Assembly: GCF_012939955.1 (NCBI RefSeq)
Contig: NZ_SPMY01000056.1
Location: 1 to 34,359, forward strand
Length of the DNA stretch: 34,359 bases
DNA from: Candidatus Accumulibacter phosphatis
Lineage (GTDB): Bacteria; Pseudomonadota; Gammaproteobacteria; Burkholderiales; Rhodocyclaceae
Reading direction: 5' to 3'
Shown in pieces: positions 1 through 34,359 of the stretch; positions within the stretch are counted from its first letter, which is position 1, and each line of letters begins with the position of its first letter. The notes below the pieces were generated by a model that saw only the letters and a list, made by a program, of their open reading frames with translations, made no database searches and had not been told where the DNA came from. A program made the position numbers and the translations under genes.

Positions 1-281
1 TCGTTGCCGTCCTCATAGCCGCAGGCAATCTGAAAGACGCGCTGCGTCAGCAAATCGCGCAGCGGGTGGGTGATGTAACGAGGATCGCGGGAATCGGCAA
101 TCGCCCCGGTCAGGCGATCGATCAGGCCGATGCGACGATCGACGGCGCTCAGCACCAAGGCGCCCAGGTCCGAGGACACCTCACCGGCGCTGAAATCGGC
201 GCGAACCGTGAAGCCCGCAGCGGGCGGGAGGTGGAGTTGTTCCGGGGTAAAATCCAAGGCTGGGCGAGTAGTGGTAGGCAT
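1..281 (-). CDS. IS1380-family transposase, N-terminal part (cut by window edge)
   Basis: Reading the minus strand from the ATG at 279-281 gives an open frame of 93 codons that runs off the left edge. It contains the pattern VLSAVDRRIGLIDRL, then DSRDPRYITHPLRDLLTQRV and ACGYEDGN. These are the N-terminal hallmarks of IS1380-family DDE transposases (single-ORF insertion sequences of about 1.7 kb). The DDE catalytic residues lie outside the window, so activity cannot be judged. The IS end should lie a little to the right of 281, but I could not assign a terminal inverted repeat without the other end. Confidence 0.85.
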   Translation of the reverse strand, partial: MPTTTRPALDFTPEQLHLPPAAGFTVRADFSAGEVSSDLGALVLSAVDRRIGLIDRLTGAIADSRDPRYITHPLRDLLTQRVFQIACGYEDGN

Positions 282-410
282 TTTTTACGAACTGGTTTCT
301 ATAGAACTCCAATTGTATCAAATGTTTACGTGCTTACTCGCCCTCTTTATGCAACATCCAGGCTAGCTCTTCATCTCGCCTGCGCATGGCCATGATGTGC
401 TCCACGATGG

Positions 411-576
411 TTAAGGCGATTGCCGGAAAAGAACGTACCAGATTGCGCCGGATTTTCGGTCGGCTTCAAGGCGCGACAACAGGCGCATAGTCGAACTATG
501 TAACTGTTGTCATAACACAGAAGACGGGCGAAAAGACAAGCAAGATGGTATGTTATTTGACAGAAATCGCCTAAGG
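411..576. repeat. MITE-like element with near-inverted ends and an internal hairpin
   Basis: The left end TAAGGCGATT (412-421) is matched in inverted orientation by AATCGCCTAA near 565-574, 9 of 10 bases. Inside lies a long imperfect hairpin at 476-510: outer arms ACAACAG and CTGTTGT, inner arms CATAGT and ACTATG around a CGA loop. No ORF is credible inside. A small non-autonomous mobile element fits, but no target duplication is clear and only one copy is visible in the window. Confidence 0.35.
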
Positions 577-1590
577 AATGGCAGCACCAGGGGAAACGTC
601 GAAATTCGACTCGATCTCACAAACGGGATGCGCATCGCTGCGCTCACCACTATCGCCGACGATTCCCGAACCATGCTCCTAAACGGGCTCGCTTGAGCTC
701 ACACCAATGGTAGGTCGGTCATATCGGTGCTGCCGCTAACCATGTGTGGGGCAACTGCCACGTAGCGCAAGTGGGCGACACAATCCCTGTTTCTTCGCGA
801 ACGCCTGGCCCGCGCGCGGGGTTGGGAGGCTCCTAAGGAAAGTTACTACGTGTGAATATTTTGTCTTTTCGATGCGGCAAGTTGCCTGCCGCTGGCGCAA
901 AGAATAATCATTCTGGTCCCGCAAACGCAAGCATCTGCGCTCTTCGCCTGCTCACGCAAGCACCGGATTGGCGATTGCATGGTCGAAAGTTCCTGAAGTC
1001 CGCGATTTCTCGATATGGCGCAGTGGCCAATCCTTGCGCGGACGCTGGCAAGCGCATTCCCGGCTCCCGGCTCCCGGCTCCCGGCTCCCGGCTCGCGGAA
1101 CGCGCCAGCGCGTCGGCATCGAGGAAAAAAGTTGTTCGTCGACAAGCATTTGTGTGATTAACATCCCCCGGGTGGAGGCTAATTCTGACCGATCAGCGTC
1201 GCAACAGCCATTGTGGATTTCCGCAAGGGAACACGCTGAGCCAGCATCCTCAGCAAAGATGCGCGTGGCGATATACCGTCCAAATCGCTCTTGCGTTAGC
1301 ACGTGAATCCGGAAACCGTGGTTGGCCGTAGCCAACTGGCCGTGTCGCTCCGCAGCGGCGTGCGCTGCGGCCGAATGGAAGTGCTCGACACGCGGCAGGA
1401 ACAATTCGCTCGTACTCCACGCCGCTTGACATCCCCTTCTTGCCAACTGGCGCATCACAAAGAGGTTTACCTGCAAAGGGAGTACTCACGTCGGCGCGCC
1501 TGTGCCCCAGGACAGCCGCGACTTCGGACGTGGTCTTGCCGTGCTGATCGCTGGTACTGTGATCCCTGAGCCAGCCCGTCTGCAAGGCCA
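577..1590. other. Gene-poor stretch beside the insertion sequence
   Basis: No convincing gene is seen. Several ORFs of 60 to 174 codons overlap each other on both strands without a recognisable domain, signal peptide or clear ribosome binding site. The longest minus-strand frame (952-1476) crosses the CCCGGCT microsatellite and is probably spurious. With the transposase at the left and a broken Cache gene at the right, the stretch looks like decayed accessory DNA. Confidence 0.5.
1059..1093. repeat. (CCCGGCT)5 tandem microsatellite
   Basis: Five perfect head-to-tail copies of the 7-mer CCCGGCT occupy 1059-1093, after which the pattern breaks (CGCGG). A 7-bp unit shifts reading frame with each copy gained or lost, so it could act as a phase-variable switch if it lay in a gene, but no credible gene covers it. 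Confidence 0.9.
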
Positions 1591-2041
1591 TTACTTGTAA
1601 TAGCCAACCGCACACACCTGATCGCCGATCCTGGTCACGTAGGCGACCTTTTCCACTGGATCGGTCTGACCGGGACGCGGCCACATGTACGAAACCTCGA
1701 AAAAAACGTCCTTCCTCGGCTACGTCGTAGAGTTCTTTGCCCAGAGGCTTGCCATCCTTGTCCTTGAGATCCTTGAGGCTCATGCCAAGAAGTGTCGGAT
1801 GGGCGGTGAAGTACCCATCCGGACCACCGCAATAAGGATACAGGTCGTGATCCATGAAGCCGCCTTCACCCTTGGTGAACATCACGAGCGCCCTGGCCTT
1901 GTCAGCCTTTAACGCAACAACCACCTTTTCGAGCATGGCTTTGGCTTTGGCTTCGGCTGGAGTCCAAGATTGCGCCGACGCGGCGATACTGACAAATCCG
2001 AAAACTGCGAAGGCTGAAGCCAAGATTGTTTGACGCAGCAT
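1591..2041 (-). pseudogene. Secreted single-Cache-domain protein, frameshifted
   Basis: The start is ATG 2039-2041, preceded by AAGGAG. A signal peptide (MLRQTILASAFAVFGFVSIA, then ASA-Q) leads into a small Cache (sCache_2-like) ligand-binding fold: AKAMLEKVV, FMDHDLYPYCGG, HPTLLGMSLKDLKDKDG, LYDVAEEGRFF. At a run of seven A on the plus strand (1700-1706) the frame is lost. With six bases it continues as EVSYMWPRPGQTDPVEKVAY and ends CAVGYYK at TAA 1591-1593, giving a normal Cache protein of about 149 residues. As written, the frame runs on into unrelated sequence. This is either a one-base sequencing error or a recent mutation. A paralogue lies at 12960-13514. Free-standing Cache proteins are periplasmic sensors of small organic acids; the ligand here is unknown. 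Confidence 0.75.
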
Positions 2042-2264
2042 CGAAACTCTCCTTGTCAAGTCATCAGACTGTAAACGACTTGCTTCCCCACCACGAGCGA
2101 TGGGCAACGCCGTCTGCAAGAAAATGGTGAAGCCTGCTGCCACCAGCGAGGATTCACGGGCGTTGTACCGGCAATGACCAAGGGACTGGCGCCGCGAACA
2201 CGGCGTAGCGGGCAGTGTCTGGGTGCCTGGCGGAGTGAGTCATCCCTCGCGACCGACCTCTCGC

Positions 2265-2795
2265 TCACGCCTTCTTGCTGCCCTTTTCGCTGTCTGCTTC
2301 CCCAACTCTCTCTGTTTCCTTATGGTGCTTGTGGTGACTAGCGTGCGCCTTCGGCGCACGAAAGACAAGGACGGGAATATTCGAGTGGGTCAACACGCGG
2401 TAGGTTTGACTGCCGACCAGTAGCGAGGACAGACCCCCTCGGCTGTGCTTGGCCATGAAGATCAGGTCGCAGTTGTTGTCCTCGGCAACCTTGACGATCG
2501 CTTCCCACGGGGTATCGCTGACCACCGCGAGCGTTGTACTCTCGACGCCGGCCTCCTTGCAGAGTTTCTTGATGGCGCCCAGATACTCCTTGGATTTCCC
2601 GTCGGAACCCGAGATCAGGCGCTGGATCGCGGCGGGCTGAATCAGATCGCCGTAATTTTCCGCGTGCCCAACCGGTGCCTTCGCGTATAACGCCGTGATC
2701 TTGGCATTGGCCGCCTTGGCAAACGCCACCGCGCGTTCCGCGGTTTTGTTCGACAGATGGCTGCCATCGGTCGGCACCAATATGTGCTGGAACAT
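2265..2795 (-). CDS. Universal stress protein, UspA family
   Basis: The 176-residue protein starts at ATG 2793-2795 behind AGAGGAG; a longer in-frame start at 2978 has no such support. It begins MFQHILVPTDGSHLSNKT, the usual beta1 strand and ATP-proximal Asp of the Usp fold, and contains DLIFMAKHSRGGLSSLLVGS, matching the nucleotide-binding G-x2-G-x9-G-S/T loop. That suggests an ATP-binding UspA-like protein. The tail after residue 150 is rich in His, Lys and Glu (HASHHKHHKETE), which is unusual and might bind metal. It lies 239 bp downstream of the SulP transporter on the same strand and may share its transcript. Cytoplasmic; a role in stress survival is inferred from the family. Confidence 0.9.
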   Translation of the reverse strand: MFQHILVPTDGSHLSNKTAERAVAFAKAANAKITALYAKAPVGHAENYGDLIQPAAIQRLISGSDGKSKEYLGAIKKLCKEAGVESTTLAVVSDTPWEAIVKVAEDNNCDLIFMAKHSRGGLSSLLVGSQTYRVLTHSNIPVLVFRAPKAHASHHKHHKETERVGEADSEKGSKKA

Positions 2796-3034
2796 TGTTG
2801 TTCTCCTCTGGTTAGAGCCACTCAGTGCCGTTGAGCGTACCGAAAAATGGCAACCGAATTCCACACCGCAATGGCGGATTTTGGCGAGAAATATCGCGTT
2901 GCCTACCGAACGGATGACCTTTCCGGCACCTTGCGGAAAGTTGCAGCCATGCGGACTGCACAGGCCGCCTTGAAGCAAGCAGTTGGAGTAGTGATCCCGA
3001 ACAGCCCGTAGCCCACGTGCTCCCTCTCCTCGAC

Positions 3035-5254
3035 CTACTCCTGCATGGCCATGAGTTCCTTGTCAGCATAACGCAACCTCAACGCCAGCACCTTGGCGAC
3101 CGCCTCGAGTATCTCGAACCCCAGCCGCTTGTGCTCCTCCTTGAGTCTTTCGAACTGTTCGCGCTGCAACACAAAGAGTTCGGTATCTTCCACCGCCGTA
3201 CCGTCGTTGAAACGGCTCGTTCCTGCAATGAAGGCAATACCACCGAAGAAGTCGCCGCGCCCGTACGTCAAGGCGTGATGAACGTTTACTGTTCCCTTGA
3301 TCGGGAACGTGATCCGGACTGCACCCTTGCGGATCAGGTACAGCTCATTGGCCACATCGCCAAGAGAAAAGACCTTCTCATCCTTCCCTACCGAGCGTCG
3401 CTCAAGAGCTTCCACCAGGGCGATCAGCGTCTCTTCCTTGTAGTGCTTGAACATTTCGAGCTCGTATACCTCGAGCGGTGGAAGCTCGAGCGCCTCCTTG
3501 AGATGCTCGCCGAGGATCTCGTCTTCCGTCCATTCGAGCGCGTCGTCAAGCGCAGGAAACACCTTCACATGCTCGGTCATGGTCGTAAGTTCCATCTGAT
3601 CGAAGAGTTCGGCGATATTCCGGCCGTTTGGCAGGGTCCGCGTCAGGTCGCTGAAAATAAGGTAGGCGCCACGTTCGATCAGCGAGTCCCTGATCTGGGT
3701 CAGCAGATGCACGGCCGTGACGTCGACCGACTGCACGCGCCGCATGTCGAGCACGATGTAGGTGCGCCTGGTCAACTCCGGTTCAAGTGTCGAGTAAAGC
3801 TGGTCCTTGGTACCGAAGAACAGGCTACCCTGCAGCTCCACTATTGCGGTCTTATCCCCACTCTTTACCAGCAGCTCCATATCCTGCCCCAAGCGCACCC
3901 TCTTCGAAAACCTGTGACTGCCATCAAGCTTGTTACGAATGATCGTGCTACCCAGTTGCTCGCGGATGAACAGCAACATCGCCAGAGCAATCCCGACGCC
4001 CGACGCGGCGATCAGGCTGTAAGCGAGCGCCACGCCCACCACCACCACGATGACGGCGAAGTCCAACATGGTCCACGGCGAACGCAACAGATTGAAGCTG
4101 TGCCGGTCGATCATCCGGAAGCCAACGACGATCAGGATGCCGGCCAGCGCGCCGACCGGAATCCAGGCAATGAACGTCCCCAAGGCGAGAAACGCGATCA
4201 GCGACAACACGCCTTCGACGACCCCCGAGACGCGAGTCTGGCCACCGCTGTTCAAATTGACCAGCGTCGCCCCCATCTGCCCGGCTCCCGGCATGCCACC
4301 GACGCAGGCCGAAGCGATGTTTCCGGAACCCTGGGCGATCAACTCACGGTTTGGATCGTGGCGGCTGCGCGTCAACGCGTCGAGAACGACCGCTGTCTTG
4401 AGAGTATCAATCGACAACAACACGGCCAGGGTCAATGCCGTTCCAAGCAGGCCGCCAATATGGCTAAGCTTCAGTTCGCCGATATCCCGCCAACGGCCAG
4501 TGATGGCGTCGAGCATGCTTGACGCAGTTCCGCCAAGCGGGCCGATGATCAACTTGTTGCCCTCGATGACCAACATCGACTGGTCTACCGCGTAGGCCAG
4601 TCCGAAATAGGTCAGCACCCCGGCCAGCAAGCCGAGAATGGCCGCCGGCACGACGCGCGTGACCAGGGCTGCGCAGAGCATAACCGCCGCCGTCACGGTG
4701 CCGATGACCGCGCTCTGCCACTGCCAGAGTTCCGGTGAGATCAGCACCCGCCACAACGAGTAGTTTCCGAAAACGCCGAGAAATTTCGGGATCTGGCTGC
4801 CGATGATGATCAGACCGACGCCGGTGAGATAGCCGCTGACCACCGGAAACGGGATGTACTTGATCAGGCTACCGACACCCATGGCACCCAGGAGCAACTG
4901 TAGCAGGCCCGCAACCAGACCCAGGGCCGTCAACATCAGCACGATGAATACGGGTTCAACCTGTTGCTGCACGAGCCCTATGGCAAAGGCCGAGCACACC
5001 GCCGCGGCCGGCGCACACGGCGCGGTAATCAGGCGATTGGTGCCACCCAGGGTCGGCGCCACCAGTCCGAGAGCGACAGTACCGAGAATCCCGGCCAACG
5101 CCCCCATACCGGCGTAAGCCGGGCCAATCGAGGCATAGATGGTGACGCCAAAGGCGATCGCCGACGGCAGGGCAACCAACATGGCGGCAAGACCGCCCCA
5201 GAAGTCACCGGCCAGCTTGTCACTCTTGAAATTGAATGTCAGTTCCACGACCAC
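3035..5254 (-). CDS. SulP-family anion transporter with STAS and cNMP-binding-like domains
   Basis: The protein has 739 residues. Residues about 15-440 form the hydrophobic SulP core (sulfate, bicarbonate or other anion transport) with conserved GLVAPTLGGTNRLITAPCAP and IPFPVVSGYLTGVGLIIIGS. A STAS domain follows (about 460-575, with VLDMRRVQSVDVTAVHLL), then a C-terminal cyclic-nucleotide-binding-type domain (about 615-725). In the latter the phosphate cassette reads GDFFGGIAF...TSRFND, so the usual Glu of the F-G-E motif is Gly; nucleotide binding is doubtful. Two GTG codons compete as start: 5254 (3 nt after GGAGG) and 5248 (9 nt after it, better spaced). STAS and cNMP modules usually regulate transport. 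The anion cannot be told from sequence. Inner membrane. Confidence 0.9.
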   Translation of the reverse strand: MVVELTFNFKSDKLAGDFWGGLAAMLVALPSAIAFGVTIYASIGPAYAGMGALAGILGTVALGLVAPTLGGTNRLITAPCAPAAAVCSAFAIGLVQQQVEPVFIVLMLTALGLVAGLLQLLLGAMGVGSLIKYIPFPVVSGYLTGVGLIIIGSQIPKFLGVFGNYSLWRVLISPELWQWQSAVIGTVTAAVMLCAALVTRVVPAAILGLLAGVLTYFGLAYAVDQSMLVIEGNKLIIGPLGGTASSMLDAITGRWRDIGELKLSHIGGLLGTALTLAVLLSIDTLKTAVVLDALTRSRHDPNRELIAQGSGNIASACVGGMPGAGQMGATLVNLNSGGQTRVSGVVEGVLSLIAFLALGTFIAWIPVGALAGILIVVGFRMIDRHSFNLLRSPWTMLDFAVIVVVVGVALAYSLIAASGVGIALAMLLFIREQLGSTIIRNKLDGSHRFSKRVRLGQDMELLVKSGDKTAIVELQGSLFFGTKDQLYSTLEPELTRRTYIVLDMRRVQSVDVTAVHLLTQIRDSLIERGAYLIFSDLTRTLPNGRNIAELFDQMELTTMTEHVKVFPALDDALEWTEDEILGEHLKEALELPPLEVYELEMFKHYKEETLIALVEALERRSVGKDEKVFSLGDVANELYLIRKGAVRITFPIKGTVNVHHALTYGRGDFFGGIAFIAGTSRFNDGTAVEDTELFVLQREQFERLKEEHKRLGFEILEAVAKVLALRLRYADKELMAMQE

Positions 5255-6064
5255 AGGCCTCCACTCTGGTAGGAAGAAATGGTCCTGCTACGGACGCTTG
5301 GTCGGCAGCAGGGCCAACGACACGTAGCCTACCGAACAGCCTAGGCGACGCGGGGTGTTATAGCAAGCACGGCTTGTTCTCATCACCCGAAGGACGACAG
5401 CCGCCGCGCGACTCGGCAGCCTCCGGGCGAAGCTTGAAACGACCGTTCCGCAAAGCCTCGGTCAACCCATCGGGCGACAGGTCGACGCGCCGGCGCTCAG
5501 CAATCCGTGCGAGCTTAACCGGCGCGGGCTGTCAGGCGGACCATGCGGCTGCCGCGGAAATCAAGGTCGACGCGTTCCGCATGGTCCGCCAGACGATCGA
5601 GTTCCTCTACCAGATGAGTTGGGAACGGCCCTTTCGTAATTTCTTGAGCGTAAACGACTATTTTTGGGGGTTCACGACGTTGGCATTACGCGACTGCCCT
5701 GGCGTTTCCAGCGCACCGTGTCGACCGTCGCTATGCAGCACCCTCTCCAGCAGGCACCATCAATCGCATGCGGTTGTTGTGCATGGTTATCGAGAGCGGC
5801 GCCCATAGTTTGCGGCGCGGAACGCGGCAGCTCCTTGGACTGATGGCGGCCGCATGGCTAAACCGTGGCACCAGGCGGAAGCGCAATGCTTGATGCTGAA
5901 ACGATAGACAACGGCAGCTCGCCCGACGCGATGGAGACCACCCGGAATCTGGGCCGGCGCGAGCACCCTGCGTGCGAAACCAAGCGCCGCGCGTGCCTGC
6001 CATCACTCCCGCGTCAGAACAAGTTGCGCTGTAGCCTCGCCCAGTTCGCGCATCGGGCCGGGAC
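5255..6064. other. Intergenic region upstream of the SulP gene
   Basis: No gene is supported. Overlapping ORFs on both strands (up to 190 codons) lack domains and have the arginine- and serine-rich composition of shadow frames in GC-rich DNA. The only clear structure is the 14-bp inverted repeat at 5535-5590, listed separately. Confidence 0.5.
5535..5590. repeat. Perfect 14-bp inverted repeat with 28-nt loop
   Basis: GGCGGACCATGCGG at 5535-5548 is perfectly reverse-complemented by CCGCATGGTCCGCC at 5577-5590. It sits about 280 bp upstream of the SulP start. No U-tract follows on either strand, so it is not a typical terminator. It could be an operator pair, an RNA hairpin in a leader, or a remnant of a mobile element. 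Confidence 0.8.
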
Positions 6065-6340
6065 ATGATTCTCTTCTTCTTCATGCTGCTGATGCTGGCC
6101 ATGGCCTGGGGCGTTGTTGACCACTTTCAGAGCATCGTCAGCAACGCACCACCGCCAAAGCAAGCGCCCTTCACGCTTGAGGCCGCACACGGGCAATCGC
6201 CGCCAATCGTGCCTCCCGCGATTGCGCCTGCGCCTGCGCCAGACAAGGATTCAGCCGACGACGCCAGCGCCCCCCGCGCTGCGGCGTACGATCCCGCCGG
6301 CCAGGCGAACGCTGTCAATAAGACAGGGGAGAAACCCTGA
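6065..6340 (+). CDS. Small single-pass membrane protein with Pro/Ala-rich tail (hypothetical)
   Basis: The 91-residue ORF opens with one hydrophobic segment (MILFFFMLLMLAMAWGVV, residues 1-18), followed by a tail rich in Pro and Ala (PPIVPPAIAPAPAPD). That architecture is typical of small inner-membrane proteins with an extended periplasmic or cytoplasmic linker. The upstream GGGCCGGGAC is only a weak ribosome binding site and no family is recognised. It stands alone between the SulP gene and pyk. The clean hydrophobic start argues for a real gene; the weak signals and isolation argue against. Confidence 0.35.
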   Translation: MILFFFMLLMLAMAWGVVDHFQSIVSNAPPPKQAPFTLEAAHGQSPPIVPPAIAPAPAPDKDSADDASAPRAAAYDPAGQANAVNKTGEKP

Positions 6341-6789
6341 TCCTGCGCGCACAAGCGCTGCTAGCGCGGGTCTCGGCTGGCACCTCCGTCATTTCGGTCG
6401 CTTCACCGCGCTACTCGTCGCAAGACTGCTGATTGACGGCAGCTGCGACCCCTACCTATACTGCCCGCCGTTCCCGTGGATGCCCTGCCCCGCGCCTGCG
6501 GATCGCACACGCTGGCCGGCCGCCAGGGAAGCCAGACCAAATGTCGAAGTATTTGGGTGTGGATCTTTTCGGCCACGAAGGATCATAGGCACATCAAATG
6601 GTTAACGTATCAATGACTTAAAAAAATTGCTCCAGTGCGGTACGTAAGGAACGCGGACGGCATTACCGAGCCTGCAGCCACCCTATTCCGATAGCGGGGA
6701 ACGAACAATGAGCCAAAATCTGCCGATTAGTAGCCGCGAAAGCGTGCCCGACGAAAAGAGCCGCACCCGAAGTATTTGAGGAGCACCTG
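6341..6789. other. Intergenic region upstream of pyk
   Basis: No supported gene. A 23-codon ORF (ATG 6708, TGA 6777-6779) ends just before the pyk start, its stop touching the pyk ribosome binding site GAGGAG. It might be a leader peptide but has no recognisable regulatory residues or attenuator. Confidence 0.4.
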
Positions 6790-8203
6790 ATGCGCCGAAC
6801 AAAAATAGTGGCCACGATCGGCCCCGCCACCGCGACACCGAACGCCTTGCGACGACTCCTGGAAGCGGGTGTTGACGTCGTCCGCCTCAACGCCGCGCAC
6901 TCAGACATGAAAACGCACAGCAATAACGCGCGTCTGGTACGGGAACTGGCCAGCGAGCTTGGGCGCAGTGTTGGAATTCTCGTTGACATGCCCGGCCCGA
7001 AGATCCGGAGCGGTCTGGTGGCTAACGACGAGGTGGAACTCGAGAGCGGCCAGGAGTTTGTCTTGAGCGGCCTCGAAGACAGCATCGGCGATGCGCAGCA
7101 CGTTTCCACGACCCTGCCCGATCTCGCGCAATGGGCACGACCAGGCGACGAGGTCTACCTCGCCGACGGGGCGATCGTTCTGCGCGTACTCGAATCAATC
7201 GGCAAGGACGTCCGTACGGAAGTCCTTCGCGGCGGCCCCTTGCGCTCGCGCAAAGGCATGCACCTACCGCGTGCCGAAGCACACGTAGAGCCTTTCACCG
7301 CTCGCGATGCGCTGGCGCTGGAAATGGCGATTGCCGCCAAGGTCGACTTCCTCGGGCTCTCCTTCGTACGCCGCGCCGAAGACGTCGAACGGGTACGCGC
7401 GATGCTCCCCAAGCGCGGCATGCGACCAGCGCTGGTTCCCAAGATCGAGACCGCTGCGGCAATCGACAATCTTGCCGGCATCATCGAAGCAGCCGACGCG
7501 GTGATGGTGGCGCGCGGCGATCTGGGCATCCAGATGCCGGCGCGGCGCGTACCGCTGCTCCAGAAGGAAATCATCCGTGCCTGCAACATGGCCGGGAAGC
7601 CGGTGATCACCGCGACCCAAATGCTCGAGTCGATGACCCGCTCCCCCCTTACCCACCCGCGCCGAAGTCAATGACGTTGCCAACGCCGTGCTCGACGGCA
7701 CCGATGCCTTGATGCTGTCTGAGGAAACCGCGGTTGGCCTCTTCCCCTGCGAAACCGTACGCATGATGAGCGAGGTCGCCGAGTCGGCCGAGGGCTCGCC
7801 ACGCGAGCACGGCCATCCAGAAGCAATCACCGCCGCCATCACCGATCGCGTGGCGTGGGCCGTCGCACACGCCGCCGTGCAAGCGGCCGAGGATCTCAAG
7901 GTCGCCGCGATCCTCTGCCCGACACGCAGCGGCCTGACCGCGCATCGTGTCGCAGCCTTCCGCCCCAAAATGCCCATCGCCGGCATCTCGACGTCACCGC
8001 AAGTGCTCGGCGGGCTCTGCCTGGTATGGGGCGTGCAACCACTGCTGGTCCCCGACAATGCCGACGCCGATCAGTTGCGACAGGCAATCGCCCTCGCGCG
8101 TGCTGCGGGACTCGTCCGTGACGGCGATCTGGTGGCAGTCGTCTTCGGATCAACCGGACCGCGTGCCGGCAGCACCGACAGCGTGCGCATCGTCCGCGTC
8201 TGA
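6790..8203 (+). pseudogene. pyk: Pyruvate kinase, one-base frameshift in a C run
   Basis: Converts phosphoenolpyruvate and ADP to pyruvate and ATP, the last step of glycolysis; cytoplasmic. The start at ATG 6790 is preceded by GAGGAG. Visible motifs: RRTKIVATIGPAT at the N-terminus, VDMPGPKIR (substrate/metal site), FLGLSFVRRAEDV, VPKIETAAAIDN with the catalytic Lys-Ile-Glu, MVARGDLGIQ (metal-binding Asp) and ITATQMLESMTRSPL. There the frame is lost in a run of six C (7643-7648). With five C it continues PTRAEVNDVANAVLDGTDAL and the C-terminal allosteric domain runs to TGA 8201-8203, giving 470 residues, the normal length. Both halves are well conserved, so a sequencing or assembly error is more likely than real loss. 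Confidence 0.92.
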
Positions 8204-8263
8204 GAGCAAGGAACAGCAGGCGCCTCGGGAGCAGCGCTCGACAAGGTCGAAACCTGCTTCTCA

Positions 8264-8299
8264 GGCTGGCGGCTCCTGGCCCGGCCAGTGCCGCCAGCC
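8264..8299 (+). terminator. GC-rich hairpin downstream of pyk
   Basis: GGCTGGCGG (8264-8272) pairs perfectly with CCGCCAGCC (8291-8299), and the loop itself can pair (CTGGC with GCCAG). It begins 60 bp after the pyk stop. No U-tract follows, so it may protect or define a transcript end without being an intrinsic terminator. Confidence 0.4.
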
Positions 8300-8381
8300 G
8301 GGCGTGCATTGATCTGCCTCTTGGCCTGTAGCTGGCACTGCGTTACGCTTCGGCCATCGCCCTCCGCAGGAGAGAAACGCC

Positions 8382-9557
8382 ATGTACGTCTGCTCGCCTT
8401 TACCCCCCACCGGTGCCGCCAGACTTGCCTGTCTGGGGTTCGCGGCAATCCTGCTGGCTGCCTGCGGCAAGGAAGCGGAGGTTGCTGCGCCGCCGGCAGC
8501 AGCCGTTGCCGCCGCGCCCGGCGCCACCGACGCCGAGAAGGTACTCAACGTCTACAACTGGTCGGACTACATCGCCTCGGAGACGGTCAAGAACTTCGAA
8601 GCCAGGTACGGGATCAAGGTCAATTACGACGTCTTCGATGCCAACGAGGTGGTCGAGACCAAGCTTCTGGCGGGCAATACCGGTTACGACCTGGTGATGC
8701 CTTCGGCGCAGTTCATGGAACGTCAGATCAAGGCCGGCGTGTTCCAGAAACTGGACAAAGCCCTGTTGACGAATCTCGGCAACATGGATCCATCGATCAT
8801 GCAGCGCGTCGCCTTGCACGACCCAAACAATGCGCATGCCATTCCCTATATGTGGGGAACCGACGGCATCGGCTACAACGTCGACCAGATCAAACAGATC
8901 ATGCCCGATGCGCCACTGGACTCCTGGGCGCTGGTGCTTGATCCGAAATACGCCGCCAAATTCAAGGATTGCGGCATCTCGATCCTCGATGCCGCCTCCG
9001 ATATCCGCAGCATCGTCCTGATCTACCTCGGCAAGGATCCCAACAGCCAGGACCCCGAGGATCTGAAGCTGGTCGAAGAGCAACTGATGAAGATCCGACC
9101 GTATGTGCGCAAGATCAATTCATCGCAATACATCGAGGATCTGGCCAACGGTGAGCTGTGCATTGCGGTCGGCTACAGTGGCGACGTGCTGCAAGCGCGC
9201 GATCGCGCCAGGGAGGCGGGCAAAGGGGTGAAGGTAGCCTATTCCTTGCCCAAGGAGGGCAGCATCATCTGGTTCGACATGATGGTGATTCCCGCCGACG
9301 CCAAGCATCCCCGCAATGCGCATCTGTTCATCGACTACCTGATGCAGCCGCAGGTGGCCGCCAACAACTCCAATGCGGTGCACTATCCGAACGGCAATCT
9401 TGCTTCGGAGCAGTTCATCAATCCCGAGGTCAAGAACGATCCCAGCGTTTTCCCCAGCGCCGAGGTGAAAGCCAAGCTGTCGCCTGAACTGGCGGTGGGC
9501 GACGACTACAACCGACTGTTAACCCGCAGCTGGACGCGCTTCCAGACAGGCCAGTGA
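8382..9557 (+). CDS. potF: Polyamine ABC transporter substrate-binding lipoprotein
   Basis: The 391-residue protein is the binding component of a spermidine/putrescine importer. The start at ATG 8382 follows AGGAG. A lipoprotein signal peptide ends in the lipobox LAAC (Cys28), so it is probably tethered to a membrane rather than free in the periplasm like E. coli PotF. The mature part begins LNVYNWSDYIASETVKNFE, the classic PotD/PotF opening, and contains YDLVMPSAQFM, MWGTDGIGYN, GYSGDVLQARDRA and WFDMMVIPADA, all typical of the PotF group. It is the first gene of potFGHI. The 143-bp gap to potG holds a palindromic repeat that could tune the ratio of binding protein to permease. PotF-type motifs favour putrescine, but the ligand is inferred. 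Confidence 0.94.
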   Translation: MYVCSPLPPTGAARLACLGFAAILLAACGKEAEVAAPPAAAVAAAPGATDAEKVLNVYNWSDYIASETVKNFEARYGIKVNYDVFDANEVVETKLLAGNTGYDLVMPSAQFMERQIKAGVFQKLDKALLTNLGNMDPSIMQRVALHDPNNAHAIPYMWGTDGIGYNVDQIKQIMPDAPLDSWALVLDPKYAAKFKDCGISILDAASDIRSIVLIYLGKDPNSQDPEDLKLVEEQLMKIRPYVRKINSSQYIEDLANGELCIAVGYSGDVLQARDRAREAGKGVKVAYSLPKEGSIIWFDMMVIPADAKHPRNAHLFIDYLMQPQVAANNSNAVHYPNGNLASEQFINPEVKNDPSVFPSAEVKAKLSPELAVGDDYNRLLTRSWTRFQTGQ

Positions 9558-9567
9558 TGGCAGTCAA

Positions 9568-9652
9568 TATGAAAGTCGCGTACGCGACTCACGAAACTCC
9601 CGTCTCCCCTTGCGGGAGAAGGGTCAGGGGAAGGGGGACGATCATGACCGTT
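9568..9652 (-). repeat. Palindromic repeat family, copy A (M3-M2 and part of M1)
   Basis: In reverse orientation this copy carries M3 (palindrome AGTCGCGTACGCGACT, 9574-9589), M2 (CTCCCCTTGCGGGAG region, about 9597-9624) and one arm of M1 (ATCATGACCGTT, 9641-9652). It sits 10 bp after the potF stop, inside the pot operon. The same modules recur in order at 12805-12927 and at the right edge of the window. Confidence 0.9.
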
Positions 9653-9700
9653 TGCCTCCTTCATGGTCGCCTTCCCGGGACATTTCAAGCGGGTAGCTGA

Positions 9701-10846
9701 ATGGCTTCGTCAGCACCGGCCCCCACCCACCCAACTCGCCCGTGGAACGATCCCGCAGTCGAGCCTTACATCCGTATCGAGCGGGTAAGCAAACGCTTCT
9801 CCGGCTTTGTCGCCGTCGATGATGTCTCACTGAATATCTATCGCAGCGAACTGTTTTGCCTGCTCGGCGGCTCCGGTTGCGGCAAGACGACGCTGCTGCG
9901 CATGCTGGCCGGATTCGAGGAACCCAGCAGCGGCAAGATCTACATCGACGGCCTGGACATGAGCGGCATCCCGCCCTACGCACGTCCGGTCAACATGATG
10001 TTCCAGTCCTACGCCCTCTTCCCGCACATGAGCGTCGACCAAAACGTCGGCTTCGGTCTGCGGATGGAGCACCGTTCGCGCTCCGAGATTGCCGAGCGCG
10101 TGGCGCAAATGCTGAAACTGGTGCGTCTTTCCGAGTTTGGCAAACGCAAGCCGGACCAGTTGTCTGGCGGCCAGCGGCAGCGAGTCGCGCTGGCCCGGGC
10201 GCTGATCAAGCAACCCAAACTGCTGTTGCTCGACGAACCCCTGGGCGCACTCGACAAGAAGCTGCGCGAGCATACCCAGTTCGAACTGGTGAACTTGCAG
10301 GAAGAACTGGGGGTGACCTTTGTGGTTGTCACCCACGACCAGGAAGAGGCGATGACTCTCTCCTCACGCATCGGGGTCATGGACCACGGCCGGATCGTGC
10401 AGGTGGGAACACCGCAGGAGATTTACGAGTCGCCGGGTAACCGCTTCGTTGCCGAATTCGTCGGCTCGGTGAACCTCTTCGCAGGCCAAGTGACCGCCAG
10501 CGAGTCCGGCGCCCTCCATATCCGCTGTGCAGAGTTCGAACGACCAGTGGAGGTGGCCAGCGCCCCCCTTTCAGCGCCGCCAAACAGGCTCTGGGTGGCG
10601 ATTCGCCCAGAAAGAATCCAGATCTCCTTGCAGCCGCAGAAAGCCGCAGCCAACTGGACGCGCGGAGTAGTGAAGGAGATCGCCTATCTGGGGGATCTGT
10701 CGGTGATGTTGATTCGGCTGGAGTCCGGCAAGACCGTCCGCGTCACCCGCCCCAACGTCTGGCGTAACGACGAAGAGAGCATTACCTGGAATCAAGAGGT
10801 CTACTTGCATTGGCACGCCAGCAGCCCGCTGATCGTCAGCGAATGA
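9701..10846 (+). CDS. potG: Polyamine ABC transporter ATP-binding protein
   Basis: The 381-residue ATPase powers import through PotH/PotI at the cytoplasmic face. All ABC motifs are intact: Walker A GGSGCGKTT (56-64), Q-loop FQSYALFPH (101-109), signature LSGGQRQRVALARAL (154-168), Walker B LLLLDEP (174-180) and switch His in VVVTHDQEEA. A C-terminal TOBE-type domain (about 290-370, with LWVAIRPERIQI) fits the PotA/PotG branch. The N-terminal 20 residues are Pro/Thr-rich and may be partly untranslated, but no better start is seen. Its stop overlaps the potH start (ATGA at 10843-10846), so the two are translationally coupled. Confidence 0.94.
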   Translation: MASSAPAPTHPTRPWNDPAVEPYIRIERVSKRFSGFVAVDDVSLNIYRSELFCLLGGSGCGKTTLLRMLAGFEEPSSGKIYIDGLDMSGIPPYARPVNMMFQSYALFPHMSVDQNVGFGLRMEHRSRSEIAERVAQMLKLVRLSEFGKRKPDQLSGGQRQRVALARALIKQPKLLLLDEPLGALDKKLREHTQFELVNLQEELGVTFVVVTHDQEEAMTLSSRIGVMDHGRIVQVGTPQEIYESPGNRFVAEFVGSVNLFAGQVTASESGALHIRCAEFERPVEVASAPLSAPPNRLWVAIRPERIQISLQPQKAAANWTRGVVKEIAYLGDLSVMLIRLESGKTVRVTRPNVWRNDEESITWNQEVYLHWHASSPLIVSE

Positions 10847-11868
10847 AACCCGAAATGCAGCCAGGCCTGGGCGCTCCACCTTTGGCCGAACGATTCGCAG
10901 TCGGCAGCCGCCGCCTGCTCGATGCCATCGGCAAACTACCGCCCTGCCGCCGGACACAAATTCTCCTCATACGCAGGGGAATCAGCGCTCGCACTGCAGT
11001 CATTGCCGTGCCCTACCTGTGGCTCTTGCTGTTCTTTGTCGTCCCCTTCGTGATCGTGCTGAAGATTTCCTTTTCGGAAACGCAAATCGCGATGCCGCCT
11101 TACCAGCCCTTGCTCGAATGGGCAGGCGAGCGGCTCGCCGATATCCGCTTGAACCTCAATCCCGGCAATTTCCTGTACCTCTTCGCAGACAGCCTGTATC
11201 TACGCGCTTTCGTCAATTCGCTGCAGGTAGCCGCTGTATCGACCGTGGCTGCGCTATTGATCGGCTATCCGCTAGCCTACGCCATCGCCCGCAGCGCTCC
11301 TCGCTGGCGCGGCATTCTGCTGATGCTGGTGATTCTGCCCTTCTGGACATCCTTCCTGCTGCGCGTCTACGCCTGGATCGGCCTCCTGAAAAACAACGGC
11401 CTGCTCAACAACTTCCTGATCTGGCTGGGCGTCATCGACCAGCCGATCGTCATGCTGCAGACCGATTTCGCGACCTACCTCGGCATTGTCTACTGCTACC
11501 TGCCGTTCATGGTCATGCCGCTGTACGCCAACCTCGAAAAGATGGACCTGACCCTGCTCGAAGCCGCAGAAGACCTCGGCTGCCGCCCGTTACGTGCCTT
11601 TGCCAGCATCACCCTGCCCTTGTCCCTGCCCGGTATCGTTGCCGGCTGCATGCTGGTCTTCATCCCCGCCGTTGGCGAGTACGTCATTCCCGCCTTGCTC
11701 GGACCATCGGACTCGCTGATGATCGGCAAGGTGCTATGGACGGAGTTCTTCAACAACCGCGACTGGCCGGTAGCCAGCGCGGTAGCCATCGTCCTGCTCC
11801 TCATCCTGGTCGCACCAATCATGTATTTCCAACGCGTGCAGGGACGCGAAAGCGCCGCACGTTCATGA
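10843..11868 (+). CDS. potH: Polyamine ABC transporter permease, PotB/PotH type
   Basis: The 341-residue inner-membrane subunit has six predicted membrane segments. It carries the binding-protein-dependent permease EAA loop (LLEAAEDLGCRPLRAFASI), which docks onto PotG. The PotB/PotH-specific segment WTSFLLRVYAWIGLLKNNG is also present. The start ATG 10843 overlaps the potG stop. The first 50 residues are hydrophilic, longer than in E. coli PotH. The end overlaps the potI start (ATGA at 11865-11868). Confidence 0.93.
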   Translation: MKPEMQPGLGAPPLAERFAVGSRRLLDAIGKLPPCRRTQILLIRRGISARTAVIAVPYLWLLLFFVVPFVIVLKISFSETQIAMPPYQPLLEWAGERLADIRLNLNPGNFLYLFADSLYLRAFVNSLQVAAVSTVAALLIGYPLAYAIARSAPRWRGILLMLVILPFWTSFLLRVYAWIGLLKNNGLLNNFLIWLGVIDQPIVMLQTDFATYLGIVYCYLPFMVMPLYANLEKMDLTLLEAAEDLGCRPLRAFASITLPLSLPGIVAGCMLVFIPAVGEYVIPALLGPSDSLMIGKVLWTEFFNNRDWPVASAVAIVLLLILVAPIMYFQRVQGRESAARS

Positions 11869-12710
11869 GACGCAAAGCCTCCCTGGTCAGGCTTTCCTAC
11901 CTGGTGCTTGGCTTTGCCTTCCTGTATATCCCGATCCTGTCGCTGATTTTCTACTCCTTCAACAAGTCGCGCCTGGTTACCGTCTGGGGGGGATTTTCGA
12001 CCGAATGGTACGGCCGCCTGTTCGAGAACACGCAGCTTCTCGATGCAGCATGGCTGTCGCTGCGCGTCGCGGCGGTGACTGCCACCGGCGCCACCATCCT
12101 CGGCACCCTGGCCGGCCTGGCGCTGGCCCGCTTTGGCCGCTTCCGCGGACGCACGCCGTTCACCGGCATGATCACCGCCCCACTGGTCATGCCCGAAGTG
12201 ATCACCGGCTTGTCGCTACTACTGCTGTTCGTGGCCAGCGAACACGCTTTTGGCTGGCCCGAAGGCCGCGGTGTCAGCACCATCACCATCGCCCACATGA
12301 CGCTGACTCTGTCCTACGTGGCAGTGATCGTGCAATCGCGCCTGTCCTCGCTCGATGTTTCGCTGGAAGAAGCCGCCATGGATCTGGGCGCGCGACCGGC
12401 AAAAGTATTTCTGCTGATAACCCTGCCGATCATCTCGCCGGCCCTGATCTCGGGTTGGCTGCTGGCATTCACCATTTCGCTCGACGACCTGGTGATCGCC
12501 AGTTTCGTCTCCGGTCCCGGCTCGAGCACCTTGCCGATGGTCATCTTCTCGAAAGTGCGCCTGGGCGTTAGCCCGGACATCAACGCCCTGGCGACGATCA
12601 TGGTTTCGCTGGTCACACTTGGCGTGCTCATCGCCGGATTCGTGACCCTGCGCCGAGACCGCGCGCGTCAGCGTGACCTACAAATGGCGCTTGGCTCGGC
12701 GGCTTCTTGA
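11865..12710 (+). CDS. potI: Polyamine ABC transporter permease, PotC/PotI type
   Basis: The 281-residue second membrane subunit begins with a hydrophobic segment and the PotC/PotI signature YIPILSLIFYSFNKSRL. The EAA loop is SLEEAAMDLGARPAKVFLLI, and FTISLDDLVIASFVSGPGS near residue 200 is the usual PotC/PotI motif. It is coupled to potH by ATGA overlap and completes the importer. A copy of the palindromic repeat family starts 95 bp after its stop and may end the operon transcript. Confidence 0.93.
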   Translation: MRRKASLVRLSYLVLGFAFLYIPILSLIFYSFNKSRLVTVWGGFSTEWYGRLFENTQLLDAAWLSLRVAAVTATGATILGTLAGLALARFGRFRGRTPFTGMITAPLVMPEVITGLSLLLLFVASEHAFGWPEGRGVSTITIAHMTLTLSYVAVIVQSRLSSLDVSLEEAAMDLGARPAKVFLLITLPIISPALISGWLLAFTISLDDLVIASFVSGPGSSTLPMVIFSKVRLGVSPDINALATIMVSLVTLGVLIAGFVTLRRDRARQRDLQMALGSAAS

Positions 12711-12804
12711 GAGGGATGGTCGAAGCTGGCAGCTTTGTCATCAGTGCATTGGCAAGCGTTCACCGGCGCGGCGGCAGCCCGGGCAGCCCGGCAAGAATCT
12801 TCCC

Positions 12805-12927
12805 TAACGGTCGTGACACGTGGAGACACCCCAAATCATGAAAGTCATGCCCGTTTCCCTCTTCTCCTGGCCCTTCTCGCGCAAGGGGAGAAGGGAGGTT
12901 CGTGAGTCGCGTACGCGACTTTCACGG
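12805..12927 (+). repeat. Palindromic repeat family, copy B (complete M1-M2-M3)
   Basis: M1 runs from TAACGGTCGTGAC (12805) to GTCATGCCCGTT. M2 is a CCCTTCTC...GGGGAGAAGGG hairpin at 12871-12895. M3 is GTGAGTCGCG-TA-CGCGACTTTCAC at 12902-12925. It lies between potI and the convergent Cache gene. This is the clearest full unit, about 120 bp, and is the reference for the other copies. Confidence 0.9.
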
Positions 12928-12959
12928 TAAGCCACCGTCACGCTCGGCCGCCAAAACGC

Positions 12960-13514
12960 TCAGAGCGCCTGATACCTGGACGGATCGGACATTTTTTCGA
13001 GTACCGCGTCCAATTCCTTGATCGTCATTGTTTCATCATAGGTACCGGCGCTTACCTGAATGCCACTGGTGAACGAAATATCCGCGGCCAGAGCATAGGA
13101 AATTTTCCGGGAGAGCGCGCCCGCCCCGGGCTTCGACCACGCATACTCGACCCAGCCGCCATGGGGTTGCGTGCCGGCCTTGCAGAGATCCTTGAAGATG
13201 TACTTGCCGGCGTTATCAGTAATCTGCATGATCGGCTTGCCCACCAGATCGGGCCGCATCGGGTGCGCAATCATCTTGTCCTGCCGACAGTCGTAGACGA
13301 AGACATAACTATCCTTCCACACCCAGCTGCCGTCCCTGTTGCTGAACTCCGCGTAGCCGGAAGTTCCTTTGCTGTGCAGAAAGCTCGCCGCTGCCCGCAC
13401 TTTGCTGATTGCTTCTTCGGCCGTGGCAGTGCCGCTTTCTGCAGCCATCACTACGCGACCAATGCCACAGGCAACCAGGACCGCCATCCATCCAATTGTC
13501 TTTCCAGCTTTCAT
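12960..13514 (-). CDS. Secreted single-Cache-domain protein
   Basis: The 184-residue protein starts at ATG 13512-13514, preceded by AGAGG; an upstream in-frame ATG at 13532 has no ribosome binding site. A signal peptide (about residues 1-23, ending VVMA-AE) precedes a Cache (sCache_2) domain. Visible parts are AEEAISKVRAAASFLHSKG, DSYVFVYDCRQDKMIAHPM, RPDLVGKPIMQITDNAGKYI and GGWVEYAWSKPG. There is no transmembrane or signalling domain, so it is a stand-alone periplasmic ligand-binding protein. A paralogue, frameshifted, is at 1591-2041. It lies 85 bp downstream of satP on the same strand, which may hint at an organic-acid ligand; that is inference. Confidence 0.88.
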   Translation of the reverse strand: MKAGKTIGWMAVLVACGIGRVVMAAESGTATAEEAISKVRAAASFLHSKGTSGYAEFSNRDGSWVWKDSYVFVYDCRQDKMIAHPMRPDLVGKPIMQITDNAGKYIFKDLCKAGTQPHGGWVEYAWSKPGAGALSRKISYALAADISFTSGIQVSAGTYDETMTIKELDAVLEKMSDPSRYQAL

Positions 13515-13599
13515 AGCCTCTTGCTCCCTCATCTGTGTTGCTCATGTTTGCGGCTGTGGGCTGAGCGAATTCTTTTGCCAGACCGACGCCGCACAGGTT

Positions 13600-14163
13600 T
13601 CAGTTGATCCAGGGCTTGCCCACCGGCAGGATATCCCGGCCAAAGACGTCCGCATAGATAATGTGCGCCATGATGTACCATGCCATCGCTGCCGTCGCCA
13701 TCAGCTCATAGCCGGCAATTACAGTCAGGGCCGGATAGCCGAAGTGCGCGAGATCGAGCAGAATGAAGCCGATCAAGAGGAGCGTGAAGGTCAGTGCCAG
13801 GGCGCCGTGTATGCGCATCGAGCCGACCCACAGGATCGCGGTGAACGCCGTCCAGGCGACGAGAAACCAGCCAATGTCGGTCTTGCTCGAAGTGTAGATG
13901 TCGTAGTGGTTGCCGATCAGAAGCAAGGTCAGGGAAAGCCAGAAACAACCGTAGGCCGTGAACGCGCAATAGCCGAAATTATTCCCGGTTTTCATCTCCT
14001 GCAGGCCGGCGATCATTTGCGCCAGGCCGCCGAAAATGAGTCCTAACCAGATCACCGGACCCAGGCCCATCCAGCCAACGTTGTGAAACTGCAAGATCAT
14101 TGTTGTCAAACCAAAACCCGCCAGACCGACAACCGCGGGATTTCCCAGCTTCTGCTCCGCCAT
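13600..14163 (-). CDS. satP: Acetate/succinate permease, GPR1/FUN34/YaaH (SatP) family
   Basis: The 187-residue protein has six predicted membrane segments and opens with NPAVVGLAGFGLTTM, a variant of the family signature NPAPLGL. It continues with GAFTAYG-like CAFTAYGCFWLSL, the second hallmark. Members take up acetate and other short monocarboxylates by proton symport or as channels in the inner membrane. The start at ATG 14161-14163 follows GGGGAGTAAGGT. Only 23 bp upstream is a terminator-like hairpin on the same strand, so the gene is either read through from the selenoneine operon or controlled by attenuation. The substrate is inferred from the family. Confidence 0.9.
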   Translation of the reverse strand: MAEQKLGNPAVVGLAGFGLTTMILQFHNVGWMGLGPVIWLGLIFGGLAQMIAGLQEMKTGNNFGYCAFTAYGCFWLSLTLLLIGNHYDIYTSSKTDIGWFLVAWTAFTAILWVGSMRIHGALALTFTLLLIGFILLDLAHFGYPALTVIAGYELMATAAMAWYIMAHIIYADVFGRDILPVGKPWIN

Positions 14164-14186
14164 ACCTTACTCCCCGGAAAAGACAT

Positions 14187-14218
14187 AAAAAAGCGGTCGG
14201 GGTAGCCACCCCACCGCT
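14187..14218 (-). terminator. Intrinsic terminator or attenuator just before satP
   Basis: On the minus strand, AGCGGTGGGGT and ACCCC-G-ACCGCT form a stem with a 4-base loop and one bulge, followed directly by TTTTTT. It would end transcription arriving from senC (stop at 14563). Because it is only 23 bp before the satP start, a separate satP promoter would have to lie upstream of it or overlap it, making it a candidate attenuator. Confidence 0.75.
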
Positions 14219-14562
14219 CGCTATAACAAGCTTCATCGTGCCATGCGTATTGAAGAAAATCTCCTCTCTAGACACGGCGCCGGAGCGGGATTATAACCGC
14301 TCGCCATGGCCGCACAAGAGCCATGAACTGCCCTTCTCGTTATGCTTGATGCATTGTAAATGCAGGCCAATCCAGGAATCAGAGATTTTCCGTCGTGATC
14401 CGCTATTGCGAACAGCATCTGCCGAATGACGTATTGCCAAACCGATAGTTTCCGGAAGAAAATCAAAGGAAAGCAGAAGGATGAGCAGCAGCCCGAACGC
14501 TTGTAAAAAGTGAACGAATCGCTCACCCAATAAAAAGCCGCGGCCCCCCACCCACGCCAGCG
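14219..14562. other. Intergenic region between senC and satP
   Basis: No gene is supported; overlapping ORFs of about 100 codons on both strands lack any domain. The stretch is AT-richer than the surroundings, as expected for a promoter region or transcript leader, but I could not assign clear -35 and -10 boxes. Confidence 0.4.
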
Positions 14563-16848
14563 CTACAATTTCAACCGTATCGGCGCGAGATCGTCTGCGG
14601 CCGGCAGAACCCGCCCTATGCACACCGCTTTCTGGTAGCCCAGCGAGCGCAATGCCGCAATACAGGCACTGGCCCGCTCTGCCGGCACGCTGGCCAACAG
14701 CCCCCCCGCGGTTTGTGGATCGAAGAGCAGGGCATAGTTCGGATGACTGCGCGCCTGCTCCGGATCACGCAGAGCGCGGCGCAGGCGCACGTTCGCCGCT
14801 TGCAGCGAACTGAGGATGCCCGCGGCGCTGGTTTCGGCGGCACCATCGAGAACCGGCAAGGCAAGCAGATCGATCTCGGCATCGACGCCCGAGGCGCGCG
14901 TCATCTCCACCAGGTGACCAAGCAGACCAAAACCGGTGAGGTCGGTACACGCCGTCGCCGCATGCTCACGCAGGCAGCTGGCAGCGAGCTGGCTGGACTG
15001 ATCCATGGAGAGCAGGGCTGCGTCGATCCAGCGCCCTTTCGCCTGCAGGCGCGCATGCGCGGCGAAGAGGGTACCGGTGCCGATCGGCTTGCTCAGAATC
15101 AGCTGGTCACCAGGGCGCATGCCGCTTTTGCACATCACGCCCGCCAGGCTTTCGTCGATCAGCCCGTTGATGGCGAAACCGAGCGCCAGTTCGCGGCCCT
15201 CGCCGCTGTGCCCGCCGACCAGGGCGCAACCGGCTTCATTGAGTACCTCGATAGCACCAGACATCATCTGGAACAGCGTCTCCTCGACCTTGCTCTCGAG
15301 GCCCGGCGGCACGGTGGCGATCGCCGTCGCCGACTGCGCTTCGGCGCCCATGGCGAAGATGTCGCCGAGCGCGTGGTTGGCGGCGATACGGCCGAATTGC
15401 CAGGGATCGTCGATGAAAGCGCGGAAGAAATCGACCGTGTGGACCATCGCCTTGCCCGGCGGCACACGCACGACAGCCGCGTCATCGGGAGCATGCAAGC
15501 CGATCAGCACGTCGTCGCGCTCGAGCGGGTGTACCGCCGCCAAGGCTCGCGACAGCACCGTCGCGCCGACTTTGGCCCCGCAACCGCCGCAGCGCATGGC
15601 AATCGCCGAGATGGCTTGCGTCGATTCGGCCGCGTCGAGCGGGACGGCGCCATGGCCTCGTTCCGGCTTGGTCATCGCCACGACTGGCGCTGGCAGATCG
15701 TTGAACCGGGCCATGAAGCGCCGATCGATCCAGTCCTTCCAGCGCCATACCCAGGTGCCCGCCGTATGCAGCGCGCCGCGCGAAGCGACGGCGTAGCGGT
15801 CGCCGGTACTTATCAAGGCCAGCCAGCGCGCTTGCGGATGGTAAGCACGCAGCGGCTGCTCGAGCACCGAGCGGCGCAGGTTGTCGGCCAGCGGTCGACC
15901 CTGGCGAACGGCAAAAACACCGGCTTTCTCCAGAGGCTGATCGACCATCGCTGCGCAATCGCCGGCCGCGAAGATGAGCGGGTCGCTCACCGTCTGCAGA
16001 CTGTCGTGCACCTGGATGAAGCCGCTGCCGTCGAGCGCCAGGCCGGTATCGCGTAACCACGGCGCACCACCGGCCTGCGTCACCCAGACGATCTCGTCAG
16101 CCGCCAGCATCTCGCCACGGGCGGTGCGCAAATGCCCGCTGCCGACGGCGCGAACTTCGGCGTCGCAGTGGACGACGACCGCGCGCTCGACGAGCACCTG
16201 CTCGAAAGCGCGCCGCACCCGCGCATTGTGCGTTGGCAGAATCTCGCGCGCGGCGGAAAAAAGATGGAAGCGCAGTTCGTCGGGGTCGCGCCCGAGCAGG
16301 CGGAGTTCCTTGCGCAGGCGATATTGCATGGCCAGCGTCAGCTCGACGCCACCGGCACCGGCGCCAACAACAGCGATGGTCGTCACCCCGGCGTGCTGGC
16401 GAACACGTTCCAGCAAAGCCAGCCAGCGCTCGTTGAAACGGCGAATGGGCTTGACCGGAATGGCGTGCTCGGCGGCGCCCTCGACCTGGCTAACCGCCGG
16501 CATCGAGCCGATGTTGATCGACAGCCGGTCGTAGGCCAGCGGCGGACGATGCGCGCAAAGCAGCTTGCGCTGCTCGCGATCGAGGCCAAGCACCTGCTCA
16601 CGGAAATAGCGTGCGCCGGCAAACTCGGCCAGGCGGCGCAAATCGATGTGCACTTCGTCGTACCTGTAGTGCCCGGCGATGTAGCCCGGCAGCATTCCCG
16701 AATAGGGGGTATGCGTATCGCTGCAGATCACCGTCAGGCGAACGCCGGGCAGCGGGCACATGGCAAAACGCCTGAGCACCACGACGTGGCTGTGGCCACC
16801 GCCGACAAGGACGATATCTCTGAGGGCTGTTTGTTCGCCAGCATGCAT
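14563..16848 (-). CDS. senC: Selenophosphate synthetase fused to an FAD/NAD(P) oxidoreductase
   Basis: The 761-residue protein has two halves. Residues 1 to about 380 form an NDH-2/SQR-like flavoprotein: the first dinucleotide fold has VGGGHSH (15-21), the second VGAGAGGVEL (161-170), and the FAD site has FAAGDCA (293-299). Residues about 410-761 are a full SelD: MRCGGCGAKVG carries Cys420, Cys423 and Lys426, corresponding to the Cys-x-x-Lys active site, followed by DPWQFGRIAANHALGDIFAMG, GGHSGEGREL and FDPQTAGGLLAS. SelD makes selenophosphate from selenide and ATP. The N-terminal half may reduce a selenium species to feed it; that is inference. The stop of senB is 15 bp upstream, so the two form one operon, and in this context the gene fits senC of selenoneine synthesis. 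It could also serve selenocysteine or selenouridine pathways. Confidence 0.92.
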   Translation of the reverse strand: MHAGEQTALRDIVLVGGGHSHVVVLRRFAMCPLPGVRLTVICSDTHTPYSGMLPGYIAGHYRYDEVHIDLRRLAEFAGARYFREQVLGLDREQRKLLCAHRPPLAYDRLSINIGSMPAVSQVEGAAEHAIPVKPIRRFNERWLALLERVRQHAGVTTIAVVGAGAGGVELTLAMQYRLRKELRLLGRDPDELRFHLFSAAREILPTHNARVRRAFEQVLVERAVVVHCDAEVRAVGSGHLRTARGEMLAADEIVWVTQAGGAPWLRDTGLALDGSGFIQVHDSLQTVSDPLIFAAGDCAAMVDQPLEKAGVFAVRQGRPLADNLRRSVLEQPLRAYHPQARWLALISTGDRYAVASRGALHTAGTWVWRWKDWIDRRFMARFNDLPAPVVAMTKPERGHGAVPLDAAESTQAISAIAMRCGGCGAKVGATVLSRALAAVHPLERDDVLIGLHAPDDAAVVRVPPGKAMVHTVDFFRAFIDDPWQFGRIAANHALGDIFAMGAEAQSATAIATVPPGLESKVEETLFQMMSGAIEVLNEAGCALVGGHSGEGRELALGFAINGLIDESLAGVMCKSGMRPGDQLILSKPIGTGTLFAAHARLQAKGRWIDAALLSMDQSSQLAASCLREHAATACTDLTGFGLLGHLVEMTRASGVDAEIDLLALPVLDGAAETSAAGILSSLQAANVRLRRALRDPEQARSHPNYALLFDPQTAGGLLASVPAERASACIAALRSLGYQKAVCIGRVLPAADDLAPIRLKL

Positions 16849-16863
16849 CCCGCGGACTCCGTT

Positions 16864-17883
16864 CTAGATTGCGGCAAGTGGATCGGTGAGCGGACTGACG
16901 AGCAGGTCGGCGACCAGTTGCCGCAGGGCTGCACGTTCGGCAGCCGGTGCGAAGAGCGCGGCGCGCGGCCGGCACTGCGCAGCGAGACACGCCAGCAGAC
17001 CATCCCGCAGCCCCTGGCTGGCCCGGCACTGGACAAGCAGCGCGGCCAGGCCTTGCGCGTCGCCGCAGTTGTAGTAGCCCGCGTAATCGCGGCCCAGCAT
17101 GCCGATATTGCCAGCGATCGCCGAAGCGATCACCGGCGTGCCGCTGCACACCGCTTCCATCACCACGTGCGCCCCGCCTTCCAGACGGCTGGCGTGAATC
17201 AGCAGGTCGGCGCGCTGGATGCGTCGTCGCGTGGCCGCGTGTGGCAGACCGCCCAGCCAGCGATAAGCGGACGTCGCCGCCATTGTCGCCGTCGCCGCTT
17301 CGCCGAGCAACGGATCGAGCGCGTTACCGATGTGATCGATACGAATGTCGTCGCGCTCGGCAAGCAGCCGGGCGGCGGCAAAGAGCGTTGCGGGATCTTT
17401 CTCTTCGCGCAGGTGGCCGACCATCAGCGCATGCAGCCGCTTTTGGCTCTTCGGCAGAGTCTTCCGACGGCTCATTGATTGAAAGATCACCCGCGTCTTG
17501 TCGTGCAATTCGGCGGGCAAGGCCAGCGGACCGCGTTCCTGCAATACCACCAGCGCATCGGCGAGTTGCAGCGAAAGCTGCGCACTGGCGTCAGTTTCGA
17601 TGTCGCGGTAGAGGTCGGTGCCGGTGAGAACCACGGCCAGTCCGCGCACGCGACGCGCTTCGCGCCAGGCAGCGATCGACGACGACGAGCGACGGGCGTG
17701 CAAGGCCAGCATGACGCGATCCTGGTCGGCGAACTCGTCCGGCCATTGCCTGATGATCCGCGTCGGCAAGGCCAGAAACCGCTGCCAGCGACGCGCGGTC
17801 TGCCAGTTGCCGTTGTTGGCATCGGCAAGCGCCGGGCTCACAATCACCACTTGGGGAAATGGCAACAACTTGTCGTCTTTCAT
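16864..17883 (-). CDS. senB: Selenosugar synthase SenB (GT-B glycosyltransferase-like)
   Basis: The 339-residue protein matches the SenB group (formerly an uncharacterised glycosyltransferase family, TIGR04348). It opens VVIVSPALADANNGNWQTARRW (12-33 region), where ADANNGNW is diagnostic, then has LTGTDLYRDI (87-95), MVGHLREEKDP and the GT4-type E-x7-E motif (Glu235 in RLEGGAHVVMEA, Glu243). SenB uses selenophosphate and a UDP-sugar to form a selenosugar, making the first carbon-selenium bond. The start ATG 17881-17883 fits the family start; a longer in-frame start at 17973 would overlap senA. No strong ribosome binding site is seen. It diverges from senA. Confidence 0.9.
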   Translation of the reverse strand: MKDDKLLPFPQVVIVSPALADANNGNWQTARRWQRFLALPTRIIRQWPDEFADQDRVMLALHARRSSSSIAAWREARRVRGLAVVLTGTDLYRDIETDASAQLSLQLADALVVLQERGPLALPAELHDKTRVIFQSMSRRKTLPKSQKRLHALMVGHLREEKDPATLFAAARLLAERDDIRIDHIGNALDPLLGEAATATMAATSAYRWLGGLPHAATRRRIQRADLLIHASRLEGGAHVVMEAVCSGTPVIASAIAGNIGMLGRDYAGYYNCGDAQGLAALLVQCRASQGLRDGLLACLAAQCRPRAALFAPAAERAALRQLVADLLVSPLTDPLAAI

Positions 17884-17897
17884 AAGGGCGTACCAGG

Positions 17898-19202
17898 ATG
17901 ACAAAACCAGCCAGGCAATGGGCGGCGGCGCATGCTGCCCGGGAAGGCGGCCGGCAGGTGCTGATCGCGGCATTGCAGGCTGCCCGTCAGCGCACCCTGG
18001 CCCTGCTCACTGCTTATGAACAGGCACTGGGCCCGGCCTTGCGCGTCCCATTTTCGCCACAACTGAATCCACCGCTGTGGGAAGTCGGCCATATCGGCTG
18101 GTTTCAGGACTACTGGATCGCGCGCAATGCGCAGCGCACGCTCGGCGAGCTTGCCGATCCGGATGCGCTCCGCGCTGCCGGACGCCTGCCGGAAGCCGAC
18201 GCGCTCTACAACTCCAGCATCGTGGAGCACTCGACGCGCTGGCAACTGCCGCTGCCCGATCTGACAGCGACCCGTGCCTATCTCGAAGCGAGTCTCGCGG
18301 AGACCCTGGCGCTGCTGGCGCAGACTGTAGCGACGCCGGCCGATCTCTATTTCTTCCGCCTGGTCCTGTTCCACGAACAAATGCACGCCGAGGCGGCGAC
18401 CTACATGGCGCAGGCACTCGACATCGCCCTGCCAATTGCACTGCAAAGCCTGCTGCCCGAGTTGCCGGCAAACATGCGCGCAGCAACAGGGCGCCAAACA
18501 AAAGTCGCCAGTCTGAAGCTGCCCGGTGGCGAGTGGCTGTTGGGCTACGACCAGCCTGGATTCGCCTTCGACAACGAGCTGAGCGCGCACCCAATCGCAC
18601 TGCCAGCATTCGCGATCGACAGCACGCCAGTGAGTTGGGAACGCTACCTGCCTTTCGTCACCGCCAACGGCTACCAGCAGGCACGCTACTGGTCGTCCGC
18701 CGGCTGGCGCTGGCGCGAGGCCGCGGGCATTGACGCCCCGCGTTATTTGCGCCAGAGCGGCGGACAATGGCAACAGCGTCGTTTCGGTCAGTGGCAGCCA
18801 CTGCCGATCGCTGCCGCAGCCGTCCATCTGAGCTGGTTCGAGGCCGACGCCTGGTGTCGCTGGGCCGGGCGGCGGCTGCCGACGGAAGGCGAGTGGGAGT
18901 GCACAGCACTCGCAGCACTCGCTGCGCCCCCTGCCCTCGCCACGCCGAACGACGCCAGCGACCAATGCTACGAATGGGGCCAGCTCTGGGAATGGACAGC
19001 GAGCCGTTTCCTGCCTTACCCCGCTTTTCGCGCCCACCCCTACCGCGACTACTCGGCGCCGTGGTTCGACAGCCGCTACGTGCTGCGCGGTGCCAGCCAG
19101 GCGACGGCGCTGGAAATTCGTCACCCGCGCTACCGCAACTACTTCACACCGGAACGCAATGATATTTTCAGCGGCTTCCGTAGCTGCACGATCGCCGGCT
19201 GA
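17898..19202 (+). CDS. senA: Selenoneine synthase SenA (EgtB-like, DinB plus FGE-sulfatase fold)
   Basis: The 434-residue protein has an N-terminal DinB-like domain (about 20-170) with the three iron-binding histidines of the EgtB group: His65 in VGHIGWFQ, and His159 and His163 in HEQMHAE. A C-terminal FGE-sulfatase domain (about 205-430) contains RRLPTEGEWE, WEWTASRFLPY and ends RNYFTPERNDIFSGFRSC. SenA joins hercynine to a selenosugar by oxidative C-Se bond formation. Placement beside senB and senC favours SenA over the ergothioneine enzyme EgtB. The ATG at 17898 leaves 14 bp to senB; a GTG near 17959 after GGAAGG is an alternative start that would leave room for promoters. Confidence 0.9.
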   Translation: MTKPARQWAAAHAAREGGRQVLIAALQAARQRTLALLTAYEQALGPALRVPFSPQLNPPLWEVGHIGWFQDYWIARNAQRTLGELADPDALRAAGRLPEADALYNSSIVEHSTRWQLPLPDLTATRAYLEASLAETLALLAQTVATPADLYFFRLVLFHEQMHAEAATYMAQALDIALPIALQSLLPELPANMRAATGRQTKVASLKLPGGEWLLGYDQPGFAFDNELSAHPIALPAFAIDSTPVSWERYLPFVTANGYQQARYWSSAGWRWREAAGIDAPRYLRQSGGQWQQRRFGQWQPLPIAAAAVHLSWFEADAWCRWAGRRLPTEGEWECTALAALAAPPALATPNDASDQCYEWGQLWEWTASRFLPYPAFRAHPYRDYSAPWFDSRYVLRGASQATALEIRHPRYRNYFTPERNDIFSGFRSCTIAG

Positions 19203-19223
19203 GAAGGGCCGGGAAAGAGGGGG

Positions 19224-19274
19224 GACGGTCATGACTTTCATCATTTGGGGTGTCTCGGCATGTCATGACCGTTG
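19224..19274 (-). repeat. Palindromic repeat family, copy C (M1 only)
   Basis: ACGGTCATGAC (19225-19235) and GTCATGACCGT (19262-19272) are perfect 11-bp terminal inverted repeats around a 26-base centre containing TTTGGGGTGTCTC. It fills the 60-bp gap between the convergent senA and egtD stops, and its right arm provides the egtD stop codon and the last two sense codons. It may act as a bidirectional transcript end. Confidence 0.9.
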
Positions 19275-20222
19275 GGCCTGCCCCAGAAAGACGGCAAACC
19301 AGCCACGCTCGTCAGTCCAGCAGCGAATTCCCGAAAAGCCCGCATCACCCAGAAAAGCCGTGAAATCCTCGGCACGCCACTTGTACGAATTCTCGGTATG
19401 GATGCGTTCGCCGGCGACAAAGGCTCGTTGGCCACCGGGCCAGTGCACCTTGACGGATCGCCGCGCTTCGAGATGCATCTCGATACGTGACTGCGGAGCG
19501 TCGAAAAAAGCTACATGCCGCCAATCGGCGAGCGCGAAATCACTGCCGATCAAGTGGTTGAGGTGCAGCAACAGGTTGCGGTTGAAGGCGGCGGTGACAC
19601 CCAGCGGATCGTCGTAAGCTGCTTCGAGGACCGCCACCGGCTTGAGCAGATCGACGCCGATCAACAGCCCGCCACCCTGCGCCGCCTGGTGTAACTGGCG
19701 CAGGAAATCGAGCGCCTGCGCCGGCGCAAAATTGCCGATACTCGAACCGGGATAGAACAGCAGACGCTCTCCGTCGCCGGCCTCCGCGGGCAAGAGCAGC
19801 CGCCGCGAGAAATCGGTGCCGACGCCGAGTATTGGCAGCTCCGGGTGCTGCAGCTGCAGACGGGCCAGCGAATCGCCCAGGAAGTCCACCGAGATGTCGA
19901 CGGCGACGTAACTGCGTACCTTGAACGGCACCAGGAGGCGCGCCGCTTTTTCGCAGTTGCCCGCGCCGATGTCGACCAGAGTCAAGCCACTCGGGAGCTG
20001 TGCGGCGATTTCATCAATATGGCGCGTAAAGATCGCCGCCTCGGTGCGCGTCGGGTAGTACTCGGGCAAGCGGGTGATCGCAGCAAAGAGACTTGAACCG
20101 AGCGCATCGTAGAAATACTTCGGCGCGACAACAGCCGGGAACGCCGCCAGGTCACGCAAGAGCTCGACACGAAGCGCTGCCGGGTCTTGCCGATCGATCT
20201 CGAGCAGCCGCGGCGAACGCAC
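19263..20222 (-). CDS. egtD: L-histidine N-alpha-methyltransferase (hercynine synthase)
   Basis: Transfers three methyl groups from SAM to histidine, giving hercynine, the acceptor used by SenA. With a GTG start at 20222 the protein is 319 residues, the usual EgtD length. Visible motifs (from that start): KYFYDALGS (35-43), LPEYYPTRTEA (52-62), SAM-binding VDIGAGN (83-89), YPGSSIGNF and the C-terminal IHTENSYKW substrate-loop motif. The start is uncertain: no good ribosome binding site precedes 20222, and an in-frame start at 20345 would add 41 residues without family support. The last codons and TGA (19263-19265) lie inside the repeat arm at 19262-19272. It converges with senA. Confidence 0.92.
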   Translation of the reverse strand: MRSPRLLEIDRQDPAALRVELLRDLAAFPAVVAPKYFYDALGSSLFAAITRLPEYYPTRTEAAIFTRHIDEIAAQLPSGLTLVDIGAGNCEKAARLLVPFKVRSYVAVDISVDFLGDSLARLQLQHPELPILGVGTDFSRRLLLPAEAGDGERLLFYPGSSIGNFAPAQALDFLRQLHQAAQGGGLLIGVDLLKPVAVLEAAYDDPLGVTAAFNRNLLLHLNHLIGSDFALADWRHVAFFDAPQSRIEMHLEARRSVKVHWPGGQRAFVAGERIHTENSYKWRAEDFTAFLGDAGFSGIRCWTDERGWFAVFLGQAQRS

Positions 20223-20458
20223 TCTCAGCGAGCTCGCAACGAGTAGAACGAATGGAACGAGTCGCGACAGCGATCGCCCGTCGCAAGACCATACTGAAAT
20301 GAATGCAAAAGCCGGATCACGGTTCCTGGCTGGCCCTATCGCCACTCCCTATGATGACAAGCAATCGGTTTATCTCCAGGAACTGGCACCCTGAAGAGCC
20401 ACATGATACGGCCTGCTGGCGAAAATGCCCACGCTGCGGAGGGCGCCAGCACCGATGC

Positions 20459-20482
20459 GTGAGTCGCGCAGATGACTTTCAT
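20459..20482 (+). repeat. Palindromic repeat family, degenerate M3 copy (F)
   Basis: GTGAGTCGCGCAGATGACTTTCAT matches M3 (GTGAGTCGCGTACGCGACTTTCAC) at about 20 of 24 positions, with the palindrome centre changed. No M1 or M2 accompanies it, so it looks like a decayed remnant. Confidence 0.6.
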
Positions 20483-21079
20483 AGTCAAAGAGCGACAGCG
20501 TGACGCATGTCACACGGAATTTCAAAAAGCCGTGTGACTCTTCGCGCACGGCTGGCGGCTGCAATCGACGATGAACAGCGTCAATCGCCTTTTTGATAAC
20601 CATCTTCCGAGGCTTGATATGAGCACAGTTCGCTTTCCAGCACCGCGCAAGCTGAAGGCCTTGCGCACCCTCGACAAGCTGATGTGTGCTACGCCGAGAA
20701 AACCCGGTCTCCAGCGCCCGTTCGCCGACGTCCCGCGACTCAGGCTTCTGTTTGCCGGCCTCAACCAGGGCACTCCAGGCAAGCCCCTCTGCCAGCGGCA
20801 GCCAGAGCCTGCGGACGATCCACTCGTCGACGCCAAGAAACAACGCTCCGACGAATCATGGTGGCATACCGGGTTTCCCCACTGGTCGATGTTCTGACGT
20901 CTGCGACGTTCTCCCTGAAGGCCTTCCCGCCAGCGGCTTACCCTGCGTCGCCGTCGCCATGACCGAACGCCAACATACCGACTTGCCCCGGCCTCAGGTT
21001 TCAAGGAGACGCCGCATGCACCGCAACCGCCGGCCAGAGCCTCGCCATCAGGCGGCGCTGCCGTCACTGCGAGTGGCGA

Positions 21080-21277
21080 GTGGCTGATCACCGCTCGGTG
21101 CTCGATCGGCGTGTCGGCAGTGAACGACGCCACCATGCTGATCGCCGCAAGCCACCCGACAAGGAAGCCTTGCTCGGCGAACTCGAAAGGCGCATCGCAG
21201 CCGCACTTCACGAGCGGGGCAGCGACCTCGAAGGGAATGGTTCGGGCTGGGACAAACTGATCGTACCTTTCGCCTGA
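21080..21277 (+). CDS. Small Arg-rich hypothetical ORF
   Basis: A 65-codon ORF with a GTG start. The first half is basic (RRVGSERRHHADRRK), resembling the RRxxxRR motif at the start of many PilZ or regulator linkers. The second half could form an amphipathic helix (ALLGELERRIAAALHERG). No ribosome binding site or family is recognised. It may be the tail of a decayed gene rather than a working one. Confidence 0.25.
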   Translation: MADHRSVLDRRVGSERRHHADRRKPPDKEALLGELERRIAAALHERGSDLEGNGSGWDKLIVPFA

Positions 21278-21346
21278 GCAGCTGCCGACCGGGCCAGCAG
21301 CCAGTGTACTACCGCCTTCTTGCCGTCATTGCGAGGGCGTAGTTTG

Positions 21347-22156
21347 TCAGGCGAAGCGCGCCGACAGGCCGCCATCGACGAGAAGTTCGGTGGCGGTAAT
21401 GTACTTGGCCTCGTCGGAGGCCAGAAACAGCGTCGCATAGGCGGTATCCCAGGCGTCACCCATGTGGCCCAGCGGGCATTGCGCATCACGCGTACGGATC
21501 AGGTTCGGGATATCGCCTTCCTCGCCATAAACGCGGGTCAGCGCGGCATGTACCAGGGGCGTGTTCATCAAGCCGGGTAAAACACAGTTGGCGCGGATGC
21601 CGTCGGGCGCATGCCGGATGGCCATGGTCCGCGTCATGGCTACCATCGCCCCCTTGCTGGCCGCGTAGAAGCCGTAGTTGACGCCCGCCCAGCCGCGTAC
21701 GGCAACCGAAGCGTTATTGACGATAGCCCCCTTCTTCTGGCGCATCATTACCGGCAGCACGTGGTGGCAGGTGAGGTAGGCGCTCTTGATATTCACCGCC
21801 ATCAGCCGGTCCCAGGTCGCCTCGTCGAGCTCGGCAGGGCCGCCAACGATGGCCATGCCGACGTTGTTGACCAGGATATCGATACGCCCGTAAGCGTCCA
21901 TTGCCGCCGCCACCATCCGCTCGACGTCGGCGGCAAGAGCCATGTCGGCAACCACGGCGATACTTTCACCGCCTTCGTCGCTGATGATGGCTTGCGTCGC
22001 CGCGGCAGCCTCGGTGTTGATGTCGGCACCGACGACCTTGGCGCCTTCGCGTGCAAAGAGCACCGAAATCGCTTTTCCGTTACCCCAACCGGGCCCCACC
22101 GAGCCGCTGCCGGTAATGATCGCCACCTTGTCCTGCAAACGTCCGCCCAATTTCAA
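21347..22156 (-). CDS. Short-chain dehydrogenase/reductase (SDR)
   Basis: A cytoplasmic NAD(P)-dependent oxidoreductase of 269 residues. The cofactor site TGSGSVGPGWGNGKA (15-29) has a longer glycine loop than the classic TGxxxGxG. NNVG (97-100) follows, then the catalytic Ser150 and Tyr164-x3-Lys168 in YAASK. The start is TTG at 22156 or, better spaced from AAGGGAG, TTG at 22150. Its ribosome binding site lies directly behind the stop of the acyl-CoA ligase gene, so it is the last gene of a hydrolase-ligase-SDR operon. Oxidation of a hydroxyacyl or alicyclic intermediate is plausible; the substrate cannot be named. Confidence 0.9.
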   Translation of the reverse strand: MKLGGRLQDKVAIITGSGSVGPGWGNGKAISVLFAREGAKVVGADINTEAAAATQAIISDEGGESIAVVADMALAADVERMVAAAMDAYGRIDILVNNVGMAIVGGPAELDEATWDRLMAVNIKSAYLTCHHVLPVMMRQKKGAIVNNASVAVRGWAGVNYGFYAASKGAMVAMTRTMAIRHAPDGIRANCVLPGLMNTPLVHAALTRVYGEEGDIPNLIRTRDAQCPLGHMGDAWDTAYATLFLASDEAKYITATELLVDGGLSARFA

Positions 22157-22163
22157 TTCTCCC

Positions 22164-23714
22164 TTAGCTGGTCCAGTGGCGCCGTAGTTCGGTCTTCAGC
22201 ACCTTGCCGTAGTTGTTCTTCGGCAAAGCGGCGACGAAGACATAGTTCTTCGGCCGCTTGAAGCGCGCGATCGATTGCAGGCAGAGCTGATCGAGTTCCG
22301 CAGGTGGCGCAACCAGCCCTGCTCGGCAGACAACGAAGGCGACGACCTCCTCTCCCCACTCCGCACTCGGCCGCCCGATCACCGACACTTCGGCAACCGC
22401 CGCGTGCTGCAGCAACACTTCCTCGACCTCGCGCGGATAGATGTTGCTGCCGCCGCTGATGATCACGTCCTTGGAGCGGTCCTTGAGCGTCAGGAAACCG
22501 TCGTCATCGAGAACGCCGACGTCGCCGGTGTACAACCAGCCGTCGCGCAGCGTCGCAGCGCTCGCCTCCGGGTTGCGCCAGTAGCCCTGCATGACGGTTT
22601 CGCCGCGCACCAGCACTTCACCGGCAACACCGGCGGGCAGCGGCTGGCCGTCAGCGTCGGCGACGACGACCTCGACGACGCTTTGCGCGACACCCACCGA
22701 GACAATGCGCTCCAGGTAGCGGGGATGCTCACGATCGGCGAGATGCTGCCGGGCCAGCGCGGTGATCGTCATCGGGCTCTCGCCCTGGCCGTAGATCTGC
22801 ACCAGCCGGTCACCGAGGACGTCGAGCGCGCGCCGGATGTCCTCGAGATACATCGGGCCGCCACCATAGACGATGGTCTTGATGCCGCGGCAATCGCTGC
22901 CGTGCGTAGCCACATGCTCGACCAGCCGGAGCACCATCGTCGGCGCGGCGAACAGCGAAACCTGGCCGAAATGCTGCGCCAGGGCCAGGATTTCAGCGAC
23001 GTCGAAGCCGCCCGACGCGGGAACGACGTGCCGCGCGCCGACCAGTACGTGCGCAAAGTTGTACATGCCGGCGCCGTGCGACATCGGTGCGGCATAGAGG
23101 ATGCTGTCCGCCCGCGTCGCCTGGTCCACGTCGGTAAAGTAACAGAGGCTCATCGCCAGTAAGTTGCGCTGCGAGAGCATCACCCCCTTGGGTTGGCCGG
23201 TGGTTCCCGAGGTGTAGAACAGCCACGCCAGGTCGTCGGGCGCACGCGGTACGATGTCGATCGTCGCGCCGTCGGCGATTCGCCGGTATTCCGGCGTGTC
23301 GATCGAAAGCATGCGCAGACCGGGTGCACGGCCAGCGACAGCACCCGCATCACCGACCAGCCCACCCGCCCCAGCCAGCCCACCCAACGTTCCGGCGACA
23401 AACAGCAGCGACGCCGCCGAATTCTCGCAAATGAAAGCGACTTCGCGCGGGTGCAGCTTGTTGTTGATCGGCACCGCCACCAGGCCGGCGTGCCAGACGC
23501 CGTAGAGCAATTCCAGATACTGCGGACAGTTGGCCATGAACAGGGCAACGCGGTCGCCCGCCTGCAGGCCGTAAACGCCGCGCAGCTTGCCGGCGATCAC
23601 CGCCGCGCGACGGAATAACTCGGCGTACGACCACAGCTCCTGCTCACCGCGCGTGACCGCGTTCAGCTGCGGAAAGACGCGGGCCGTGCGAGCGAGCAGG
23701 TGGGCGAGATTCAT
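22164..23714 (-). CDS. AMP-forming acyl-CoA synthetase/ligase (ANL superfamily)
   Basis: Activates a carboxylic acid with ATP and CoA via an acyl-adenylate. The 516-residue protein has all core motifs: P-loop [10 protein letters not shown] (168-177), aromatic-acid pocket region [16 protein letters not shown], the hinge [30 protein letters not shown], and the C-terminal catalytic Lys in [12 protein letters not shown]. Start ATG 23712-23714 fits the family start ([11 protein letters not shown]) better than a TTG three codons earlier. A Gly/Ala-rich insert ([21 protein letters not shown], about 108-128) is unusual and may be a surface loop. It sits between the hydrolase and SDR genes, consistent with a small acid-degradation operon. 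The acid is unknown. Confidence 0.92.
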
Positions 23715-23798
23715 CGCCGCCAATCACGGCATGGCGAGCACCTCGCGCCGCCGCGGCGCAACGCAATCACCGCCACGACCGCCGCCCTCCCCCGCTGC

Positions 23799-24731
23799 TC
23801 AGCCGCGCTCGGCGAGCAGGAAGTCCTGGACGGCGCGCACCTGCGGCTCGTCGAGGAACATCGGCGCATGACCGACATCCGGCACTTCGACGAGCTTGGC
23901 CTTCGGTCCACGCAGCGTCATCTCGACGGCCGTTTCACGCAGCAGGATGTCCGATTCAGCGCCGCGCAGAACCATCGTCGGGCAGCGAATGGCGTCGTAC
24001 ATCGGCCACAGGCTGATTTCCGTGGCTTCGAGGAAAGCTTTCTGGTAGGGCTGCGCAAGCGCGCGATCGTAGTTCATCTCGAACCCACCTTCCGCTTTCG
24101 GGCGCGTGCCGACGACGGTCATGAACCGCCATTGCGCGTCGGAAAGCTTGCCGAAGGGCGCGCAGACCGTACGCACATAGGCTTCCGCCTCGTCGAGACT
24201 GGCGAAGTCAGGCGCCTTGCCGAGATACTCGCCAATGCGTTGCAGCGCATCCATGGCGATCAGCGGACCGACATCGTTGAGCACCATGCGCGCGATCGGC
24301 GAGGCTGGCAGGCTCGACAGGAACATGCCGATCAGCCCGCCCATCGATGTCCCCAGCCAGTGCACGGAATCGACGCCAAGCCGGGCAATCAGCGTGATGA
24401 TGTCGTTGGCGTAAACGGGCAGCGCGTAGTCGTCGGGGAAGAAAAGCCGATCGCTGCGCCCGCGGCCGACGATGTCCGGGCAAATCACTCGGTAATCGCT
24501 GGCCAGCGCGTTGGCCAGCACATCGAAATCCCGCCCGTTGCGAGTCAGGCCGTGCACGCAGACCAGGACGCGTGGATTGGCCGCATCGCCCCACTCGCTA
24601 TAGGCCATCGTGTGCAGGCCATGCGGGCCGAGGCAACGCACCGAATTTTCACGCATTTCCTTGACCCGCGCACCGGCGGATTGCCCGCGTCGCGATGTCA
24701 CCACCAGTTCGTCGAATTCCTTGAGTATCAC
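23799..24731 (-). CDS. Alpha/beta-fold hydrolase
   Basis: A 310-residue serine hydrolase. Oxyanion-hole region VCVHGLTRNGRDFD, CPDIVGRGRSD, the nucleophile elbow GTSMGG, the acid in RGAESDIL and the catalytic His in VGHAPMF are all present. The best start is GTG 24729-24731, nine bases after GGGGG; ATG at 24656 (285 residues) is the alternative and is closer to where family homology seems to begin. First gene of the operon with the acyl-CoA ligase and SDR. An esterase or C-C hydrolase role, freeing an acid for the ligase, is an inference from context. Confidence 0.88.
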   Translation of the reverse strand: MILKEFDELVVTSRRGQSAGARVKEMRENSVRCLGPHGLHTMAYSEWGDAANPRVLVCVHGLTRNGRDFDVLANALASDYRVICPDIVGRGRSDRLFFPDDYALPVYANDIITLIARLGVDSVHWLGTSMGGLIGMFLSSLPASPIARMVLNDVGPLIAMDALQRIGEYLGKAPDFASLDEAEAYVRTVCAPFGKLSDAQWRFMTVVGTRPKAEGGFEMNYDRALAQPYQKAFLEATEISLWPMYDAIRCPTMVLRGAESDILLRETAVEMTLRGPKAKLVEVPDVGHAPMFLDEPQVRAVQDFLLAERG

Positions 24732-24961
24732 CTTGATTGACCCCCGATCTCGTTGATTATTTGGCGCCAAAGAATGCCCTGACGAACACCCGCGACGAGC
24801 AAGCTTTCGCCGCCGACCTCGGCGCGAAAAAGCCGGACTGGGTCGCTGGTCGAGCGTAAGGCAGCGCTTCAATGCTAGCCTGCGAGTATCCCCGCAAGGG
24901 ATAGGGGAAGTCAAATTGTGGCCGCCGGCGGGCATGGCCAAACCGAGCTGACAGGCCCATT

Positions 24962-25576
24962 TCAGGCGCGCTTGCGCCCGGTAATCATCGCCCGCACGAG
25001 GTTCTCGCGGTGCAGCAGGCTCTCCCAGACGACACCGATCAAGTGGCCGACGACCAGCAACAAGGTGAAGTGGGTTGCCAGCTCGTGCGTCCCTTTGATA
25101 GCGTCGATCGTTCCGTCACTGGCCGCGACCAGCAAGCCGGCCAGTGGTCCCAAGCCCTTGTCGGCAGCGTACAGCGCCAGTCCCGAAACAACCGTCACCG
25201 ACAGGCTGAGCAGCAGGACGATGATCATCGCGCCACCGGCTGGATTGTGGCCGAGGTGACGCGGTGCACGCCAAGCCAGCACCGCTTTGAGATAAGCGAG
25301 GGTTTCGCCCGGGCGATGTACGAAGTCGCGGAAGCGTGCGTAACGCGGGCCGACGAAGCCCCAGAGCAGGCGAAAAAGCAGCAGCGCCGCGATCGCATAG
25401 CCGGCCCAGACGTGCACCTCCTGCAGGTACTCGCCACTGAGGCGATCCTGGACACTTTCGAACAGTTCGTCCTCGGAAAACCAGGCCGCGCAGAAACTGC
25501 CGAGCAGAGTCCAGTGAAAGAGGCGGAGCAGCGGATCCCAGACTTTGACTTCCTTGGCGTGGATGGTGCTGCGCAT
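24962..25576 (-). CDS. Cytochrome b561-type membrane protein
   Basis: The 204-residue inner-membrane di-haem cytochrome has four predicted helices. It opens VKVWDPLLRLFHW (His21), has VHVWAGY (His55), GHNPAGGAM (110-116) and ends THELATHF...GHLIGVVWESLLHRENLVRAMITG (His164, His169, His178). These are the haem ligands and signatures of the bacterial cytochrome b561/hydrogenase cytochrome b group. It passes electrons between quinones and a periplasmic partner, not identifiable here. Start ATG 25574-25576 follows GAGGTAG. The PepSY gene is 142 bp upstream on the same strand, a common pairing. Confidence 0.92.
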   Translation of the reverse strand: MRSTIHAKEVKVWDPLLRLFHWTLLGSFCAAWFSEDELFESVQDRLSGEYLQEVHVWAGYAIAALLLFRLLWGFVGPRYARFRDFVHRPGETLAYLKAVLAWRAPRHLGHNPAGGAMIIVLLLSLSVTVVSGLALYAADKGLGPLAGLLVAASDGTIDAIKGTHELATHFTLLLVVGHLIGVVWESLLHRENLVRAMITGRKRA

Positions 25577-25718
25577 GTCGCTACCTCGTGTGGGAAACCC
25601 GCCGACGGCAGGTAATTGCTGTGCCTGGCACAGTCGCTCGCTCCTGATTGGAGCGCCATGCGTGCATGCCTGGGCCCGAGATAGGCCCGCACAGCGCCAA
25701 TCAGACAGGTGCTATGGC

Positions 25719-26048
25719 CTACACACCTTCTTCGGACACCAGAGCACCGCTCTTGATCTCATAGTGCAGCTCCCACTTCTTGCCGTCGGCACCCTTGACT
25801 TTCACCTCCCAGGTCTTCTTGCCTTTCTTGCTGTCCTGATAGGCCTTGGTCACTTCGCCCGGATGCGCCTTGAGCGCCATCTCGATCGCCTGCTCCTTGC
25901 TGATTTCAGTCGCTGGCGCGCTGGCGGCAGCACTCATCGGGGCGGCGGCTGGCGCTGGATTCGTGCTGTCGACGGCCAGGGCAGCGCCGGAGAAAGTGGT
26001 TAAAACTGCCACCAGGGCGGCGGCGGAAAATGCGCTAGGCTTTTTCAT
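25719..26048 (-). CDS. Secreted PepSY-domain protein
   Basis: A 109-residue protein with a signal peptide (MKKPSAFSAAALVAVLTTFS, cleavage near ALA-VD), an Ala/Pro-rich linker and a PepSY domain: ISKEQAIEMALKAHPGEVTKAY, then WEVKVKGADGKKWELHYEI. Start ATG 26046-26048. PepSY domains are small periplasmic modules often found with cytochromes b561 or metal-responsive systems. Together with the cytochrome gene downstream, it may form a periplasmic redox or metal-handling pair; this is inference. Confidence 0.88.
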   Translation of the reverse strand: MKKPSAFSAAALVAVLTTFSGAALAVDSTNPAPAAAPMSAAASAPATEISKEQAIEMALKAHPGEVTKAYQDSKKGKKTWEVKVKGADGKKWELHYEIKSGALVSEEGV

Positions 26049-26170
26049 ACGATCGGTCTCTCGATAGAAATTGAGGAAAGAAGAATGCCGCTTGTCGCTC
26101 GGAACGAACCGCAGGCCAAAGCAGCAAGGACGAACAGGCGCCACTTTGGGCGCGCATCCTTAATTCAGCC

Positions 26171-26731
26171 TTAGCAGCACCGAGTACAACTGCGCGCCCG
26201 CCACCAGGTCCGTGCCAGCGCGCAACAGACGACGAGCACGCCAGCCCAGCCGAGCAGGCTGACCAGGCCGGCAATACGCGTATCGAGATGAAGCAGCTGC
26301 CAGCGCGCGAAGATCTCGCTCCAGTCGTGATCACCACCCACCAGCGGCAGCATCTGCGCACGCGCATCAGCCATGTAACGAGCGATGTTGAAGAAGTTCT
26401 GGAACAGCCAAAGCATCACCAGGGAAGTGGCGAAGGGATCGCGACGGCGCCAGAAGCTCAACGCGACGATCAGCGGTAGCGCCAGCTGGCCGAGGGTGCC
26501 ACCGTACACACCCAGGCGACTGCCAAGCAGCCAGAAGAGCGGGTGCCCGGCCTCGTGGAAAGCGAGATTCGCCGAGTCGAGCAGCGGAAACCAGCGCTCG
26601 CCGGTATTGCCCAGGTAGAGAACCGTAATCGCGAAAACGACAACCACGATCAGCTGCCAGCCGGCGACCGGCTGCCAGCCGCCGCTGGCGCCGAGCTCGT
26701 GAGAAGATCGCAAAGGCTTTCTCCTGCTCAT
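26171..26731 (-). CDS. Membrane protein with an HExxH zinc-protease-like motif
   Basis: A 186-residue inner-membrane protein of about four helices. His59-Glu60-Ala-Gly-His63 (FHEAGHPLF) lies near the first helix, as in site-2-protease-like families, and GGDHDWSE (132-139) could provide a third metal ligand. No PDZ domain and no classic NxxPxxxLDG motif are present, so protease activity is unproven. Start ATG 26729-26731 follows AAGAGGAC. It lies 77 bp downstream of cbpM on the same strand, so a link with protein quality control is possible. The Cys-rich end (SCTRCC) is odd. Confidence 0.75.
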   Translation of the reverse strand: MSRRKPLRSSHELGASGGWQPVAGWQLIVVVVFAITVLYLGNTGERWFPLLDSANLAFHEAGHPLFWLLGSRLGVYGGTLGQLALPLIVALSFWRRRDPFATSLVMLWLFQNFFNIARYMADARAQMLPLVGGDHDWSEIFARWQLLHLDTRIAGLVSLLGWAGVLVVCCALARTWWRARSCTRCC

Positions 26732-26808
26732 GTCCTCTTGGCGTCGGTAGTCGCCAGAGTGGTGCTGCCGTCACCCACCCGGCGAGCAACATTTCACTAG
26801 CCGCCGGC

Positions 26809-27117
26809 TCACCCCGGATCGGCGCTGCCAACCCGCGCGCGCAGCTCGTCGAGTTCCTCGAGCAGGTCGGCGACCAGAGCGGCCAACTCGGGAACCGCAT
26901 CGAAGTCACGTTCCAGTTGGCTCATGCGCCGTGCACGCACAATGCTGATGCTGGAAAAACACCACACGCCGGCGACGCTCTCGGCCTGCGGTATCAGCCC
27001 GTCGTCGATATGACGCTGTAGCCACGCCGGTTCGACGCTACAGGCGGCGGCAAGCTGTTCGAGGGTTACCCAACTGTCTTCCATCGGGCTGCCGGTGAGA
27101 ATCTCATCGTCGCGCAT
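26809..27117 (-). CDS. cbpM: Chaperone modulator CbpM
   Basis: A 102-residue MerR-like small protein that in E. coli binds the J domain of CbpA and inhibits it. It shows VTLEQLAAACSVEPAWLQRHIDDGLI, a winged-helix opening as in CbpM, then VWCFSSISIVRARRMSQLERDF and an acidic helical tail. Start ATG 27115-27117, only three bases after the cbpA stop (27121), the standard cbpA-cbpM operon. A signal for its own promoter is not needed; it should be heat-induced with cbpA. Confidence 0.88.
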   Translation of the reverse strand: MRDDEILTGSPMEDSWVTLEQLAAACSVEPAWLQRHIDDGLIPQAESVAGVWCFSSISIVRARRMSQLERDFDAVPELAALVADLLEELDELRARVGSADPG

Positions 27118-27120
27118 CGC

Positions 27121-28074
27121 TTACGCCCTCCCCGGCGAACGCGGATCGAAAGCGAGCTCCCGCGCCATGGTTTCATACAGTTCCTTCGCCTTGGCCGTAT
27201 CGGCCGGCGGCAATACGATCTGGATATCGAGCAACAGGTCGCCCGGCGCAGCACCCGGAATTCCCTTGCCGCGGACCCGCATTTGCCGTCCGCTCTGCGT
27301 TCCTTCCGGGATACGTACGTTGACCCCGCCCTGCGGCAGATCGACCTGCACCACCGCACCGAGCGCTGCCTCCCAGGGGGCGATGGGCAAGGTCAGATGC
27401 AGGTCGCGCCCCTGTGCGCGAAAGCGCGGATGCGCTCTGAACTGAACCTCGAGCATCAGGTCTCCAGCTTGCGCGCCGCCGGACCCCGGCGCACCCTGCC
27501 CCGCCAGACGAATGATCTGGCCGGCGTACACTCCCTGCGGGACTCTGACGTTCAAGGTGCGCGTTTCGAGTGCCACGTGACCGCGTGCGTCGTTCTTCGG
27601 CGCACGCAGGGAAATCTGCCGGGTGGCGCCACTGAAAGCATCTTCAATGTCCAGCAGGACCTTGGCGTGATGGTCTTCGCCACGCGCCTGGAACGGTGTG
27701 CGCTGGCCGCCACTGAAGCCACGCGCGCCGCCCCTGCGACCAAACATTTCGGCGAAGAAATCGGAGAAGTCGGCCGTTTCGCCCGGCGCGCCGCCACGCC
27801 CGGAAAACTCGAAACCGGCATCCCAGTTTGGTGGCGGGCGAAAATCCTGACCGGGCCGGTAGCCACGCCCCAACTGATCGTAGGCGACGCGCTTCTCGGG
27901 GTCGGAGAGCACTTCATTGGCCTCGTTGACCTCCTTCATCTGCGCTTCGGCGTTCGCTTCCCTGGAAACGTCCGGGTGATATTTCCGCGCCAGTTTTCGG
28001 TAAGCCTTCTTGATCTCGTCGGCCGTCGCCTCGCGCGACACCCCCAGAGTCTGGTAGTAATCCTTGAATTCCAT
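27121..28074 (-). CDS. cbpA: DnaJ-type co-chaperone CbpA
   Basis: A 317-residue class II J-protein. The J domain (about 1-70) has YRKLARKYHPDVS with the HPD motif that stimulates DnaK. A Gly/Phe-rich linker (75-125) follows, including GFSGGQR, and two C-terminal substrate-binding beta domains from about 130 without the zinc-finger region of DnaJ. Start ATG 28072-28074 follows GGGGATAG. It diverges from hsp20 and has a good sigma-32 promoter (28116-28144). Acts with DnaK in protein folding; controlled by CbpM next door. Confidence 0.93.
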   Translation of the reverse strand: MEFKDYYQTLGVSREATADEIKKAYRKLARKYHPDVSREANAEAQMKEVNEANEVLSDPEKRVAYDQLGRGYRPGQDFRPPPNWDAGFEFSGRGGAPGETADFSDFFAEMFGRRGGARGFSGGQRTPFQARGEDHHAKVLLDIEDAFSGATRQISLRAPKNDARGHVALETRTLNVRVPQGVYAGQIIRLAGQGAPGSGGAQAGDLMLEVQFRAHPRFRAQGRDLHLTLPIAPWEAALGAVVQVDLPQGGVNVRIPEGTQSGRQMRVRGKGIPGAAPGDLLLDIQIVLPPADTAKAKELYETMARELAFDPRSPGRA

Positions 28075-28115
28075 TCGCTATCCCCGATCTTCAGCAGTCG
28101 TGCAACAAGGTTAGC

Positions 28116-28144
28116 AAATGGGGGCGAACAAGGCTCAAATCAAG
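28116..28144 (-). promoter_or_regulatory. Sigma-32 (RpoH) promoter for cbpA-cbpM
   Basis: On the minus strand a -35 box CTTGAT (28144-28139) and a -10 box CCCCATTT (28123-28116) are separated by 15 bases. The E. coli heat-shock consensus is CTTGAA, 13-17 bases, CCCCATNT. One mismatch only. The site is 42 bp upstream of the cbpA start. Confidence 0.85.
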
Positions 28145-28146
28145 AT

Positions 28147-28174
28147 CTTGAAGTCCTCGGAAAATGCCCCATTT
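28147..28174 (+). promoter_or_regulatory. Sigma-32 (RpoH) promoter for the hsp20 pair
   Basis: CTTGAA at 28147-28152 and CCCCATTT at 28167-28174, spaced 14 bases, a perfect match to the heat-shock consensus. The first hsp20 start is 55 bp further on. Its -35 box lies 2 bp from the divergent -35 box, the two forming the palindrome CAAGATCTTG (28141-28150). Confidence 0.92.
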
Positions 28175-28229
28175 CGGTAGGGAGGCGCCGAGTCCGGCGC
28201 CCCTGAGCCAAGCTTATGGAGGATTTGTG

Positions 28230-28667
28230 ATGATGATGTACCGCTCTCTGTTTCCCCGCGATGTGTTGTCGGAACTGGATCGGCTGCAGCGTGAAATGCA
28301 GCAGGGTCTGCACCTTTCCCCGAGCATTCGCGGCATAGCCCGTGGCGGCTTCCCGGCGATGAATGTCGGCGGCACCGCCAAGTCCGTTGAAATCTATGCT
28401 TTCGCACCGGGCATCGACCCGGCGACGCTGGACGTGCAAATCGAGAAAGGCGTACTCACCGTTGCCGGCGAGCGCCAGATCGAGCAGCCCGACGAGAAGG
28501 CAACCGTGCACATCGACGAGCGTTTTGCCGGCCGTTTCCGCCGCGTCGTCACCCTGCCCGACGACGTCGACGCGAATGCCGTCGAAGCCAAGTACCGCGA
28601 CGGCGTGCTGCACATCAGCATCGGTCGCAAGCAAGACGCCCAAGCACGCCGCATCACCATTCAGTAA
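28230..28667 (+). CDS. Small heat-shock protein, Hsp20 family (first copy)
   Basis: A 145-residue ATP-independent holdase. An N-terminal arm (SELDRLQREMQQ) precedes an alpha-crystallin domain: VEIYAFAPGIDPATLDVQIEKG, VLTVAGER, FRRVVTLPDDVD and the GVLHISI strand. The short C-terminal tail ITIQ lacks the full IxI/V motif (it reads ITI). Start ATG 28230 (the first of three ATG in a row) is 7 bp after GGAGG. Its stop lies inside the ribosome binding site of the next hsp20. Confidence 0.93.
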   Translation: MMMYRSLFPRDVLSELDRLQREMQQGLHLSPSIRGIARGGFPAMNVGGTAKSVEIYAFAPGIDPATLDVQIEKGVLTVAGERQIEQPDEKATVHIDERFAGRFRRVVTLPDDVDANAVEAKYRDGVLHISIGRKQDAQARRITIQ

Positions 28668-28679
28668 GGAGGATCGAAA

Positions 28680-29054
28680 ATGTCTGAAAACACTGCTGTC
28701 AGCAAAGCCGACGCCCGGGACGATGCGGCCCTGCAGCCACCGGTCGACGTCATCGAAGATGCCGCGGGAATTACCCTTTACGCAGATCTGGCCGGCGTTC
28801 CCAAGGACAAGCTGCATCTGCACGTCGAAGGCGACGCCCTGACCATCGAAGGCGAAATCGTTCTCGAAATGCCCGAGGGCATGGAGAACAGCCACGCCGA
28901 AGTCGGCCTGGCCCGCTACCGGCGGGTGTTCACCCTGTCCAAGGAACTCGACGCCAGCAAGGTCGGCGCCGAGTTCAAGAACGGCGTGCTCAAGCTCAGC
29001 ATCCCCAAGGCCGAGCACGCGCAACCGCGCAAGGTGCAGGTCACGGTCACGTAA
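28680..29054 (+). CDS. Small heat-shock protein, Hsp20 family (second copy)
   Basis: A 124-residue paralogue. The alpha-crystallin domain contains ITLYADLAGVPKDKLHLHVEGD, LTIEGE, RYRRVFTLSKELD and FKNGVLKLSIPKAE. A TAAGGAGG at 28665-28672 serves as both the stop of the first gene and the Shine-Dalgarno of this one, so the two are coupled. The copies share only modest identity and differ in their N-terminal arms, which suggests they form distinct or mixed oligomers. A GC-rich hairpin near 29061-29084 follows. Confidence 0.93.
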   Translation: MSENTAVSKADARDDAALQPPVDVIEDAAGITLYADLAGVPKDKLHLHVEGDALTIEGEIVLEMPEGMENSHAEVGLARYRRVFTLSKELDASKVGAEFKNGVLKLSIPKAEHAQPRKVQVTVT

Positions 29055-29392
29055 GCATCGCCGGCGGGGGTACGCCCCCCGCTTCGACGGGGTCGAAAAA
29101 ATGCCGTGCCTGCTTTAGCAGTTGAGTGAAGGTGGCTTCACGCATGACCATTCTTCGTTGGAGAGGTGTGCATTCCAATGTACATCAAGGGCCCCGCGGC
29201 GTACGCGAGGCCTCGCATCTCCAGGCGCAGAAACGCGGCATTTCGGCCCATCTGGCTGTCGACATTCTTTACATCGTTTCCTGAAGGTCGTCGCGAAACA
29301 TCAATAAGCAATTGTTTTTCATGCGCTTCATTCCTTCGGCTCGGATCTTGCTAACGATACCTACGTTCAGTTCTCGCAAAGGTAGCCACCAC
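29055..29392. other. Intergenic region after the hsp20 pair
   Basis: Holds two adjacent hairpins near the hsp20 end: GGCGGGGG/CCCCCCGC around 29063-29084, and TTCGAC/GTCGAA at about 29084-29098 followed by a short A run. They may form the transcript end. Short ORFs at 29122-29354 overlap and have no support. Confidence 0.45.
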
Positions 29393-29572
29393 ATGGAAGC
29401 CGAAGGCGCATTTTCCACCCGCATGGTGGAGCAGGTGCAGCACATCGAGCACTATCGCCAGGAAGTGCTGCGCGTCGAAGGACGACTACTGGACGACGAT
29501 AGCGCGGCGCTGGAGTGGATCACACGCTACGCCGCGACATTCCCGCCAATCGAGACCTACAGCAGCCACTGA
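29393..29572 (+). CDS. Small acidic hypothetical protein
   Basis: A 59-residue protein with ATG 29393 preceded by AAGGTAG. It is rich in His and acidic residues: MVEQVQHIEHYRQEVLRVEG, then LDDDSAALEWITRYAATFP. Probably helical and cytoplasmic, with no signal peptide or membrane segment. Family unknown. Composition is protein-like and the start is good. A longer upstream in-frame ORF from 29312 is not supported. Confidence 0.6.
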   Translation: MEAEGAFSTRMVEQVQHIEHYRQEVLRVEGRLLDDDSAALEWITRYAATFPPIETYSSH

Positions 29573-29732
29573 GCGTAAACTCTGGCCAGCGCTGCTTATC
29601 GGCTCACCACCACGGCGGAAGTCTGCCCGCCGAGATCAAGGCAGGTCCGCTGAACGCACTCGAAAATTTCGCCCCGTCGGACAGCCTCGAACGCTTCAGG
29701 GCGCTGGGCGGCCAGGCCTGAGGAGAGCCCAC

Positions 29733-30209
29733 ATGCACGACCACAAGACTGTCCACGCTGCGATCACCGAGTGGGGCGAAGCCTTCTGCAACAAGCAGCT
29801 CGACCGCCTGATGGCACTCTACGCGCCGGACGCGGTGGTGTTCGACGCCATACCGCCCTTCTCCAGCAGCGTCGAAGTCATGCGCGCCAAGGTCGCCGCC
29901 TGCTTCCCGCATTTCCCCGACGGCTGCGCGATCGAAACGCGCGATCTCACGGTCAACATCGGTGCTGAAATGGCGGTCGCCCATTTCCTCTGGCACTTCG
30001 TCGACCTGCCAGCAAACCACCCCGCCGGGCGGCACTGGCTGCGCAGTTCGATCGTCTGGCGAGCGCATGCGAACGGCGGCTGGCTGATCGTTCACGACCA
30101 TTGCTCGGCGCCCTTCGATCCCTACACTGAAAAAGTCGTTCTCCACCCGGAGACTGTCGACGTCGCGGCAGCAGCCAGCAATTGCGGCGGACATAACCCT
30201 GTAGGGTAG
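29733..30209 (+). CDS. SnoaL/NTF2-like protein (ketosteroid-isomerase-type fold)
   Basis: A 158-residue protein with the alpha+beta cone fold of this family: AITEWGEAFCNKQLDRLMALYAPDAVVFDAIPPF, then MAVAHFLWHF, HWLRSSIVWRAHANGGWLIVHDHCSAPFDP. The pattern W-R...GWLIVHDH is typical of SnoaL-like domains, which may be enzymes, ligand binders or assembly domains. Start ATG 29733 follows GAGGAG. No neighbour points to a substrate. Confidence 0.85.
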   Translation: MHDHKTVHAAITEWGEAFCNKQLDRLMALYAPDAVVFDAIPPFSSSVEVMRAKVAACFPHFPDGCAIETRDLTVNIGAEMAVAHFLWHFVDLPANHPAGRHWLRSSIVWRAHANGGWLIVHDHCSAPFDPYTEKVVLHPETVDVAAAASNCGGHNPVG

Positions 30210-30352
30210 TTTCGCGCAGCTCTACGCAGACGGATCGGCGCGGCGACGTCCGGGCACTCGCGCGCCATCAATCCCCCTCGCCTGGCTTGAGTATTTGCAG
30301 GTGTTCGCGCACTATTCGCATTTGCCAACCGAACCCTCCCTACCCTCGACTC

Positions 30353-31572
30353 ATGCCAACACGCGCCGTGCCTGAAAGATTCCTCGTTGCGTTCTCCCTC
30401 GCCGGCGAACAGCGCGAGCTCGTGCGAGCTATCGCCGAGGCGGTGGAGAATCGGCTGGGGCGCGGTAGCGTGTTCCTGGACGAGTGGTTCGAGCACTACA
30501 TCGCTGGCCACGATGCGGATCTGAAACTTCAGGAGATATACGGTAAACGATGCGAGCTGGCCGTCGTGTGCGTCTCGGAACGCTATGGGTCCAAGCCCTG
30601 GACGCAGGCCGAGCACCGGGCAATTCGCGCCCGCCACATGAAATGCAGCGCAGCCGCCCAGGAACGCGAGCGCGACGCTGTTCTGCCGATCCGCGTCGGC
30701 GATGGCGAGATCGAAGGCATCCTCTTCAACGCCATCGTGCCCGACGTGCGCGGGCGCAGTGCCGCCGCCAGCGCTGAATTGATCATCGCCCGCCTTCACC
30801 TCCTCAGGCCCGACTTGCAAGCCGTCTCAGCGGGCGCGCCGCTCGGACCGGCATGGCCGAAAACGCCCCCGCCACTCGCATGGCCCATGGCCAACCATAG
30901 CGGTGCTCGGGAAGCCTTTGCTCAGCTGCTGACCTCCGACGTGGATTGGCGCCTGCTGCGGATCCGCGGGCTGAGCGAGACCGGCAAGAGCCACATCACC
31001 CGGCAGATGCTCGCCAATGTTCTTCCCCTTGCGGGCATCGCCTGCGGACGCTTCGATTTCTAGGGAAGCACGGACATGGACCGCGAACTCCGTGCCTTCG
31101 TCCAGGAGCTGGGCGTGACCGTGCCGCCATCGACACCGCGGCTGCCGCACGCATCGAGTGGATTTGCCACCGCCTTTGCTGCGCGCCGGATGAAGCCGCC
31201 AGCGAGCTTGAGCAACTCGACCGTGATTGGTCTGGCACCGCACACCCCGAAGACCGCAATGCGCTAGCGGTGGCGTTGCGGGAGTTGGCTGGGACGGACC
31301 TGATCCACGCTCGCGCCCTCTTATGGGCATCGCTCTGTATCGCGTGGGTACGGCTTGGTCGGGGTGAAACGGCGCAACTCGGTGATGACGCGCTCGGCAT
31401 TCGCAAACTCGCGCGCGACGTGGGCGACGCGCAGGCAGAAGCGGATGCCGAATGTATCCTCGGCGACGTGCTGCAGGCGCAGGGCAAGCTGGGCGAGGCG
31501 CAGGCGGCCTTTGCGGAATGCCTCGCGATCAACCGCCGGCTCGCGGAGCAGGACCCGGGCAACGCTGGCTGA
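30353..31572 (+). pseudogene. TIR-NTPase-TPR protein, degraded
   Basis: ATG 30353 opens a TIR-like domain: RFLVAFSLAGEQRELVRAI, VFLDEWFEHY, LAVVCVSERYGSKPWTQAEHRAI, where Trp and Glu of W-x3-E resemble the TIR NADase site. A P-loop follows (RGLSETGKSHITRQML). The frame stops at TAG 31061-31063 just after CGRFDF, yet MDRELRAFVQELGV continues in the same frame beyond it, so the stop looks like a mutation. After about 31120 the frame shifts and most of the NTPase domain is missing. A TPR-type segment (GDVLQAQGKLGEAQAAFAECLAINRRLAEQDPGNAG) resumes and ends at TGA 31570-31572 where family members usually have Trp. Such proteins often act in anti-phage defence. Confidence 0.65.
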
Positions 31573-31688
31573 GAGCGTTGAGGCGCATGACCCGTGTGGC
31601 TAAAGCTGGCGAAAGCGAAGCGGGCGTAGACTTTTTCGAGCGCGCTTCGCATGGCTGCTGGCCGCGAATGCCGAGCCACTGTCCGTCG

Positions 31689-32887
31689 TCACCGAAAGGG
31701 CTTCATCCTCGGGAAGGTGCTCCATGGCACCGGCGAACAGGGGATCAAGAGCTTCGAAACGTTTGGCTGCGGGATTCGAGGGTTTGAGCGGCCGGCAACG
31801 AATTTCTGGAGGTTGGCAGGGCTCTCCGGGATGAGCGGCTTCAAGCGCCTCGTCATCGCAGCGGCGGCGAGCAGCCAACGACCGATCTGGCGCTTGATCT
31901 TGTCGATCGCCGAGCTGCACTTCACCGGCAGCTCCTCCTCGACCAGGGCCATCAACTTCTTATTGACGTCATCGAACACCAACGCACCAATCCTGAAGCG
32001 CGCCGTGCAGAACGCTTGAGCGCTGACCAGGCGGACCGAGTCCGCACGATTGCGGAGGTTGCTAAGGAACTGCTCCAGTTCAGAGTGGACCGCACTCTGC
32101 ACTCTGCACGCCGGACAGTAAAAGCTCAGGATTGTTGGAAAGCTGAGCGTACGCTCGACGTGCAAGGCTCCGAGCTTCGGGTGAAAGGCGCGGAGCTTCG
32201 GGCGCAAGGCTCTGAGCTTCACGGTGCAAGCAACAAAAGCTTCGCCGCAAGGCAAAAAGCCTTGCGCGCAAGGCTCCGCGCTTCGATCGAGCTGAAAAAC
32301 GGCAGCAAGGACAAGCTTCGCGAGCGTGCGCGCGAGGCTTTGCGCTTCGCCCGCAAGGATCAAAGCCTTGCGGTGCAAACCTCGATGCCTTGCACGCCGA
32401 GCAAAAAGGCTTGCGGGAACGGCTTTTTGCCTTGCCGGGGAAGCGCAGAGCCTTGCCCGCGCAAGCTCGGAGCCTTGCCAGCGAAGCTCCGAGCCTTGCC
32501 GGGACGCTTCGCCGCGGCGGCGATCGAGCAAAAAGCTTCGCTGCAGCACTCGGCGGGCTGACGAACGCGGAACAAAGGCTTGCCCGACGAGCACGGGAGC
32601 TGGCGCATCGAGCACGCGGGCTGGCGCATCGAGATAGTCGACCACCTCGCATTTGGCCTGCAGCAGTTCGGTGGGAGCGATCTCGCGCGGATCGCGCGCC
32701 AGCTGGCGCTGCTTGGCGTCGATCAGGCGCTGGCCGTGCTGGCGGAAATAGAGTTCGTGCAGCGGTGCGCGGGTCGCAATCGGCTCACCCGCCATCACCT
32801 TGGCGATGCACCGTACTGCGCCTCGATCACGCCCGCGAGCGCGCGGGTCAGATCACGATGTTGCGAAGAGTAGCTGATGAAAAGATC
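31689..32887 (-). pseudogene. Second TIR-domain gene, internally deleted
   Basis: Near 32887 on the minus strand a frame reads DLFISYSSQHRDLTRALAGVI, the N-terminus of a TIR domain, and stops at 32795. In a shifted frame the sequence resumes at once as VMAGEPIATRAPLHELYFR, QRQLARDPREIAPTELLQA, the segment that in my reading belongs after the TIR core, so the middle of the domain is lost. The open frame then continues to 31689 through a degenerate repeat array and a region with VFDDVNKKLMALVEEELPV of unknown family. Assignment of the first parts is moderately sure; the rest may be unrelated. Confidence 0.5.
32164..32560. repeat. Degenerate 21-bp repeat array
   Basis: Three clear 21-bp units start at 32164, 32185 and 32206 (AAGGCTCCGAGCTTCGGGTGA type). 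Diverged pieces of GCAAGGCT, GCCTTGC and CGAAGCTT recur to about 32560. Another pair of 21-bp units (GAGCACG...GGCGCATC) lies at 32589-32630. A 21-bp period equals seven codons, so the array could encode a heptad coiled coil on either strand; neither reading is free of breaks. Confidence 0.7.
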
Positions 32888-33071
32888 GGCTGCATGGCTA
32901 TCCCGGCTTTGCTTGCTTTTCTCTATTTTGAACCCTTGCTGGCGCTGCCGGGAAGGTCAAGGCACAATTGAAGGCCGCGGGGCGGGAACTTGAACCCGGT
33001 TTGCTGCGCACGATCGCGAAGCTGACACTGCCGCGGCTGGCCTCATCCAAGAAAGCAATCAGGACCTGAAG
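32888..33071. other. Short intergenic region with a possible gene tail
   Basis: A plus-strand frame after TGA near 32932 reads KVKAQLKAAGRELEPGLL and ends ASSKKAIRT at TGA 33067-33069, two bases before the permease start. It looks like the C-terminus of a lost upstream gene, perhaps of the permease operon, but no family is recognised. Confidence 0.35.
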
Positions 33072-34076
33072 ATGGAAGTTTTCAAGTGGTTGAACGATCA
33101 ACTGCTGCGTATGGACTGGCTGGCCTGGCTGGTCGGCCGGCTGGTCGAGGACGGGTTCGGCATGGACCTGGCCGGCCGCAGCGGGGCCAGCGTGCATTTC
33201 TTCATCTATGACGTCATCAAGATCTTCATTCTGCTCGCGGTGCTGATCTTCTCCATTTCCTGGGTGCAGAGCCATTTTCCGCCCGAGCGCACGCGGCGTA
33301 TCCTCGGCGGCATGCAGGGCTTCAGTGCCAAAGTTGTCGGCGCACTGCTGGGCACGATCACGCCGTTCTGTTCGTGCTCGTCGATTCCGATCTTTATCGG
33401 TTTCACCAGCTCGGGATTGCCACTGGGAGTGACTTTCGCGTTCCTGATCTCTTCGCCGCTGGTGGATCTGGCTTCGGTGATCCTGCTCGCCAGCATCTTC
33501 AACTGGACGATTGCCATCGCCTACGTGCTGCTTGGCCTGGTGCTGGCGGTGATCGGCGGCATGCTGATCGGCAGGGCGAAGATGGAAGCTTATGTGGAAT
33601 CCTTCGTCATGCACAACGCGGTGCTCGACACGCCTCAAGAGCAGCTGAGCAGCCGCGATCGCCTGCAATTTTCCTGCGCGCAAGTCAGCGACATCTTCGG
33701 CCGTGTCTGGGTCTACGTGCTGATCGGTGTGGGTATCGGCGCCGCCATCCACAACTGGATTCCGGCTGCATGGACCGAATCATTGCTCGGCCAGAACAAC
33801 TGGTGGTCGGTGCCCCTCGCCACCCTGATTGGTGTGCCGATGTACGCTGACATTTTTGGCACTTTGCCGATCGCCGAGGCCCTGGTCGGCAAAGGTGTTG
33901 GACTCGGTACGGCGCTGGCGTTCATGATGGCCGTCACGGCGCTGTCGCTACCTTCCCTGATCATGCTCAAGAAAGTCGTCAAGGCGCCGCTGCTGGCCCT
34001 GTTCTTCGGCATCGTCACGTTTGGTATCGTCCTCATCGGCTATCTGTTCAACGCCTATGCGTATCTCTTCATCTAA
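33072..34076 (+). CDS. Permease of the YraQ/ArsP-like family (COG0701)
   Basis: A 334-residue inner-membrane protein with about eight helices. The signature TPFCSCSSIPIFIGF (Cys100-Ser-Cys102) is the CxC-type motif of this group, followed by GVTFAFLISSPLVD. A second half-repeat carries GVPMYADIFGTLPIAEAL and MMAVTALSLPSLIMLKK. ArsP relatives export organoarsenicals; others are uncharacterised and often sit with thioredoxin-like or ArsR genes, none of which is seen here. The start at ATG 33072 has a weak AGGACC. The TAA stop (34074-34076) forms the first bases of a palindromic repeat. Confidence 0.88.
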   Translation: MEVFKWLNDQLLRMDWLAWLVGRLVEDGFGMDLAGRSGASVHFFIYDVIKIFILLAVLIFSISWVQSHFPPERTRRILGGMQGFSAKVVGALLGTITPFCSCSSIPIFIGFTSSGLPLGVTFAFLISSPLVDLASVILLASIFNWTIAIAYVLLGLVLAVIGGMLIGRAKMEAYVESFVMHNAVLDTPQEQLSSRDRLQFSCAQVSDIFGRVWVYVLIGVGIGAAIHNWIPAAWTESLLGQNNWWSVPLATLIGVPMYADIFGTLPIAEALVGKGVGLGTALAFMMAVTALSLPSLIMLKKVVKAPLLALFFGIVTFGIVLIGYLFNAYAYLFI

Positions 34077-34123
34077 CGGTCATGACATGTCGAGACACCC
34101 CTGATGATGAACACCATGACCGC
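34074..34123 (+). repeat. Palindromic repeat family, copy D (M1)
   Basis: TAACGGTCATGAC opens and CATGACCG closes a unit like the other M1 copies, with GAGACACCCC in the centre. The permease stop TAA coincides with its first three bases. A separate perfect hairpin, ATTCCGGC with GCCGGAAT (34145-34166), follows. Confidence 0.85.
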
Positions 34124-34217
34124 CCCCTCTCACTTGCAGTGCGCATTCCGGCTTGCACGCCGGAATCGTTCGACGGGCAGGGACCATGCTCCCTGAATTC
34201 CCCGCCTCACCCCCCGG

Positions 34218-34359
34218 CCCTTCTCCCGCGAGGGGAGAAGGGAGTTTCGTGAGTCGCTTGCGCGACTTTCACATTAACGGTCATGACACGTGGAGACACC
34301 CCAAATCATGAGAGTCATGGACCGTTTCCCTCTTCCCCTGCCCCTTCTCCCGCAACGGG
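34218..34359 (+). repeat. Palindromic repeat family, copy E (M2-M3-M1-M2, runs off the edge)
   Basis: M2 hairpin CCCTTCTCCC...GGGGAGAAGGG at 34218-34242, M3 (GTGAGTCGCTTGCGCGACTTTCAC) at 34249-34272, M1 at 34275-34327 and the start of another M2 at 34341-34359. The modules follow each other in the same order as in copy B, so this is a tandem array that probably continues beyond the window. Confidence 0.9.

Follow-up and report, generated by a model that had tools for sequence, protein, structure and literature searches.

A four-gene locus of Candidatus Accumulibacter phosphatis almost certainly encodes the biosynthesis of selenoneine, as judged from its sequence, and the SelD (selenophosphate synthetase) of this locus is fused to a flavoprotein. 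The locus lies in a window of 34,359 nucleotides, meaning the whole stretch of DNA that was analyzed. An NADH-dehydrogenase-like flavoprotein on SelD is a common form in selenoneine gene sets, and a putative function for it is described here. For the delivery of reactive selenide to SelD in cells that breathe air, the flavoprotein-SelD fusion, of a family found in 22 of the 23 senB genomes of a class survey, provides a purifiable test protein with a clear prediction at C420. The whole explanation, which combines a selenoneine locus, a flavoprotein half with a reductive role and a split of tasks between two SelD proteins, is reasonably probable. Accumulibacter-type bacteria are important in the removal of phosphorus from wastewater, and they are probably able to make selenoneine.

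All four genes were found where a preliminary description of this DNA had placed them (Table 1). The fusion gene starts 15 bp past the stop codon of senB, in tandem on the same strand. The senA gene diverges from senB, their assumed start codons being 14 bp apart, and egtD adjoins senA in convergent orientation, as the coordinates and strands of the reading frames bear out. The egtD frame is part of a longer ORF that begins at 20345. The inverted repeat between the convergent ends of senA and egtD is a possible two-way terminator; it has no T run, and its z-score is only -1.9. Scans for promoters and terminators were uninformative, with three sites against 0.7 expected for the former and three against 5.6 for the latter. 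The exact gene order and orientation of the window are kept in 11 of 102 related loci, including one from Ca. Accumulibacter adiacens with 78-88% identity, and of the 71 related loci that hold both senA and senB, 65 have the two as divergent neighbors.

Table 1. Features of the selenoneine locus, in window coordinates
Feature	Coordinates	Strand	Remarks
senC-type gene, encoding SelD behind an NDH-2-like FAD/NAD(P) oxidoreductase	14563..16848	-	761 aa; ATG at 16848
SelD domain	14674..15597	-	about residues 418-725
SelD active-site motif C420-G-G-C423-G-A-K426	15571..15591	-	from alignment to E. coli SelD
Flavoprotein domain, TIGR03169 Nterm_to_SelD	15703..16818	-	about residues 11-382; type II NADH dehydrogenase fold
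senB, selenosugar synthase	16864..17883	-	339 aa; ATG at 17883; longest ORF from 17973
senA, selenoneine synthase	17898..19202	+	434 aa
12-bp inverted repeat, convergent ends of senA and egtD	19224..19273	no strand	far arm overlaps egtD stop
egtD, L-histidine N-alpha-methyltransferase (hercynine supply)	19263..20222	-	GTG start at 20222 assumed

The gene identities, previously drawn from motifs, are upheld by profile searches, in which all four proteins score above the cut-offs of curated NCBIfam models: SenA with 517.8 against NF041186 (cut-off 420), SenB with 419.8 against TIGR04348 (cut-off 300), EgtD with 359.6 against TIGR03438 (cut-off 290.9), and the SelD half of the fusion with 287.3 against TIGR00476 (cut-off 125). 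The solved structures of SenB and SenA are matched at E values of 7.5e-115 to 5e-118 or better, and chance is excluded as the source of these sequence matches. SenB falls within the selenosugar synthases also by its residues, given that N26, T29, K162 and E235 align with N20, T23, K158 and E231 of SenB from Variovorax paradoxus, which are reported to matter in that enzyme (PMC10891094). The models thus agree with the claim that the whole selenoneine route is present in one locus. In the predicted pathway, EgtD would convert histidine to hercynine, the SelD half of the fusion would form selenophosphate, SenB would combine selenophosphate with a UDP-sugar to give a selenosugar, and SenA would join the selenosugar to hercynine to give selenoneine.

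The product could instead be ergothioneine, with the SenA protein acting as an EgtB served by egtD, since SenA is homologous to EgtB and egtD is able to serve both routes. This is highly improbable. SenA passes its own model and fails the EgtB model TIGR03440 (283.2, under the cut-off of 360), and a tree splits 107 SenA rows from 6 EgtB rows with SH-aLRT of 100, where labels were taken from the best tblastn hit and 21 of the 113 rows are identical copies. A true EgtB, with 586.3 bits, is encoded elsewhere in the genome. The separation of SenA from true EgtB therefore stands, and EgtB in place of SenA was rejected. The egtD of the locus had been called dedicated, which is not upheld, because the genome yields no further egtD match and carries egtB as well. 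The genome is 97% complete, so a second, unseen egtD is possible.

The fused protein is a SelD with an FAD/NAD(P) oxidoreductase in front, as had been proposed. Its flavoprotein half scores 510.9 against TIGR03169 Nterm_to_SelD (cut-off 310), and structure prediction gives a compact two-domain chain with pLDDT of 90.3 and pTM of 0.89. In the SelD half, C423 and K426 correspond by alignment to the catalytic Cys17 and Lys20 of E. coli SelD (3u0o), and C420 is an additional cysteine that forms a CxxC at the SelD site. C420 and C423 are the only cysteines of the fusion without variation, being kept in 59 of 59 fusions of an alignment in which the window stands as both P0001 and its copy L151, and the CxxC occurs in 65 of 65 deduplicated fusions including the window, 64 by pattern and one read directly. 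Stand-alone SelD proteins have GGGCGCK in 28 of 29 rows (26 beside senB, plus the genome's own SelD counted twice), and the remaining row holds part of a frameshifted fusion. Three of the stand-alone rows appeared atypical to the motif pattern, which takes the first match in stop-to-stop frames.

The flavoprotein half would be an NDH-2-type FAD enzyme, most likely using NAD(P)H at the start of the pathway and holding selenium at the level of selenide at the SelD active site. It might do so by reducing C420 and C423 when these are oxidized or bear selenium(0) in the form of a perselenide; alternatively, it might reduce oxidized selenium species on arrival, which the CxxC would then take over. 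The favored reading, by inference, is reduction at the SelD CxxC by NAD(P)H and FAD, and the chances of a reductive role are about even; against it, the direction of electron flow cannot be read from sequence. More tentatively, with the odds somewhat against it, the fusion may be a self-reducing selenophosphate synthetase that needs no free selenide, in which selenium(0) bound to the CxxC as a perselenide is reduced by NAD(P)H via FAD and phosphorylated at once. If true, the self-reducing fusion would be an air-tolerant entry into selenium metabolism, and selenoneine synthesis in bacteria would commonly begin this way. A second N-terminal fusion of SelD has been described, to a NifS-like protein from a selenium-delivering family (PMC4561486), which by analogy would support a selenium-supply role for the flavin domain. 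The earlier suggestion that the flavoprotein channels selenide to the kinase half survives in part: a compact two-domain chain is predicted, and conservation favors the SelD CxxC over any separate cysteine site in the flavoprotein.

The flavoprotein half could also work in the opposite direction, in the manner of a sulfide:quinone oxidoreductase, by oxidizing surplus selenide to selenium(0), passing electrons to quinone or NAD and so shielding the cell while SelD draws on what it requires. Its fold does match sulfide:quinone oxidoreductases, among them a structure determined with selenide, and K308, G310 and V311 are invariant in its C-terminal part, where a lysine is typical of the wider flavoprotein family that includes sulfide:quinone oxidoreductase. 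Selenide oxidation is nevertheless quite unlikely. Sulfide:quinone oxidoreductases work through cysteines, and their conserved redox cysteines are not matched in the flavoprotein half, in which no cysteine is invariant among the 59 aligned rows (the best is C98, in 45 of 59). NDH-2 entries outrank sulfide:quinone oxidoreductases in the fold matches, and oxidation would presumably deplete the substrate of SelD.

The frequency of the fusion was surveyed in 369 genomes drawn from the class, with traits scored at the cut-off of each model and lists compiled by hand. Fused SelD is present in 21 of 23 senB genomes versus 19 of 65 SelD genomes without senB, comparisons for which Fisher's p takes no account of kinship. 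Among senB genomes with any SelD, it is fused in 21 of 22; set against the same 19 of 65 and counted by family, the figures are 14 of 15 versus 12 of 42. TIGR03169 exceeds its cut-off in 22 of 23 senB genomes versus 28 of 346 others, and in none of 14 control genomes. A fused SelD also lies nearby in 36 of 80 named sen loci, and an unfused SelD in 25 of 80; these 80 rank highest among at least 557 loci and are biased to relatives of the window. The fusion is therefore not special to the locus, contrary to what had been implied, and the idea that it is unique to the window was rejected. In genomes without senB, the fusion adjoins mnmH in 12 of 19, with less than 200 bp between the model matches, suggesting that the domain tracks selenophosphate rather than a single end product. 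From these gene associations, the fusion is a putative general selenium-supply module.

Given this adjacency to mnmH, the fusion of the window might chiefly supply MnmH, for selenouridine, and its position beside senB might mean little. MnmH was found in the genome, and six of the surveyed senB genomes have MnmH together with the fusion as the only SelD found. This is very unlikely, as the fusion follows senB so closely on the same strand, a second SelD, stand-alone and canonical, lies on another contig of the genome, and neither mnmH nor SelA was found in 12 of 21 senB genomes with the fusion. The stand-alone SelD and MnmH point instead to a division of labor, and it is moderately likely that the stand-alone SelD serves tRNA selenouridine and the fusion serves selenoneine. 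Both kinds of SelD are present in five of five Accumulibacter-type genomes examined. No match to SelA was found in the genome, in keeping with this division; a selenocysteine-linked locus was rejected, as the window also has no tRNA and no Rfam match at gathering scores.

The SelD beside senB belongs to one or the other of two lineages that part deep in the SelD tree, a new observation from a tree that gave long-branch warnings; the trees are quick and supported by SH-aLRT only. The SelD domain of the window fusion belongs to a lineage other than that of the unfused SelDs beside senB. CxxC and fusion co-occur inside one deep lineage, such that their association counts as about one evolutionary event. 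On a SenB tree of 102 loci (14 without SelD nearby, and 10 set aside because the state could not be told), fused and unfused forms are mixed among the nearer kin of the window. The best tree has six changes between fused and unfused; when only the well-supported branches are counted, the number required falls to as low as one (under the unfused label). SelD was searched for across 50 whole genomes out of the 80 named, hand-picked to include 18 with a fused SelD near senB, 13 unfused, 12 with none nearby and 7 untold. Unfused SelD only was found in 23, both kinds in 12, fused only in 11 (one cut short), fragments in 3 and none in 1. The fusion is thus apparently dispensable for the selenoneine pathway, because SelD is unfused in 25 of 80 loci and exclusively so in 23 of 50 genomes, and SenC of V. 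paradoxus seems to be unfused. Seven sen loci with an unfused GGGCGCK SelD have a separate TIGR03169-like gene near (L045, L086, L109, L110, L127, L143 and L148). In L143, a 349-aa ORF was rejected as a gene, because it matches the egtD of the window on the opposite strand and is an antisense shadow of egtD.

The replacement of the fusion by a stand-alone SelD in otherwise similar loci, with six changes on the best SenB tree, would also fit a flavoprotein half that is a regulatory or structural add-on, for instance a redox sensor that gates SelD via the CxxC with no net reduction of selenium. TIGR03169 proteins are found without SelD as well; of ten genomes whose sole TIGR03169 protein over the cut-off is unfused, five have no SelD, so the family is not tied to selenium. 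An add-on is unlikely all the same, given that 54 fusions show no variation in the FAD-site and NAD-site glycines or in many further residues of the flavoprotein half, which points to retained catalysis, and that the association with selenophosphate-using genes is tight. The reductive reading of the flavoprotein half is preferred.

SenA was absent from the available stretch in 31 of the 80 named loci. The genomes of 16 of these were searched, and SenA was found over the cut-off elsewhere in 13 and in two pieces in one, with no match in two; a novel senA-less pathway was therefore rejected. In the flanks of the window, profiles were run on 19 other ORFs, a subset of those present, and named a polyamine ABC transporter, an acetate transporter, a Cache domain, an acyl-CoA ligase, DnaJ and pyruvate kinase, with no curated selenium family among the 19. 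One flank ORF has a weak match to a b-type cytochrome. A SulP-family transporter at 3035-5254 scores below every cut-off. SulP proteins can carry sulfate-like anions, so this transporter may conceivably be linked to selenium uptake.

Among known systems, the flavoprotein half shares its fold with type II NADH dehydrogenases, for example with target TM-scores of 0.84-0.86 for 5kmp and 0.82-0.83 for 4nwz; identity is about 22%, and the window's flavoprotein differs in being fused ahead of SelD. The two-domain order is shared with the non-SelD fusion family TIGR04369 (fusion_not_SelD), but membership was rejected, as the fusion scores 469.4, under the cut-off of 700, and has the SelD-type Cys and Lys. 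With TIGR03169 N-terminal to SelD in one ORF and a CxxC, it is instead like the Ndh-SelD or NADH dehydrogenase-SPS fusions (TIGR03169 plus TIGR00476) already published in 2008 and 2015, which have the same domain order and SelD CxxC (PMC2398784, PMC4561486). The later report describes selenoprotein machinery in all genomes with extended SelDs (PMC4561486), whereas SelA was found in only 4 of 40 fusion-bearing genomes of the class survey, where the strongest link of the fusion is to senB and mnmH. No link between the fusion and selenoneine was found in the literature searched, which did not cover the founding paper of 2022 (Kayrouz 2022). The sen cluster of V. paradoxus DSM 30034 (senA, senB, senC) shares with the window the SenA and SenB families and a SelD-type gene with senB. 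The window locus also includes egtD. For SenC of that V. paradoxus strain, the published model took the single-domain SelD 2yye as its template and the mutated residues reach no further than 316 (PMC11929427), from which it would be unfused; SenC of the window has 761 residues, two domains and a SelD of another lineage. Within the class survey, the unfused kind of SenC, the one studied to date, would be the less common form, though not among the nearer kin of the window.

In the preliminary description the window was read as carrying egtD, senA, senB and a SelD fusion gene in that order, and its open reading frames bear this out.

Genes of the selenoneine locus
Feature	Position	Strand
egtD	19263-20222	-
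senA	17898-19202	+
senB	16864-17883	-
fusion, 761 codons	14563-16848	-

Judged by sequence, this is a real selenoneine locus. All four proteins pass curated models in a profile search, and their domain assignment agrees with Pfam. Four solved SenB sequences match the window SenB (E 1.6e-118 to 7.5e-115), which keeps the residues aligning with N20, T23, K158 and E231 in the V. paradoxus protein; what these residues do is described in the available part of PMC10891094. SenA gives E-values of 5e-118 with solved SenA, 3.3e-49 with the selenoxide synthase OvsA and 8.5e-48 with the best EgtB. As had been proposed, SenA stands apart from EgtB: in a tree labelled by best hit, with identical copies among its rows, the host EgtB groups with five EgtB-like proteins from near other sen loci, and 107 SenA rows are separate. 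The models that would contradict this reading, for EgtB and for non-SelD fusions, were both failed by the window proteins in the profile search.

The egtD gene had been called dedicated to the pathway, a view that did not hold up. A search of the whole host genome (5.04 Mb, 97% complete, 5% contamination) returns the window egtD as its sole egtD match and an EgtB (586.3 bits) on a different contig, and these matches make it more likely that hercynine from one egtD is shared between the two routes. At five related loci (L096, L098, L110, L111 and L148), egtB-like genes lie about 9 kb or less from sen genes, so genes of the ergothioneine and selenoneine routes are neighbours there and perhaps have an egtD in common.

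Among the best 80 of at least 557 loci, those that were named, the nearest is from Candidatus Accumulibacter adiacens, with best-segment identities of 81% for SenB, 78% for SenA, 86% for EgtD and 88% for the fusion. The window, contig 61 of its genome, thus probably comes from an Accumulibacter-type host. The window senB and fusion genes share a strand and are separated by 15 bp, with GGAG upstream of the fusion ATG. senA and senB diverge with 14 bp between assumed starts, and are adjacent and divergent in 65 of the 71 loci with both. Of 102 loci, 44 gave both egtD and senA, and 58 were without one of the two in the stretch examined; egtD converges on senA at a distance of 400 bp or less in 26 of the 44. 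The exact window layout recurs in 11/102. A 12-bp inverted repeat between the convergent ends folds only mildly above shuffles.

In 42/102 loci, tblastn (>150 bits) places a relative of a putative selenate ABC transporter substrate-binding protein about 10 kb or less from senB, with none in the window; L143:6896-7765 and L086:7082-8023, the two on which TIGR04553 itself was run, both pass. Residues 288-557 of a 563-codon window ORF (11019-12710) match the putrescine permease PotI under cut-off and the rest matches nothing; it may have a long start or be a fused permease. Two loci with senB and a fused SelD, L097 (Limnohabitans sp. T6-20) and L104 (L. parvus II-B4; 6677-12335), have genomes that give no SenA match at E 1e-20, and neither locus has an egtD hit within 9 kb. 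Both have an upstream rhodanese and YeeE/YedE-type sulfur-transport protein, whose relatives tblastn finds in no other fetched sen locus except L099 (YeeE only). These loci possibly yield a selenosugar as end product in place of selenoneine. Herbaspirillum sp. ST 5-3 (L089) has senA and senB, but a search of its entire genome at E 1e-30 gives no SelD match.

The fusion was counted in 369 genomes drawn from the host's class, at each model's cut-off: SenB was found in 23, TIGR03169 (the model for the flavoprotein half) in 50, SelA in 16, MnmH in 62 and SelD in 87. Control genomes gave 0/14 for TIGR03169 and 2/14 for SelD. SelD is fused in 21/23 senB genomes, the others being G107, with unfused SelD only, and G183, 87% complete, with no SelD found. 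It is fused in 19/65 SelD genomes without senB (Fisher p 2.8e-8, kinship ignored), and by family in 14/15 with senB versus 12/42 without. Four class genomes without SelD beside sen carry the fusion on another contig (G042, G250, G290 and G346). Among loci closer to the window the two forms are mixed. Near the 102 sen loci and that of the window, SelD is fused in 53, unfused in 26, absent in 14 and not tellable in 10; among the named loci (best 80 of at least 557) 36 are fused and 25 unfused. A whole-genome search of 50 hand-picked named genomes gave unfused SelD only in 23, both in 12, fused only in 11, fragments in 3 and none in 1. Widespread as the fusion form is, it seems to have drawn no comment in the literature covered: among the matches listed from open-licence literature, outside which the founding 2022 paper lies, no paper is seen to join it to selenoneine, and the available parts of PMC5322559 and PMC13188914 add nothing on the link.

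Two SelD lineages stand beside senB. In a SelD-domain tree, which carries long-branch warnings, a very long branch (SH-aLRT 100) separates the 58 fused rows from the 26 unfused ones. The best SenB tree has 6 switches between forms, with well-supported branches alone forcing as few as 1, so unlike SelDs have replaced each other beside senB on one occasion or more, probably on several, gain and loss being indistinguishable by count. The stand-alone SelD in the genomes of L078 and L071 has one in-frame TGA, and is possibly a selenocysteine SelD.

CxxCxxK occurs in 65/65 deduplicated fused SelDs, window included, and GGGCGCK in 28/29 stand-alone rows, of which 26 come from beside senB and two are copies of the host's unfused SelD. 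The remaining row is a piece of a frameshifted fusion. The CxxC of Ndh-SelD fusions was published in 2008 (PMC2398784, available part). In an alignment with E. coli SelD, C423 pairs with Cys17 and K426 with Lys20, and C420 is extra. Across 59 aligned fusions no cysteines other than C420 and C423 are invariant; the flavoprotein half has none, and its nucleotide-site glycines are invariant. This half has the fold of type II NADH dehydrogenases, with sulfide:quinone oxidoreductases ranking lower in structure matches. The whole-chain prediction (pLDDT 90.3, pTM 0.89) suggests that the domains are held in a fixed arrangement. Separate flavoprotein genes of the TIGR03169 type turn up in tblastn close to unfused sen SelDs, at L045:13096-14313, L086:11102-12199 and L143:11132-12433, and at L109, L110, L127 and L148; of the seven, TIGR03169 was run on L045 (318.8, over the cut-off of 310) and L143 (262.5, under).

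The fusion is not selenoneine-specific. Among the 19 fusion genomes without senB, 16 have mnmH and 4 have SelA, with one genome counted under both, and in 12/19 the fusion adjoins mnmH with <200 bp between model matches. Neither mnmH nor SelA reaches cut-off in 12/21 senB genomes with the fusion, leaving selenoneine as the sole selenium use seen there. Six senB genomes (G042, G044, G137, G185, G290 and G346) have MnmH and no SelD match besides the fusion, so a single fusion is probably able to supply both uses. The host genome carries an unfused canonical SelD on contig 44 and MnmH on contig 2 but gives no match to SelA, and four other Accumulibacter-type genomes also have both SelD kinds; the two host SelDs may divide tasks. 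G090, G123, G131 and G292 have SelD with SelA, MnmH and SenB all below cut-off, and either these are orphan SelDs or the genomes are incomplete.

The simplest reading is reductive: electrons from NAD(P)H would pass through the FAD of the flavoprotein half and on to the SelD site, where selenium or a disulfide would take them up. This would suit a fusion that accompanies several kinds of selenophosphate use, whose flavoprotein half lacks conserved cysteines of its own and whose SelD half has an extra Cys three residues before the catalytic one. Against it, the sen pathway is also found with unfused SelD, and stand-alone flavoprotein relatives occur in 5 class-survey genomes without SelD; moreover, CxxC and fusion are one lineage and so are not independent evidence for it. 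The interest lies in a testable redox-coupled SelD rather than in the locus itself.

Both the Ndh-SelD fusion (available parts of PMC2398784 and PMC4561486) and the sen pathway (PMC9814287; available parts of PMC10891094, PMC10702425, PMC11448449 and PMC10903977) are already published. In the available part of PMC4561486, another SelD fusion has an N-terminal NifS-like protein, of a family that delivers selenium, and a supply role for the flavoprotein half would fit by analogy. There, every genome with extended SelDs has selenoproteins and Sec machinery, whereas SelA occurs in just 4/40 fusion genomes of the class survey. V. paradoxus SenC, for which the available part of PMC11929427 gives a 2yye-based model and mutations as far along as residue 316, would by these signs be unfused, in contrast to the fused SenC-type protein of the window.
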